Part shown: positions 1 through 64,000 of the stretch, in pieces | Layout of the letters: every line of letters begins with the position of its first letter | Position numbering within the stretch: position 1 is the first letter of the stretch | Assembly (NCBI RefSeq): GCF_000242595.2 | Contig: NC_017098.1 | Location: 1,054,001-1,118,000, forward strand | Reading direction: 5' to 3' | Length of the DNA: 64,000 bases | DNA from: Spirochaeta africana DSM 8902 | GTDB taxonomy: Bacteria; Spirochaetota; Spirochaetia; DSM-27196; DSM-8902 | The notes under the pieces: generated by a model | Databases searched by the model: none | The model's input: only the letters and a program-made list of their open reading frames with translations | What the model was told of the DNA's origin: nothing | Program-made: the position numbers and the translations under genes

Positions 1-1875
1 GAGGCATTCCCGAAGTTCAAGGGCGGGAAAGAGGCCCTGTCACGCAAGAACGGGCTGCTGGATCCATCGATCAGCCTGGGATTTGTGATCAATCTGCTCA
101 GTCCCTCATCGGCCTGGTCAGATTCCTACAATCAGTGGATCGACTCCATCCCGAACTCCATCAAGGCCCTGGCATTTCTGATCAAGCGATTCTATCGACA
201 GAGCTGGGGGGATGACTGGCGCAGCCACTTCAGTGTAGATACCATCAACGGGCTGCCGGGGCACGAGATCCGCTACGGTGGACGCAAGCTGCAAGGCAGC
301 TATCTCCGGATTGGCTCGCGTGTGGATGGCAGCGGCTGGACCTTCAAACTGCGACAGGACTGTATGCCGGCCGACAAGGTACAGTGGGAAGACGACATCT
401 CGGCATCGGTAGTGGTGCCGGCTGATCAGATCCACGGATTGAATCCATTGTATCGGAACCCCAGTGTAAAATTTGTAGAGAACTGTGAGTACCGCCTTTT
501 CCAGCGACCCGATGATGCGATCCATCGCGGGTATGACAAGCAAGCCGAGGGAGACATGGCACAGGACGGGAATTTTCTGTGCAACTTTGCCCCCCTCAAG
601 CAGTCAGAAGCACGAGAGTTCATGCATCGCGCCGTCGAGTACTATGAGTACACCCAGCCGATGCAGGACCTGATCCGCCGGACCGCCGAGGACAGCAGTT
701 GTGCCTACTTCTCGGTTAGCAGTCATCCCCGCATTGTAGACGGCACGCCAACCAAGAACCCGCGATATCTGCAAACCAATCCCAACCTGGTGCGTCCCCG
801 CGACCGCTATCTGGCTGATATCTCTACGCGCCTTGCTCGAATGGTGCCCATCGATCAGCCGGTGCATCACCCGGTAAATGCCGTACTGCCCGGGCGACGG
901 AACAATCCGGCGGACCACAAGGCCGGTATTCGCCCGCTGGCAGTATACAACCCGATTCATTATCAGGAGCTGCCTGAACTGTTCATGGATTTTGTGGCCA
1001 GCCTGACCGGCAAGAGCCCCTCCACAACCGGAGCCGGCTCCGAGGGCCCGCTGACCAAAGGACCCTTTAATGCACTGGTGGCCACCTCTGATCTGAACAA
1101 TGCATTGCTCAGCTACATCCTGACCGGGTACCATGCCTTTACCACCGCTGCCGGGTACATCGGACACAAGTACAAGGTTGACCATGACATCAGCTTGCTG
1201 ATGCCCGAGATCTGGTGCCGCATGACCCCGGATGAACTGGATCCGCAGCGCCTGATCGAGCTGGGCTATCTGGAAAAGGTCGAGAGCTTTACTCACGCAG
1301 GGCGTGAGATCCCGGCATCGCGTCTCGGCTACCGGATTACCAAGGACTTCTGCAATGCCTTTCTGGGGCGTATCTTTGATCATCCCGAAACCGTGTTCAG
1401 CGAGGAAATGCTCAAACCGGAGATACAGAGCATTGATGATTATGCAGACGGTATCATGAATATCGTAGAGGCACAGCGCAAGGTCGCCCGGAGCTTTCTG
1501 GAAGACAGCTCGGACGAGGCCGCTATCCCCCCGCTGCGAGCGCTGCTGCATATCATGGCCGAGGGCAGCTATCAAGGTAAAACCGAGCAGGATCCCGAGA
1601 TCCGTCGCCTGTTTGATCGCGAGTATGTCCTGCAGTCGGACTGGTATCAGGACCGCCTGAGCCGCCTGCAGCAGGGCAGGGTAGCGCTGTATGAACGACA
1701 TATCGCCTATCTCAAGGAGTTTGCACACAAATCACGGCATGAGGATGAGGTGAAACGCCTGGCAATCGATCAGCGCATCGAGGCAGCCGAGCACCATCTG
1801 AGCCGGGTCAGGGATCCACAGTTCCTGCAGACGATAAACGGTACACTGGGTCTGGATCCGCTGTTTACCGGCTGA
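1..1875 (+). CDS. C-terminal part of a large enzyme, probable PPi-dependent PEP carboxykinase (5'-truncated by window)
   Basis: The frame is open from base 1 and runs 624 codons to TGA at 1873, so the gene begins outside the window; the GTG at 85 is only an internal codon. The protein is soluble, with no signal or membrane segment. Glycine/threonine-rich stretches such as SLTGKSPSTTG followed by GSEGPLTKGPFNAL (visible residues about 335-358), plus VKFVENCEYRLFQRPDDAIHRG, resemble what I recall of pyrophosphate-type PEP carboxykinases, which exceed 1,000 residues and interconvert PEP + CO2 + Pi with oxaloacetate + PPi. That family link is recalled rather than searched. The alternative is an uncharacterised large spirochaetal protein. 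The stop is followed by a strong bidirectional terminator shared with the convergent GTPase gene. Confidence 0.55.
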   Translation, partial: EAFPKFKGGKEALSRKNGLLDPSISLGFVINLLSPSSAWSDSYNQWIDSIPNSIKALAFLIKRFYRQSWGDDWRSHFSVDTINGLPGHEIRYGGRKLQGSYLRIGSRVDGSGWTFKLRQDCMPADKVQWEDDISASVVVPADQIHGLNPLYRNPSVKFVENCEYRLFQRPDDAIHRGYDKQAEGDMAQDGNFLCNFAPLKQSEAREFMHRAVEYYEYTQPMQDLIRRTAEDSSCAYFSVSSHPRIVDGTPTKNPRYLQTNPNLVRPRDRYLADISTRLARMVPIDQPVHHPVNAVLPGRRNNPADHKAGIRPLAVYNPIHYQELPELFMDFVASLTGKSPSTTGAGSEGPLTKGPFNALVATSDLNNALLSYILTGYHAFTTAAGYIGHKYKVDHDISLLMPEIWCRMTPDELDPQRLIELGYLEKVESFTHAGREIPASRLGYRITKDFCNAFLGRIFDHPETVFSEEMLKPEIQSIDDYADGIMNIVEAQRKVARSFLEDSSDEAAIPPLRALLHIMAEGSYQGKTEQDPEIRRLFDREYVLQSDWYQDRLSRLQQGRVALYERHIAYLKEFAHKSRHEDEVKRLAIDQRIEAAEHHLSRVRDPQFLQTINGTLGLDPLFTG

Positions 1876-1886
1876 TTCGGTGTGAT

Positions 1887-1918
1887 AAAAAAACCGCCGG
1901 TTATAACCGGCGGTTTTT
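1887..1918. terminator. Bidirectional intrinsic terminator between convergent genes
   Basis: Bases 1894-1913 are a perfect 20-base GC-rich palindrome (CCGCCGGTTATAACCGGCGG) with seven A's on the left and five T's on the right, so it should terminate transcription from both strands. The left gene stops at 1875. The stop codon of the right-hand GTPase gene lies inside the hairpin. Confidence 0.9.
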
Positions 1919-3022
1919 CTGCCTGCGGCCCGACTTGAGCTGGGCCAGCTGTTTGCGCAGCGCCCCGCGCATCGGATCATCCTCCGCCGGGGGCGAGAAC
2001 TCATCACACAGCAGGTTCTCCAGCTGCTGCTGCAGCGATGCAATATCCAGATCCTCGCCGATAAACACCAGTTGCTGTTTCCGGTCGGCAAACTCGCCGC
2101 CAGCCGCCAGGGCCTCGGCAATAGCAGGATCATCCGGACGCTTTTCTGCGGGAATGGTGACCCACCAAACCCCCTCGATCCCGATCTCGATATGTCGATG
2201 CACGACATCAAACACCAGGATGTAGTCCGGCATGGAGTCTACGTAGAAAAAGCCCTTGGCCCGCAAAAGTCCTGCGGGAGGATTTTCGGTTATCTCCTGC
2301 AGCCAGGTATAGATCCCGGCAGAGCAGAATGGACGATGTGACTGGAAAACCCCGTGTTTCAGTTCCGGTGCCGCACCGGGCTGAACCGCTGTCGGTGAGA
2401 CTGTCGGGGCATGGGGCAGCGACTGCAGCAGCTCGTTCAGGGAAACCCGGCCGAACCGGGTAGCCCGCAGCGGCGCCTGTCCCCCGCATTCCCGGACCAG
2501 ATTCCGGGCCTTGGCCTGCAATCCGCTGCGCTGCATTAACGGCACCCGATCGATCTTGTTTAACAGAATCAGATCTGCCGCGCGAAAGGTATCCTGCAGG
2601 ATCTCCGGCACCGATTCCGGCGTGTCAAAACCCAGTACCTGTTGTGCATCCAGTACCGTTATGCAGCCGGCGTAGCGCACCGCCGGCAGCTCGTGCAGTC
2701 GTGCTTCGTGCAGAACCCGGGTAACCGGAATTGCGCCGCTGGTCTCGATGATGATCGCCGAGAAGTTGCCGCGATCCAGTAAGGCCCGCACCGCCTCGTG
2801 TACACCATCCACAACCGGCTCGATCCAGAATTGCGGGGTAGCCTCTATGGTCTCGCCGCCCTGCAGCAGCGCGGTATCTATGTTGCTGTCGGCCAGGTCC
2901 TGAACCACAACCCCCACCGAGCCGTGGCGCCGCGAATCAAGCAGCGAAGCAACCGTGGTGCTTTTGCCGGAACCAAGCAATCCCGACACGCATACCACTG
3001 GAATATTGACGACTGTACTCAT
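1901..3022 (-). CDS. COG0523 (CobW/P47K-type) GTPase lacking the CxCC metal motif
   Basis: This is a 373-residue G3E-family GTPase. Walker A GLLGSGKST lies at residues 14-22, a switch-like ETSG at 93-96 and the guanine-specificity motif NKID at 155-158, with a CobW C-terminal domain from about residue 240 (YTWLQEI to LVFIGEDLD). Family members usually deliver zinc, cobalt or nickel to client enzymes through a CxCC motif between Walker A and the ETSG region. Here that stretch (residues 50-75) has no cysteine, so classical thiolate metal transfer is doubtful. The start ATG has no Shine-Dalgarno but sits 6 nt after a promoter -10 box. No metal gene or Zur-like box is adjacent, so the client is unknown. 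Confidence 0.88.
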   Translation of the reverse strand: MSTVVNIPVVCVSGLLGSGKSTTVASLLDSRRHGSVGVVVQDLADSNIDTALLQGGETIEATPQFWIEPVVDGVHEAVRALLDRGNFSAIIIETSGAIPVTRVLHEARLHELPAVRYAGCITVLDAQQVLGFDTPESVPEILQDTFRAADLILLNKIDRVPLMQRSGLQAKARNLVRECGGQAPLRATRFGRVSLNELLQSLPHAPTVSPTAVQPGAAPELKHGVFQSHRPFCSAGIYTWLQEITENPPAGLLRAKGFFYVDSMPDYILVFDVVHRHIEIGIEGVWWVTIPAEKRPDDPAIAEALAAGGEFADRKQQLVFIGEDLDIASLQQQLENLLCDEFSPPAEDDPMRGALRKQLAQLKSGRRQKNRRL

Positions 3023-3057
3023 ATTTTGATGATAGTCGCAGATTGCCTATCATACAA
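3023..3057 (-). promoter_or_regulatory. Leaderless-type promoter for the COG0523 GTPase
   Basis: Read on the minus strand: -35 TTGTAT (3052-3057), a 17-nt spacer, -10 TATCAT (3029-3034), six bases, then ATG at 3022. The expected transcription start falls on or next to the A of ATG, and there is no ribosome-binding site. One of a set of similar promoters in the window. Confidence 0.6.
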
Positions 3058-3060
3058 GGG

Positions 3061-3093
3061 GGGATTGCACGACACGACGTGCCGTGCAATCCC
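3061..3093. promoter_or_regulatory. 11-bp inverted repeat (hairpin or operator)
   Basis: GGGATTGCACG at 3061-3071 pairs perfectly with CGTGCAATCCC at 3083-3093 around an 11-base loop. It lies downstream of the PEGA gene (minus strand) and directly upstream of the -35 box of the GTPase gene. There is no T-run on the minus strand, so it could be a weak terminator of the upstream unit or a protein-binding site for the downstream promoter. Confidence 0.5.
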
Positions 3094-3128
3094 GAAAACA
3101 ACAGGGAAACAGACAGGAGGGACGTCTG

Positions 3129-3902
3129 TTAATCTTCCGATTCAATCTCGAAGCCGAGTGTTGGTACTATCCGCAGCCGTTCACCCCCGCGGATATCAAC
3201 CTCGATCTCCGAAGATGATATGCCACCAGCCTCGAACCGCAGGCTGTATGTGCCCGGCGACAGGGTGATCTCCTCGCGACCTCGCCGTGAGTTCACCGCA
3301 GACCGGTTGCCATCAATAAAGTAAAACACATTGGCTGTACGTTGCGGGAAATCCAGGATCACCGTACCATCGCGCGGCTCCAGGGCCACCCGCACCGTCC
3401 GGTTCCGATCCAGCTCTACCTGGGTAATGTGATCCTGGTACCCCGGCGCCGTAATCCGCAGCGAGTAGCGCCCCTCATCCAGGGTAGTCGCAAACTCCCC
3501 ACTGCCAGCACGATCGCCATCCAGATACACCACCGCATTCGAAACATTGGTGATTACCCGCAGGCTGTGACGCCGAACCTCTCGCTGGAGGTTGATGGTA
3601 ATGGTCTGGTTCCAGTTAAGATTCACCTCCACACTGCGCGACTCGTATCCAGGAGCCCTGGCTTCGACGGTGTAGTTACCGGCCTCCAGGGTCATGGTGT
3701 TGGACTTTCGCTCCTGGCCATTCACCAGTATCATCGCATCGCCGGGATTGGTCCGGACGGTAAGCTGGTGAGTAGCCGTGTCTGAGGTGTCAGGTCGGCT
3801 GCGGGTGCGTCCGGTCGCACCCGTTTGTGCAAAGGCTCCTGCTGCTGCAACGATCATAAGGACGAGGCTGATCCATAGTACTTTGTGGCTCGTGTTTTTC
3901 AT
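3129..3902 (-). CDS. Secreted PEGA-domain protein
   Basis: The 257-residue protein starts with a Sec signal peptide (MKNTSHKVLWISLVL, cleavage likely after AGAFA near residue 25). It then has about three PEGA-like beta-sandwich repeats: roughly 45-110 (VRTNPGDAMILVNG ... LEAGNYTVEARAPGY), 112-175 (ITNVSNAVVYLDGD ... LDEGRYSLRITAPGY) and a diverged third at about 180-255. PEGA repeats are small surface-layer or envelope modules, often in spirochaete periplasmic proteins. The ATG has an AGGAG site. The gene lies 21 bp after the minus-strand lipoprotein gene, so the two probably form one envelope operon. No catalytic residues are apparent. Confidence 0.85.
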   Translation of the reverse strand: MKNTSHKVLWISLVLMIVAAAGAFAQTGATGRTRSRPDTSDTATHQLTVRTNPGDAMILVNGQERKSNTMTLEAGNYTVEARAPGYESRSVEVNLNWNQTITINLQREVRRHSLRVITNVSNAVVYLDGDRAGSGEFATTLDEGRYSLRITAPGYQDHITQVELDRNRTVRVALEPRDGTVILDFPQRTANVFYFIDGNRSAVNSRRGREEITLSPGTYSLRFEAGGISSSEIEVDIRGGERLRIVPTLGFEIESED

Positions 3903-3923
3903 GGTTACTCCTGTAATTTCCTG

Positions 3924-5057
3924 TTACGGTCGGGTTCGCCCGCGAACCCCGATGATCTGTGGCGTTTCCTCGCCAGCAGCACTGCGCAGAAATTCTCCAC
4001 CGCCACCTGGCCCAGCCGGTTCAGCACGGTAGTTGGGCAGGATCTGGAAGTATTCGGTATTATCATGAACCAGGTAATTTACTCGTGCCAAAGATGCCGT
4101 CCCCGTATCAAACTCGGCACGGATGGTGCCGAGATGCTTTGCCGTCAGTCCGGGCAAAGTCTGGAAGATATACAGCGTGGGGCGTGCAGCCCGCAGGGTT
4201 TCGGGTATACCAGAACCAACTGGGGTCTCGTACACGTCTACGTAGATATTGGAGTAGCCAATCCATTCGAATGACTCCGGTGCATCACCGCCAAAAGCGG
4301 CGTAAAGACCGTTGTGGTCGACCTCATTTTGTGTTCCGTGAGGGTACCTGTCAACTGTTGGCCCACTTGCCGCGAGGTCTGGAATAAAGCGCAGGGTGGT
4401 TGTCTCGGGTCCATAGCCGGTTTCGATACCACCGGTCTGACTGGACGGATCATTGGATACTACATCGCGATCCATTTCGATAGCGTGTAGATTACCCTCT
4501 TTGTACGCATCTTTGGATGTCATATTATTCCAATAAACCGCATCTGATGCCCCTGGTCCCATCGACCCGTAGGGCATGTCATCAGCAGTCAGGTTAGATT
4601 CAAGGTTTTCCTCTGTATAGGTAACATACAAATCCAGGTCATGTTCTGCGGTCTGCCACATCAGTACGAATGAAATACCGTATATATCGTCGCTGTTCAG
4701 CTGGAACGCTGGGAGGTAGCCGACCACCGAGGTGCTGTTACGGGATACTGTTACCTGCTGCTCGGGAATGTACCATCCGCTGCGACTGCCGGTGAGTGTG
4801 TAACGTCCGTTCGGCACATCAAGAAAACGAAACGTGCCGCTTGATGACGATGTAGTTCTGGCGGCGGTGGAGCCGTCGGCATTGAGTAGCCGCAGGTCGA
4901 TATTCCCGACATAGGAGAGATTCGGGTTACGGGCATCTACCACCCGACCGGTAAAGTCGTAGGATTGCATGCTGACAACTTCTATCTCACATGCAGCCAT
5001 CAGCATAATGGCGGTGGTTGTGAGGGCGATTAAAAGTGTGCTTTTGGGCAGTTTCAT
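3924..5057 (-). CDS. Lipoprotein with carboxypeptidase-regulatory-like domain
   Basis: The start at 5057 is preferred over an upstream in-frame codon because it has a GGAGGT site and begins a clear lipoprotein signal, MKLPKSTLLIALTTTAIML followed by lipobox MAAC (Cys about residue 23). After it comes a carboxypeptidase-regulatory-like beta-sandwich (about 30-105: YDFTGRVVDA ... FLDVPNGRYTLTGSRSGW). A larger region from about 115 (SFVLMWQTAEHDLDLYVTY) resembles YfaP/DUF2135-type secreted proteins, whose DLDLYV motif is typical. The C-terminus is glycine-rich. The protein is probably a surface or periplasmic lipoprotein of unknown ligand, cotranscribed with the PEGA protein. Confidence 0.8.
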   Translation of the reverse strand: MKLPKSTLLIALTTTAIMLMAACEIEVVSMQSYDFTGRVVDARNPNLSYVGNIDLRLLNADGSTAARTTSSSSGTFRFLDVPNGRYTLTGSRSGWYIPEQQVTVSRNSTSVVGYLPAFQLNSDDIYGISFVLMWQTAEHDLDLYVTYTEENLESNLTADDMPYGSMGPGASDAVYWNNMTSKDAYKEGNLHAIEMDRDVVSNDPSSQTGGIETGYGPETTTLRFIPDLAASGPTVDRYPHGTQNEVDHNGLYAAFGGDAPESFEWIGYSNIYVDVYETPVGSGIPETLRAARPTLYIFQTLPGLTAKHLGTIRAEFDTGTASLARVNYLVHDNTEYFQILPNYRAEPAGPGGGGEFLRSAAGEETPQIIGVRGRTRP

Positions 5058-5164
5058 GATACCTCCGTGGGCGTTTTGTCTGTATAACACCATATAGGTG
5101 TCAGGTGTTACCTTAATATCACTCGCGTGGCGAAAAAACCGGAAAATTGTGCCAAAATAGCAAT

Positions 5165-5704
5165 ATGCAGATGCTTGAAATAGAAACCAAGGCCTGGGTG
5201 AATGATATGGGTGAACTGGAGCAGCAGGTTGCTGCACGTGGTCGGCTGGTCCGGCGATACCACAAGAAAGATGTGTATTTCCGGCCGATCTCGGGTCCGC
5301 AGGTTCGTGTGCGCAGCGAAACAGACGGCTCGGGGACGGTTACCCGCAAGTATAAGGAAATCCGCGATGGGGTGGAGACCAGCCGCGAGGATGAGTTTAC
5401 GGTGGATCGCCCCGAGCTGGCTGAACGCCTGTTGCAGGATTTAGGGGCCGAGGAGTATATCCGCAAGGAGAAGATAGGCTCGGCCTACGAGGTGGATGGG
5501 CTGACGGTGGAGCTGAGCGAGGTTGTTGGCCTGGGGCAGTTCATCGAGATCGAGTGGGTGGGCCCGGACGAGGGCCCGGGGACGGCAGAGGCAGCGCGAG
5601 GGAAGGTTGTGTCGCTGGCGGCTGCGCTGGGGATAGGTCCGGAGCGTTTCGAGGCCCGGCCATACACCCAGCTGCTGCTGGAGCGTCGAGGCTCATTCGG
5701 GTAG
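5165..5704 (+). CDS. CYTH-domain protein (class IV adenylate cyclase / triphosphatase-like)
   Basis: This is a 179-residue soluble CYTH protein. It opens with the signature ExExK (LEIETKAW, residues 5, 7 and 9). Alternating charged beta-strand motifs follow (QVRVRSET, TVTRKYKEI, YEVDGLTVELSEV, FIEIEWVG), as expected for the triphosphate tunnel that binds divalent metal and phosphates. Members are either class IV (CyaB-like) adenylate cyclases or inorganic/thiamine triphosphatases; the sequence alone does not decide. ATG 5165 or 5171 could start it, and neither has a good Shine-Dalgarno. The TAG stop (5702-5704) lies within the terminal repeat of the adjacent MITE. Confidence 0.85.
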   Translation: MQMLEIETKAWVNDMGELEQQVAARGRLVRRYHKKDVYFRPISGPQVRVRSETDGSGTVTRKYKEIRDGVETSREDEFTVDRPELAERLLQDLGAEEYIRKEKIGSAYEVDGLTVELSEVVGLGQFIEIEWVGPDEGPGTAEAARGKVVSLAAALGIGPERFEARPYTQLLLERRGSFG

Positions 5705-5722
5705 TTACAAAACGACACCTTG
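5701..5722 (+). repeat. Left terminal inverted repeat of MITE
   Basis: This begins GTAGTTACAAAACGACACC and is perfectly repeated in inverse orientation at 5846-5867. It contains the stop codon of the CYTH gene. Confidence 0.85.
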
Positions 5723-5845
5723 CGGTAAGCGATGGTCGCCGCAAACCGCGTGGTGAAAAGCAGTTATGCAGCAGAGTGGCAGGAGTGCTGCGATTTTTTA
5801 TGTGTGCGGCGATTAATCCTTGTGGCAAAGTACGTTACGAGAATT

Positions 5846-5867
5846 CAAGGTGTCGTTTTGTAACTAC
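5846..5867 (-). repeat. Right terminal inverted repeat of MITE
   Basis: Inverse copy of 5701-5722. It contains the stop codon (minus-strand TAG, 5864-5866) of the DUF6765-type gene. Confidence 0.85.
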
Positions 5868-6889
5868 TCAAGGAGTAACACCTCCACATCACCACGATGT
5901 GCGCGGGCGGCCTCCATCCAGCGGTACCAGTGAGAGTCGTAAAATCCAGCTGCGGCCGTTACCTCGGCCCGCTCGCGCAGGCTGCTGCGCTCCAGCAGCT
6001 CGTCGCGAAACCAGCGCAGTTTTTCCTGCACGGCAGCCGATTGACCGGAGGCCGCCCCTGAATCAGCAGCGCTGGCCGCGGCGGCGCTGCCGGGGGACGG
6101 CAGCAGGGCTTCGGCTTTCCAGGAATGGCGCGCGGCCGGAGGAACCCCGAACTCAATCTGATAATCGAGTAATCGCTCCTCCGGGCTTTTTTCATGACCA
6201 GGAGGGCCGATCAGGCGTTCAAGGCGATCCCGGACCAGCGGCCAGTTGTCGGGGTTGCGGTGATTGAAGGTGCACAGGTAGCGGTAGATCATGCGGGCGG
6301 CGGCAAAAAACCGGTCGCGGTTGACTACGCGCTGCTGCTCGGGAACAAGGCGGCGGTCGTGCCAGACGCTGTGCAGGATGTCCGGTTTGAGGCGGTACTG
6401 GGCGTGGCCGATGGGGGGCAGGAGTCTGGAGGCGCTGCGCGATGTCTGCGGGCGTTGATTGGCCGGGTGCTGCAGCCCGCTGAAGTTCTGATGCGCCCAG
6501 GTATCGGCGTAGGCGTGCAGGGCGATCCCGATGCGGTAGAGGTTACGGGTTTTCAGGGCGTTTATGAGCATGCGTTTGGCGATGGGCGATTTAGGGGTGA
6601 CGGTCCATGGTGCCGGTGCGTGATCGCGCCGGGCAGCAGCGGCGATTTCCGGGTCTCCGGGGATAAAGTGAAAGGGAACCAGGATTTCGCGATGGGCGGT
6701 GCTGCTCCAGAAGCCATAGTGGTGTGTGGTGACACTGTCGTAGCTGCCCTGGGGGGTGCGTACCCGAACCGGATCGATATTCTCATCCGGATACTGGGCC
6801 GAGATAGCCAGGATTTCGGCGTCGGTTTCGCTGAGGCCGGCCTCGGATGCCAGGATCCAGGTCCAGTAGTAGTGGAATTCGCCGTTCAT
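5864..6889 (-). CDS. DUF6765-type protein (phospholipase C/nuclease-like helical fold suspected)
   Basis: The start at 6889 (MNGEFHYYWTW) has a GGAG 8 nt upstream and matches the usual beginning of the family; the upstream in-frame extension is noncoding in character. The 341-residue product has no signal peptide. Recognisable stretches are EFHYYWTWILA, a YPDENIDP segment, THHYGF near residue 57, and ALHAYADTWAHQNFSG near residue 135. The several His/Asp residues resemble those of zinc-dependent phospholipase C and S1/P1 nucleases, so a metal-dependent hydrolase is possible but unproven. An Ala/Ser-rich linker (about 265-285) is a likely local insertion. It is divergent from marC. Confidence 0.7.
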   Translation of the reverse strand: MNGEFHYYWTWILASEAGLSETDAEILAISAQYPDENIDPVRVRTPQGSYDSVTTHHYGFWSSTAHREILVPFHFIPGDPEIAAAARRDHAPAPWTVTPKSPIAKRMLINALKTRNLYRIGIALHAYADTWAHQNFSGLQHPANQRPQTSRSASRLLPPIGHAQYRLKPDILHSVWHDRRLVPEQQRVVNRDRFFAAARMIYRYLCTFNHRNPDNWPLVRDRLERLIGPPGHEKSPEERLLDYQIEFGVPPAARHSWKAEALLPSPGSAAAASAADSGAASGQSAAVQEKLRWFRDELLERSSLRERAEVTAAAGFYDSHWYRWMEAARAHRGDVEVLLLE

Positions 6890-6956
6890 GGGTGTTCTCC
6901 GTATCGATATCTTAGGGTTGCGGGGCGGGGATTTCAAGTGTACAAATAGTATACCT

Positions 6957-7541
6957 ATGTTTATGAGTCTTTTTATCAGTCTGTTCTTTTTGCTGACGCC
7001 GTTCTTTGTGCTGTCAACCTTTCTGGCGCTGACCCAGGAGTATGAGCCGCGGCAGCGGCACAAACTGGCAGTGGAGGTCGCTATCGGAACGATGGTGGTC
7101 GGGGCAGTAATCTATCTGCTGGGGAATCATATCTTTGCACTGTTCGGGATCAATCTGCACTCATTTCGCATGGGAACCGGGATTCTGCTGATGCTGTCGG
7201 CGATCAATCTGGTGCAGGGTGGGGACTCTGGCAAGCTCAAGGGGCTGGACAAGGGCAGTATTTCGGTGGTGCCGCTGTCCATTCCGATCACGGTGGGGCC
7301 GGCAACCATCGGGTATCTGCTGGTGTTGTCCTCCGAGGCGGTTGATACCGGCGAGATGGTGCTGACCCTGACGGCCTTTGCACTGGCGGCACTGTGTGTC
7401 GGGGTGATGCTGTATGCGGCTTCATGGATCGAGCGGGTGCTGGGACGTTCAGGGCTTACGATCCTGAGCAAGATCACCGGATTGATTCTGTCTGCTCTGG
7501 CCGCACAGATGTTCATGCTGGGATTTACGCATTTTGTATAG
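6957..7541 (+). CDS. MarC-family integral membrane protein
   Basis: The 194-residue protein has about six transmembrane helices and the family features of MarC/UPF0056: LFISLFFLLTPFFVLSTFLAL at the N-terminus, a FRMGTGILLMLSAINL helix, and the conserved loop SIPITVGPATIGYLLVLS. MarC proteins are inner-membrane proteins whose substrate is still unclear; the old multiple-antibiotic-resistance link has not held up. ATG 6957 is used, with ATG 6963 as an alternative; both lie close behind an AT-rich -10-like region (TAGTAT, 6947-6952). The next gene starts 12 bp after the stop, so the two are probably cotranscribed. Confidence 0.88.
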   Translation: MFMSLFISLFFLLTPFFVLSTFLALTQEYEPRQRHKLAVEVAIGTMVVGAVIYLLGNHIFALFGINLHSFRMGTGILLMLSAINLVQGGDSGKLKGLDKGSISVVPLSIPITVGPATIGYLLVLSSEAVDTGEMVLTLTAFALAALCVGVMLYAASWIERVLGRSGLTILSKITGLILSALAAQMFMLGFTHFV

Positions 7542-7552
7542 GTGGGGGAGTG

Positions 7553-8773
7553 ATGCATCGACAGCATATAATTGATATCGGTCATCGGTTGATCGGGGCG
7601 GTCCAGGATTCCAATTGCTGGAACCACCGGGTCAGTGGTGTCTGGGTGGTCATGAATCCAGCCGCCGGGCTGCTCGCCCGTCATGGCGTGGTGCGACAGG
7701 TGCTGGCACAGCTGGTGCGTGCTGGTGCGCCATACGGCAGTCTGGATGCTGCACAGGAGTGTGGCCGGGTCGCCCGCCTGGATCTGACCCGGTATCCGGG
7801 GCATGGCTGGGAGCTTGGTCGCGCGATCGGGAGCTATGTACACCAGCTTGAAAAACAGGCTCCTGCAGATCCTGTCGAGCCAGAGGACGGGGGGTGCGGG
7901 TCAGGCGAATCCAACGGCTCTGGCGACGGGGCTTGCGGGCCAGAGGATGGTGGTCGCCAGCCTGGAGAATCCAGCGACTTTGGTTGCAGAAGCGAGGCTG
8001 CACCACTGCTGGTTGTGACGGTGGGTGGGGATGGAACCCATGAGGAGGTTCTGTCCGGCTTGCTGGACTCCGGGTGCAGCGCCGCAGGGTTTCGTATCTT
8101 GCGCCTGCCGATGGGCAGCGGCAATGATGCTGCCGACGTTCCGGGTATGAATCATGCGCTGGGTGTGCTCCGGGGCGAGGCTCAGGAGTCGACGGTGCCG
8201 GCAGTGGAGACGGTGCTGGCCGGTGGAGAGCGGATCTACGCCTTTAATGTCGCGAGTTTTGGTCTGGATGCCTGTGTGGTTGAGTGGACCAATCGGCTCA
8301 AGCGCAGCTGGCTGCTGCCGGGGGATACCTACAAGCTGATTGCCGATCTGGTCAGCCTGTTCTATACACCGTCATTCAAACAGGGGCTGGTCAAGCTGCT
8401 GATTGATGGCAGCGAGGAGATCGAGCGCGACATTGTGCTGCTGGCTATCGGGGCAACCGGACACCGAGTGTATGGTCGAGGCAAGCAGGTGCTGCCAGGA
8501 GAGGAAAACCTCTGTGCAATCCGTAATCTCGGGATTCTGAAGCGGCTGCCGCTGAAAGGGATGTTCTATCGCGGCGAGCATGTGCAGCATCCGAACACCA
8601 TGATGCGCCGCGCTTCCAGTGTCAGGATAGAGTATCCGGGCCGGATCTATTTTCAGGCTGATGGCGAGAGCCGGGTCCTGCAGCCGGAGGATTTTCCGGT
8701 ACAGGTCAGGGTGCTGCCTACCGCTGTTGTACATGTCGGGCCGCGGGACAGCGGCGATGCAGACAGCCGGTAA
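7553..8773 (+). CDS. Diacylglycerol kinase-like lipid kinase (DAGK_cat), with low-complexity insert
   Basis: This is a 406-residue soluble protein of the YegS/LCB5/DgkB type. It opens with VVMNPAAG (about residue 31), has the nucleotide-binding loop VGGDGTHEEV (about 160) and the PMGSGNDAADV motif (about 185), then the C-terminal beta-sandwich. Family members phosphorylate diacylglycerol or sphingoid lipids with ATP. Between about residues 102 and 150 a Gly/Ser/Glu/Asp-rich stretch (PEDGGCGSGESNGSG, then PEDGGRQPGESS) interrupts the domain and is absent from normal homologues. It looks like a recent repeat-driven insertion. The start has a GGGGGAG site directly after the marC stop. Confidence 0.85.
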   Translation: MHRQHIIDIGHRLIGAVQDSNCWNHRVSGVWVVMNPAAGLLARHGVVRQVLAQLVRAGAPYGSLDAAQECGRVARLDLTRYPGHGWELGRAIGSYVHQLEKQAPADPVEPEDGGCGSGESNGSGDGACGPEDGGRQPGESSDFGCRSEAAPLLVVTVGGDGTHEEVLSGLLDSGCSAAGFRILRLPMGSGNDAADVPGMNHALGVLRGEAQESTVPAVETVLAGGERIYAFNVASFGLDACVVEWTNRLKRSWLLPGDTYKLIADLVSLFYTPSFKQGLVKLLIDGSEEIERDIVLLAIGATGHRVYGRGKQVLPGEENLCAIRNLGILKRLPLKGMFYRGEHVQHPNTMMRRASSVRIEYPGRIYFQADGESRVLQPEDFPVQVRVLPTAVVHVGPRDSGDADSR

Positions 8774-8839
8774 TGCGGCGACCGAACCGGGTTGTTCTCT
8801 TCACTGTTTTATTCTGAACAGCCCTGCCACGAACAGCTT

Positions 8840-10855
8840 TTATCCCTGCTGATGCTTGCGCACAAACTCGATAAAGGCCTGGTTGTTCAGTGGTTTACTG
8901 TAGTAGAAGCCCTGCACCACGATTGGCGCGTTTGCCTGCAGAAAGCTGATCTGTCCGGCAGACTCGACCCCTTCTGCAATGATGGATAGCCCCAGCCCGT
9001 CGATCATCGAGATAATCCCCAGAACCAGCGAGGAGCTTTTGGCATCCTCGGGCAGTTCCAGAAAGAAACTGCGATCTATCTTGACGCAGTCTACCGGAAG
9101 CTCTTTGAGGTAACTCAGGCTGGAAAAGCCGGTGCCAAAATCATCGATGGCAATGTGTACGCCCAGGGAGTTCAGCCGGTGGAGCACCGCGATAGCGGTC
9201 TCGGGGTTGTCCAGCACACTGCTTTCGGTGATCTCGACATGCAGACGATCCGGGGTAAGCCCGCAGCGCTGCAGTGCACTGGAGATCTGTGGTACCAGGT
9301 CTTTCTGTCGCAGCTGACGCGCTGATATGTTTACAGCCACAGGAAACGGCGGCAGGCCTTCTTCGTCCCAATGCTGGGCAGCAGCGCAGGCCTGCTCGAT
9401 AACCCAGTGTCCGATGGGGGTGATAAGGCCTGATTCCTCAGCCACCGGGATAAATTCACCCGGGCTGATGCTTCCCAGCTCGAAGTTGTTCCAGCGCAGC
9501 AGTGCTTCGGCCCCGATAATCCTGCCGTCCGAGGCAATCTGAGGCTGAAAAACCAGATGCAGCTCCTCTCGCATCAGGGCTGCACGCAGATGTCCCAGGA
9601 GCTTCATTTTGCGAGCGGCATCGATCTGCATTTGCTTTGTGTAGAAGCGGTAGACATTCCGCTCGCGCTTGCCTTCCGACAGGGCACTGTCGGCTCGGAT
9701 CATTAACTGCTCGGCTCCATCGGCGTCCTTCGGGAAGATGCTGATGCCTATACTGCAGCCCAGGTAGAGGGTTTCTTCGCCGACCAGGAATGGATCATCC
9801 ATAGACCGCAGGATCTTGTCGCTGACTACTGCGGCATCGGTTGGCTGCTTGAGCTGTGTCAGGATGATCGCAAACTCGTCACCGCCGATACGGAAAAAGA
9901 AGTCGCTGGAACGGATGCGGTTTCTGATGCGGTTGGCGAATGCGGTGAGAATCTTGTCCCCAACGTCGTGGCTGATGCCGTCGTTGATGCGCTTGAAATG
10001 ATCAAGGTCGATCATCAGCAGCCCGCATGTTTTCTCGGTAGTGCTGCGACGCGCCTGGGCAATGGTCTGCTGCAGACGGTCGGTCAGTGCCTGGCGATTC
10101 ATCAATCCGGTTAGATCGTCGTGGTACGCCAGAAAAGCCAACCGGTCTTTGGTGACGGTGAGCTCACGACTGGTACTGATAAAATCCCGGATAACGGCGG
10201 CCCCGCCAAGCAGCAGAAAGAGCGTCAGGCCGATTGGCATTACCCTGAGCTGTCCGAACAGCGGCTGTACAGCGTCAGCGTACTCGGGAGTGAAATCAAT
10301 CAGAAAGGAAAAGAATACCCCGATCAGGCCTGCCTGGATCATGCCAATAAAAAGCCACTGTCTGGTACGCAGACCCTCGGCGGTAAGCAGGGCTAATGCT
10401 GCAGTCCAGACACCGACAAACAATCCCCCGTGTGCGAACCAGAGAATCCCGGTATCCTGACGGGTCCAGAACAAGGGCGGGTGAAGAATTGCCCCGCCAA
10501 TGATTACTATACCGACTGCCAGTGCAGCCAGGAGCAAATAGTGAGCCAGTCGCTGCTGCATGCTGTGGCGACGCAGGATATCACCGGTAAACCAGGTGGT
10601 GCACACGATGCCGGCGATGCCGAAAAGCCGCTGCAGGAGGTAGGCATGCTGCAGTTGCTGGCTTGCAGGGTGGACGAGTACCAGCATCAGTTCGGCTGCA
10701 ATATATAGCACGCAGATGACGGAGATGAACAGGAGAGGCAGATAATAGCGGCGGCCAGCCTGCACCGAGAGATATAAAAAGAAAATGCTGCCAACCGCGG
10801 TGATACCCAGGGTAACCAGCGGGGCTATCAGCAGGGGAAAGTCTGCACTGCTCAT
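8840..10855 (-). CDS. Membrane GGDEF-EAL protein (c-di-GMP synthase/phosphodiesterase)
   Basis: The 671-residue protein has seven hydrophobic helices in residues 1-225, with no extracellular sensor loop of note. A GGDEF domain follows (intact GGDEF at 324-328, with an RSSD inhibitory-site motif five residues before it), then an EAL domain (EALLRW at 450, VAVNISARQ, EITESS, AIDDFGTGFS, VKIDRS, AEGVES). All residues needed for both diguanylate cyclase and c-di-GMP phosphodiesterase activity appear present, so it could be bifunctional. With the PilZ protein at 28.9 kb it is part of the c-di-GMP circuitry. The start is supported by a leaderless-type promoter. Confidence 0.93.
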   Translation of the reverse strand: MSSADFPLLIAPLVTLGITAVGSIFFLYLSVQAGRRYYLPLLFISVICVLYIAAELMLVLVHPASQQLQHAYLLQRLFGIAGIVCTTWFTGDILRRHSMQQRLAHYLLLAALAVGIVIIGGAILHPPLFWTRQDTGILWFAHGGLFVGVWTAALALLTAEGLRTRQWLFIGMIQAGLIGVFFSFLIDFTPEYADAVQPLFGQLRVMPIGLTLFLLLGGAAVIRDFISTSRELTVTKDRLAFLAYHDDLTGLMNRQALTDRLQQTIAQARRSTTEKTCGLLMIDLDHFKRINDGISHDVGDKILTAFANRIRNRIRSSDFFFRIGGDEFAIILTQLKQPTDAAVVSDKILRSMDDPFLVGEETLYLGCSIGISIFPKDADGAEQLMIRADSALSEGKRERNVYRFYTKQMQIDAARKMKLLGHLRAALMREELHLVFQPQIASDGRIIGAEALLRWNNFELGSISPGEFIPVAEESGLITPIGHWVIEQACAAAQHWDEEGLPPFPVAVNISARQLRQKDLVPQISSALQRCGLTPDRLHVEITESSVLDNPETAIAVLHRLNSLGVHIAIDDFGTGFSSLSYLKELPVDCVKIDRSFFLELPEDAKSSSLVLGIISMIDGLGLSIIAEGVESAGQISFLQANAPIVVQGFYYSKPLNNQAFIEFVRKHQQG

Positions 10856-10891
10856 GAATATCAGTGTAGGGTGGTATCGCCTTCACTGCAA
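10856..10891 (-). promoter_or_regulatory. Leaderless-type promoter for the GGDEF-EAL gene
   Basis: Minus strand: -35 TTGCAG (10886-10891), 17-nt spacer, -10 TACACT (10863-10868), seven bases, then ATG 10855. No Shine-Dalgarno is present. Confidence 0.6.
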
Positions 10892-10933
10892 CTGTCTTCT
10901 GGACGGATTCGTGGTGATACCCGGCCAGGGCGG

Positions 10934-10950
10934 GGTGTCGTTTTGCTAGT
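10934..10950 (-). repeat. Solo remnant of the IS/MITE terminal repeat
   Basis: GGTGTCGTTTTG (10934-10945), then CTAGTAC, matches the right end of the MITE at 12 consecutive bases and partly beyond. No partner repeat was found nearby. It may be the residue of a former insertion or excision in the 138-bp gap between two minus-strand genes. Chance cannot be excluded for 12 bases. Confidence 0.4.
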
Positions 10951-10993
10951 ACGCAACAAGCGAGTCCGCGAGGTGCGGGATGCTGCTGGCGGA

Positions 10994-12808
10994 TCAGCTG
11001 GCTGTGTCGGATAGTATGCCGGAGTGGCATACCCCTTCGTAACAGTACTGTGGGGCGTCTCCGGGCAGCACCATGGAGTTCACCGGCAGGGTGATGTGTG
11101 ATATCTCCCTGGTAGTGTAAATGGTAAAAAAATGGCCCTGCCCGATAATACGGGCGATGTTGGCGAAATCCTGTTGCAGACCTGGCAAAAACCCTTCGCC
11201 TGCAGGATGCAGCTGGTTTCTGACATGCCAGCGGGCACTTACCAGATCGATCAAGCCCATGGTAGAGGGGTAGGGTTGATCAAATGATGCTGCTGGCAAC
11301 GGGAAAAAATCGGCATTGGCCGACTCAACCCACTGGCTGTCACCGGTTTCGAATGTGTCCAGTACCCGAAGGGCAGTTGTGTAGTGCTGCTTCATGTCGA
11401 ACGATGATTCGTACAGGGTGTCGGCCAGCAGCGCAAAGGCTGCTGCATCCCTGGCAAAGCGCTGCGGGGAACGGATTCCATGGCTGATGGAATGGTACAG
11501 GGCCTGTCCTTGTCGCAGTCGGCGATCCAGTGCGTGAAAGAGCTCTACCGCACGGCGCAGCAGCTGCGGCATGCCAAGGCTGCGGGCCGCGGTTGCCAGG
11601 GCGATTCCGGTCAGGCAATTAGCATCTGCCAGGATGGTGCGGTCGAGTTCCGGGCGGGGGCGCCGGGCGGCGCTGTTGGCCAGCTGCTGTCGCACGACCG
11701 CCCGGGTAGATTCCAGAGGGTGCGCTTGTGCGCCCGGGTGCTGCACGATATGGTAGCGATCAATCTGAAGCTGCGGATCGACAAACGAATAGACGCGGTG
11801 GGCGGCCGCGCGCTGGTGCTGCGGCAGCGCTGATGCCAGCTGTTCGGCAGACCACAGTGCCCCGCCGCCCTCGACCCCGTGAACATCTGCATCCAGCGCC
11901 GCACCGTAGCAGTCGCCGATACGAAACTCCTGCTCCAGGCAGCGGAGAATACCGAGTGCAGTCGTCCGATAGCCGCGCTCGGGAAACAGTTGTTCTGCCA
12001 GGCTGTAGACCCACAGCTGCATCGCCTGATCAATAAGCGGCTTCTCGAAATGCGGGATCTGCCAGGCCCGGTCGCTGCAGTAACGAAAAAAACCACCGTG
12101 TACATGATCATGCAGACCACGTTGCGCCATGGCATCCAGGGTCAGAGTGATGATGTGCCCCGCATGTTCCTCCGGCGAGTAGCATTGACGGAACAGCAGA
12201 AACAGCAGTGTCGAGTAAGGGGGCAGCTTGGGCCCGCGACCGAAACCGCCGTGTTCGGGGTCAAACTGAGACAGGATTGATGTCATGGGATCCGGGGATT
12301 CCACTGCTATTGAGTCGTGATTCCAGCCAACAGAAAAATGCGAGAGTCGGCCGGCGTTGCGCCGATAGAACCCCTGGGCATCGGTGAGTATCTCCAGCAA
12401 TCCCCGGCGGCTCTCTGAACTTTGCGCAGGGGCGTAACTGAAACTGAAAAATGGTTTGAGTTCCGGGGTAAGGATCACATGCAGCGGCCAGCCGCCGCTG
12501 CCGGTGGTGGCGATCACAAAATCCATCAGATATTGATCGATGTCGGGGCGCTGTTCGCGATCCACCTTGATGCAAATAAAGGATGTGTTCAGCTCGGCAG
12601 CGACCTGCGGGTCGGTGAATGTGGTATCAGCCATAACGTGACACCAGTGGCAGCTCGAATAGCCCACCGATACGAAGATGAGTTTCTCGGCTGCGGCGGC
12701 AGTCTCCAGAACCTCAGGGGTCCATTCATGCCACCACACCGGGTGGTGCGCATGCTGCCTGAGATAGCGGGATGATGACTGATGCAGTGTATTGCGCTGC
12801 AGATCCAT
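10994..12808 (-). CDS. YyaL/spermatogenesis-associated-protein-20-like protein (thioredoxin-fold DUF255)
   Basis: The 604-residue soluble protein has an N-terminal DUF255 thioredoxin fold with the typical start (SSSRYLRQHAHHPVWWHEW) and the redox-like CHWCHVM motif (Cys 53 and 56). The family landmarks FICIKVDREQRPDID and GSGGWPLHVILTP follow. The rest is an (alpha/alpha)6-barrel-like region (GGFGRGPKLPP; HDHVHGGFFRYCSD; HFEKPLIDQAM) resembling GlcNAc 2-epimerase-type barrels. Biochemical function is unknown across the family. It is somewhat shorter than the usual 650-700 residues. The ATG follows a leaderless-type promoter. Confidence 0.9.
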   Translation of the reverse strand: MDLQRNTLHQSSSRYLRQHAHHPVWWHEWTPEVLETAAAAEKLIFVSVGYSSCHWCHVMADTTFTDPQVAAELNTSFICIKVDREQRPDIDQYLMDFVIATTGSGGWPLHVILTPELKPFFSFSYAPAQSSESRRGLLEILTDAQGFYRRNAGRLSHFSVGWNHDSIAVESPDPMTSILSQFDPEHGGFGRGPKLPPYSTLLFLLFRQCYSPEEHAGHIITLTLDAMAQRGLHDHVHGGFFRYCSDRAWQIPHFEKPLIDQAMQLWVYSLAEQLFPERGYRTTALGILRCLEQEFRIGDCYGAALDADVHGVEGGGALWSAEQLASALPQHQRAAAHRVYSFVDPQLQIDRYHIVQHPGAQAHPLESTRAVVRQQLANSAARRPRPELDRTILADANCLTGIALATAARSLGMPQLLRRAVELFHALDRRLRQGQALYHSISHGIRSPQRFARDAAAFALLADTLYESSFDMKQHYTTALRVLDTFETGDSQWVESANADFFPLPAASFDQPYPSTMGLIDLVSARWHVRNQLHPAGEGFLPGLQQDFANIARIIGQGHFFTIYTTREISHITLPVNSMVLPGDAPQYCYEGVCHSGILSDTAS

Positions 12809-12844
12809 ACTAACAGCTTAGTCAATTACCTGATCAGCCTGCAA
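12809..12844 (-). promoter_or_regulatory. Leaderless-type promoter for the YyaL-like gene
   Basis: Minus strand: -35 TTGCAG (12839-12844), 18-nt spacer, -10 TAAGCT (12815-12820), six bases, then ATG 12808. Confidence 0.55.
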
Positions 12845-12870
12845 GCGAGGACGCATCGATTTGCTGTGTT

Positions 12871-12899
12871 TTGACGGAGTGCAGGATCTGTTGTAGGAT
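12871..12899 (+). promoter_or_regulatory. Sigma70-like promoter for the AMP-dependent ligase operon
   Basis: -35 TTGACG (12871-12876), 17-nt spacer, -10 TAGGAT (12894-12899). The expected leader of about 36 nt carries a GGGGG site before ATG 12942, so this is a conventional, leadered promoter. Confidence 0.55.
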
Positions 12900-12941
12900 T
12901 CAGGCTTCTCTGTGCGTATCGCAGAACAACAAGGGGGTACA

Positions 12942-14558
12942 ATGAAGTTTGGACTTGATGCGTATACCGTGGATCGCTTTGCCGCACGGGTGTTTGAAAC
13001 CTATGCTGATCGGCCGTCTTTGGCTGCGTATGGCCAGGAACCGATCAGTTATGCCGAATTCAGTCGCCGCGTGACCGAGCAACAGGAGCGGCTGCTAAAG
13101 GTAGGTATTGGTCATGGCGAGCGAGTGGCAATTTTCGGCACCTCGACACCGGAATGGGCAATAGCCTATCTGGCGGTTATGACTATTGGCGCCGTTGCTA
13201 TTCCGATTATGGAAGAATTTCCACCGGAGGATATCCGGGGGATTCTGCATCGCACCCAGGCAACCGGGATTTTTACCACTGAGCACCTGTGGGCCACCGT
13301 CAGTCCTGGACTGGAGCTGCAGTTGAAGCTGGTGTACGAGATGCAGCAGCACAAGGTTCTGGCAGGAACACCTGGTACACCGGTTGATCGTCAGGAAATC
13401 CGCGAGGATGATGTTGCCGAGATCCTGTTTACCTCTGGTACCACCGGGTTCAGTAAAGGGGTAGTTTTAAGCCACAAAAACCTGGTGTCGAACCTGTTCG
13501 AGGGTCCGGATCTGGTAGGTTGTATTCATGATCGGTCCCGAACCCTGTCGCTGCTGCCGCTGGCGCATGCCTATGGATCAACCTCGGGATTTCTCTCGAT
13601 TATATACGGGGGTTCGGCCCTGTACTTTCTGGGGAAGAAGCCTACTCCCAAGCTCCTGATGCAGGCCCTGGGCGAGATTCAGCCTACTGTACTGGGCGGG
13701 GTGCCGCTTATTTTCGAGAAGATCTACGCGCGGCGAATTGCTCCGCTGATTGCCCGCAAGCCGCTGTTGCGGTGGCTGGCCGCAAAACCCCGGCGCAAAC
13801 AGCTGCTATACAAGCTGATTGGTGCCAAGGTGCGCAAAAGCTTCGGCGGCAAGATTGAGTGCGCCATCATAGGCGGCGCGCCGTTGTCGACCGAGGTAGA
13901 ACTGTTTCTGCGGGCGGCCCGCATTCCAACCGTGCTTGGCTATGGGATGACCGAGGCTTCGCCCCTGATTACCTTCAGCTCGCGCGAGGGTGTCAAGATC
14001 GGTTCTGTCGGTCACCCGATTACCGATGTCGAGGTCAAGATCCATAAGCCGGATCCCGAGTCCGGTGTAGGCGAGGTATGGGTTCGCGGGCCGAACATCA
14101 TGCAGGGGTATTTCGAGGATCCCGAAGAGACGGCCAAGGTGCTGACCGAGGATGGCTGGCTCATCACCGGCGACCTGGGGTATCTGGATGATGATGGCTA
14201 TCTGTTTCTGCGCGGTCGCAGCAAGAACGTGATTATTGGTCCATCCGGCGAAAACATCTATCCTGAAGTCATCGAGGGCATTCTGAATACCTATGTCGAG
14301 GTGGATGAATCCCTGGTGGTGATGCGCGACGGACGTATCGAGGCGCGGGTGTATCCTGATCCGGAAACCCTGTCCCGGCTGCAGCGCGGCGGGGAGGAAG
14401 CAGAGAAGGCGTTTGCCGGGAAACTTGACGAGATCAAAAAGGCGGTTAACTCACGACTGCCGGGATACTCGCATGTTCATCGCATGGTTCTTCAGCGGGA
14501 AGAGTTTATTAAAACCGTGACCAACAAGATAAAGCGAGCGGAGTATTATGGGGATTAA
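12942..14558 (+). CDS. AMP-dependent synthetase/ligase (long-chain acyl-CoA synthetase type)
   Basis: The 538-residue protein belongs to the ANL superfamily. Visible core motifs are the P-loop FTSGTTGFSKGVVLSHKN (about residues 166-183), GYGMTEASP (about 335), GEVWVRGPNIMQGY (about 378) and the hinge region WLITGDLGYLDDDGYLFLRGR (about 405), ending with the catalytic-lysine region TVTNKIKR. It should activate a carboxylic acid, most likely a fatty acid, to acyl-AMP and then acyl-CoA. The start with a GGGGG site is preferred over an upstream in-frame ATG. Its stop overlaps the antiporter gene by 11 bp, so the two are translationally coupled. Confidence 0.88.
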   Translation: MKFGLDAYTVDRFAARVFETYADRPSLAAYGQEPISYAEFSRRVTEQQERLLKVGIGHGERVAIFGTSTPEWAIAYLAVMTIGAVAIPIMEEFPPEDIRGILHRTQATGIFTTEHLWATVSPGLELQLKLVYEMQQHKVLAGTPGTPVDRQEIREDDVAEILFTSGTTGFSKGVVLSHKNLVSNLFEGPDLVGCIHDRSRTLSLLPLAHAYGSTSGFLSIIYGGSALYFLGKKPTPKLLMQALGEIQPTVLGGVPLIFEKIYARRIAPLIARKPLLRWLAAKPRRKQLLYKLIGAKVRKSFGGKIECAIIGGAPLSTEVELFLRAARIPTVLGYGMTEASPLITFSSREGVKIGSVGHPITDVEVKIHKPDPESGVGEVWVRGPNIMQGYFEDPEETAKVLTEDGWLITGDLGYLDDDGYLFLRGRSKNVIIGPSGENIYPEVIEGILNTYVEVDESLVVMRDGRIEARVYPDPETLSRLQRGGEEAEKAFAGKLDEIKKAVNSRLPGYSHVHRMVLQREEFIKTVTNKIKRAEYYGD

Positions 14559-15759
14559 TCTCTTTTTTGCCTTGATACTGGCTGGAGGCTGGTTGGCCGC
14601 ACGGCTTGTTTCCCGGATCGGGATGCCGGGGATACTGGGGATGCTGCTGTTCGGCATTGCCTTCGGGGCGGCTGCCGGGGACTTTATCCCCGGACTGGCC
14701 TGGGAGGTGGAGCCGTTTCTGAAAGGAATGGCACTGATCATTATCCTGCTGCGAGCCGGGCTGGGAATCAAGCGCCGCACCTTGAACCGGGTGGGGCGTA
14801 CTGCGCTGCTGCTCGCCGTAGTTCCCTGCACCCTCGAGGCTCTGGTGCTGATGCCCCTGCTGCAACTGGTTTTTGGGATGGACTGGATTGTTGCTGGACT
14901 GACTGCCTGGATGCTGGCAGCCGTCAGTCCGGCGGTGGTCGTTCCGGCTATGCTGGAGCTGAAGGCCCAGGGGCTGGGAAAGCGGAACGACATTCCGACT
15001 ATGGTACTGGCCGGCGCATCGGTAGATGATGTGCTGGCGATCACCTTCTTTTCGGTCTTTCTTGGTTTGGCTGGCGGGGCCAGCAGTGCCGGGAGCAGCG
15101 CAATGACGGCTGCCAACAGCGCCTTGCTGCAGCTTGCAGCAGTACCCTTGTCAGTCCTCGGCGGAATTCTGATCGGTGCGGCAGTTGGTCTGACACTGGC
15201 CTGGTGGTTTCGGCGTCATCATGAGCGGATTCGGGCTACCGAAAAGGCGGTTCTGTTGCTGGTGGCAGCCCTGCTGCTGGTGGAGCTTGGCGAGGTGATT
15301 GCCGTTGCCGCGTTGCTGGGTGTGATGACGGTCGGGTTCGTATTGCTGGAGAAGGCCGAGCCGGTGGCGCATGAGCTTGCTGCAAAGCTGGCCAAGCTGT
15401 GGGTGCCAGCCGAGCTGATACTGTTTGTGTATATCGGGATTCAGCTTAATCCCGGGGCCGCCTTGCAGACGGGTATAGCCGGGATCGGGGTAGTCGCTGC
15501 CGGGCTGGCGGCGCGCAGCGCCGGGGTAATCCTGGTGACCAGCATGGATCGGCGACTGGTGTGGCGTGAACGCTGGTTCTGTGCTGCGGCGTATCTGCCC
15601 AAGGCCACGGTGCAGGCGGCATTGGGCGCGGTGCCGCTGGCTGCCGGCATTGCAGGAGGGGAAACGATCCTTTCTTTGGCGGTTATTGCGATCCTGGTGA
15701 CAGCGCCGCTGGGGTTGGTTTTGATTCGTTGGCTTGGCCCTGAGTTGGCTAAGATTTGA
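14548..15759 (+). CDS. CPA1-type cation/proton antiporter
   Basis: The 403-residue integral membrane protein has about twelve hydrophobic helices and the look of the Na+/H+ exchanger domain: MPGILGMLLFGIAFG near the start, then AVSPAVVVPAMLEL and ASVDDVLAITFFSVF, whose Asp residues fit ion-binding sites. It probably exchanges Na+ or K+ for protons in pH or salt homeostasis. It overlaps the preceding ligase gene. The final codons run into the end of the insertion sequence: the TGA (15757-15759) is part of the IS terminal repeat, so the natural C-terminus may have been longer or shorter before insertion. Confidence 0.88.
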   Translation: MGINLFFALILAGGWLAARLVSRIGMPGILGMLLFGIAFGAAAGDFIPGLAWEVEPFLKGMALIIILLRAGLGIKRRTLNRVGRTALLLAVVPCTLEALVLMPLLQLVFGMDWIVAGLTAWMLAAVSPAVVVPAMLELKAQGLGKRNDIPTMVLAGASVDDVLAITFFSVFLGLAGGASSAGSSAMTAANSALLQLAAVPLSVLGGILIGAAVGLTLAWWFRRHHERIRATEKAVLLLVAALLLVELGEVIAVAALLGVMTVGFVLLEKAEPVAHELAAKLAKLWVPAELILFVYIGIQLNPGAALQTGIAGIGVVAAGLAARSAGVILVTSMDRRLVWRERWFCAAAYLPKATVQAALGAVPLAAGIAGGETILSLAVIAILVTAPLGLVLIRWLGPELAKI

Positions 15760-15778
15760 GTAATAACAAAACGACACC
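15755..15778 (+). repeat. Left terminal inverted repeat of the IS
   Basis: It begins TTTGAGTAATAACAAAACG and matches the right end at 23 of 24 positions; it contains the antiporter stop codon. Confidence 0.85.
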
Positions 15779-15785
15779 CTGAACC

Positions 15786-16937
15786 CTACGCAACTATATA
15801 CCTCCACGGTAATTGCATCTTCAGTTGTCCCGGGGTGTACAAATGTCGTTTCCAGACCCGCAGATCCTCCGCCGGGATATCCGGATAGTGGCTCAGAAAT
15901 GCCCGCCGGACACACAAGGTTTTCAGCCGGCGCTTCACCAGCTTGGCTGGCAGCCCGGCCCGCTGCCAGCGTTTTGCGCTTGCTTCCCCCCGCACCCGAT
16001 ACGGCTTGAGAAAATTATGGTACATACGATACACCTGCACCGACTCCATCGCGTTCTGCACATTGCGCCGGAAGGTCACCGTTTCGCGCACATAGGCCGC
16101 GATATCCTTGCGCAGCTCGCGGTCAAAATTGTCCATCGCAAACATCGGCCCGCCAGGCCCGCGATGATGATTCGAGCTGATATGCCGCCAGCCAAGGCTC
16201 TGTTCACTGAGAAGCTGATGAGCTACTTCGCAGCGGCTGATCGCGTCGGGGTACTCTTTCTTGTTGTCGGTAATCAGCTGTACGGGGTCTTCCGGCTCCC
16301 ATTGCAGCACCAGCCAGGCCATGCTGTGTAAGATCCGGGTAAACGAGGTGATGATCCCGTCCGGAGCCGGGCGGTAGACCGCCTCCAACTCGGCCTGGCG
16401 GATCTTCTGGCGCGGGCTCATCCGGCCGGTACGGCGGATGGTAACGTGATCCATAGCAAAGAGATACTCGCTGTCCTTGCCAATCAGGATATGCAGGTTG
16501 CAAGGATAATACTGACTCACCTCGAACGACACAAATCCATCGGCAATCAGATCCTCCGGGGTGGTGAGATACGGGCGGCACTCGGCATGCAGAGCGATGC
16601 AGTTGCGCGCCAGACGCCCGACCCGGTTGCGCCTGATTGCCGGGGAGATCCCGCGGTTGCGGTGGGTGGCGGCCAGACTGACCCGGCTGGAAATGTCGCG
16701 GATCAGGTCGCGGTAAGATACGATGCGCTGTACCCGGTAATCGATCGAAAAGGTGCGCTCGGTGAAGAACCGCCTGCAGGCGATGCACTGAAAGCGCTGG
16801 TGGCTGCCGGCACAGGAAGTATGCCGTAGACCCTTGCGCCAGAACCAGGTGCCAACCCGTGCTTTTTCAGCCCGGGTTCGGGTATGATGATGGTGGTGGC
16901 GGCAGTCCGGATTCGGACAGAACGGGGGTGTGTACAT
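15786..16937 (-). CDS. IS transposase with N-terminal zinc ribbon and DDE-like domain
   Basis: The 383-residue protein starts at ATG 16937 behind GGAGG. An N-terminal Cys/His cluster (CPNPDCRHHHHH, then CAGSHQRFQCIACRRFF) forms a zinc-ribbon-like DNA-binding region. A helical segment follows, then a probable RNase H-like catalytic core: Asp in ADGFVSFE (about 138), Asp in LITDNKKEY (about 222) and a Glu in the region NFDRELRKDIAAYVRETVTF to ESVQVYRMYHNFLKPYR (about 275-320). The architecture resembles IS1/IS1595-type transposases, but I cannot assign an IS family from sequence memory. There is no frameshift or internal stop. Confidence 0.85.
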   Translation of the reverse strand: MYTPPFCPNPDCRHHHHHTRTRAEKARVGTWFWRKGLRHTSCAGSHQRFQCIACRRFFTERTFSIDYRVQRIVSYRDLIRDISSRVSLAATHRNRGISPAIRRNRVGRLARNCIALHAECRPYLTTPEDLIADGFVSFEVSQYYPCNLHILIGKDSEYLFAMDHVTIRRTGRMSPRQKIRQAELEAVYRPAPDGIITSFTRILHSMAWLVLQWEPEDPVQLITDNKKEYPDAISRCEVAHQLLSEQSLGWRHISSNHHRGPGGPMFAMDNFDRELRKDIAAYVRETVTFRRNVQNAMESVQVYRMYHNFLKPYRVRGEASAKRWQRAGLPAKLVKRRLKTLCVRRAFLSHYPDIPAEDLRVWKRHLYTPGQLKMQLPWRYIVA

Positions 16938-17025
16938 TGGCACCTCCTACAATGGGTTGGTACCTTCTAATACACAGAAAATTTACCTGGGGATTCATTT
17001 CCAGGGCAGAAAAGTGAAAAATGCA

Positions 17026-17049
17026 GGTGTCGTTTTGTTATGACTCAAA
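17026..17049 (-). repeat. Right terminal inverted repeat of the IS
   Basis: Inverse of 15755-15778 with one mismatch. Its outer end merges with the T-run of the putP terminator. Confidence 0.85.
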
Positions 17050-17086
17050 AAAAAGAGGGCAAGAACGCGGTGTTCTGATGCCCTCC
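17047..17086 (-). terminator. Intrinsic terminator of putP
   Basis: On the minus strand a GAGGGC...GCCCTC stem with an inner GAAC/GTTC pairing (17055-17085) is followed by eight T's (17047-17054) touching the IS end. Confidence 0.8.
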
Positions 17087-17144
17087 GGATAATGTGCCCC
17101 GCCGTAGTTATCCCCGCGGAGGGGGCTGGGTTGTGCCGGGAATC

Positions 17145-18608
17145 TTATTGACGAGTTGCGGCAATGTGCATGTCGAACTCGGATAAAATTGCTTCATCCT
17201 GCTGCGGCAGAAAATGATTTACCCCGATCATTACGAGAATGTTTGCCAGAAATCCCGGGACGATCTCGTACATGTGGGCACCCCAGCCGAGCTGTTCCCA
17301 CAAAACCAGTACTATCGTGCCGGTCAGCATGCCTGCCAAAGCTGATTGCCAGGTGGTTTTGCGCGAGAACAGCGACATGATAATCAGCGGCCCGAATGCG
17401 GCGCCGAATCCGCCCCAGGCATAGGATACCAGGCCGAGGATGTTGCTGCGGGGATTCATGGCCAGCACCATGGCGATCAGTGAAATTGCGACAACACTCA
17501 GGCGCCCAACAAAGAACAGCTCCTTTTTGGAGGCTTCTTTATTCAGGATTTTGAGATAGAAGTCTTCGGTAAGGCTCGAGGATGAGACCAGCAGCTGCGA
17601 GTCGATGGTAGACATGATTGCCGACAGGATTGCTGCCAGCAGGATGCCGCCTATCCAGGGGTTGAAAATCTCCCGGATCATCAGGATGAATACCCGTTCA
17701 CTGTCATCTGCTGCCAGTTCCGGAAACATCCCGATGCCGACGATTCCGATGACGATGGCGAATCCGAGTGAAAGCACAACCCAGACACCGGCAATGGTGG
17801 TGGACTTGCTGACGTCCTTGAGCTTGCCGATGCTCATAAAGCGCGCCAGGATATGTGGCTGACCAAAATACCCCAGTCCCCATGCCGCGGTCGAGATTAT
17901 GGCGATGATCGGCAGCGGGCCGGCTGGAATTATCGATCCTGATATTTCGTTGGCTACCATTGCAGCGCTGATTGCTTCACTGCCGCCGACAGAGAAATAG
18001 GCCAGTATCGGTACGATGGTTACTGCAACCAGCATCAGTGCTCCCTGAAACAGGTCGGAATAACAGACTGCCAGGAATCCCCCCAAAAATGTGTACAGCA
18101 CGATAACCAGGCCGCCGGCCAGGACAGCGGTGGTGTAGGGGATGGCGAACATCGATTCGAACAGCAGTCCGGCGCCAACCAGGCCGGATGATGCATAGAT
18201 CGTGAAAAAGAACAGGGTGATGATCGCTCCTAGGATGCGCAGCAGCCCGCTGGGATCCCGGAATCGGGATTCAAAGAAGCTGGGCAGGGTGAGCGAGTCG
18301 GTCTGCGCGGTATATACGCGCAGGCGCTTGGCAATCAAGATCCAGTTCAGCATGGTGCCGATAAACAGCCCGATCGCGATCCAGCTCTGGCTGATGCCTG
18401 CTACCAGCACTGCTCCCGGCAGCCCCATCAGCAGCCAGCCACTCATGTCGCTGGCCTGAGCCGATAATGCGGTGACCCATTTCCCCATTCCCCGTCCGCC
18501 AAGCAGGTAATCCTCGATATTATCCGTCTTCCGATAAAAATACACGCCGACTATCATCAGGAATACAAAGTACACCCCGAAGGTAATCAGCTCGGCCGTA
18601 TTGATCAT
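17145..18608 (-). CDS. putP: Sodium/proline-type symporter (SSS family)
   Basis: The 487-residue protein has about 13 transmembrane helices with strong PutP hallmarks: TDNIEDYLLGGRGMGKW at the N-terminus, ALSAQASDMSGWLLMGLPG (sodium- and substrate-binding helix), and SAIMSTIDSQLLVSSSSLTED late in the protein. It should import L-proline with Na+, for nutrition or osmoprotection. ATG 18608 with GGAG is chosen; the longer in-frame extension covers the promoter region. It is monocistronic, with a divergent promoter and its own terminator. Confidence 0.92.
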   Translation of the reverse strand: MINTAELITFGVYFVFLMIVGVYFYRKTDNIEDYLLGGRGMGKWVTALSAQASDMSGWLLMGLPGAVLVAGISQSWIAIGLFIGTMLNWILIAKRLRVYTAQTDSLTLPSFFESRFRDPSGLLRILGAIITLFFFTIYASSGLVGAGLLFESMFAIPYTTAVLAGGLVIVLYTFLGGFLAVCYSDLFQGALMLVAVTIVPILAYFSVGGSEAISAAMVANEISGSIIPAGPLPIIAIISTAAWGLGYFGQPHILARFMSIGKLKDVSKSTTIAGVWVVLSLGFAIVIGIVGIGMFPELAADDSERVFILMIREIFNPWIGGILLAAILSAIMSTIDSQLLVSSSSLTEDFYLKILNKEASKKELFFVGRLSVVAISLIAMVLAMNPRSNILGLVSYAWGGFGAAFGPLIIMSLFSRKTTWQSALAGMLTGTIVLVLWEQLGWGAHMYEIVPGFLANILVMIGVNHFLPQQDEAILSEFDMHIAATRQ

Positions 18609-18633
18609 GTAACACTCCTTTTTTGTTGGCTGT

Positions 18634-18639
18634 ATTATA
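18634..18639 (-). promoter_or_regulatory. Probable -10 box of putP
   Basis: TATAAT on the minus strand, 25 nt before the putP ATG. The -35 region (about 18656-18662) is poor, hinting at dependence on an activator. Confidence 0.4.
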
Positions 18640-18665
18640 CCGGCCATATCGGATTGCGAAACCCC

Positions 18666-18694
18666 TTGCATATAAATATGAAAAAGTATATATT
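18666..18694 (+). promoter_or_regulatory. Sigma70-like promoter for the small membrane protein gene
   Basis: -35 TTGCAT (18666-18671), 17-nt spacer, -10 TATATT (18689-18694). ATG 18731 follows a GGAG site. The 122-bp divergent region shared with putP is AT-rich and is the natural site for common regulation. Confidence 0.5.
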
Positions 18695-18730
18695 CCGAGT
18701 ATTGATAAACCATAATATAGGAGAATTACA

Positions 18731-19249
18731 ATGAAACATGGGATTGCAATCGATCATCCAGCGGCGTCGGTGAAAAACCTGGCCGCCGTATTCGGGCTCA
18801 GCGTTGCTGCCGGAATGGTTATGGCAATGTTTGGTATGACCTTTCACCTGATAGGCTGGATGCAAAAATCCGGACTGGTGATCAATGCGAGCATGGTACT
18901 TCCGCCGGAGCTGATGCGGGTTCCTTACATCCCGATTGTCGGGTTCATCGTACATGTACTGTTCTCGGGAACATTTGGCGTGGTGTTTTTTGTGGGGATT
19001 ATTGTCTGGAAGCGCCTGAATCTGCCCGGCAGCCTGCTGTTCCTGGGGCTGTTGTACGGGATAGCAATCTATGTGTGGAATGCCGGCATCATGGCCCCGG
19101 TAATGGACATCCATCCCCCGTTCTGGCAGCAGGATCTGGCCGATGCCCTGAGCGGATTTGTGGCTCGCCTGGTGTACGGTGTTGGTCTGGCAGTGTTCCT
19201 TTCGCGTTGGGTGCAATGGCCCGAGTTTGTTCCCGGCATAAAAAGTTGA
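18731..19249 (+). CDS. Uncharacterised four-helix membrane protein
   Basis: The 172-residue protein has four evident membrane helices (about 17-45, 66-95, 98-118, 135-158). The short N-terminal tail (MKHGIAIDHPAASVKN) and the PPEL and MDIHPPFWQQD loops suggest a compact integral protein. I do not recognise a family. It has a GGAG site, its own promoter, and lies only 12 bp before an MFS gene that carries its own promoter. It may be functionally linked to that transporter or to putP. Confidence 0.75.
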   Translation: MKHGIAIDHPAASVKNLAAVFGLSVAAGMVMAMFGMTFHLIGWMQKSGLVINASMVLPPELMRVPYIPIVGFIVHVLFSGTFGVVFFVGIIVWKRLNLPGSLLFLGLLYGIAIYVWNAGIMAPVMDIHPPFWQQDLADALSGFVARLVYGVGLAVFLSRWVQWPEFVPGIKS

Positions 19250-19255
19250 TATAGT
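19227..19255 (+). promoter_or_regulatory. Leaderless-type promoter for the MFS gene
   Basis: -35 TTGTTC (19227-19232), 17-nt spacer, -10 TATAGT (19250-19255), six bases, then ATG 19262. The promoter straddles the end of the preceding gene. Confidence 0.55.
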
Positions 19256-19261
19256 ACCCGG

Positions 19262-20629
19262 ATGGTAGATATGCATCACGGTCGCGCCCTGCCGCGCGGC
19301 TGGATTTTTATAATGGGGCTGATTGGCAGCCTCATGACCCTGCCCGGGCAGACCAACGGGGTGAGCGCCTTTACCGATCATCTGATCGAGGCGGTGCAGA
19401 TTACCCGTGATCAGTTGAGTCTGGCCTATCTGTTGGGTACGCTTACCAGTGCCTTTCTGCTGCCGCATGCTGGCAAGCTGTACGACCGCTGGGGCAGCCG
19501 GGTTACCGGTGCAGCCAGTGCGGCCGGCTTGGGGATCAGCCTGTTCGGGCTGGTGAGTCTGCCGCAGGTGATATCCGGTGCCGGGCAACTGGGGCTGCCG
19601 CCGATTGCAGCTGCTCTGATCAGCTTCTGGCTGGGGTTCTTTCTGATCCGGTTTTTCGGACAGGGCATGCTGACACTGATCAGCCGGAACATGATCCTGA
19701 AGTGGTTTGATGACCGCCGCGGCTTTGCTATCGCCTTGCTGGGTATCGGGATGCCGCTTGGGTTTTCTGCTGCACCGAGTGTACTCAACGCCTTGATTGG
19801 CAGTGTTGGCTGGCAGGGCGCCTGGCTGGTACTGGGGGCGATCCTGCTGGGATTCGCACTGGTTGCTGCGGCAACCTATGCAGATCCACCACTGGAATCC
19901 GGCCACGATGCCACCGCGGCAACGCGTACCTATGCACCGAATACCGCACCGATTCCGCTGCTGCTGCGACCGATAGCACGACTGCTGAACCGCTATGGCT
20001 TGCGTCGTACGCGTGAGCCGATGCGCCCGGTGCGCGATAGAACGCTGTCGGAGGCTCGCCGCAGCCTGGGTTTCTGGGTTTTCAATGGTGTTACGACCCT
20101 GTCCGGGATGCTGGTTACCGGTTTTACCTTCCATGTGGTGGCTATTATGGGGCAGTCAGGCGTTGGCAGGACTCAGGCGCTGGCGATTTTTATTCCGACC
20201 GCGATTATCCAGATCGCTGTACAGACTGTCGGCAGTTTCGGGAGCGATTTTGTCAAACTGAAATACTTTGCCATAGCCCATGCCGCATCGCTTGGCTTGA
20301 TGCTCCTGAGTCTGGAGCTGTTGTCGGTAACCGGTGCGGCGTACTGGCTGGTGGTCCTGTTTCAGGGCATCAGTCTGGGGCTGTTCGGGATCAACTCAGC
20401 GGTAGTCTGGCCGAGATTTTTCGGCCTTCGTCATCTGGGGGCGATCAGTGGCTTTTCCAATGCCTGGATGGTAGCCGGCAGTGCACTCGGACCGTATGCC
20501 TTCAGCCTGGCTGAACGGCTCACCGGCAGCTTCTACACCATTCTCTATGTGATGGGGCCGGTTGCCCTGTTGCTGACGGTGCTGGGATTCCGGGCCGAAA
20601 GTCCTGCGCGGGCAGATGCCGGGCTGTAA
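19262..20629 (+). CDS. MFS transporter
   Basis: The 455-residue protein has about twelve helices in two halves, with the MFS A-motif-like GKLYDRWGSRV after helix 2 and DRRGFAIALLGIGMPLG after helix 4. A basic cytoplasmic loop (about residues 205-265) separates the halves. The order resembles anion:cation or oxalate/monocarboxylate-type MFS permeases, but the substrate cannot be told. There is no Shine-Dalgarno; the start rests on the leaderless-type promoter. Confidence 0.85.
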   Translation: MVDMHHGRALPRGWIFIMGLIGSLMTLPGQTNGVSAFTDHLIEAVQITRDQLSLAYLLGTLTSAFLLPHAGKLYDRWGSRVTGAASAAGLGISLFGLVSLPQVISGAGQLGLPPIAAALISFWLGFFLIRFFGQGMLTLISRNMILKWFDDRRGFAIALLGIGMPLGFSAAPSVLNALIGSVGWQGAWLVLGAILLGFALVAAATYADPPLESGHDATAATRTYAPNTAPIPLLLRPIARLLNRYGLRRTREPMRPVRDRTLSEARRSLGFWVFNGVTTLSGMLVTGFTFHVVAIMGQSGVGRTQALAIFIPTAIIQIAVQTVGSFGSDFVKLKYFAIAHAASLGLMLLSLELLSVTGAAYWLVVLFQGISLGLFGINSAVVWPRFFGLRHLGAISGFSNAWMVAGSALGPYAFSLAERLTGSFYTILYVMGPVALLLTVLGFRAESPARADAGL

Positions 20630-20841
20630 CGACTGCATGGGCCTTGGGGAGCGTCCTGGCAATTGAGCACCATTCTGGCCAGTGGAAACACTCAGCCAGA
20701 GGTGATGCGCCCCAGCCTGGGGCGGTATCCGGGTGGTTCCCGCGGCAGCGGGACTGCCTGGCCGCCAGTCTGCTCCGTTCCCCAACTTTTTTTAAAGAAT
20801 ATTCCTACCAAAATATTGTGCCATGGCTCATACTGAGGGGC
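20630..20841. other. 212-bp intergenic region
   Basis: It holds no convincing gene. A short GC palindrome (CGCCCCAG/CTGGGGCG, about 20708-20724) and a T-run (CTTTTTTT near 20790) are present but not adjacent enough to call a terminator. An in-frame extension of the downstream gene into this region is not protein-like. Confidence 0.5.
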
Positions 20842-22305
20842 ATGGAAACACGAAAATCTCTGCCTGTGTCGATTCAGGTGCTGTACGGGATCGGGGTGAG
20901 CTACGCGATTGTTGATCAGATCTTCAATCAATGGGTGCTGTATTTCTATCTGCCGCCGGAGGGGAGCGGGCTGCCGACCGGGCTGCTGCCGGCGGGGTTG
21001 ATCGCCCTGGCGCTGATGGCCTCGCGGCTGGTGGATACCATCGCGGATCCCCTGATCGGGTTCTGGTCGGATCGGGTGGATTCGCGCTGGGGGCGCCGGA
21101 TTCCCTTTCTGTTTATCGGGGCAATTCCGCTGGGGTTGTGCACGGTAGCGTTTTTCTATCCGGTAACCGTGAGTCAGAATGCGACCTTTTTATCGCTGAT
21201 GCTTGTGGGATGTCTGTTCTTTATCTTCTATACGATTGTGGGCGCGCCGTATAATGCGATGATTCCCGAGATCTCGCAGACACAGGCGGATCGCCTGAAC
21301 CTTTCGACCTGGCAGTCGGTGTTCCGGCTGATCTATACCGCGCTGGCGATGATCCTGCCGGGGGTGATGATAGCCGCGATTGGCCAGGGGGACACGGCCC
21401 GCGGTATTCGCGGGATGGCGGCGGTCTTCGCCGTCCTTATGGTGATCGGGATCATGGTGACCTGCTTCGGGATTGATGAGCGTAAGCTGAGCGGGGGAAA
21501 GGTGTCGCAGCTGAACCTGTGGCACTCGCTGGGGTCGATGTTCAAGAACCGGGAGTTTCTGGTGTATCTGGCCGGGTTCCTGTTTTTCTTTGTCGGATTC
21601 AACGTGCTGCGGCAGTCGATGAACTACTATGTGGTGGTGATTATGGGGCTGGGCGAGGCGTCGATCACCCTGGCTTCGGCATTGCTGTTCGGGCTTTCGG
21701 CGGCGTTTTTCTATCCGGTGAATCTGATCTCCAAACGGGTTGGCTATCGCAAGCCGATGCTGGCATCGCTGGCGATGCTGATGGTGATTTCGGTCTGCTT
21801 CTACGGGCTGGGGCGGGTGTTTCCAACCTCGTTCGGGTTTCTGTTTTTCGCGTTGATGGGTATCCCGGTTGCCGGGGCGGCCTTTATCTTTCCCCCGGCG
21901 ATGCTGAGCGAGATCTCGGCGGTGGCAGCGCATAAATCCGGTGAACAGATCGAGGGTCTGTTCTTCGGGGTGCAGGGGTTCTTTCTCAAGATGGCGGCCT
22001 TTATCGCGATAGCGATCCTGCCGGTGCTGCTGGTGTCCGGGCAGGGGCTGTCGCTGGTCGACAGCCTGGTAAAGCCCCCGACCGGGGTCGGGGTGACCGG
22101 GATCTACCGTACCACCCTGGTGGCTGCAGCAAGCTTCGCGATCTCGTTTTTCTTCTATTTTCTGTACCACGAGGAGTTTCTGCCTCCGGAGGCCGATGCG
22201 GCTGGCAACGCTGGTACGGCCGGTAAGGATGGAGCGGCAGGCAACGCTGGTGCGGCCGGGGTGCATAGCCAGTCCGATCAGCGGGATACACGGGAGGACA
22301 GCTGA
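20842..22305 (+). CDS. GPH-family sugar:cation symporter (MelB-like)
   Basis: The 487-residue protein has about twelve helices. Typical glycoside-pentoside-hexuronide motifs are [18 protein letters not shown] at the start, [24 protein letters not shown] (Asp residues of the cation site, GRRxP loop) and [14 protein letters not shown]. It imports a sugar or glycoside with Na+ or H+. The start has GAGGGG; the longer frame is rejected. The last 35 or so residues form a low-complexity tail ([20 protein letters not shown]) not normal for the family. The stop overlaps the macro-domain ATG (TGATG), indicating coupling. Confidence 0.88.
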
Positions 22306-22856
22306 TGCTGCGGGTTCTGCAGGCAGATATCACGACCCTGAAGGTGGATGCAATCGTGAATGCTGCCAACGAGTCGCTGCTGGGCGGCGGCGGTGTGGAT
22401 GGGGCTATTCATCGGGCGGCTGGCCCCGGGCTGCTGGCTGAGTGTCGTAAGATTGGCGGGTGTCCTACTGGCGAGGCAAGGATTACGCAGGGATACAACC
22501 TGCCGGCGCGCCGGGTTATCCATACCGTCGGCCCGGTGTGGCATGGCGGCACGCGCGGGGAGGCGGAGCTGTTGGCTGCCTGCTACCGCAACAGCCTGGA
22601 ACTGGCGCTGCATCACGGACTGCACAGGATTGCATTTCCCTCAATCAGCACCGGGGTGTATGGCTATCCCAAGGATGCTGCGGCCAGGATTGCGGTCGCA
22701 ACAGTAAGCCAGATGGCGGGCAGCTCCGGATTCGATGAGGTGATCTTTTGCTGCTTTTCGGCAGAGGATCTTGCCGTGTATCAGCAGGTGCTGGCCGGTC
22801 AGCGCGGGCCGCACGGGCAGTCTGGTAAGTCCGGGCAGGCCGGGCAGCATGGGTGA
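22305..22856 (+). CDS. Macro-domain protein (O-acetyl-ADP-ribose deacetylase-like)
   Basis: The 183-residue protein is a MacroD-type domain: [20 protein letters not shown], the [14 protein letters not shown] loop, [25 protein letters not shown], and [14 protein letters not shown] binding the diphosphate. These enzymes hydrolyse O-acetyl-ADP-ribose or remove mono-ADP-ribose from targets. The domain ends near residue 160. A Gly/Gln/Ser-rich tail ([16 protein letters not shown]) follows and is probably dispensable. The gene overlaps both neighbours by a few bases, forming a tight GPH-macro-DUF72 cluster. Confidence 0.9.
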
Positions 22857-23955
22857 GGTGCTGATCGGCACCAGCGGGTATTCCTATCGTGACTGGGTTG
22901 GTCCGGTCTATCCTGCAGGTTCTCCCAGTGGGGATTTCCTGCGACTCTACAGCCAGAGGTTCCGGTTTGTCGAGCTGAATTTCTCGTACTACCGGATGCC
23001 GGAGGCTGATCTTCTGAAGGGGATGCAACGCACGGTGGATTCGTTTGGCGCGATGGCTACACTGGGCGCCAGCGAATTGCCTGCTGCGGGGGCTGATACG
23101 GGGAGCGGCGATTTGGCTACACCGGGCGCCGGCACCGGGTTCCGGGGCTTCCGGTTTGCAATCAAGGGACACCGCAGTCTTACGCACGAGCGCCCGGGCG
23201 GGGAGAAGCTGCAGCGGGATGCCGAGGCCTTTCGCCGTGGTGTATCGCCGCTGCTGCAGGCTGGATCGCTGGCTGCAGTTGTGCTGCAGTTTCCCTACAG
23301 CTTTCACTATACTGATGAAAACCGGCGGTATCTCGATGCACTGTGCATGGCTCTGGCTGATCTGCCGTTGGTGGTAGAGTTCCGCAGCCTCGATTGGCTG
23401 CGTGGCTCGGTAGCCTTGGGACTGCGTGATCGTGGGGCGGGGCTTGTCGCGGTAGATGCCCCGTCGCTGCCGGGGCTGCCGGGGGCAGAGGTCAGCACTG
23501 ATCTGGCACTGCAGGCCGCAGACGCGGAAGCAGCCGGCCCCAACACTGCCGACCCCATGGCCGCAGCCACCCCCAACACAGCCGCGCCCACGGCCGTAGC
23601 CACCCCCGACACAGCCGCGCCCACGGCCGTAGCCACCCCCGACACAGCCGCGCCCACGGCCGTAGCCACCCTCGACACAGCCGCGCCCAGTCCCGTCCTG
23701 CAGACGCAGCCGGGGGCGATCACCTATGTGCGATTCCACGGTCGTAACAGCGAGACCTGGTGGGAGGGCACCAACGTGACCCGCTATGACTATCGCTACA
23801 GCGACACTGAACTCAGCGAATGGGTGCCGCGAATCAGAGCGCTCCAGGGGGCGTCACGTATTTTGCTGATTGCATTCAACAACCATGCTGCCGGCAAGGC
23901 AGTGCAGGCGGCTGAGCGCCTGCAGCAGCTGCTTATGCCGGAAAAAGCTGATTGA
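22849..23955 (+). CDS. DUF72 (YecE-like) protein with minisatellite insert
   Basis: The 368-residue protein starts at ATG 22849, overlapping the macro gene. It shows the DUF72 TIM-barrel landmarks: [55 protein letters not shown], and [15 protein letters not shown] near the end. Function is unproven for the family. An Ala/Thr/Pro-rich insert (about residues 225-285) made of 11-residue repeats ([11 protein letters not shown]) splits the domain between VEFRSLDW and the RFHGRN strand; a shorter Gly/Ala/Asp insert lies near 65-95. The 3' end overlaps the convergent aldo/keto reductase gene by 23 bp. Confidence 0.85.
23542..23697 (+). repeat. 33-bp coding minisatellite, about 4.7 copies
   Basis: Units at 23575-23607, 23608-23640 and 23641-23673 differ by only a few bases. 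A diverged unit at 23542-23574 and a partial one from 23674 flank them. The period is 33 bp, in frame (11 residues). Confidence 0.92.
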
Positions 23956-24883
23956 TGGTGCGCAGGTCTGCTTCCTTCAGGGTGATGCCGGATGCTGCAG
24001 CGTTGTCTTCCAGCTGTTTTACCGAACTGGCTCCAATGATAACGCTGCTGATTCCGTCCTGCTGCAGTACCCATGCAAGCGCAAGCTGTGCACTGCTGAT
24101 GTTGTAGTCCTTGGCGATCTCGCCGAGTTTGTCTACACGATCGAGCAGGTCCATATCTGCTACCTGATCCTTCATGAACATGTTCAGCCGCTCATCGGCA
24201 GCACGACTACCGGCAGGAATCTTGCCTTTGGAGTATTTACCGGTCAGCAGGCCCTGTGCCAGGGGGGAGAAGTTGGCGGTACCCATGCCCAGATTGCGGG
24301 TTACCGGCAGGACGTCGCTCTCGATATAGCGGTTGGTGAGGTTATACAGGGGTTGATTCACTACCGGTGTCTGCCAGCCGCGTGCCTTGCAGATCCCCCA
24401 GGCCTCGGCAATCTGGGCAGCAGTCCACTCGCTGGTGCCCCAGTACAGGGCTTTACCCTGTCGGATGATGTCCTGTACTGCCTCCAGGGTTTCTTCCAGC
24501 GGAACCTCCGGATCGAAGCGGTGACAGTAAAACAGATCGACGTAGTCAAGCTTCAGACGCTGGAGACTCCCGTTGATTGAATCAATTATGTGTTTACGGC
24601 TCAGGCCGCGGTCCGAGGGATGATCGCTCATCGGCCAGAATGCCTTGGTGGCAATCACCAACTGTCGCCGGTTATATTCCGGCAGAATCTCACCCAACAG
24701 CTGTTCTGCCTGGCCTCTCTCGTAGACATCGGCGGTGTCGATATAGTTAATCCCGAGCTCGACTGCCCGACGGATAATTGCCTTGGCATTGTCAAGTTCG
24801 ACCTGATTGCCAAAGGTGAGCCATGACCCATAGGCGATTTCACTCACCTTGAGCCCGGTGGTTCCGAGATTTCTGTAGTGCAT
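23933..24883 (-). CDS. Aldo/keto reductase (Kv-beta/YghZ-like)
   Basis: The 316-residue protein starts at ATG 24883 with GGAG 8 nt upstream. The AKR signature runs MHYRNLGTTGLKVSEIAYGSW, then NYIDTADVYERGQAE (catalytic Asp/Tyr), ATKAFW (Lys) and YCHRFDPEVPLEET (His). The C-terminus has VIIGASSVKQLEDN for NADPH binding. It reduces aldehydes or ketones with NADPH; the subgroup resembles potassium-channel beta-subunit and methylglyoxal-reductase members. It is monocistronic and convergent-overlapping with the DUF72 gene. Confidence 0.92.
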   Translation of the reverse strand: MHYRNLGTTGLKVSEIAYGSWLTFGNQVELDNAKAIIRRAVELGINYIDTADVYERGQAEQLLGEILPEYNRRQLVIATKAFWPMSDHPSDRGLSRKHIIDSINGSLQRLKLDYVDLFYCHRFDPEVPLEETLEAVQDIIRQGKALYWGTSEWTAAQIAEAWGICKARGWQTPVVNQPLYNLTNRYIESDVLPVTRNLGMGTANFSPLAQGLLTGKYSKGKIPAGSRAADERLNMFMKDQVADMDLLDRVDKLGEIAKDYNISSAQLALAWVLQQDGISSVIIGASSVKQLEDNAAASGITLKEADLRTINQLFPA

Positions 24884-24962
24884 ACGATACTCCTTGTCTG
24901 TAAGATACTTCTTGGAGTCCACTCTAAGTCAAGCGGATGCTGGTACTTTTCTCCTGGTATGA

Positions 24963-24968
24963 TAGGAT
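24963..24968 (+). promoter_or_regulatory. Possible leaderless-type -10 box for the nitroreductase gene
   Basis: TAGGAT (24963-24968) is followed by six bases and ATG 24975. No good -35 box is seen 16-18 nt upstream, so support is weaker than for the other sites. Confidence 0.3.
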
Positions 24969-24974
24969 AGCCTC

Positions 24975-25832
24975 ATGATTGGTACGATTGACACCCAACG
25001 CTGTGTCCGCTGCGGTCTGTGTATCCAGGACTGTATTGCGGACGCCATCGACCCGGATACAATGGTGATTGATCAGCACCGCTGCATTCGCTGCAGCCAT
25101 TGTTCGGCGATCTGCCCGGTAGTCGCGGTGTCCTGGCATGATGCCCTGGGGAATCCGATGGGGGCAGGGGAGCCTGTCGAACCGGTGTCGGATAGCACCG
25201 TGCAGGAACTGGAAAACCTGATTTTGCGCCGCCGCAGTGTGCGCAGCTATCATCCGGAGCCACTGCCGGCGCCGCTGCTGCAGCGTCTGCTGGAAACAGT
25301 AAACCACGCCCCGACCGGAACAAACTCGCGCGGGGTCGGGGTGACGGTGGTCAACTCTCCGCAGCGGATGCGGGAGCTGAGCGACCTGGCTATGCGGTTT
25401 TTCCGCCGCCTGGGTCGGCTTGTTCTGAACCCGGTTACTGTGCCGTGGATATTGCTGTTGGGCGGTCGCACGGGACTGCGCAAGCTGCGCGGGTACCAAC
25501 GACATATCGATCGATATTTCGAGGGGCACAACAACCTCACGCATGGTGCGCCGGCATTGCTGGTATTCCATGCTGATCGGAGATCCAGCTGTCCGAGTGA
25601 GGACGCGCTTATCTGGGCTGCAACGGCTGCGTTGCATGCGGAAAGCCTGGGGTTGGGGACGTGCTACAACGGGTTCCTGGTCAGGGCAGCGCGGCTGCAT
25701 CGACCGATACGCCGTTGGTTGGATCTGCCGCGGGGACACCGGGTGTATGAAACCCTGCTGATCGGGTCTCCCCGGGTACAGTATCCGCGGGCAGCCTGTC
25801 GGGAGCCATCCTATACCCGGATAATTGAGTAG
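24975..25832 (+). CDS. Ferredoxin-nitroreductase fusion protein
   Basis: The 285-residue protein has an N-terminal 2[4Fe-4S] ferredoxin domain (CVRCGLCIQDC and CIRCSHCSAICP, residues about 10-48). A flavin nitroreductase domain follows (ILRRRSVRSYHPEPLPAPLL; NHAPTGTNSRG; LHAESLGLGTCYNGF). This fused form is common in anaerobes and presumably passes electrons from the clusters to FMN; substrates are usually unknown. No Shine-Dalgarno is visible. An anaerobic or microaerobic lifestyle is consistent with it. Confidence 0.92.
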   Translation: MIGTIDTQRCVRCGLCIQDCIADAIDPDTMVIDQHRCIRCSHCSAICPVVAVSWHDALGNPMGAGEPVEPVSDSTVQELENLILRRRSVRSYHPEPLPAPLLQRLLETVNHAPTGTNSRGVGVTVVNSPQRMRELSDLAMRFFRRLGRLVLNPVTVPWILLLGGRTGLRKLRGYQRHIDRYFEGHNNLTHGAPALLVFHADRRSSCPSEDALIWAATAALHAESLGLGTCYNGFLVRAARLHRPIRRWLDLPRGHRVYETLLIGSPRVQYPRAACREPSYTRIIE

Positions 25833-25868
25833 CCTGCTGGCTGACAGTGGGGATGCGATTATCCGGTT

Positions 25869-26807
25869 TTACCGTTCATGTTGTTTTGCTTCCTCCCAGA
25901 GCAGATCCATCTCTTCGAACGCATCCTGAGTCATCTGGCTGCCGCGTGCGGCCATGGCCTTCTCGACATAGCGAAAGCGATGGTCAAATTTGGCATTCGC
26001 CCGCTGGAGGGCAATAGCCGGGTCGATCTTCAGAAAGCGTGCGACATTTACCACCGAGAACAGCAGGTCGCCGAGTTCTTCCTCCAGGTGGTCGCGGGCT
26101 GCCGCGGCGGCCGTGGAGTCAGCTGCGGCCGTGGAGTCAGCTGCGGCCGTGGAGTCAGCTGCGGCTGCGGGGCCTGTTGCGGCGTTGTCGGACGCTGTCG
26201 CGGCTTCGCGAGCCTGCCAGGCATCGCGGGTTTCCTGGAGTTCTTCGTGGATCTTGTCCCATACCGGTTCGGCCTGCAGCCAGTCAAATCCCTTTTTGGC
26301 AGCCTCTTTCTGCAGTCGGTACGATCGTTCCAGCGGTGGCAGGGCATGGCTGACCTCATCCAGTACCGAGTCCTTTGGCCGGCGCCCCTCCACCTCGACC
26401 TTGATGTTCTCCCATCGTGCAGCGACTGCCTCCGGATTGTCTGCTGCCGCCTCGCCAAACACATGCGGATGACGGCGGATCAGTTTTTCACAGACCTCCT
26501 GCAGGGCGTTCTCGATACTGATACTGCCGCCCTCCTCGTAGATGGCGGCGATCATGGTAATCATCAGGTAGACGTCCCCCAGTTCCTCCTGGATATGGGA
26601 GAGTTCGCCATCGTTAATGGCCTCGACCGCCTCATAGGCCTCCTCGATCATGGCAGCACGCAGGGTTTTCGGGGTCTGTTTCTGATCCCATGGGCAGCCC
26701 TGTGGGGAACGCAGCTGGCGGACGATGGTACAGAGCCGTTCAAATCCGGGGGTTTCGGGCCCGGGAGGCTGCAGTCGATGTGCAGAGGGTTTCTGGTCGC
26801 TGTTCAT
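25869..26807 (-). CDS. mazG: MazG-type nucleotide pyrophosphohydrolase with repeat insert
   Basis: The 312-residue protein shows two MazG halves: CPWDQKQTPKTLRAAMIEEAYE with EELGDVYLMI in the first, and LEEELGDLLFSVVNVARFL in the second. These EExxE/ExxD motifs bind Mg2+ and hydrolyse NTPs or dNTPs to NMP + PPi as a house-cleaning function. Between the halves lies an Ala/Ser/Asp/Thr insert with a six-residue repeat (ADSTAA x3), enlarging the usual 260-270 residue size. ATG 26807 is 7 nt after a -10-like TAGACT and has no Shine-Dalgarno. Confidence 0.9.
   Translation of the reverse strand: MNSDQKPSAHRLQPPGPETPGFERLCTIVRQLRSPQGCPWDQKQTPKTLRAAMIEEAYEAVEAINDGELSHIQEELGDVYLMITMIAAIYEEGGSISIENALQEVCEKLIRRHPHVFGEAAADNPEAVAARWENIKVEVEGRRPKDSVLDEVSHALPPLERSYRLQKEAAKKGFDWLQAEPVWDKIHEELQETRDAWQAREAATASDNAATGPAAAADSTAAADSTAAADSTAAAAARDHLEEELGDLLFSVVNVARFLKIDPAIALQRANAKFDHRFRYVEKAMAARGSQMTQDAFEEMDLLWEEAKQHER
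26106..26168 (+). repeat. 18-bp tandem repeat inside mazG, about three copies
   Basis: The unit GCGGCCGTGGAGTCAGCT is repeated three times without change, in frame, encoding ADSTAA on the minus strand. Confidence 0.9.
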
Positions 26808-26814
26808 GCCAGGC

Positions 26815-26820
26815 AGTCTA
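26815..26820 (-). promoter_or_regulatory. Possible leaderless-type -10 box for mazG
   Basis: TAGACT on the minus strand is followed by seven bases and ATG 26807. The -35 is weak (TATACC-like). It is divergent from the strong leaderless-type promoter of the UPF0303 gene. Confidence 0.35.
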
Positions 26821-26854
26821 CACAAAAGCGGTAGTGCGGTATACCGGGTACGGC

Positions 26855-26883
26855 TTGTCAGCAGTTTCTGCAGGGACTACACT
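26855..26883 (+). promoter_or_regulatory. Leaderless-type promoter for the UPF0303 gene
   Basis: -35 TTGTCA (26855-26860), 17-nt spacer, -10 TACACT (26878-26883), six bases, then ATG 26890. No Shine-Dalgarno. One of the cleanest examples in the window. Confidence 0.65.
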
Positions 26884-26889
26884 TGCACC

Positions 26890-27369
26890 ATGAGCGAAAT
26901 ACTCACACGATTACAGGCCGAAGAGGACGCGCTGGTATTCTCCCGGTTCGATGAGACTGATGTATGGGTGCTGGGGTGCCTGCTGGCGGACACTGCGCGT
27001 GCCGGTCAGGCCCCGGTGGCGATCGATATATCGTCTCCTGATCGCGTCCTGTTTCATTACGCCTGTCCGGGCGCCACCCCGGATAACGGCTACTGGATCG
27101 CACGAAAACGACGCACCGTGTTTCGCTTTGGCCGCAGCTCGCTGGCAGTGGGCGAGAAACTGCGGCAGGCTGGCAAAACCATAGAAGAAAAATACCTCAT
27201 CAGCGAGCAGGAGTATGCCGCTCATGGCGGGAGTTTTCCGGTGCGGGTTAAGAATGTTGGTGTGGTTGCGGCGGTAACGGTTTCCGGGCTTGCCCAGGCC
27301 GAAGATCACGCAATGGTTGTGGCGGCCTTGCAACAGCTTCAGCGGCAGCAGAACACAGCGGACACGTAG
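26890..27369 (+). CDS. UPF0303/HbpS-like (heme-degrading-domain) protein
   Basis: The 159-residue soluble protein starts MSEILTRLQAEEDALVFSRFDETD. It continues with the family stretches PVAIDISSPDRVLFHYACPGATPDN (conserved around the ligand pocket), WIARKRRTVFRFGRSS and GGSFPVRVKNVGVVAAVTVSGL, as in the GlcG/HbpS and yeast YBR137W group. Members bind haem or small ligands, but enzymatic function is largely untested. It is divergent from mazG. The start is fixed by the leaderless-type promoter. Confidence 0.85.
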   Translation: MSEILTRLQAEEDALVFSRFDETDVWVLGCLLADTARAGQAPVAIDISSPDRVLFHYACPGATPDNGYWIARKRRTVFRFGRSSLAVGEKLRQAGKTIEEKYLISEQEYAAHGGSFPVRVKNVGVVAAVTVSGLAQAEDHAMVVAALQQLQRQQNTADT

Positions 27370-27461
27370 TGCCAGCTGCACCAGCAGGGTGTATTCAAAA
27401 CCGGTCGCAGTTGTGCTGCTGTACGCCGGAATCATTTTTTTCAGCCAGGAGAAACCCGGGG

Positions 27462-27491
27462 TTGCATTCGGAATGCGGCCTCTTTTAGACT
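27462..27491 (+). promoter_or_regulatory. Leaderless-type promoter for the NSS transporter
   Basis: -35 TTGCAT (27462-27467), 18-nt spacer, -10 TAGACT (27486-27491), six bases, then ATG 27498. A small palindrome (GCATTCGGAATGC) overlaps the -35 and spacer and could be an operator. Confidence 0.55.
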
Positions 27492-27497
27492 GAGTCC

Positions 27498-28808
27498 ATG
27501 AGTGAAGCAACCAATCCGAACAAGCAACGCGCCCAGTGGTCGTCCGAGCCGGCTTTCGTATTCTCGATGGCAGCGGCGGCGGTCGGGCTGGGCAATCTGT
27601 GGCGTTTCCCGTATATGGTGGGCGAGAACGGCGGGGCTGCCTTTATCATAGCCTATCTGATTGCTCTGGCGGTTATTGCACTGCCCATCATGATGATGGA
27701 GGTTGGTGCTGGTCGTCTGGCTCAGGGCAGTGCGGTTGCAACCTTTCGCACGGCTCATCCGCGAATCGGCAGCATGTATGGATGGCTGGTGGTGCTGCTG
27801 ACCATCGCCATTACCAGTTACTACCTGGTAATAACCGGCTGGACACTTGGCTACGCAGTACGGGCGGTTTCCTTTAATCTGACAACCTTCGATGAGTTCA
27901 GTGCCGGCTGGGAGTCGCTGTGGTACTTTTTCGCGGTTACGGTTCTGGCCGTTCTCCTGTTGATAAAGGGGGTTTCTGCTATCGAGAAGCTTTCCAAGCT
28001 GCTGATGCCGGTTCTGTTGATCGTGATACTGACCCTGGTGGGGTTTGCTACCCGGGTAGATGGCTTTGCCCAGGCGCGAGAATTCATGTTTCAGGCTGAT
28101 CTCAGTCTGCTGGGAAGCGGTTCGCTGTGGGTGTTCGCAATCGGTCAGGCGTTCTATACCCTGGCGGTCGGGCAGGGGTACCTGGTTACCTACGGGAGCT
28201 ACATCCCCGAGAAAACCCATGTACCGCGTGCGTGCATGGTGGTAGCCGGCACCGAGACTGCGATCGCGCTGCTGGCCGGGTTTATGATCTTCCCGTTTGT
28301 GTTCACCTTTGGCCATGACCCGGGTGAGGGCAGCCAGCTGGCATTCAGTACCCTGCCGCAGGTGTTCGAGACCATGCGCGGCGGGCCGCTACTGGCGATC
28401 GCGTTTTTCCTGCTGTTCTTTGCGGCCGCCTTCAGTTCCTGCCTTGCCGGTCTCAAGGTGATCATCGCTGCCATAGAGGAGGAGTTCCGTTTGAAGGCAT
28501 CCCAGGCAGTGCTGGTGGTTGGTGCGCTGATGCTGCTGTTGGGAATTCCGTCGGCACTCAGCTTTACCGAGGTCCAGCTGACGGTGGCGGGCATGCCGTT
28601 TCTTGATTTTATGGATCAGTTCGGCGGCACCAATGTGGTGATTGCGTCCGGGATTATCGGCGCCGGTCTGTTCTGCTGGCTGGTACCACGCATCCGCATT
28701 CACCGGAGCCTGACCACCACCAGTCGCGGTTGGGAACGGGTGATTGTGCGCGTCGGGCGGGCGCTGCCGGTGCTGGGGATTCTGCTGGTTATCTGGCAGA
28801 TCCTCTGA
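27498..28808 (+). CDS. Sodium-dependent transporter, NSS/SNF family
   Basis: The 436-residue protein has eleven or so helices. The NSS hallmark WSSEPAFVFSMAAAAVGLGNLWRFPYMVGENGG (Na+/substrate sites of helix 1) is complete. Later features include YLITAL-type helix 3 residues (SYYLVITGWTLGY), SLLGSGSLWVFAIGQAFYTLAVGQGYLVTYGSY and FAAAFSSCLAGLKV. It imports an amino acid or related amine with Na+, as LeuT and MhsT do. It has no Shine-Dalgarno; see the promoter entry. Confidence 0.93.
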   Translation: MSEATNPNKQRAQWSSEPAFVFSMAAAAVGLGNLWRFPYMVGENGGAAFIIAYLIALAVIALPIMMMEVGAGRLAQGSAVATFRTAHPRIGSMYGWLVVLLTIAITSYYLVITGWTLGYAVRAVSFNLTTFDEFSAGWESLWYFFAVTVLAVLLLIKGVSAIEKLSKLLMPVLLIVILTLVGFATRVDGFAQAREFMFQADLSLLGSGSLWVFAIGQAFYTLAVGQGYLVTYGSYIPEKTHVPRACMVVAGTETAIALLAGFMIFPFVFTFGHDPGEGSQLAFSTLPQVFETMRGGPLLAIAFFLLFFAAAFSSCLAGLKVIIAAIEEEFRLKASQAVLVVGALMLLLGIPSALSFTEVQLTVAGMPFLDFMDQFGGTNVVIASGIIGAGLFCWLVPRIRIHRSLTTTSRGWERVIVRVGRALPVLGILLVIWQIL

Positions 28809-28831
28809 ATCTTGATCGCAGGCAGCCAAAT

Positions 28832-28860
28832 TTGTATTCTGCCATCTGCAGGCTTATGCT
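28832..28860 (+). promoter_or_regulatory. Sigma70-like promoter for the PilZ gene
   Basis: -35 TTGTAT (28832-28837), 17-nt spacer, -10 TATGCT (28855-28860). The ATG at 28884 gives a short leader with GAGGG. Confidence 0.45.
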
Positions 28861-28883
28861 TATAGCACGAGAGGGCTTGTGGT

Positions 28884-29969
28884 ATGGGTACGTCAGGTCT
28901 GCCAGAATGGGCGGTAATCTCTCCACTGGAGCTGTTCCTGTTTCTGGGAATCACCGGATTGATTGTTGGCGGGTTGAGCTGGTACAGCTACACCCGTCGC
29001 CAGCAGCAGCAGGCGGCGCGTCTTCAGCGAGCGAGGCGAACCTTTCAGCGGCTCATAGATCAGTACGGGCTGATTTCCGATGAACGGGCTGTGGTCGAGG
29101 TGCTGGCACGCTATCTGCGCGAGCCGGAAAAGGCGTATCTGCTGCTGGAAAACCAGGCGTTGTTCGATGCCTGCGTTGACCAGGCAAAGTCAGACCGGGT
29201 GCTGTCCGAGGATGCGGCGGCCGAGGTTCGCCTGAAGCTCAGATTCGGGCCCAAGCGTGCAGGCAATCGGGCGCTTTCCAGTGTCGAGCTGGCAAATGGA
29301 ACCGCAGTGGTTATGAAGCAGATTCCCCGACCGGCGGCTCATGGGCAGCATCGCAGCGGGCAGCGTCCCGGCGGAGGTCACCGCAAGGGGCATCACGACG
29401 CACATCGCCATGCGGGAGAACCGCATGCTGGCAGACACCGGGTTGGTACACACCAGCTGGTCATCGGGCGGGTGCTGAAATCCGGTGCAAGCGGCCTTCG
29501 GATACACACCGATTCTGGCGGTCGGCCATTCCCGCCGCATGCCCGTATTCTGGTAATGTATCACGATGCGTCAGGAGCATATGAGTTCGAGACCGAGGTG
29601 CTTTCGTGGGCGGACTCGGTGCTGCTGCTCAAGCATGCCGATCGGCCCAGCCCCCTGCAGCAGCGGGCCTCGTTTCGCAAGCGGGTCTATCTGCCCACCT
29701 ATGTCAAGCGAGCCGGCAGCACGGAACCTGCGGGCCTTACCCATTTCATGGATCTGAGCTGTACCGGGGCAGCTATCATGAATCCGGAACGCCGTTTCAA
29801 GGCCGGGGATCATGTAGTGCTCAAATTTCATCCCGACAGCTTTGACTATCTGAGTGTACTGGGCAAGGTCGTTCGCACCTCACGTAAAAATTCGGTGGCA
29901 CACATCAGCTTTGAGAATCTGCAGCCGACGGTGCAGAAGCGGTTATACGGCTACATCTTTCGCCGGTAA
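28884..29969 (+). CDS. Membrane-anchored PilZ-domain protein with His-rich linker
   Basis: The 361-residue protein has one N-terminal membrane helix (about 14-33), a charged helical region (40-150), and a strikingly His/Gly/Arg-rich linker at about 152-190 (HRKGHHDAHRHAGEPHAGRH). A PilZ domain follows. The c-di-GMP motifs are visible: RASFRKRV (RxxxR, about 258) and DLSCTGAAI (DxSxxG type, about 290). The layout matches spirochaetal PilZ proteins that couple c-di-GMP to motility or envelope functions. The linker could bind metal ions or just be repeat-derived. It is upstream of the adenylate cyclase gene. Confidence 0.82.
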   Translation: MGTSGLPEWAVISPLELFLFLGITGLIVGGLSWYSYTRRQQQQAARLQRARRTFQRLIDQYGLISDERAVVEVLARYLREPEKAYLLLENQALFDACVDQAKSDRVLSEDAAAEVRLKLRFGPKRAGNRALSSVELANGTAVVMKQIPRPAAHGQHRSGQRPGGGHRKGHHDAHRHAGEPHAGRHRVGTHQLVIGRVLKSGASGLRIHTDSGGRPFPPHARILVMYHDASGAYEFETEVLSWADSVLLLKHADRPSPLQQRASFRKRVYLPTYVKRAGSTEPAGLTHFMDLSCTGAAIMNPERRFKAGDHVVLKFHPDSFDYLSVLGKVVRTSRKNSVAHISFENLQPTVQKRLYGYIFRR

Positions 29970-30000
29970 ATCGATCCTTTTCCAGAGCTGGAAATGCGGC

Positions 30001-30006
30001 TATACT
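30001..30006 (+). promoter_or_regulatory. Leaderless-type -10 box for the adenylate cyclase gene
   Basis: TATACT is followed by seven bases and ATG 30014. A -35 candidate TTTCCA lies 16 nt upstream (29979-29984). No Shine-Dalgarno is present. Confidence 0.45.
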
Positions 30007-30013
30007 GATAGCC

Positions 30014-32134
30014 ATGTACCGACCCGACGGCACCAAGGTGTTCTTTCGTACCGCATTCAACGTTCTGGTGATATCCGTGATTGCCTTCACCGGCCTGGTG
30101 ATCGGCGGGTTCTATTTCTACACCACCATTTCCCTGGTAGAGCGCCTGTCTACCGATCTGTTCGACGAGATTTCCCGACGCCCGCAGGAGCTGGCCGAGC
30201 GACACCTCGAGGGCGCCAAGGCGGCTGCGAGTCTCAATCTCGGGCTGGCAGAGGCCGGTCTGCTGGATATCGGGGACTACGATGGGCTGGCGGATCATTT
30301 TGTGCAGATTCTGCGTGCCTTTCCCGATATTACCATTGCTGCCTGGGGGGACGAGCAGGGGTCGAGTGTCCTGGCGTATCGCACCTATACCGGCGATCTT
30401 GAGGTGCATGCCTGGCATCAGCGCCTGATGGATGGCGTTCCCGCAACCGAGTTCACGGTGCATGCTGCTGCGGGACCTTCCGGTGGTGTTCAGTCCGACG
30501 AGCCGCTGTTTCACGAACTGACGACCGGAACCCGCCGGTTCGATCCGAGGCAGCGGCCATGGTATCGCGGGGCAGTTGAGCAGGGCGGGCCGCACTGGAC
30601 CGAGCCGTATGTCTGGTCCCCGCAGGATGTGCCGGGAATAACCTATGGGGTGCCCATGTACGCCGATTCCGGCGAGCTCGAGGGGGTGTTTACCATCGAC
30701 TTTGAGCTTGAGTTTCTGTCTCTGTTCATGCAGGAGTTATCAGTCAAGGAGTCCGGTAAGGTTTTTATTCTGGATAGTGCCGGACGGATTATCGCCCATC
30801 CGAACCCGGTGCGCACGGTAGATCGACAGGCTACCAGCAGTTCGGTAGCGCATGCCTTGCACAGCCGGGATCCTGCGGTAGCTGGTGCATATCAGTTGCT
30901 GCGCGACTACACCCGGGAGCATGGCGGTGAGGCCGGTCGGCGATACTCGATGTATGTCCCGGAGAAGCTGCAAACCGTGTTTGATATGGATGGCGAACGC
31001 CAGGTGCTGGTGACCCGTCCCCTGCCCATAAGCGACAGCATGGTGTGGTACATCACCCTGGTTATTCCGGAAGATGAATTGCTGGGAGATGTCCGCCGCA
31101 GCGTGCGGATGACCGTAATAGTCTGCATCTTTATCCTGCTGTTAAGCCTGATAGCCGGTTTGCTGGTATCGAGCAGCATCAAGCGGCCGCTGCGGGCCAT
31201 GTTCGCCGAGGTTGAGGCGATGGGATCGCTCGATCTTATGCCCAAGAGAGCGATCCGGTCCTATATTCGCGAGATAGACCAGATCGGGGATGCGATCGAG
31301 CGTACCAAATCCAGTCTGCGCTCCTTCGAAAAATACATCCCGGCAGAGATCGTACGCCAGCTGCAGGAGCAGGGGGAGGAGGCCAGGCTGGGCGGAGAAC
31401 ATCGCGAGCTCACCATCCTGTTCTGCGATCTGGAGGATTTCTCCGGCATCGCCTCCCGGTACAGCCCGCAGGATCTGGTCGGGCTGCTGGAGGTCTATTT
31501 TCGGGAGATCAGCCAGGTTATCCGGGAATCCGGCGGTACCGTAGACAAGTTTATCGGGGATGCAGTTATGGGCTTCTGGGGCGCGCCAGTGGAGTCCGCA
31601 CTCCATGCCGCAACGGCAGCGCGCGCTGCTATGCAGATTCAGGATCGCCTGCAGGTGCTTCGCGATGACGGGTATCCCTTCCACGCCAGAATCGGGCTGT
31701 GCAGCGGTGAGGTTATGGTCGGCAACATCGGCGCCCACGACCGTATGAACTATACCGTTATCGGCCAGAGCGTGAATATTGCCAACCGACTCGAGAGTCT
31801 GAACAAGATCTATGGAACCGGTGTGCTGGTAAGTGAAAGCACCCGGGTACAGTTCGACGATGATCTGCTGGTACGCCGGGTTGATACGGTCCGGGTGAAC
31901 GGCGTGGGCGAGCGAGTGGCGGTGTATCAGCCGATGGGGGATCGCCACAGACTGGATTCTGACGAGACAGAGGTAGTACTGCAGGGAATCCGGATCTATG
32001 AGCAGGCCCTGCAGGCATACGAAGATGGTGATATGCCGGAGGCGGTTGCGCAGTTTCTGTCCTGCCTTCGAGTTATGCCAGGGGATCCTGCTGCCCGGTA
32101 TTTTCTGGCCCGGTTGGATGCACACGAGTCATGA
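30014..32134 (+). CDS. Membrane adenylate/guanylate cyclase (Cache-HAMP-class III cyclase)
   Basis: The 706-residue protein has a helix at about 12-38, a periplasmic double-Cache-like sensor (about 45-355, with RQRPWYRGAVEQGG and GVFTIDFELEFLS), a second helix (about 358-380) and a HAMP region. A class III cyclase domain follows: metal Asp in FCDLEDF (about 471), second Asp in DKFIGDAVMGFWG (about 513) with the base-selecting Lys, and VNIANRLES. It should make cAMP (Lys is compatible with ATP) in response to an external small molecule. The C-terminus has a short helical, TPR-like tail. Confidence 0.92.
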   Translation: MYRPDGTKVFFRTAFNVLVISVIAFTGLVIGGFYFYTTISLVERLSTDLFDEISRRPQELAERHLEGAKAAASLNLGLAEAGLLDIGDYDGLADHFVQILRAFPDITIAAWGDEQGSSVLAYRTYTGDLEVHAWHQRLMDGVPATEFTVHAAAGPSGGVQSDEPLFHELTTGTRRFDPRQRPWYRGAVEQGGPHWTEPYVWSPQDVPGITYGVPMYADSGELEGVFTIDFELEFLSLFMQELSVKESGKVFILDSAGRIIAHPNPVRTVDRQATSSSVAHALHSRDPAVAGAYQLLRDYTREHGGEAGRRYSMYVPEKLQTVFDMDGERQVLVTRPLPISDSMVWYITLVIPEDELLGDVRRSVRMTVIVCIFILLLSLIAGLLVSSSIKRPLRAMFAEVEAMGSLDLMPKRAIRSYIREIDQIGDAIERTKSSLRSFEKYIPAEIVRQLQEQGEEARLGGEHRELTILFCDLEDFSGIASRYSPQDLVGLLEVYFREISQVIRESGGTVDKFIGDAVMGFWGAPVESALHAATAARAAMQIQDRLQVLRDDGYPFHARIGLCSGEVMVGNIGAHDRMNYTVIGQSVNIANRLESLNKIYGTGVLVSESTRVQFDDDLLVRRVDTVRVNGVGERVAVYQPMGDRHRLDSDETEVVLQGIRIYEQALQAYEDGDMPEAVAQFLSCLRVMPGDPAARYFLARLDAHES

Positions 32135-32176
32135 TTTCTTTCGCCGGCTGTGGTATACTGCCAGCGGAGGAATGTA

Positions 32177-32713
32177 ATGAACAAGAAGAATCTGCTTATC
32201 GTTTTCGCCCTTATGCTTGCAGCGGTGCACTGGACAGTTGCTGATGCACCCCTCACCGAGGATCTGATCACCCAGTGGGTTGGCTCCATGGAGGCCATCG
32301 ACGAGTGGGGCACCGACCCTGCCAATCAGCTGGAAGATATGGATGCAGAGCTTGATCCACTGGACTTCGAAGCAACCTTTGTACAGATTGCCGAACAGCA
32401 TGTCGAGATCGGCGGGATTGTGCGTGACCACGGTTTTTCCGATAATCAGGAGTGGGCTCACTACGGATCACGGATAATGTATGCCTATGGGGCGCTCCAG
32501 ATGGAAGCCGACTCCCCGAATGTACGGCAGGAGCTGCAGCAGCAGCTGGAGTTGATCGAGGCTCAGACCGAGTTGAGCGAGGAGCAAAGGGCTATGATGC
32601 AGCAGCAGCTTGAACAGGTTATGGTGCTGCTGGATCGCATGGACAATGCCCCCGAGGCTGATCGCGCTGCGGTACAGCAGCATGCCAGTCTGCTCGCACC
32701 GGTGTTTGAGTAA
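32177..32713 (+). CDS. Secreted Gln/Glu-rich helical protein
   Basis: The 178-residue protein starts at ATG 32177 with GGAGG. It has a signal peptide (KKNLLIVFALMLAAVHWTVA) and then an acidic, mostly helical body; residues about 115-160 (QELQQQLELIEAQTELSEEQ and on) look like a coiled coil. I do not recognise a family. It is followed 20 bp later by the CsgG-like gene, suggesting joint function in the envelope. Confidence 0.75.
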   Translation: MNKKNLLIVFALMLAAVHWTVADAPLTEDLITQWVGSMEAIDEWGTDPANQLEDMDAELDPLDFEATFVQIAEQHVEIGGIVRDHGFSDNQEWAHYGSRIMYAYGALQMEADSPNVRQELQQQLELIEAQTELSEEQRAMMQQQLEQVMVLLDRMDNAPEADRAAVQQHASLLAPVFE

Positions 32714-32733
32714 CATCCCTCGGTACTGCCGAC

Positions 32734-34032
32734 ATGAAAAAAATTATACTGGCCGGGATGTTTGTGCTGGGGGGAATGACGGGGCTGTTTGCTGAGCAGC
32801 CTCGTATTGCAGTACTGGATATTCAGTCCAGCAGTCTTGAGCGTGGTCAGACCCAGGTGCTTACCGATATTTTCCGCACCGAACTGTTCAAGACTGGCTT
32901 GTTTCAGATTATTGAACAGACCCAGGTGCAGCAGGTCGCGGCCGGCAGCGACGGGGTGACGAGTGCCACCTTACGGCTATTGGCAGAACAGCTGGATGTC
33001 GACACCATAATGGTTATGAACCTGGAACGGCTGGGTCAAGAGCGTCTGGTATTCAATGTTCGCATGATAGAGGTCCCGCAACAGCTGCTGGTGTATACCG
33101 AGAACTTCTTTCTACCCAGCGAGGATCATCTGTTCGAAACCCTGGTTCAGCTGACCCTGCAGGTGCGGCGATTTTTTGCCGGGGATGATCTGGATGCCGT
33201 ATCCGGCGACGCAGCCCGCTGGTCCCAGTTGGGAGCCTCTGCTGCGGAGATCGAGTTGTTTCAGCAGCGCGGAATCGCCCCGGCTGATTATATCGAACTG
33301 AGGCAGTACGATATCAGTTTCGGGATCAGCCAGTTTGCGGCTGCGGTACGCAACAACTGGGATCTGGATGCGCTGCGACAGTTCTTCCAGGCCGAGATAC
33401 GCTATTATCTGGCTCAGCGAGCATTCTCGCTGGGGCTGTATTCCCTGGATCACTATCGTACGAGCTTTCGCCCGCAGGGCTTCAGTTTTGTGGATTACCT
33501 GGATGCCTACGAGAAGAATATCCTCTCTGCAAGAGAGTATCAGCAGTACATCGACGGGTATCGCCGGGATCATGTGCTGCTGGGAATAGGTGCGGTGGCG
33601 GATAATTTTCCGTTGGCGAATGCTGACTTCAGCTATCCCATGCTGCAGCTGGGGTGGGAACATTACTGGACCGCGTATCAGCGTGGGCTGTGGAAGGCCA
33701 GCTCCGAGGTCGGACTGATGTTTCTGCTGCTTGCACCAACCCCGTACCTGCAGGCAAACATCTATGTCGGCAGTGAGCCATACTATTTCAAGTTTGGTGC
33801 CGGAGTAGCTGCCGAGCTGCTGTTAGGCGGTCATGTGGCAGGCTTTACCTCGGTTGGCATGGAGGTGCTGGAGCGTTTCGAGGTCAGCCTGCTGACAACC
33901 TGGGCCGGGACACAGCCGTACGTTTCCTACACCGATTTTGAAACTCGACGGGGTGAGGACGGGTATGCAGGTCTGCGGTTCCCGTATTTCGGAATTCAGT
34001 TCTCCATGAAGTTCTCGGATATTCTGTTTTAG
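32734..34032 (+). CDS. Exported protein: CsgG-like N-terminal domain plus probable beta-barrel
   Basis: The 432-residue protein has a signal peptide (KKIILAGMFVLGGMTGLFA). Residues 22-150 resemble the CsgG/TolB-N-like fold (RIAVLDIQSSSLERGQTQVLTDIFRTEL; FQIIEQTQVQQV; VDTIMVMNLERLG). A middle helical section follows, and the last 130 residues alternate aromatic/polar residues and end in Phe (FPYFGIQFSMKFSDILF), as expected for outer-membrane strands. The fusion of a CsgG-like domain with a barrel is typical of uncharacterised spirochaete proteins. Its role, possibly export or envelope assembly, is an inference. Confidence 0.75.
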   Translation: MKKIILAGMFVLGGMTGLFAEQPRIAVLDIQSSSLERGQTQVLTDIFRTELFKTGLFQIIEQTQVQQVAAGSDGVTSATLRLLAEQLDVDTIMVMNLERLGQERLVFNVRMIEVPQQLLVYTENFFLPSEDHLFETLVQLTLQVRRFFAGDDLDAVSGDAARWSQLGASAAEIELFQQRGIAPADYIELRQYDISFGISQFAAAVRNNWDLDALRQFFQAEIRYYLAQRAFSLGLYSLDHYRTSFRPQGFSFVDYLDAYEKNILSAREYQQYIDGYRRDHVLLGIGAVADNFPLANADFSYPMLQLGWEHYWTAYQRGLWKASSEVGLMFLLLAPTPYLQANIYVGSEPYYFKFGAGVAAELLLGGHVAGFTSVGMEVLERFEVSLLTTWAGTQPYVSYTDFETRRGEDGYAGLRFPYFGIQFSMKFSDILF

Positions 34033-34056
34033 TATACAATTACCGCTGGAGGCTGA

Positions 34057-34518
34057 ATGCAGGCAAAAATTATCAACCCGTTCCTGGCGGCTGCAATCGC
34101 GTTGTTCAAGGATACCTTCGGACTGGAGGCTGTCGCCGGCGAGATCTATGCCGTTCAGGACCAGATAAACCATCGATGGGAGATCTCCGGGGTTCTGGGA
34201 ATAACCGGGGATCATCATGGTGTAGTAGCCCTGCGGCTGCCGCGGGTGTTGGCAGACAAGATGCTGCACAAGTCCGGTGTACATACCCGCGATGAACACG
34301 AGCGGCAGGAGATGGTGAACAACATGGTTGGCGAGCTTACCAATATTATTGCCGGCAATGCGGCTAATCAGTTTGAGGATGCCGACATCGATATCTCGCC
34401 GCCGGTGGTAGTGCTGGGGGCACATCACGAGATTCACTGGCCCAGAATAGCTCCGGTTATCGGGATTCCGTTTCGAACCCCGGCCGGACCATTCGAGGTC
34501 GATGTGTGTCTGCAGTAA
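34057..34518 (+). CDS. cheX: Chemotaxis phosphatase CheX
   Basis: The 153-residue protein begins MQAKIINPFLAAAIALFKDTFG. It contains the CheC/CheX/FliY phosphatase motif ExxN (ELTNIIAGNA, Glu 93 and Asn 96), preceded by RQEMVNNMVG. CheX dephosphorylates CheY-P; in spirochaetes it replaces CheZ. A GGAGG precedes the ATG. It stands alone rather than in the cheA operon often seen in Borrelia and Treponema, and converges with the GGT-like gene 5 bp away. Confidence 0.92.
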   Translation: MQAKIINPFLAAAIALFKDTFGLEAVAGEIYAVQDQINHRWEISGVLGITGDHHGVVALRLPRVLADKMLHKSGVHTRDEHERQEMVNNMVGELTNIIAGNAANQFEDADIDISPPVVVLGAHHEIHWPRIAPVIGIPFRTPAGPFEVDVCLQ

Positions 34519-34523
34519 GGGGG

Positions 34524-36575
34524 TTACGGCGGCAGTACAAACCCGGTGTTTTCCCCTCGCGGATCCGCCCCGTACTGCACCTGACCAGTAACCGGACTGC
34601 GGTACAACAGGTTGGCATTGCCAATAACCCCGCTGCGACCAATCCGGTGGCCGCGACTGCGCAGATCGTCTGCTATATGGCCGGGGGTGCCTGGTTCCAG
34701 AAACAACTCATTCGATGCACGATGCGGATGCTGGCTGGCAGGGAAGGCATGGGTAATGAACCGGCGTCGGGATACCGCCTCGTGCGGTGACATGCCGAAC
34801 TCAACAATATGCAGAAACTGCTGTATCATTCCCTGCGGCTGGGTATCAAAACCGGTGTTGCCGCCGGCAAGCAGCAGCTGTCCATCACGGAATGCCATGT
34901 ACTGATTCACGGTGTGCCGCGGTTTTTTGTCGGGCGCGATGATGTTCGGGTTGCTCTCGGCAATCTCCATGACCTCCATCCGCTGATTCAGCAGTATTCC
35001 GGTTGATCCGCCAACCAGGAACTGCGCACCGGTAGAGGTGGTAACCGAGACCGTATTCCCCTCTGCATCCATAACCACAAACCCGGTGGTGCTGTTGTCT
35101 TCCGAAAGGTTCAGCCCCCCGTCTTCTGGCCAGCTGATAGCTGCGGTGTCGGAAACGCGTGCAGCACGCTGTCGGGCGTAGCCAGGCTCAAGCAGGGTTT
35201 CGATTGAAACCGGCATGGAATCGGGTTCGGCAACATAGTGCCAGGTATCGATTTTGCCCAGTTTGGTTGCCTCTACAATCCGGTGGATCGACAATGGATC
35301 GTCGGGGCCGCTGCTCAAATCCAGGTGATTCAGGATGTTCAGCGCCATAAGCATGGCTGCACCCTGGCTGTTCGGCGGACTGGCGTACACTACGACATCG
35401 CGGTAATGGGTAAAGATCGGATCCAGCCACTGCGCCTCGAATGCGGCAAAGTCTTCCGGGGTTACGAACCCGCCATTCTCCAGCAGCCACTCTCCCAGCC
35501 GCTGCGCTATCGGTCCGCGATAGTAATGATCACGCGCCGCCTGTATACCGGTACGGCGGCGGTACTCATCTCGGTCCGCGGTGCTCAGTTCGGGGTCAGG
35601 CGAGGCGGCGTCATGAGCGCGGCGGTAGGCGGCGGCCAGACCGCGCAGGGTGTCGGCCAGGTCAGGCTGACGTATGGTCTGGCCAACCCGCGGGGGATCG
35701 CCGTCGGGCAGAAACACTGCGGCAGTGTCGGAAAAGGACCGGATTGTTTCCTGCTCCTGGATTATGAACCCCACCATACTGCGACTGGCCGGCACCCCAT
35801 CCTCTGCCATGGAAATTGCGGGTTGTATCAGCTCATCCAGGTGCATACTGCCCTCATCCCGAAGCATCAGCATCCAGCCGTCCCAGGCGCCAGGTATGAT
35901 CACCCGATGGGGACCGCGCGGCCGGTTTCTCTCGGGATCCCGAAAGAAATCAAGCTCCACCAGGCTCCCGGTCTTGCCGATGCCGTCCAGGGCGCGGACG
36001 CGATCCTCGGCTGCATTGTAGTAGAGCGCCCAGGTGCCGCCGCCCAGGGCATGCGAGAAGTGCGGCTCGCTTACACTGATGGCCACCCCGATCGCCACGG
36101 CTGCATCGGCGGCTGTGCCGCCATCCTCCAGTACGGCACGGCCGACCTCGGTAGCCAGCGGGTCGCGGGTTGCTGCAGCCATCTGCCCGCCGGGAGACGG
36201 CTGCAGCGGCTGGTCGTTCCCGGGGAGGGTGTCGGTGGAAAACCGGCTGCGGTGGGCAATCCCGCTGGTGCCGCTGAAACCCTCGCCCGACAGGGCAGCG
36301 GCCAGATCCAGATCGATCGTGGTGCTATCAGCCGAACCATCATGAATCTCCTGCAGCCGCAGAAATTCGGCTGTGTCTACCCGTTCATCCGGGGCGCGAT
36401 CCGGCTCCGTTTGACGGGTCGGCAGGGTCGGCAGCGCCTCGGGTGCTACCTCCTGCTGTTCGGCAGGGGATGCCTGACACCCGGCGGCTGCCGCCACCAG
36501 CATCGCGGAAACTGTCATCAGTGCCAGCCAGCGATTCCTCCGGCTGTTCGGCTCGAATCCTGATTGTGTGTGCAT
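34524..36575 (-). CDS. Gamma-glutamyltranspeptidase-like lipoprotein (second of tandem pair)
   Basis: The 683-residue protein starts at ATG 36575 with GAGG; a TTG ten codons upstream is unlikely. The signal MLVAAAAGC is a lipobox (Cys about 33). A Pro/Glu-rich spacer and a GGT domain follow from about 125. The small-subunit start is NSTTGFVVMDAEGNTVSVTTS, with the nucleophile Thr expected at the TTG. Oxyanion/donor loops are GGSTGILLNQRM, HTVNQYMAF and GGNTGFDTQPQG. Family members self-cleave and hydrolyse gamma-glutamyl compounds such as glutathione. Sequence divergence (TTG rather than TTH) means the substrate is uncertain. Confidence 0.85.
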   Translation of the reverse strand: MHTQSGFEPNSRRNRWLALMTVSAMLVAAAAGCQASPAEQQEVAPEALPTLPTRQTEPDRAPDERVDTAEFLRLQEIHDGSADSTTIDLDLAAALSGEGFSGTSGIAHRSRFSTDTLPGNDQPLQPSPGGQMAAATRDPLATEVGRAVLEDGGTAADAAVAIGVAISVSEPHFSHALGGGTWALYYNAAEDRVRALDGIGKTGSLVELDFFRDPERNRPRGPHRVIIPGAWDGWMLMLRDEGSMHLDELIQPAISMAEDGVPASRSMVGFIIQEQETIRSFSDTAAVFLPDGDPPRVGQTIRQPDLADTLRGLAAAYRRAHDAASPDPELSTADRDEYRRRTGIQAARDHYYRGPIAQRLGEWLLENGGFVTPEDFAAFEAQWLDPIFTHYRDVVVYASPPNSQGAAMLMALNILNHLDLSSGPDDPLSIHRIVEATKLGKIDTWHYVAEPDSMPVSIETLLEPGYARQRAARVSDTAAISWPEDGGLNLSEDNSTTGFVVMDAEGNTVSVTTSTGAQFLVGGSTGILLNQRMEVMEIAESNPNIIAPDKKPRHTVNQYMAFRDGQLLLAGGNTGFDTQPQGMIQQFLHIVEFGMSPHEAVSRRRFITHAFPASQHPHRASNELFLEPGTPGHIADDLRSRGHRIGRSGVIGNANLLYRSPVTGQVQYGADPRGENTGFVLPP

Positions 36576-36618
36576 AGCTGCGACCTCGTGGTGATGCAAG
36601 TTCAAAGAACATCAATCA

Positions 36619-36639
36619 AACGACGGTTTATCCGTCGTT
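36619..36639 (-). promoter_or_regulatory. Intercistronic hairpin between the two GGT-like genes
   Basis: AACGACGG and CCGTCGTT pair across a five-base loop and include the stop codon of the upstream gene. No T-run follows on the minus strand, so it may stabilise or attenuate rather than end the transcript. Confidence 0.5.
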
Positions 36640-39093
36640 ATCCTCCGTCAGAACCTCTGCCTGGTTAACCCCGCCACGGGGATCTGCTCCCAGGGCCAGC
36701 TCACCGCTCTCGGGATCGATGACGATCATATTGGCATTGCCCCAGATGCCGCCTTCGCTCACCGTATGACCCCGTGCCTCCATTGCCTCGCGCAATTCCT
36801 GCGGAGTTCCTTCCTCCATGCCAAGGTCGTTGTCGGCCTCCCATGGATACTGGGCAGAGGGGAATCCCCGGGTAAGAAAGCGGGGGTGGCTGACGGCATC
36901 CTGTGGGCTCATTCCGAATTCAACGACCCAGATAAACTGCTGGGTCTGCCCCTGGGGCTGGGTATCAACGCCGGTGTTGCCCCCCAGAATGTACGGCTTG
37001 TCATCACGCAATGCCATGTATGGATTACTGGTATGGCGCACCTTTTTCCCGGGGACAATCAGATTCGGGTCCCCCTCGTTCACTGACATCATGCGCATAC
37101 GGTTATTGATGTGGATACCGGTATCGCCCAGCACCAGAAACTGCGAGCCCAGACTGGTCGTTGTAGATACGGCATTCCCCTGGGAATCTATGATCTGGAA
37201 TGTAGTGGTATGACTGTAGTCGGGGTCGACCGGGAGCAGATTCTCCACGGGCCATTCCAGCACGCTGTCCATGCTGATTTGTGCCCGGCGCTCATCCGCA
37301 TGCGCAGCAGACAGCAGCTCGGCAACAGGCACCTCTACCCAGTCAGGGTCGCCGACGTGATAGTATTTATCGATATGCGCCAGCTTGATTGCCTCGGTAA
37401 GCAGATGAACCACATCCGGATCATCAGGTCCCGTATAGCCTGAGAAGTCATAGTCCTTCAGGATGTTCAGTGCCATAAGCTGGGTTATCCCCTGGCTGTT
37501 GGGCGGGTTCTGGAAAACCTCGATACCGTTATAATCAATAGAGATCGGATCTACCATGTTGGCATGGTACGGCGTGAAGTCGGAAAGTGCGAAGGGACCA
37601 TCGTTGGCATCCGAAAAACCGACTATGCGCTCGGCCAGAGGACCGCGATAGAAATAGTCAGCAGCAGCTGCCAACCCGCCTCGATGCCCACGTTCTTCAG
37701 CGAACCGGCGATAGGTGTCGGCAAGCCGCTGGAAAGTGTCAGCCATTTCAGGGATCTGCAGTGTATCTCCCTCTGCCGGCATGTTTCCGTCGGGCAGGTA
37801 GATAGCAGCGGTATCCGGGCGATCATTCAGGATGGCTTCCAGGTCGCCCTCCAGCCTGTTGATCAGCTCAGGACTGGCCGGGAATCCGTCGCTTGCCAGT
37901 CGGATGGCCGGTGCCAGGATCTGATCCAGCGGCAGCTCGCCGAATTCGATGAGTGATTCGATCCAGCCTCCCCAGGCCCCCGGTACAACGGCCTGATGCA
38001 AACCGTCGCTGCCGGCTCGCGGAGTAAAGTACTCAACGGTGTTGCCGGCTGCCACCGGACCAACCCCGTCCTGACTGTGCACCTGTCCGGAGGCGGCGTC
38101 GTAATGCAGCGCCCAGGTTCCGCCCCCCAGCGCACTGGAGAACCAGGGTTCGACAACACTCAGGGCAGCTGCCACTGCGACCGCAGCATCGGTTGCGGTG
38201 CCGCCAGCCTCCAGAACCTCTATGCCGGCTGCGGTAGCCAGAAAGTGAGCAGAAACTACGCCTGCCTGCTGGTTATGCGGGGGGGAGTCGGCAGTCGCGG
38301 CCGTGTCGGCCGGGGCGGTATCCGGGCTGTACACCCGGGTCAGTGCCATGGTGCGCATAATCAGTGCCCGCAGCCGCTCAGCATCCCGGGTGTGGCCCAA
38401 TGGTTCCAGTGATGCGTACAGCTCACCCGGATGTACATCGGGGTGAGCGGCTTCCAGTATTTCCTGCAGCTGCTTCGGGGAGATCCCGAAGGTTTCTTCA
38501 ATCCCTATGTGCTGTGTTTCTTGTCCATCTATCACCGAAAACTCAGGCAGGCTGGCGTCCTCGGCATCGGATCCCAGGGTTACCGAGAAGCGATAGATCT
38601 GGCCGTCGTTGTCGGGCTCAAAGCTTTCCTGGACAAAGCTGCGGCTGCGCTGCAGCTGCTGCTGTTCGGGGCCGTTGTTGGCTGCCGCGCTAAGGGCCGC
38701 CGCATACAGCGCTGCAATGCTGTCCGCATCCGGCGCGTCAGTATCCAGGTTATCCGTGTCCGGGCTGTCTGCAGGCAGGGTATCGGATGCCTGGGGTTCT
38801 GTTGCGTAGTCTTCCAGGTCCAGCTCCTGTGCCGATGTTGTTTCGCCGAAGGCACTGCGGCGCTGGTGATAGGCAGCAACTACCTCTCCGTTGGAGATCT
38901 CCAGGGTGACTTCATCGTTCCAGCCGTGTGCATCCGGCAGGCTGAAATAGGCGGTGTAGCTCCCGCTGTCAAGGCTGTTGGCAGTAGAGCATCCTGCTGC
39001 GGCAAGGAGTATCAGTATCCCGACAATTCCCCTGCGCAGCAGGGCTCCCGCTTTCGAATCCACGACGATTTTTCCTGATAAATTTACATGCAT
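36628..39093 (-). CDS. Gamma-glutamyltranspeptidase-like lipoprotein with extra N-terminal domain (first of pair)
   Basis: The 821-residue protein has an AGGAG site and a lipoprotein signal ending LLAAAGC (Cys about 35). Residues 40-260 form a domain absent from the paralogue (SGSYTAYFSLPDAHGWNDEVTL and onward), split by an Asp/Pro/Thr-rich stretch (about 95-125). A GGT domain covers the rest, with HTTTFQIIDSQGNAVSTTTS (nucleophile Thr), GDTGIHINNRM and GGNTGVDTQPQG. The N-terminal domain resembles small secreted domains seen with FMN-binding lipoproteins, but this is tentative. It forms an operon with the following paralogue. Confidence 0.85.
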   Translation of the reverse strand: MHVNLSGKIVVDSKAGALLRRGIVGILILLAAAGCSTANSLDSGSYTAYFSLPDAHGWNDEVTLEISNGEVVAAYHQRRSAFGETTSAQELDLEDYATEPQASDTLPADSPDTDNLDTDAPDADSIAALYAAALSAAANNGPEQQQLQRSRSFVQESFEPDNDGQIYRFSVTLGSDAEDASLPEFSVIDGQETQHIGIEETFGISPKQLQEILEAAHPDVHPGELYASLEPLGHTRDAERLRALIMRTMALTRVYSPDTAPADTAATADSPPHNQQAGVVSAHFLATAAGIEVLEAGGTATDAAVAVAAALSVVEPWFSSALGGGTWALHYDAASGQVHSQDGVGPVAAGNTVEYFTPRAGSDGLHQAVVPGAWGGWIESLIEFGELPLDQILAPAIRLASDGFPASPELINRLEGDLEAILNDRPDTAAIYLPDGNMPAEGDTLQIPEMADTFQRLADTYRRFAEERGHRGGLAAAADYFYRGPLAERIVGFSDANDGPFALSDFTPYHANMVDPISIDYNGIEVFQNPPNSQGITQLMALNILKDYDFSGYTGPDDPDVVHLLTEAIKLAHIDKYYHVGDPDWVEVPVAELLSAAHADERRAQISMDSVLEWPVENLLPVDPDYSHTTTFQIIDSQGNAVSTTTSLGSQFLVLGDTGIHINNRMRMMSVNEGDPNLIVPGKKVRHTSNPYMALRDDKPYILGGNTGVDTQPQGQTQQFIWVVEFGMSPQDAVSHPRFLTRGFPSAQYPWEADNDLGMEEGTPQELREAMEARGHTVSEGGIWGNANMIVIDPESGELALGADPRGGVNQAEVLTEDNDG

Positions 39094-39136
39094 ACACAGC
39101 TCCTTGGTTTTAAGGGTACTGAAATGGCTGGAGAAA

Positions 39137-39185
39137 CGTCAAATCGGGGTATCTGCTTGACGGCAGCACAAGGCAGGGTTACCAT
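39137..39185 (+). promoter_or_regulatory. Promoter with overlapping inverted repeat for the glycosidase-like gene
   Basis: -35 TTGACG (39157-39162), 17-nt spacer, -10 TACCAT (39180-39185). The -35 is the right half of an inverted repeat CGTCAA-N14-TTGACG (39137-39162) that could be an operator. Leader length is about 26 nt. Confidence 0.5.
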
Positions 39186-39217
39186 CAAATAAACCGTTTT
39201 AATGAGGGGTGTGGGGT

Positions 39218-41569
39218 ATGTACGTGAAGCAAAACTTGCGTTTTTTTTTGATTTTCGGGGTTGTCGCAGGGATACTGATCAGCTGTGTCAGTCAACCCCA
39301 GCCGGCAGCACGCGCGGCTGGGGCGCGAACCGTCACCGAGGTTCAGGTATATGAGCCGAACGTTCCGTTCGAAGTCCTGCCGGATCGGGTAGTACAGGGG
39401 GAGCGTGACGCGATCGCCGAAAGCCCGATGCGATTGACGTCCCGCTATTTCCGTCGCGAGACCACACGAGAGATCGAGAAAGATCTGTCTGCACTGCCGC
39501 AGCTTTCGGCACCAAACTATCCGCTGCTGGAGACCCTGTATAATCTGGCCCTGGAAGAGGCTTTGCAGAACGAGGAAGAGGATGGGACCTTTCGGACCGG
39601 TGCGTTATGGGCAGGGGTGTGGACCCGGGACATTGCCTATGCGGTGCACCTGGGGCTGGGCCCGGTCTTTCCCGAGTTGAGCTACAACAGTCTTATGCGA
39701 AAGGTAAATGACATGCCCGAGGTGATCCAGGATACCGGGACCGGGGGGGCCTGGCCGGTGAGCACCGACCGGGTTGTCTGGGCAATCGCCGCCTGGGATC
39801 TGTACAAGGTTACCGGTGACAGCAGTTTTCTGGCGGATATATATGAAATCCTTGCCAACACCGCGCGCCGCGATATTCGGGTCGCCTATGATCAGCAGCT
39901 TGGTCTGTTTTTGGGCGAGTCAAGCTTCCTCGACTGGCGTGAGCAAACCTATCCCGTCTGGATGAATCCGGTAGATATATACGAAGGTTATGCCCTGGGC
40001 ACCCTGGTGGGGCATGCCGAGATGTACAACATCCTGGGCGAGGTCGGGGCGCTGATAGGAGCGCCGCAGTCGGAACTGGCAACCTGGTCCCGGTATGCAC
40101 AGGCTGTTACCGAGGGGATTCATCAGCAACTGTGGCTCGAGGATCTGGGGTATTACAGCGGGTATCAGTTCCCTAAAGCAGCCTCTGGCTATAGCGATAC
40201 CCCGCTGCTGAACCAGCAAAGTGACAGCCTGGGTACCGCGCTGGCGGTTTTAACCGGGGTTGCTGGCGAGAATGCCGCCGCTGCAGTCACGGGGCTGCCG
40301 GTCGTGCTGTACGGGGTTCCCAGCATCTATCCGCAGAATCCGCACGCCCCGCCGTACCATAACAAGGGGATCTGGCCGTTTGTGGTAGCGTATTATACCT
40401 GGGCCGGTGCCGAAACCGGCAATGACGCAGCGGTTACCCATGGCATGCAGTCGCTGATGCGCGCAGCTGCTTTGTTTATGACCAACAAGGAGAACATGGT
40501 CTACGACACCGGTCATTCTGTTGGCACCCAGCTGAATTCGGATCGCCAGCTATGGTCTGTCGCCGGCTTCCTTACCAATGTGTACCGTGTTGTGTTCGGG
40601 CTGGACTACCAGCTGGACGGGCTGGGCTTTAAACCGTTTGTACCGCAGTTTCTGGAGGGGCCGTTTGAGCTTGCCAATCTGCGGTATCGCGATGCGCTAC
40701 TGAGCATTGAGGTGCAGGGACGCGGCAACGAGATACGTGAGCTGCGTCTGAACGGCGAGTTGCAGGATTCTGAGTTTGTATTCCCGGCTGATGCGACAGG
40801 GGAGCATCGAATCGAGATCGTTTTGGCCGATAATGATCCTGGCGGCAGCATTACCATGGGAACAACCGATGCCATACTGCCACATGAGCCGCTGCTTGAA
40901 TCGGTAACTGTTGCACCCGATGGCGAGATCAGTCTCAGCTGGGAGCCGGTGCCGGGAGCAGAGTACTACGAAGTCCTGCGTAACGGCATCGCGGTGGCCG
41001 AGATTCCTGCCGGACAGACCGAGTATCGGGAACGGTATCAGGATCCGGATACGGATCGTATTGCCGCATTCTCGGTAAGAACCTACAACGGTTCACCGGT
41101 TGGGTCCCTGGCATCCTCCTATGGGCTGGCGATACCCGCCTCCCGCAGTCGCCTGTATCAGGCCGAGGAGGCAGCAGGGGCTGCAGTGGTCGGCAATCGG
41201 GGAGAGGGATTCACCGGCGAGGGCTATGTCGAGATCGATATGGACAGCCCGGCCTTGCGTTTCCGAATCGAGGTTAATCGTGCCGGTGAATATGCACTGC
41301 GGTTCCGGTATGCCAACGGCAATGGCCCGATAAATACCGAGAACAAGGCTGCGCTGCGCAGCGTGTATATCGACAATGGTGAACGGCATACCCTGCTGAT
41401 GCCCCAGCTGGGAGAATGGCAGCGATGGGAATACAGCAACAGCATCGTGGCCACGCTTGATGCCGGCAGCAGTGAGGTCGTGGTGCGCTACGAAGACCTT
41501 GATCGCAATATGCACGGCCGGATCAACGGTGCCTGGATCGATCATCTGCAAGTGGTGCGTATTGAATAA
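39218..41569 (+). CDS. Six-hairpin glycosidase-like lipoprotein with Fn3-like and CBM-like domains
   Basis: The 783-residue protein starts at ATG 39218 (GAGGGG upstream); a GTG three codons earlier is less likely. Lipobox LISC places Cys near 23. An (alpha/alpha)6 domain spans about 95-480, with GALWAGVWTRDIAYAVHLGLG, AWPVSTDRVVWAIAAWDLY, SFLDWREQTYPVWMN and NKGIWPFVVAYYTW; acidic residues there suit glucoamylase/trehalase-type hydrolysis. A short beta domain, an Fn3-like segment (about 555-640) and a CBM35-like C-terminus (RLYQAEEA ... GAWIDHLQVVRIE) follow. The substrate is an unidentified glycan. Confidence 0.78.
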   Translation: MYVKQNLRFFLIFGVVAGILISCVSQPQPAARAAGARTVTEVQVYEPNVPFEVLPDRVVQGERDAIAESPMRLTSRYFRRETTREIEKDLSALPQLSAPNYPLLETLYNLALEEALQNEEEDGTFRTGALWAGVWTRDIAYAVHLGLGPVFPELSYNSLMRKVNDMPEVIQDTGTGGAWPVSTDRVVWAIAAWDLYKVTGDSSFLADIYEILANTARRDIRVAYDQQLGLFLGESSFLDWREQTYPVWMNPVDIYEGYALGTLVGHAEMYNILGEVGALIGAPQSELATWSRYAQAVTEGIHQQLWLEDLGYYSGYQFPKAASGYSDTPLLNQQSDSLGTALAVLTGVAGENAAAAVTGLPVVLYGVPSIYPQNPHAPPYHNKGIWPFVVAYYTWAGAETGNDAAVTHGMQSLMRAAALFMTNKENMVYDTGHSVGTQLNSDRQLWSVAGFLTNVYRVVFGLDYQLDGLGFKPFVPQFLEGPFELANLRYRDALLSIEVQGRGNEIRELRLNGELQDSEFVFPADATGEHRIEIVLADNDPGGSITMGTTDAILPHEPLLESVTVAPDGEISLSWEPVPGAEYYEVLRNGIAVAEIPAGQTEYRERYQDPDTDRIAAFSVRTYNGSPVGSLASSYGLAIPASRSRLYQAEEAAGAAVVGNRGEGFTGEGYVEIDMDSPALRFRIEVNRAGEYALRFRYANGNGPINTENKAALRSVYIDNGERHTLLMPQLGEWQRWEYSNSIVATLDAGSSEVVVRYEDLDRNMHGRINGAWIDHLQVVRIE

Positions 41570-41605
41570 ACCCGGTCATAAGAGCAGGCCATACCGCAGT
41601 AGCAA

Positions 41606-42736
41606 TTACTGGCTGCTGCGGATATAAATCTCCACCCGGCGGTTTACCGATTGCCGGGTAACATCCTCGGTAATCGGGGCAGATGGACCCTGCCACTCTA
41701 TGGCAGGGGGCTGCTCCGGTTCCCAGCCTGCATCGCGCAGAAAGCGATGCACATTTTCCGCCCGTTCGCGACTTATCTCGTATTGTTCCGGCTCGGTGCC
41801 GAATATCGCGGTGTGTCCAACAAGGGTTACCTCGGCTGCCGGTGCAGACCGGAGCAGTCGGGCAAGCTCACGCAGCTCCTGCTGGGTCTCCCGGGTCAGG
41901 AATGTCTGGTTGGAGGTAAAGTAAACGGTTCGCTGTTCATCCAGCACCGCTGCCGGCGAGATCCGGGGTTCCGGGCTGGCAGGGGAATCCTCTGGCGGAT
42001 CATCGGAAACGACATCCGCCGGTGCAGAAGGGGCAGCAGGTGAAGGATCCGGCAAGCTATCCGGTTCCGGTGGTGGCTCCGGATCTGCCATGATCCCGGA
42101 ATCTGTGGCTGCCGGTTCCTCTGTCGCAGTTGGCGGCTGGTCCACTGTAGTCTGATCTGTCGCCGGCTGGTCTGCCGTTGCCGGCCGTTCCGCTGTTGGC
42201 GAGTCCGCCGCCAGCCGCTCAGCCGTTGCCGGGCGGTCATCCTCGGCCGTTGGATGCCGGGCTGGTCGCGTCTCGAGCGGGGCAGGGGCGGGTGGCGTCA
42301 TCTGCCCCGCACTGCCCAGGTACAGCCACAGCCCGAGCCCAAGCACGGCCACAAGGGCAACGGCAGCAGGAACCAGCGGGGACATGCGTCGCGGTACCGG
42401 GTCCACCGCCAGTCGCTGCTGATGCACCGGATGCCCGTCCAGCAGTACCTCGATATCAAGGTAGTGTGACCCGTCATAGTTTCCCGAGATAATCAGCTCG
42501 CCGCTGCGGTCCGGAGTCGGTTCCAGTCCGGTTATCATGCAGCTGTGCAGCAGACGTACTGACCGCGGTCGACCGCGGCCGCGCTGTTCCAGCAGGTGTA
42601 CCTCCACCTCGGCCTCGGTCTGATTCTCGCTGACCGCCGCAAACCTGCGTTGCCGCTGCTGGGCACGATCCAGCCGCACCAGCCCGGCATACTGCAGCCG
42701 GGGGTGGATAATTTTAACTCCGACATAACGATTCAT
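41606..42736 (-). CDS. OmpA-family protein, inner-membrane anchored
   Basis: The 376-residue protein has a basic N-terminal domain (1-130) without signal peptide, one transmembrane helix at about 122-145, and a 120-residue Pro/Ala/Thr/Glu linker that could span the periplasm. The OmpA C-terminal peptidoglycan-binding domain follows: TVYFTSNQTFLTRETQQEL, EVTLVGHTAIFGTEPEQYEISRERA, NRRVEIYI. The topology (cytoplasmic domain, helix, wall-binding domain) resembles MotB-like or stator/anchor proteins, but there is no MotB plug or TM Asp. Its partner is unknown. Confidence 0.83.
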   Translation of the reverse strand: MNRYVGVKIIHPRLQYAGLVRLDRAQQRQRRFAAVSENQTEAEVEVHLLEQRGRGRPRSVRLLHSCMITGLEPTPDRSGELIISGNYDGSHYLDIEVLLDGHPVHQQRLAVDPVPRRMSPLVPAAVALVAVLGLGLWLYLGSAGQMTPPAPAPLETRPARHPTAEDDRPATAERLAADSPTAERPATADQPATDQTTVDQPPTATEEPAATDSGIMADPEPPPEPDSLPDPSPAAPSAPADVVSDDPPEDSPASPEPRISPAAVLDEQRTVYFTSNQTFLTRETQQELRELARLLRSAPAAEVTLVGHTAIFGTEPEQYEISRERAENVHRFLRDAGWEPEQPPAIEWQGPSAPITEDVTRQSVNRRVEIYIRSSQ

Positions 42737-42790
42737 AGCACAGCCTTTCCCTTTTCAGTCTAATCCAGGGATGCCGATTTTGCCAGCCAG

Positions 42791-42820
42791 AAAAAGCAGG
42801 CTGCCGGAAGGGCAGCCTGC
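42791..42820 (-). terminator. Intrinsic terminator of the sugar ABC operon
   Basis: GCAGGCTGCC (42796-42805) and GGCAGCCTGC (42811-42820) form a perfect 10-bp stem with a 5-base loop. On the minus strand it is followed by five T's. Confidence 0.85.
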
Positions 42821-42866
42821 AGGAGGTGAGGATGCTGCTGTACCTGTGCGAATACAGCAGGAAGGG

Positions 42867-44405
42867 TTATACGGTCTTCAGTTTACTGCGGTCGAAGGTG
42901 GTGCCGGTCGCCAGGGCGACACTGTGGTAGCCGCCATCGTAGATCCCGATGCTCTTGTTACGCACGATGCTGTCGCAGTACATGCGAAGCAGATCATCTT
43001 CCTGGGTCATCAGGTCAATGGCCTGCAGGGTTTCCGGAATGGTACGGGTTTCACAGGTGCTGTCGCCAACCTCTGCACCGCGCACCGCGCCCCACATCTC
43101 GTGACCGCCGACGCGGGCATTGAAAATCTTCGGGACCGGGTAAAACGCCAGCTCACTGGGCTTGGTGATCATGATGTCGACAACACGCATCAGATAGTTG
43201 GTGGCATACACACCATGGTAGATGTTGTCGTGCAGGAACACATGGATCCCCTCGGCGTGCCCGGTGCGGATGCTGTCGGCATAGCTGCGGGTATCATCCC
43301 AGCTGAAGTGGGTGGTTACCTTGTGTATATCATTGCCAAGTTCTTTTTTCAGCCACTCCCAGTTGGAGGCGTGATCCCCGAGGTTCAAAAACAGCGCAAC
43401 CTTCTTTTCCGCTACCAGGGGCAGGCAATGCTTGAGGATAGCCAGAAACAGCTCGCGCTGTGCGCCGGCTCCACCCATGGTAACCATCAGGCGACGCGGT
43501 TCACCGGACTCCATCCGCGCAATGCGAGCGGCACAGTCATCCTCGATATTATGCACCAGCTCGTGGTCCACATGGTGACCAACGAAGTGCAGGGCATCCG
43601 CGGGTACCGGTTTCATGGTTCGGCCCTTCTCGTCGAAGCCGCGCATGGCACGAAAGCCGTAATACCCGGAAGGGGTTTGCACTGCATGCTTGGCGCCTTC
43701 TGTAAGCTGGAACGCCATTGGCCAGTTGTCAAACATCATGTCGACTACATTGGTCATACCCCCGGCAACGGCTCCCATGCAGTTCCACATATGGGCGGTA
43801 AGGATCGGCATGTCAGAGGGCAGGGTACCGAACAGCCCGGCGAACAGCTCGCTCATCTTGTAGTCTTTTACGTTGGTTTTCAGAAAACGCCAGGGCCAGC
43901 CGACAATCCAGGAATTCAGGAATGCGTTGAGCAGCGGCAGAGAAGGTTCCCCGGTGGTAACCGGCTCCCAGATATGGGTATTGAACCATGAGCTTCGCTG
44001 CGAGGTGCGCGAGAATCGACTGTACCAGGTGTTACAGAAGTTGATGACATCGGTTGAAATCCCGGGGATAGACAGTAAATCCATCCACAAGGGGGTGTAG
44101 CCCATCGCCTGGGCGCAGGAAGCCCCGGCCATAGCGATCCGGTAATGACCAAATCCCATCCGGATGGTGCTGCAGACCACTGCATTATCGGCTGAAATCG
44201 GTTCGCCATTTCCGTCACGCACGATATTCCGCAGTCCAAGCTCGCTGCCAAGGTAGGTGTTGTCCACCACCGAAAGGTTGTAGCTCTCGCTGGGATCAAA
44301 GTCGAACTTCTTTACGAACATGCGCTGCCATTTGTCGGTCTTACGCGATTGCTTTTTGCTCAGCTCGTTGCCGTATACGCTGTAGCGTCCGTTGTGTTTT
44401 TGCAT
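42867..44405 (-). CDS. Unrecognised enzyme, GT-B/glycosyltransferase-like, last gene of sugar ABC operon
   Basis: The 512-residue soluble protein starts at ATG 44405 behind AGGAG. I cannot name a characterised family. Two stretches resemble the two Rossmann-like halves of GT-B enzymes: CSTIRMGFGHYRIAMAGAS (about 65-83; GxGHxR near an N-terminal strand) and LMVTMGGAGAQRELFLAIL (about 322-340; glycine-rich C-terminal nucleotide loop), with ALFLNLGDHASNW after it. Tryptophan and histidine content is high (HMWNCMGAVAGG, FVGHHVDHELVHN). Its position after the two permease genes suggests it acts on the imported sugar as a phosphorylase, glycosyltransferase or epimerase. The identity is open. Confidence 0.72.
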   Translation of the reverse strand: MQKHNGRYSVYGNELSKKQSRKTDKWQRMFVKKFDFDPSESYNLSVVDNTYLGSELGLRNIVRDGNGEPISADNAVVCSTIRMGFGHYRIAMAGASCAQAMGYTPLWMDLLSIPGISTDVINFCNTWYSRFSRTSQRSSWFNTHIWEPVTTGEPSLPLLNAFLNSWIVGWPWRFLKTNVKDYKMSELFAGLFGTLPSDMPILTAHMWNCMGAVAGGMTNVVDMMFDNWPMAFQLTEGAKHAVQTPSGYYGFRAMRGFDEKGRTMKPVPADALHFVGHHVDHELVHNIEDDCAARIARMESGEPRRLMVTMGGAGAQRELFLAILKHCLPLVAEKKVALFLNLGDHASNWEWLKKELGNDIHKVTTHFSWDDTRSYADSIRTGHAEGIHVFLHDNIYHGVYATNYLMRVVDIMITKPSELAFYPVPKIFNARVGGHEMWGAVRGAEVGDSTCETRTIPETLQAIDLMTQEDDLLRMYCDSIVRNKSIGIYDGGYHSVALATGTTFDRSKLKTV

Positions 44406-44472
44406 CTCTGTGTGCTCCTGGGTATGTTTCGCAGCCGGCATACAGCCGGCTGAATTGTGCGTGGTCAGGTGA

Positions 44473-45381
44473 TCAGCCCTTCTCTGCCCCGACGGTCAGG
44501 CCGGAGATAAAGAATCGCTGGAACAGCAGGAAAACGATCAGCGGCGGTATTGCCGCCAGTATCGAACCGGCTGCTATTATATTATAGTTGGTTATAAACT
44601 GTCCCTGCATATTCGCCAAGCCCTGGGTAACCGTCATGACCCGGTTCTGATTCAGTAGTACCAGGGACCACAGCAGGTCGTTCCAGATCCAGGTGAACTC
44701 AAGGACGGCCAGGGCTGCCAGGCTCGGCAGCGCCAGCGGCATAATGATGCGAAAAAAGATCGTCAGATCCCTGGCACCGTCCATCCTGGTCGCCTCTATC
44801 AGACTGAAGGGAAGGGTGCGTAAAAAGTTACGCAGAAAGTACACACAGAATCCCAGCTGAAACGAGATATGAAACAGACTGACCCCGCGATAGGTATTGA
44901 TTAATCCCAGGCTGTCGCTCATGCGAAATACCGGAATCATCAGCATCTGAAAGGGTATCAGCATCCCGGCTACGAACACAATCAGAATGGTATGATTCAA
45001 CTTGAAGCGATAAAACGCCAGCGCAAAGGCCCCGAGGCTGGCAATCGCAAGGGTGCCGACCACTGAAGGCACGGTAATCATAAAGCTGTTGAACATGTAG
45101 CGCGACATGCCGGCACGGGTCCAGGCCGCCGCAAAGTTATCCCAGGTCCACTCCTGGGGAATCGACCACATATGCGGGGTGGACATCAGTTCGTTCATGC
45201 TTTTTCCGGCGGTAAACACTGCGATGAACACCGGTATCAGCCAGACCAGTACCAGGGTGGTGGCGCCGATGTAGAACAGGGCTGCCATAATGCGTTTTTT
45301 GGTGTTTCGCTTACGTTTTTGCTGGAGATCGATGGCTGCCGTGGTTCGGGACGGCGCTTGTGCAAGATTCAGTGAACTCAT
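44473..45381 (-). CDS. Carbohydrate ABC transporter permease (MalG/AraQ type)
   Basis: The 302-residue protein has six helices and the EAA-loop motif typical of the second permease: EATRMDGARDLTIFFRIIMPLALPSLAAL. It pairs with the upstream permease 9 bp away and the binding protein to import an oligosaccharide or sugar. No ATPase gene is present, so a shared MsmX/UgpC-like ATPase elsewhere is assumed. It has a slightly extended, Lys/Arg-rich cytoplasmic N-terminus. Confidence 0.93.
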   Translation of the reverse strand: MSSLNLAQAPSRTTAAIDLQQKRKRNTKKRIMAALFYIGATTLVLVWLIPVFIAVFTAGKSMNELMSTPHMWSIPQEWTWDNFAAAWTRAGMSRYMFNSFMITVPSVVGTLAIASLGAFALAFYRFKLNHTILIVFVAGMLIPFQMLMIPVFRMSDSLGLINTYRGVSLFHISFQLGFCVYFLRNFLRTLPFSLIEATRMDGARDLTIFFRIIMPLALPSLAALAVLEFTWIWNDLLWSLVLLNQNRVMTVTQGLANMQGQFITNYNIIAAGSILAAIPPLIVFLLFQRFFISGLTVGAEKG

Positions 45382-45390
45382 GGTGACCTC

Positions 45391-46269
45391 CTACAAATCT
45401 TCTTCTTTTTTCAGGGTGATGTTCACGTAGAACAGGATGAATGCAAGGGTTATCAGGAACTGGATTACCGCAATGGCACTGCCGTACCCGTAGTCCTGGT
45501 ACTGAAAGCTGGAGGTATACATATAGCTTGCCAGCACCTGGGCTGCGCGCGGCTGGGCATTGGTCATAACATAGACAATGTCAAAGGCGCGCAGACTGTC
45601 GATAATCGAAATGGTAATGGCTACGATGGTTGCCGGCTTTAACATCGGCAGCACAATATTCTTGAAGCGCTGCAACCAGTTGGCCCCGTCAATCATGGAG
45701 GCCTCGATCAGCTCGGTCGGGACATTCTTGAGCCCGGCAATATACAGGATCATGACGTAGGGTACCTGACGCCAGACCCCGACCATGATCAATGCCCGGG
45801 TCATGTAGTTCGGATCTCCCAGCCATTGTCGGGTCAGGCCATCCAGGCCGATCATACGCAGGGTAGTGTTCAGGGCACCGAAATTCGGATGATAGATCCA
45901 CGCCCAGATGGTACCAATAACCGCAAACGACAGGGTCATCGGTATAAAAAACGCGGTCTTGAACCATCGGGTTCCGGGATAGTTCTGATTAAAAAACATG
46001 GCAATGGCCAGTCCCAGCGGAATCGGGACAATGATGAATGCGATCATCCACTGGAGGTTGTTCCAGAGGGCCAGATGGAATGTGCTGTCTTGCAGCAGGC
46101 GGAAAAAGTTGGCAAGTCCGATGTAGCGGGACTCGATCAGGATGCTGCTGCGATCTGTCAGGCTGAACACCATGCTCTGAACGATCGGAGCCAGCACCCA
46201 TATGGTGTACATGACCAGCGGGATCGCCAGAAACTTCATCGGTGTCATCCATTTCTTGCTGTGTGTCAT
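45391..46269 (-). CDS. Carbohydrate ABC transporter permease (MalF/UgpA type)
   Basis: The 292-residue protein has six helices, and the EAA loop is ELIEASMIDGANWLQRFKNIVLPML. The start MTHSKKWMTPMKFLAIPLVMYT is typical of first-permease genes. It is 87 bp after the binding-protein gene, separated by a strong hairpin, and 9 bp before the second permease. Confidence 0.93.
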   Translation of the reverse strand: MTHSKKWMTPMKFLAIPLVMYTIWVLAPIVQSMVFSLTDRSSILIESRYIGLANFFRLLQDSTFHLALWNNLQWMIAFIIVPIPLGLAIAMFFNQNYPGTRWFKTAFFIPMTLSFAVIGTIWAWIYHPNFGALNTTLRMIGLDGLTRQWLGDPNYMTRALIMVGVWRQVPYVMILYIAGLKNVPTELIEASMIDGANWLQRFKNIVLPMLKPATIVAITISIIDSLRAFDIVYVMTNAQPRAAQVLASYMYTSSFQYQDYGYGSAIAVIQFLITLAFILFYVNITLKKEEDL

Positions 46270-46309
46270 TGTGATTCTCTCCTCGGATTTACGGCAACAC
46301 GTAGAAGGT

Positions 46310-46331
46310 GCCCCGGGGAAACCCCCGGGGC
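46310..46331 (-). promoter_or_regulatory. Intercistronic stem-loop between binding-protein and permease genes
   Basis: GCCCCGGGG and CCCCGGGGC pair perfectly over a four-base loop (AAAC) with no T-run. Such structures usually protect the upstream mRNA and let the binding protein be made in excess of the permeases. Confidence 0.7.
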
Positions 46332-46356
46332 GAAACGGTCGATCCCTGTGAAGCGA

Positions 46357-47610
46357 TTAGGGATCCTCGGCATGGATACGTTCACGATCAGCATCCAGTG
46401 CACGCAGGATTTGTGGGATGCGGTTCGGGTTCTCCATAGCCTCGATGAATGCGTTCATGCCGCGAGCAGCCATCTCCTCGGGAGCATCACGATCGTAGAA
46501 CTGCATAGCGCCGATAGCGCCCTGTACCATTTCCAGTCCCTTTTCGGCCTGTGCATCCGGGGGTGCTACATGCTGGTTCGCTGCAAGACGTCCAAGTTCA
46601 TTGGCAAACATTGCCTGGGATTCCTCGGTAGCAAGATAATTGATAAACCGCATGGCGGCTTCCTTGTTGCGGGCATTGGCCGGAATCATGTAGCCGTCAG
46701 TCGGGGTGTCGACCGCATATCCCTGGCCTGCTTCCATGGTCGGAAAGCGGAAGAAGTCCAGGTTCGGCTTTACATCATCCGGAGCTACGTCGTACAGGAA
46801 CTGTCCCATCAGGTACATACCGGCTTCTCCGTTGAACAGCGGGGTGGTTGCTTCCTGCCAGCTGTAGCTGGTGGCGTTCTCCATGATGTAACCGCGTTCG
46901 TTCAGCATTGCGAAGGTCTCAAAGACCTCCTGCATACCGGGATCGGTATAGGGGATGTTTCCTGCAGTCAGATCCATGTGGTAGTCAAATCCGTTGATCA
47001 TGGTGTTCAGTGCGCCCAGCCATCCACCAGCAGTCCAGGTGTCACGGGCGCCGATGGCAATCGGGGCAATCCCGTTCTGCTTCAGGGTTTCGGAAACGGC
47101 CAGGAACTCATCCCAGGTTTCGGGAACCTCGAGGCCCAGCTCATCGAATACCTCGGTGTTGTAGTATACCGCCCACCAGTACCAGCTCTGCGGCAGAAAG
47201 TAGATATCGCCGTCGTAGCTTGAGGCGCGGATAAATGCTTCCGGGAAGGCATCTTCGAACTCGCCGGGTGCAAAGGCATCGTTCAGCGGCTCCAGCAGGC
47301 CGCGCTCGGCGAATGCCTGCATACGATAGCCGGCAAACCAGGTGACAACATCCGGCGCATTGCGGCTGGTCAGCCAGTTCGGCAGCACAATCTTGAACTG
47401 CTCATGGGCGGTCGTATTTACCTCGACACGAATATCGGGGTTCTTGGACTCGAAATCCGCTACCAGGTTCTCGAAGGCCAGCTTCGGTGCCTCGTCGGAC
47501 ATGTACGAATTGACGGTGAGTGTGGTTACGCCATCGGTTTCCCGTTGGCCGGCCGCAAACACCAGAGCCGGGAGTGCTGCTATCAGCACTACAATCATGA
47601 TCTTCCTCAT
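46357..47610 (-). CDS. Sugar ABC transporter substrate-binding protein
   Basis: The 417-residue protein starts at ATG 47610 (AGGAGG site). The signal peptide MRKIMIVVLIAALPALVFA is followed by AGQRE, a pattern common in spirochaete binding proteins; there is no lipobox Cys. The family 1 fold is clear: LTVNSYMSDEAPKLAFENLVADFE, APDVVTWFAGYRMQAFAERGLLEPL, YWWAVYYNTEVFDELGLEVPETWDEF, MRFINYLATEESQAM. It binds an oligosaccharide or glycoside. It heads the ABC operon; the upstream region contains the two-component terminator. Confidence 0.93.
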   Translation of the reverse strand: MRKIMIVVLIAALPALVFAAGQRETDGVTTLTVNSYMSDEAPKLAFENLVADFESKNPDIRVEVNTTAHEQFKIVLPNWLTSRNAPDVVTWFAGYRMQAFAERGLLEPLNDAFAPGEFEDAFPEAFIRASSYDGDIYFLPQSWYWWAVYYNTEVFDELGLEVPETWDEFLAVSETLKQNGIAPIAIGARDTWTAGGWLGALNTMINGFDYHMDLTAGNIPYTDPGMQEVFETFAMLNERGYIMENATSYSWQEATTPLFNGEAGMYLMGQFLYDVAPDDVKPNLDFFRFPTMEAGQGYAVDTPTDGYMIPANARNKEAAMRFINYLATEESQAMFANELGRLAANQHVAPPDAQAEKGLEMVQGAIGAMQFYDRDAPEEMAARGMNAFIEAMENPNRIPQILRALDADRERIHAEDP

Positions 47611-47698
47611 ACTGCTTCCTCCTATGAAGGTTTTACTCATTGAGGTAACTGTACGCCCGGTTCGTGCAGCGCGACAGAAACAAAAATCCCGTTTTTAC

Positions 47699-47728
47699 AA
47701 AAAAAATCCGGTACATTTGTACCGGATT
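47699..47728 (-). terminator. Intrinsic terminator of the two-component operon
   Basis: AATCCGGTACA (47705-47715) and TGTACCGGATT (47718-47728) form an 11-bp stem with a 2-base centre. On the minus strand it is followed by a T-run of about eight (A-run 47699-47706 on the plus strand). Confidence 0.85.
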
Positions 47729-47738
47729 CTGGCTGGGG

Positions 47739-48410
47739 TCAGTGTTCATGGTACCGGATCTTGTTGGCCAGCTGAATGATCTGGAAGCGATCATGGATTT
47801 CCAGTTTGGAGTAGATGATGCTGACATGGTTGCGGACGGTTTGCTCGGCAATACACAGCTTGTCTGCTATCTGCTCGTTGTCGTAGCCGGTAGCAATCAG
47901 GGTGAATATCTCCCGTTCCCGCTTGGTCAGGCTGTCAAACCACTCGAACTGCTCGCCGATCTTCTGGATACTCGGCCGGCTGTCGTCATGGATTCCCTGT
48001 ACCAGCTTGGCCGCGACCTGGGGGCTGATCTGCAGCACCCCGGACTCCAGGGCGCGGATGCTGGCGATCAGCTCTGTCGGGGAGATATCCTTTAAAAGGT
48101 AACCCGAGGCACCGTGGGTCAGGGCCTGGCGGACATAGTCATCCTCATCATAGGTGGACAGCATGATTACCTTGATATCCGGATAACGTTCGCGCAGCAG
48201 CCGGGTGGCCTCCACCCCGTTCATCTCCGGCATGTGTACATCCATCAGTACGATGTTGGGATTGTGCTGTTCAGCCAGATCCAGGGCATGTCGACCGTTT
48301 CTGGCCAGGGCGACAACCTCAAGATCCTCGGCGTAGTTGGTAATAAATGTTTTCAGGCTTTCTGCAAACAGCTGCTGGTCATCAACGATCAGTATGCGGC
48401 TGCGATTCAT
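47739..48410 (-). CDS. NarL/FixJ-type response regulator
   Basis: The 223-residue protein has a receiver domain with phosphoacceptor Asp 57 (NIVLMDVHMPEMNG), ThrSer/Lys switch region (VIMLSTYDEDDYV; SGYLLKDIS), and a LuxR-type HTH (LTKREREIFTLIATGYDN; TVRNHVSIIYSKLEI) at about 155-210. Its start overlaps the kinase stop by 4 bp. A likely target is the downstream sugar operon, since the two units are adjacent and in the same direction. Confidence 0.94.
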   Translation of the reverse strand: MNRSRILIVDDQQLFAESLKTFITNYAEDLEVVALARNGRHALDLAEQHNPNIVLMDVHMPEMNGVEATRLLRERYPDIKVIMLSTYDEDDYVRQALTHGASGYLLKDISPTELIASIRALESGVLQISPQVAAKLVQGIHDDSRPSIQKIGEQFEWFDSLTKREREIFTLIATGYDNEQIADKLCIAEQTVRNHVSIIYSKLEIHDRFQIIQLANKIRYHEH

Positions 48411-49822
48411 GTGCGAGCCTCCCTTTCTTGCGGGGGTGTGACCGGTGCCGGTTGGTCACCTTCTGCCTCGGGGGTATGCCGGGCGCGGTAGGTGCTGCCA
48501 TGCGGCACCAGCGGTACGCAGATGTACAGGCGGAACCCGCCTTCCGGGGCATTACCGGCTTCTATGCTTCCCCCCAGGCGGCGAGTGCGTTCCTCCATCC
48601 CGATCAGCCCGATTCCCTTGTGGATCTCGCTGCTGCCGATACCATTATCATGGATGTTGATGATAAGCGTATCCTGATGTATCCAGAAGTGCAGGCTGAC
48701 CTGCGATGCCTTGCCGTGCCTGATGGCGTTGGTCAGGCTCTCCTGCACGATACGGTAGAGACTGCGGTTCAGCTCGGTATCGAAGCTGGCCGGCAGGTTG
48801 CCGAAATGCAGCTCGACCGTGGTTCCGGTAACCTGCTGGAAGATACTGGTGATTTTGTGGATGGTACGCAAGCCGCTGTCACTGCCGTGACGCACCTCGC
48901 GCTGCTTGCGCAGCGCGATACGGGTTTCCTGCAATCCCTCCTGCGCCTGTTTACGGGCATTGGTCAGCAGTTCCGTCAGCTGCTGCGGGTTCCGATTGCC
49001 GGTGCTGATCGCGGCATCCATCAGCGCGATCAGATTGGTGAACATGTATCCGGAGATATCGTGCAGTTCCCGGCTGATCCGGTTGCGCTCACGCTCGGCG
49101 GATTGCGCGTCGGCGGTCTGCGCCCAGCGCTGCAGCCGCTGGTTGAACTCGGACAGGTTGTCCAGACTTGTTTCCTGCTGCCGCGACAACTGGTAATAAT
49201 GGCGATAACGGTATGCATAGCTGGCCAGCAGCTGAAAAGCGGTGGCCAAGAATACCAGCAGGATAAGGATCAGCAGCGTGCCCAGGGCAGGGATCGGGTC
49301 CATACCGACCGGTGCAAAGGCATTACGCCCCAGTAATGTGCTGTTGAGTCCGATCCATACAATCCCCAGCAGAAGTGCCAGATGCAGACTCGTCCTGCCA
49401 ATCAGGTGACGATCCAGAAGTGAGGTTTCTGCCTGCTGCACCATGATCAGCGGCAGGGGTATCAGCAGAAAGTCGGTTACCGTATAGGTAATCAGGATCA
49501 GGAACAGAATCTTGACCGCCAGCAGGCTGCGAATAGCTGGTGGACTGTGCAGGAGATGCAGCAGCAGACTGGCTGCCGCAATGCCGATAATGTATACCAT
49601 CACGGTTTCGTGATAATACGCGGCAGTTTCCCGCTGAGCCAGACTCATGTGGAAGCCAGCCCCGGCGGCAGCATAGCCCAGCAGCTGCAGCACCAGCAGC
49701 GGGGTGTGGAAACGGCTGGTATCAGGGCGGCGGGGGAACCGGCGGTCGCGCAGTTGGACAATCCAGCGTCGCACGGCAGTGTGCATGTACTGATGAATGT
49801 AGGCTGGTCTTGCTGGCTGCAT
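48407..49822 (-). CDS. Membrane histidine kinase (HisKA_3, NarX/DesK-like)
   Basis: The 471-residue protein has about six hydrophobic helices in residues 30-225 (a possible multi-pass sensor with little periplasmic sequence). A coiled linker and the HisKA_3 phosphorylation site follow (RNRISRELHDISGYM, His about 255). The HATPase has N-box LTNAIRHGKA, G1 IHDNGIGSS and G2 GLIGMEERTRRLGG. It is paired with the overlapping regulator gene. It starts at a leaderless-type promoter divergent from the PP2C gene. Confidence 0.92.
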   Translation of the reverse strand: MQPARPAYIHQYMHTAVRRWIVQLRDRRFPRRPDTSRFHTPLLVLQLLGYAAAGAGFHMSLAQRETAAYYHETVMVYIIGIAAASLLLHLLHSPPAIRSLLAVKILFLILITYTVTDFLLIPLPLIMVQQAETSLLDRHLIGRTSLHLALLLGIVWIGLNSTLLGRNAFAPVGMDPIPALGTLLILILLVFLATAFQLLASYAYRYRHYYQLSRQQETSLDNLSEFNQRLQRWAQTADAQSAERERNRISRELHDISGYMFTNLIALMDAAISTGNRNPQQLTELLTNARKQAQEGLQETRIALRKQREVRHGSDSGLRTIHKITSIFQQVTGTTVELHFGNLPASFDTELNRSLYRIVQESLTNAIRHGKASQVSLHFWIHQDTLIINIHDNGIGSSEIHKGIGLIGMEERTRRLGGSIEAGNAPEGGFRLYICVPLVPHGSTYRARHTPEAEGDQPAPVTPPQEREART

Positions 49823-49858
49823 CCCCTAACTGTAAGCGCGCCGGCTGGAAAATGTCCA
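49823..49858 (-). promoter_or_regulatory. Leaderless-type promoter for the kinase-regulator operon
   Basis: Minus strand: -35 TGGACA (49853-49858), 18-nt spacer, -10 TACAGT (49829-49834), six bases, then ATG 49822. Confidence 0.5.
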
Positions 49859-49890
49859 GCAAAACCTGTAGCTGCCGGCAGCTGTTTTTT

Positions 49891-49919
49891 TTGCAGAAAG
49901 CAAAAACCCGTAGTAGACT
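49891..49919 (+). promoter_or_regulatory. Leaderless-type promoter for the PP2C phosphatase gene
   Basis: -35 TTGCAG (49891-49896), 17-nt spacer, -10 TAGACT (49914-49919), six bases, then ATG 49926. It is back-to-back with the kinase promoter in a 103-bp gap. Confidence 0.6.
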
Positions 49920-49925
49920 GTGTGG

Positions 49926-51131
49926 ATGGATGACAGACAGGTTACCGACATACTGCACAAGGAATACGCCCTTACCCAGGTAGGCGCGATCGCACAGTTT
50001 GTGTCACCCCTCAGTACCTACTCCGGGCTGGATGAGGCGCGCGAGGTGTTTGCTGAGGACGAGGACCTGGCAGCAATACCGATCGAAAATGATGATGGAC
50101 GGGTCTTTGCCGTGGTAACCCGCGACCAGATCATGGCTCAATCCGGCTCGCTGCTGGGGGCGCTCACCCACGGTTCCTTGCAGAAGTGCCTGAGTACCGA
50201 GGTTATTCGCATCCAGGCGCGCGAGAACGTCGATCGCATCATCGAGGATTTGTTTGTAAAGCAGGACAAAACCGTATCCGGTACACTGCTGGTCTACAAG
50301 AACAGTCGCGATTTCCTCGGGGTTGTCAGCTTCCAGAACCTGGTACGGCATAGTGCGCAGCTCCGTGCACGCGCCCTCGACCGTGCCCGTCAGATCCAGG
50401 AATTCCTGATCACTTCGGGTACATATCCGGATCCACCCTTTGCCGCCGAGCTGCTGATACGCATGGCGCATGAGGTGGGGGGCGATTTTTTCCAGCTTCT
50501 GAAGCTGAGTGAGTCGGGGTATCTGTGTGCCGGATTCGATGTATCGGGAAAAAATATCTCGGCATCCCTGTCCACCAGTATTATTGCCTCGTGTCTGGCG
50601 ACCCTGCAGCATACCAAAAGACTGTCTGCCATGAGCCCGGCGCAGATCGCCGGTATCCTGCACACCCTGGTTGACAAGATGACCCCGGTCGGGGTTTTTG
50701 TCGCTGCCGGCATGGTGTTTATCGATCTGGAGCGACGCGAACTGATTATCGGAAATATGGGGTTCTCTACCATCTATATCCATCAATACAGTGCCGATGC
50801 CGCCAAATGGAAACGGGTGCCCAGTAAAATGGCACCCCTTGGCATTCCAGGGGATGCCGGCAGCGAGTTCCGATTTGCCCGTGTCGGGATTGATGAGGGA
50901 GCATCGGTTTTCATGTTCTCTGACGGGCTTACGGACATTCGCAATGAAGACGGGGTAATGTACGAGGATGAGCGAATCGAGGCATTTCTTGCCGAGCACG
51001 GCACCAAACCGGCCAGGGAGTTTGTCGAACTGCTTGAACAGGAGGTCGTGCGCTTTATCGGCAAGGCTCCCCAGGCCGATGATGTGACCGCCATCATGCT
51101 GAATATCCCGGCTGCTTCGGCAGCGGAATAA
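49926..51131 (+). CDS. PP2C-type (SpoIIE/RsbU) serine phosphatase with N-terminal CBS-like domains
   Basis: The 401-residue protein has a CBS-like pair at about 10-145 (AAIPIENDDGRVFAVVTRDQIM; GTLLVYKNSRDFLGVVSFQNLV). A SpoIIE domain follows with the metal residues in place: HEVGGDFFQLL (about 180), FSDGLTDIRNEDG (about 331) and ADDVTAIML (about 383). Such proteins dephosphorylate anti-sigma-factor antagonists. No antagonist or anti-sigma gene is in the window. The CBS pair suggests sensing of adenine nucleotides, which is an inference. Confidence 0.88.
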   Translation: MDDRQVTDILHKEYALTQVGAIAQFVSPLSTYSGLDEAREVFAEDEDLAAIPIENDDGRVFAVVTRDQIMAQSGSLLGALTHGSLQKCLSTEVIRIQARENVDRIIEDLFVKQDKTVSGTLLVYKNSRDFLGVVSFQNLVRHSAQLRARALDRARQIQEFLITSGTYPDPPFAAELLIRMAHEVGGDFFQLLKLSESGYLCAGFDVSGKNISASLSTSIIASCLATLQHTKRLSAMSPAQIAGILHTLVDKMTPVGVFVAAGMVFIDLERRELIIGNMGFSTIYIHQYSADAAKWKRVPSKMAPLGIPGDAGSEFRFARVGIDEGASVFMFSDGLTDIRNEDGVMYEDERIEAFLAEHGTKPAREFVELLEQEVVRFIGKAPQADDVTAIMLNIPAASAAE

Positions 51132-51185
51132 TATCCAGCCGGGTCGACCCTGGTACAGGATCTGCCTGGCCGGCTACAGCACCAG

Positions 51186-61031: not shown

Positions 61032-61235
61032 TCAGTAGTGAGGAGGTGGGGGTTCGTTGTCCAGAAAGGCGGACTTCCCCTCCTGTTCTGCCCTGAGTTT
61101 GTCCTCCAGGCGCTGGATGTGCTGCTGCAGGGTGTCGATTGTCCTCTGTTGCTGGTAGACCATCTCGCTGAGTTGTTCCAGGCTCATTTCGGTAAATGCA
61201 AGCCGGCTTTCCAGTTGTTCTACACGCGTTTCCAT
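61032..61235 (-). CDS. slyX: SlyX-family protein
   Basis: The 67-residue protein (METRVEQLESRLAFTEMSLEQLSEMVYQQQ) is all coiled coil in the first 50 residues and ends in PPPPHY, as SlyX proteins typically do. The start at 61235 follows GGGAG; a TTG two codons earlier is possible. Function is unknown. It lies tail-to-tail with the porin gene. Confidence 0.9.
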   Translation of the reverse strand: METRVEQLESRLAFTEMSLEQLSEMVYQQQRTIDTLQQHIQRLEDKLRAEQEGKSAFLDNEPPPPHY

Positions 61236-61286
61236 CTGCAACTCCCTTTATCACCACAGTATCAGAAAAGATTCATGGTGACCATC

Positions 61287-61315
61287 TTGAATTCTTGGTG
61301 CACATGTATTATTAT
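61287..61315 (+). promoter_or_regulatory. Leaderless-type promoter of the ArsR-like regulator with AT-rich operator
   Basis: -35 TTGAAT (61287-61292), 17-nt spacer, -10 TATTAT (61310-61315), eight bases, then ATG 61324. An imperfect dyad, TTATTATCAATAATGATAA (61312-61330), covers the -10 and the start codon and is a good candidate for autoregulation. Confidence 0.55.
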
Positions 61316-61323
61316 TATCAATA

Positions 61324-61872
61324 ATGATAACGGATATTGACGTACTGCTGCATCCAGCTCGCCTGCTGATAATCCAGACCTTGCTACAGCAGCCAGGCCT
61401 GAGCACAGGTGATCTGTGTGCCCGGCTGCCCAGGCTGTCACAGGCCAGTCTCTATCGTCATCTGCGCACCCTGCGTGATGCTGCCGTGGTGCAGGCGGAA
61501 GACGGCACCAGCGATAAAGGGCACCGCGAGAAGAAATATCGGGTTACTCCGGGCGCTGACAGTCTGGACCCGGATGCATTCATGCAGTTAGGGCACGAGG
61601 GAAGGATGGCGGCATTCATGCAGTTCCTGGCTCAGCTGCAGACTGCATTCAGTGAGTGGTCGGGATCCGGGGATGCAGATCTGGTCAGCGACGGTGTCGG
61701 CTTCCGTCAGGCGATGCTGTGGCTGAGTGACAGCGAGTTCACGGGAATGATGGCCGAGCTACGCGCTTTGTATGACCGGTACTTGGGCTACGACAGTACT
61801 CCTGAACGACGTCTGCGCAGCATCAGTACTATAGTGCTGCCACGCAGCTATGGACCGAACTATGCGAAATAA
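61324..61872 (+). CDS. ArsR-type winged-helix transcriptional regulator
   Basis: The 182-residue protein has an N-terminal winged helix (DVLLHPARLLIIQTLLQQPGLSTGDLCARL; SQASLYRHLRTLRDAAVVQ; EKKYRVTP). A helical C-terminal half (about 95-180) has no visible metal-binding Cys cluster. This resembles ArsR/HTH_20-type regulators with a helical ligand or dimerisation domain (YdfF/YceK-like). It overlaps the next gene and probably controls its own cluster; control of the adjacent MMPL operon is possible. The ATG has no Shine-Dalgarno. Confidence 0.88.
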   Translation: MITDIDVLLHPARLLIIQTLLQQPGLSTGDLCARLPRLSQASLYRHLRTLRDAAVVQAEDGTSDKGHREKKYRVTPGADSLDPDAFMQLGHEGRMAAFMQFLAQLQTAFSEWSGSGDADLVSDGVGFRQAMLWLSDSEFTGMMAELRALYDRYLGYDSTPERRLRSISTIVLPRSYGPNYAK

Positions 61873-62101
61873 CAGATCCGAGATCCGTGCGGTGGTGGCC
61901 GTGGTAGTCCTGCTGGCAGTTGTTACCCTGGGGTATACCGGGCTCTACCTGTGGCTGATAGCCCGCTTTACCGGGCTGCTGCCGGTGCGCGTACTGATTG
62001 TGCTGGCAGGGGCAGTGAATATAGTAATGTGTCTGGTGGTATTGCGCCAGCGGATACGTGAGATACAAAAAGGAGAGGAACATGATCTTGGTAAATACTG
62101 A
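61862..62101 (+). CDS. Small two-helix membrane protein
   Basis: The 79-residue protein overlaps the regulator stop by 11 bp, starting at ATG 61862 (an ATG at 61850 is less likely). Two helices (about 11-33 and 40-60) precede a charged tail (RQRIREIQKGEEHDLGKY). It resembles phage-holin-like or small regulatory membrane proteins, but no family is recognised. It overlaps the YbjQ gene by 20 bp. Confidence 0.65.
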   Translation: MRNNRSEIRAVVAVVVLLAVVTLGYTGLYLWLIARFTGLLPVRVLIVLAGAVNIVMCLVVLRQRIREIQKGEEHDLGKY

Positions 62102-62393
62102 TTTTATCAGTGGGAAACAGCTGGATACGCTGGGCATTGTAAAGGGAACGACGGTGCAGTCCAAGCACCTGGGCAGTGATATCATGGCCAGCTTCAAGAC
62201 GATTGTAGGGGGGCAGCTGGAGGGGTACACCGAGATGCTGAACAATGCCCGTGCCCTGGCAACAAAACGGATGGTAGCTGAGGCCGAGGAGCTCGGAGCG
62301 GACGGGGTAATCAACATCCGCTACTACTCAAGCTCGATAACCCGTAATGCAGCCGAGGTGGTGGTGTACGGAACTGCAGTGAAGTTCGGTTAA
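62082..62393 (+). CDS. YbjQ/UPF0145-family protein
   Basis: The 103-residue protein starts at ATG 62082 with AAAGGAG. It matches the heavy-metal-binding UPF0145 family: TLGIVKGTTVQSKHLGSDIM, GGQLEGYTEMLNNARALATKRM, EELGADGVINIRYYSSS. Pentameric assembly is known for homologues; function is uncertain. It is the last gene of the regulator-membrane-YbjQ unit. Confidence 0.93.
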   Translation: MILVNTDFISGKQLDTLGIVKGTTVQSKHLGSDIMASFKTIVGGQLEGYTEMLNNARALATKRMVAEAEELGADGVINIRYYSSSITRNAAEVVVYGTAVKFG

Positions 62394-62437
62394 GGCTGCT
62401 GCTGCCGGCGCGCAGATAGCCCGCAGAAAGGCGGGAA

Positions 62438-63397
62438 TCACGCATAATCCGGGGCCTGCAGCGGGCTGCGCAGAAAACTTGCCGCAGCCAGTGCCGACAC
62501 CAGCAGCGGCAGCCAGAAGGTAATCAATCTGCCGGTCACGGCTATCAGAAGGCCGGCCTCGAAGCCCGTTCCGTGGAACTGCAGCACGTGAGCCATGGTA
62601 ATCTCGAAGGTTCCCAGCCCGCCGGGGCTGACCGGCAGGAGACTGACCATGTATGATGCCAGGGTAGCCAGTATGGCTATGTGTATTGGCACCGGTGTCT
62701 GCACTATGCCGGCAGCAATGTAATACTTTAGCGGGTATGCAAGCCACATCAGTGTTGCCGTACCAAACAGCCGCAGCAGCAGTGACCAACGGGCATAAGG
62801 TGCACATGAAGTGAAGATCAGCTGAAGATGATGCCGGGCTGCGGGAATCAGGGATACTGCGGCAGTAATGCCAACAAGGGACACACCTGCCAGGACTGCT
62901 GCCAGCGTCAGTCGATCTATCGGCAGGCCGTGGGGAATCAGGCTCATTGCGCCGACACCCAGTACCAGCAGAGGCACCAGAACGACGGTTTTATGCAGTA
63001 CGATCAGTGCTGTCAGATGATGAACAGGCATTCCGGTGTACTTTTTCAGCAGGACCAGCTTGACTCCCTCTCCCCCGAGCTTTGAAGACGGGGTCAGGCT
63101 TTCCATGAGTGATGCTGCTGAATTGATGCGCAGTACCTCTGCAAAATGGCGTATCCCACGGTACCGAATGTGATCGCGACTGCTCAGTGGGCCGGCCCAC
63201 AGGTAGGTTGTTATCAGCAGGGTGCCGATCTGCAGCATCACCAGTGGCAGCAGGTGCCGTGGCTGTAGAGTGGTCAGGAGTACTCGCATCTGATGATACT
63301 CAGTCTGGCGAACCGCATGGAGCACTATCCCGACCAGCACTACGAAACTCATCGCGTGTTTGCCAGTGGTCTTCCAGCAGATTTTTCGGGTATTCAT
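62438..63397 (-). CDS. Flippase-like integral membrane protein (UPF0104 / lysylphosphatidylglycerol synthase TM-region family)
   Basis: The 319-residue protein has about eight helices. Family features are SLMESLTPSSKLGGEGVKLVLLKKYTG (the SKLGGE loop) and LLPVSPGGLGTFEITMAHVL (PGGLG). It lacks the cytosolic aminoacyltransferase domain of MprF, so it is the stand-alone membrane portion, thought to be a lipid or polyprenol flippase. A GGAG site precedes the ATG. It converges with the YbjQ gene. Confidence 0.88.
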   Translation of the reverse strand: MNTRKICWKTTGKHAMSFVVLVGIVLHAVRQTEYHQMRVLLTTLQPRHLLPLVMLQIGTLLITTYLWAGPLSSRDHIRYRGIRHFAEVLRINSAASLMESLTPSSKLGGEGVKLVLLKKYTGMPVHHLTALIVLHKTVVLVPLLVLGVGAMSLIPHGLPIDRLTLAAVLAGVSLVGITAAVSLIPAARHHLQLIFTSCAPYARWSLLLRLFGTATLMWLAYPLKYYIAAGIVQTPVPIHIAILATLASYMVSLLPVSPGGLGTFEITMAHVLQFHGTGFEAGLLIAVTGRLITFWLPLLVSALAAASFLRSPLQAPDYA

Positions 63398-63473
63398 GGC
63401 AACTCCAGTCTTGTAGTGCTTTTGAGTTAGTCAAGACAAACTTTTTTCCTACTATATCCGTTCGCTCGGGAGG

Positions 63474-63503
63474 TGTCAAATATCGATATAATTGCACTAT
63501 AGT
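63474..63503 (+). promoter_or_regulatory. Sigma70-like promoter for the WHy/LEA lipoprotein
   Basis: -35 TGTCAA (63474-63479), 18-nt spacer, -10 TATAGT (63498-63503), then a short leader with AAGGAGG before GTG 63528. Confidence 0.4.
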
Positions 63504-63527
63504 TGTGGGTATTGGAAGGAGGTCTAC

Positions 63528-64000
63528 GTGGTCATACGATACGCTGCTGGTTGTCTGGTTTTACTGGTGCTACTGGGTGCAGGATGTGCTCATCTTGATG
63601 AGGGCAGGGTGCCGCTGCCCGAGGTGCAGGTCTCTCAGGTCACCCCGGTTGCGATCAGCTTCCATGAGCTTACCCTGCGGGTAGAACTTGATGTGACAAA
63701 TCCCTATCGGACCGGACTGCCCATACAGTCAGTTGGTGCTGAATTTCTTATTGAAGGCAACAGGGTATTCAGCAGCCTGAGTGATGATGATTTTGTAATA
63801 CCTGCCAGCAGCAGCAGCAGCCAGAGCTTTACGGTGGTGCTGCCGTTTGCAGCGCTGTCAGAGTCCGTGGTCGCATATCGAGAACGGGAGATGCTGGATG
63901 CACAGATCGAAATGCGCATCCAGGTCGCGCTGCCCGAACTGCCGGGACTTCCTGGCAGCTACACCTTCGAGCTATCCGACCAGATACAGATACCCACCCT
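63528..64000 (+). CDS. WHy/LEA-type lipoprotein, 3' end beyond window
   Basis: A GTG at 63528 with AAGGAGG five bases upstream opens a frame that runs to the window end. The product has a lipoprotein signal (VVIRYAAGCLVLLVLLGAGC, lipobox LGAGC). A WHy/LEA-2-like beta domain follows: VAISFHELTLRVELDVTNPYRTGLPIQSVG is characteristic, with FVIPASSSSSQSFTVVLPF as the next strand. At least 157 codons are visible. These domains occur in desiccation and stress proteins and in periplasmic lipoproteins; function here is unknown. A promoter TGTCAA-18-TATAGT (63474-63503) lies upstream. Confidence 0.8.
   Translation, partial: MVIRYAAGCLVLLVLLGAGCAHLDEGRVPLPEVQVSQVTPVAISFHELTLRVELDVTNPYRTGLPIQSVGAEFLIEGNRVFSSLSDDDFVIPASSSSSQSFTVVLPFAALSESVVAYREREMLDAQIEMRIQVALPELPGLPGSYTFELSDQIQIPT

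Follow-up and report, generated by a model that had tools for sequence, protein, structure and literature searches.

The gene closing a sugar-import operon of Spirochaeta africana DSM 8902 encodes a 512-residue protein of the Pfam families DUF6937 and DUF6938 (hereafter the DUF protein), which we regard as a GT-B enzyme with a very probable role in galactoside catabolism. Its distant kinship to glycosyltransferase family GT28, together with the galactose-releasing and galactose-using genes that surround it in many bacteria, suggests that it probably helps to consume galactose-containing molecules such as the head groups of galactolipids. A beta-galactoside seems the somewhat favoured target. 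Phosphorolysis as the reaction falls slightly short of an even chance, and galactosylglycerol as the main substrate is a little less probable still. The best single reading, an inverting beta-galactoside phosphorylase with galactosylglycerol as its substrate, is tentative to the same degree. Computational evidence covers the gene, its operon, its fold, the distant relation to GT28 and the neighbourhood of galactose genes, and is strong for the fold and for the galactose pathway.

Within the window (the whole stretch of 64,000 nucleotides that was analysed), the same-strand gene order and the terminators at both ends delimit a unit made of a sugar-binding protein, two permeases and the enzyme, in which the DUF gene comes last (Table 1). 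It follows the MalG-like permease after 67 bp and has a 10-bp G+C-rich hairpin plus TTTTT at its 3' side, which agrees with the original prediction of a gene joined to a binding protein and two permeases and followed by a clear terminator. The annotated start appears correct, with the motif AGGAG 9 nt ahead of its ATG (44405); an alternative in-frame ATG at 44441, giving a longer open reading frame, is less likely. A 406-aa frame on the plus strand (42771–43991) that overlaps the gene was discarded as an antisense open reading frame that nothing supports. Directly upstream of the operon there is a NarL-type response regulator with a HisKA_3 kinase (47739–49822, minus strand), which may sense the same substrate; we set this two-component pair aside as an operon member because a terminator separates it from the binding protein gene.

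Table 1. Features of the operon and of the DUF protein, in window coordinates.
Feature	Position	Strand	Basis or remark
DUF6937+DUF6938 gene, 512 aa, GT-B fold (predicted), GT28-like	42867..44405	-	Pfam, fold, orthologues
Shine-Dalgarno AGGAG of the DUF gene	44415..44419	-	sequence
ABC permease, MalG/UgpE/GlcU type, 302 aa	44473..45381	-	Pfam + NCBIfam
ABC permease, MalF/UgpA/GlcT type, 292 aa	45391..46269	-	Pfam + NCBIfam
Sugar-binding protein, SBP_bac_1, 427 aa	46357..47640	-	Pfam + NCBIfam
Intrinsic terminator closing the operon	42796..42820	-	sequence
Terminator between upstream response regulator and sugar-binding protein	47703..47730	-	marks the 5' boundary of the operon
N-domain loop RMGFGHYR (residues 82-89), corresponding to the GT28 GxGH loop	44139..44162	-	hhalign
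C-domain glycine loop GGAGAQ (residues 311-316)	43458..43475	-	aligned with GT28 GGxG loop
TKPSELAF (residues 414-421) where GT28 has TKPGGxTxxEA	43143..43166	-	profile and hhalign alignments

The protein is covered by full-length matches to DUF6937 (PF22052; residues 10–252, E 6.5e-94) and DUF6938 (PF22053; residues 267–500, E 1.5e-96), in this order and with 314 and 323 bits against a Pfam gathering cut-off of 27; Pfam assigns a function to neither. The original prediction had recognised no family and had spoken of a new enzyme; since the protein falls in an existing pair of Pfam domains, that novelty holds for its function and not for its family. No mention of either domain was found in the literature searched, NCBIfam gives the protein no name, PHROGs contains no match to it, and the Pfam and NCBIfam scans revealed no match to known glycoside phosphorylase families. 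The viral contigs scanned hold no relative, and a viral fold search retrieved mostly general glycosyltransferases. A match to DUF6938 occurs in 101 of 393 genomes from the phylum, and in 85 it is strong (E below 1e-30); the 14 control genomes have none. A scan of GTDB genomes provided 80 loci with 64–75% identity, distributed over Spirochaetota, Chloroflexota, Actinomycetota and a handful of other groups. The window's genome (3.29 Mb in a single contig) has one copy. In a genome of the same order the gene is divided into two open reading frames of 225 and 256 aa (L139:6745-8309), possibly a pseudogene or an assembly error.

The AlphaFold (AF2) model built from 81 sequences reached a pLDDT of 88.8 and a pTM of 0.91 (the single sequence gave a useless model, pLDDT 39), and the PDB matches listed for it are almost all GT-B enzymes. 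Model and matches agree with the GT-B-like character proposed originally, and the predicted GT-B fold is well supported. Among the 50 PDB matches listed, the plant galactolipid synthase MGD1 (4wyi) ranks first by target-normalised TM-score (0.63) and shares the first place with a UDP-GlcNAc 2-epimerase by the query-normalised one (0.44); these scores are moderate, with UDP-GlcNAc 2-epimerases nearly equal to MGD1. MGD1 belongs to GT28, an inverting family that includes MGDG synthase (PMC5809773). Sequence searches lead in the same direction. A phmmer search of the PDB with the single window sequence returned chance matches only (e.g., DppC), and a profile of 32 diverse members yielded a single credible match there, to a processive diacylglycerol beta-glucosyltransferase (9wde, E 1e-4). 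An hhalign comparison with six proteins of GT28 type, of which one was confirmed by Pfam as MGDG_synth, spanned 342 columns (E 3.5e-7, probability 93). Distant paralogues match MGDG_synth weakly (E 0.003–0.005, 17–18 bits against a Pfam cut-off of 25), and the window protein matches neither PF06925 nor PF04101 at E up to 1, with DUF6937 and DUF6938 as the sole domains reported. It does not belong to GT28 in the Pfam sense, and the profile comparisons support the description "distant relative of GT28".

A sister family of paralogues, 440–490 aa long, is related to the DUF family at E 3e-28, and its profile has 9wde as its sole PDB match. These uncharacterised GT-B-like proteins (L112–L131, e.g., L119:5992-7338) match DUF6938 weakly and have the motif TKPSEL[AS]F in common with it. 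Several copies adjoin a gene of GT28 type, such as L112:4850-6007, which matches MGDG_synth; some stand beside an AAA ATPase (L126). Around the paralogues of L121, L122, and L124 the gene order is kept (clusters c35–c39), and one gene of these conserved surroundings (L121:769-1572) has no Pfam match.

The GxGH- and GGAG-type loops pointed out in the original prediction of a 512-residue frame correspond to RMGFGHYR and GGAGAQ, both nearly invariant across the 81 orthologues. H87, within the first, is invariant in this alignment and stands as a candidate catalytic histidine. The GT28 donor-nucleotide loop (GG/A-x-T-x-x-E) is shortened by a deletion of about five residues, which fits a loss of UDP-sugar use; its conserved Glu may still align, as E418, so nucleotide binding might have been retained.

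The genomic context was studied in 79 loci of close orthologues, with seven genes either side and flanks of up to 8 kb. Sugar-ABC genes adjoin the DUF gene in 64 of them and at least one galactose gene does in 62. A LacI or DeoR regulator is present in 44 loci, an alpha-galactosidase of GH31 or GH36 type in 34, GalT in 24, a monoacylglycerol-lipase-like hydrolase (ABH) in 20, GH42 or GH1 in 19, GalK in 14, and GH4 in 8. Immediately upstream on the same strand, 25 loci have a permease gene, 17 the lipase-like gene and five GalK. The GH31 neighbour is of the alpha-galactosidase type (MYORG 3e-109; GH31 alpha-galactosidase 3e-82), the GH36 is closest to AgaA, the GH42 to beta-galactosidases and the hydrolase to monoacylglycerol lipases. 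The presence of alpha-galactosidases, beta-galactosidase, galactokinase and GalT among the partners identifies the sugar as galactose. The original prediction, an enzyme for an imported sugar, is in this way upheld in part, its transporter context being confirmed and the sugar narrowed to galactose; the searches led to no family unrelated to sugars, and orthologues standing apart from sugar transporters are the minority. The smallest arrangement is a LacI-SBP-permease-permease-DUF-GalT operon without any glycosidase (L081). The best matches of the window's binding protein and permeases are about 37–48% identical and come from nine loci where the DUF protein is 66–72% identical; several of these loci carry GH42, GH36, or GalT. 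In four loci (L042, L052, L057, and L059, e.g., L059:1909-3006), a gene for a 365-aa protein without Pfam match separates the DUF gene from the transporter or lipase-like gene.

Galactose genes also accompany the DUF gene in distant spirochaete clades, with the order GalK-GH36like-DUF in L155, L156, and L157, DUF-GalK-GH36like in L159, GH36like-DUF in L158, and DUF-MFS-GH36like in L172. The GH36-like protein matches solved alpha-galactosidases at 1e-47, and of 30 spirochaete loci, 17 have its gene directly upstream of the DUF gene on the same strand, with intervals from -79 to +263 bp. In a FastTree tree of the DUF protein the ABC-linked genes come together in a single clade (support 100), and those with an alpha-galactosidase as neighbour appear in several separate clades, on a tree with long branches and unsure deepest forks; the galactose link is therefore wider than the ABC link. 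Taking the 85 strong matches as DUF-positive genomes, a GalK signature is present in 83 of them against 208 of the 308 remaining (odds ratio 20, p 2e-10, in a test that ignores phylogeny), and GalT is weakly associated (38/85 against 89/308). We had considered the local presence of GalT without GalK as proof that Gal-1-P is produced. This argument was dropped because GalK is encoded elsewhere in all 15 genomes checked with such a locus.

The operon of the window contains neither glycosidase nor lipase, and its genome encodes elsewhere a GH36 and a GH42-GalE-GalK cluster, the latter with a divergent LacI (G000:C1, about 2.7075–2.7124 Mb, L173). GalT was not found in this genome; at a guess, a partial UDPGP match might replace it. 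A GH42 beta-galactosidase is encoded in ten of the loci, all of them devoid of GH31/GH36 (p 0.008), and there a second enzyme cleaving beta-galactosides looks redundant. Both the missing GalT and these ten loci weaken the specific claim of a phosphorylase. Near the operon, a 786-aa protein (39209–41569, plus strand) with a lipoprotein-like signal and weak matches to (alpha/alpha)6 glycosidases and CBM35, below Pfam cut-offs, is possibly a secreted glycosidase, and an 821-aa open reading frame (36628–39093, minus strand) resembles, judged by eye, a gamma-glutamyltranspeptidase lipoprotein.

We infer the imported substrate, the bond cleaved and phosphate as the acceptor as follows. The ABC transporter would take up a galactoside from which, in many relatives, the lipase-like hydrolase could strip acyl chains and the alpha-galactosidase the alpha-linked galactose. 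The DUF enzyme, probably cytoplasmic and derived from a GT28 (MGDG-synthase-like) lineage recruited for galactoside catabolism, would then split the remaining galactosyl bond. Its likeliest reaction would be an inverting phosphorolysis, beta-Gal-glycerol + Pi -> alpha-Gal-1-P + glycerol. As GT28 is inverting, phosphorolysis of a beta-galactoside would yield alpha-Gal-1-P, which is the substrate of GalT and would thus enter the Leloir pathway. Plant or cyanobacterial galactolipids, through their mono- and digalactosylglycerol head groups, would be the likeliest natural source, and the three enzymes together would take apart a digalactosyl-acylglycerol.

A different galactoside (lactose, galactinol, galactan fragments, or raffinose-type sugars), although rather doubtful, is the strongest competitor of galactosylglycerol and changes the substrate of the preferred reading with its phosphorylase or transferase mechanism intact. 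The GH42, GH1, GH31, GH36, and GH4 neighbours are not specific for galactolipids and the lipase-like gene reaches just a quarter of the close loci (20/79), but the closest relatives of the DUF protein form or extend beta-glycosyl-glycerol lipids, a lipase-like neighbour has no obvious role in the use of lactose or raffinose, and alpha-galactose, beta-galactose and acyl-glycerol jointly match digalactosyl-diacylglycerol. Somewhat less probable, and unlikely on balance, is a nucleotide-dependent galactosyltransferase working in the GT28 way, or in reverse with UDP, that remodels the imported galactoside or moves galactose into UDP-Gal. The closest characterised relatives do use UDP-sugars, E418 is alignable with the donor-loop Glu, galactokinase, which feeds UDP-Gal, is near-universal in DUF-positive genomes, and the window's genome lacks GalT. 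Against it stand the short donor loop, surroundings devoted to import and breakdown rather than synthesis, and the GalT found within operons, needless if UDP-Gal were made directly.

Other chemistries are known among GT-B enzymes, and the TM-scores of UDP-GlcNAc 2-epimerases next to that of MGD1 could suggest a hydrolase or epimerase acting on the imported galactoside or a galactose derivative; we consider this improbable, as the window protein has no epimerase family match at E up to 1 (Epimerase_2, PF02350, included) and profile-sequence searches point to GT28 alone. Least probable of all is a diverged MGDG synthase making or turning over the cell's own galactolipid with precursors from the galactose genes: MGDG-type synthases are the closest in fold and sequence, galactokinase co-occurs and the window's genome has no other MGDG_synth-family gene, but the DUF gene resides in LacI/DeoR-regulated import operons with alpha-galactosidases, its window product has no MGDG_synth match at E up to 1, and such close tracking of sugar transporters is unexpected for a membrane-lipid enzyme.

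As much as 80% of chloroplast lipids are galactolipids (PMC5809773). The use of galactosylglycerols by bacteria has been discussed mainly via beta-galactosidase (PMC8333865). A system devoted to import and cleavage and present in Spirochaetota, Chloroflexota, and Actinomycetota would make this route directly testable. It would also supply two Pfam DUFs with a function and, if the reaction is phosphorolytic, extend the listed mechanisms of GT-B enzymes. The known inverting phosphorylases belong to GH65, 94, 112, 130, 149, 161, and GT108, this last a GT family with a beta-propeller fold, and the list of a 2022 review includes no inverting GT-B phosphorylase (PMC8950772). That the DUF6937/DUF6938 protein is the first one, an MGDG-synthase-like enzyme turned beta-galactosylglycerol phosphorylase with a central place in a widespread bacterial route for consuming galactolipid head groups, is an unlikely extension of our proposal.

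Compared with known systems, the DUF protein has in common with Arabidopsis MGD1 (4wyi) and the processive diacylglycerol beta-glucosyltransferase (9wde) the GT-B fold, the GxGH and GGxG loops and an ITKP motif at the donor site of the C domain, and differs in having no Pfam MGDG_synth match, a donor loop about five residues shorter and a location in import operons. Phosphorylases within GT families are already represented by GT35, of GT-B fold, and GT4, both of them retaining (PMC8950772). The proposed logic of import, inverting phosphorolysis to alpha-Gal-1-P and GalT resembles the GH112 galacto-N-biose/lacto-N-biose phosphorylase pathway, whose enzyme is instead a (beta/alpha)8 protein of unrelated fold (PMC8950772).
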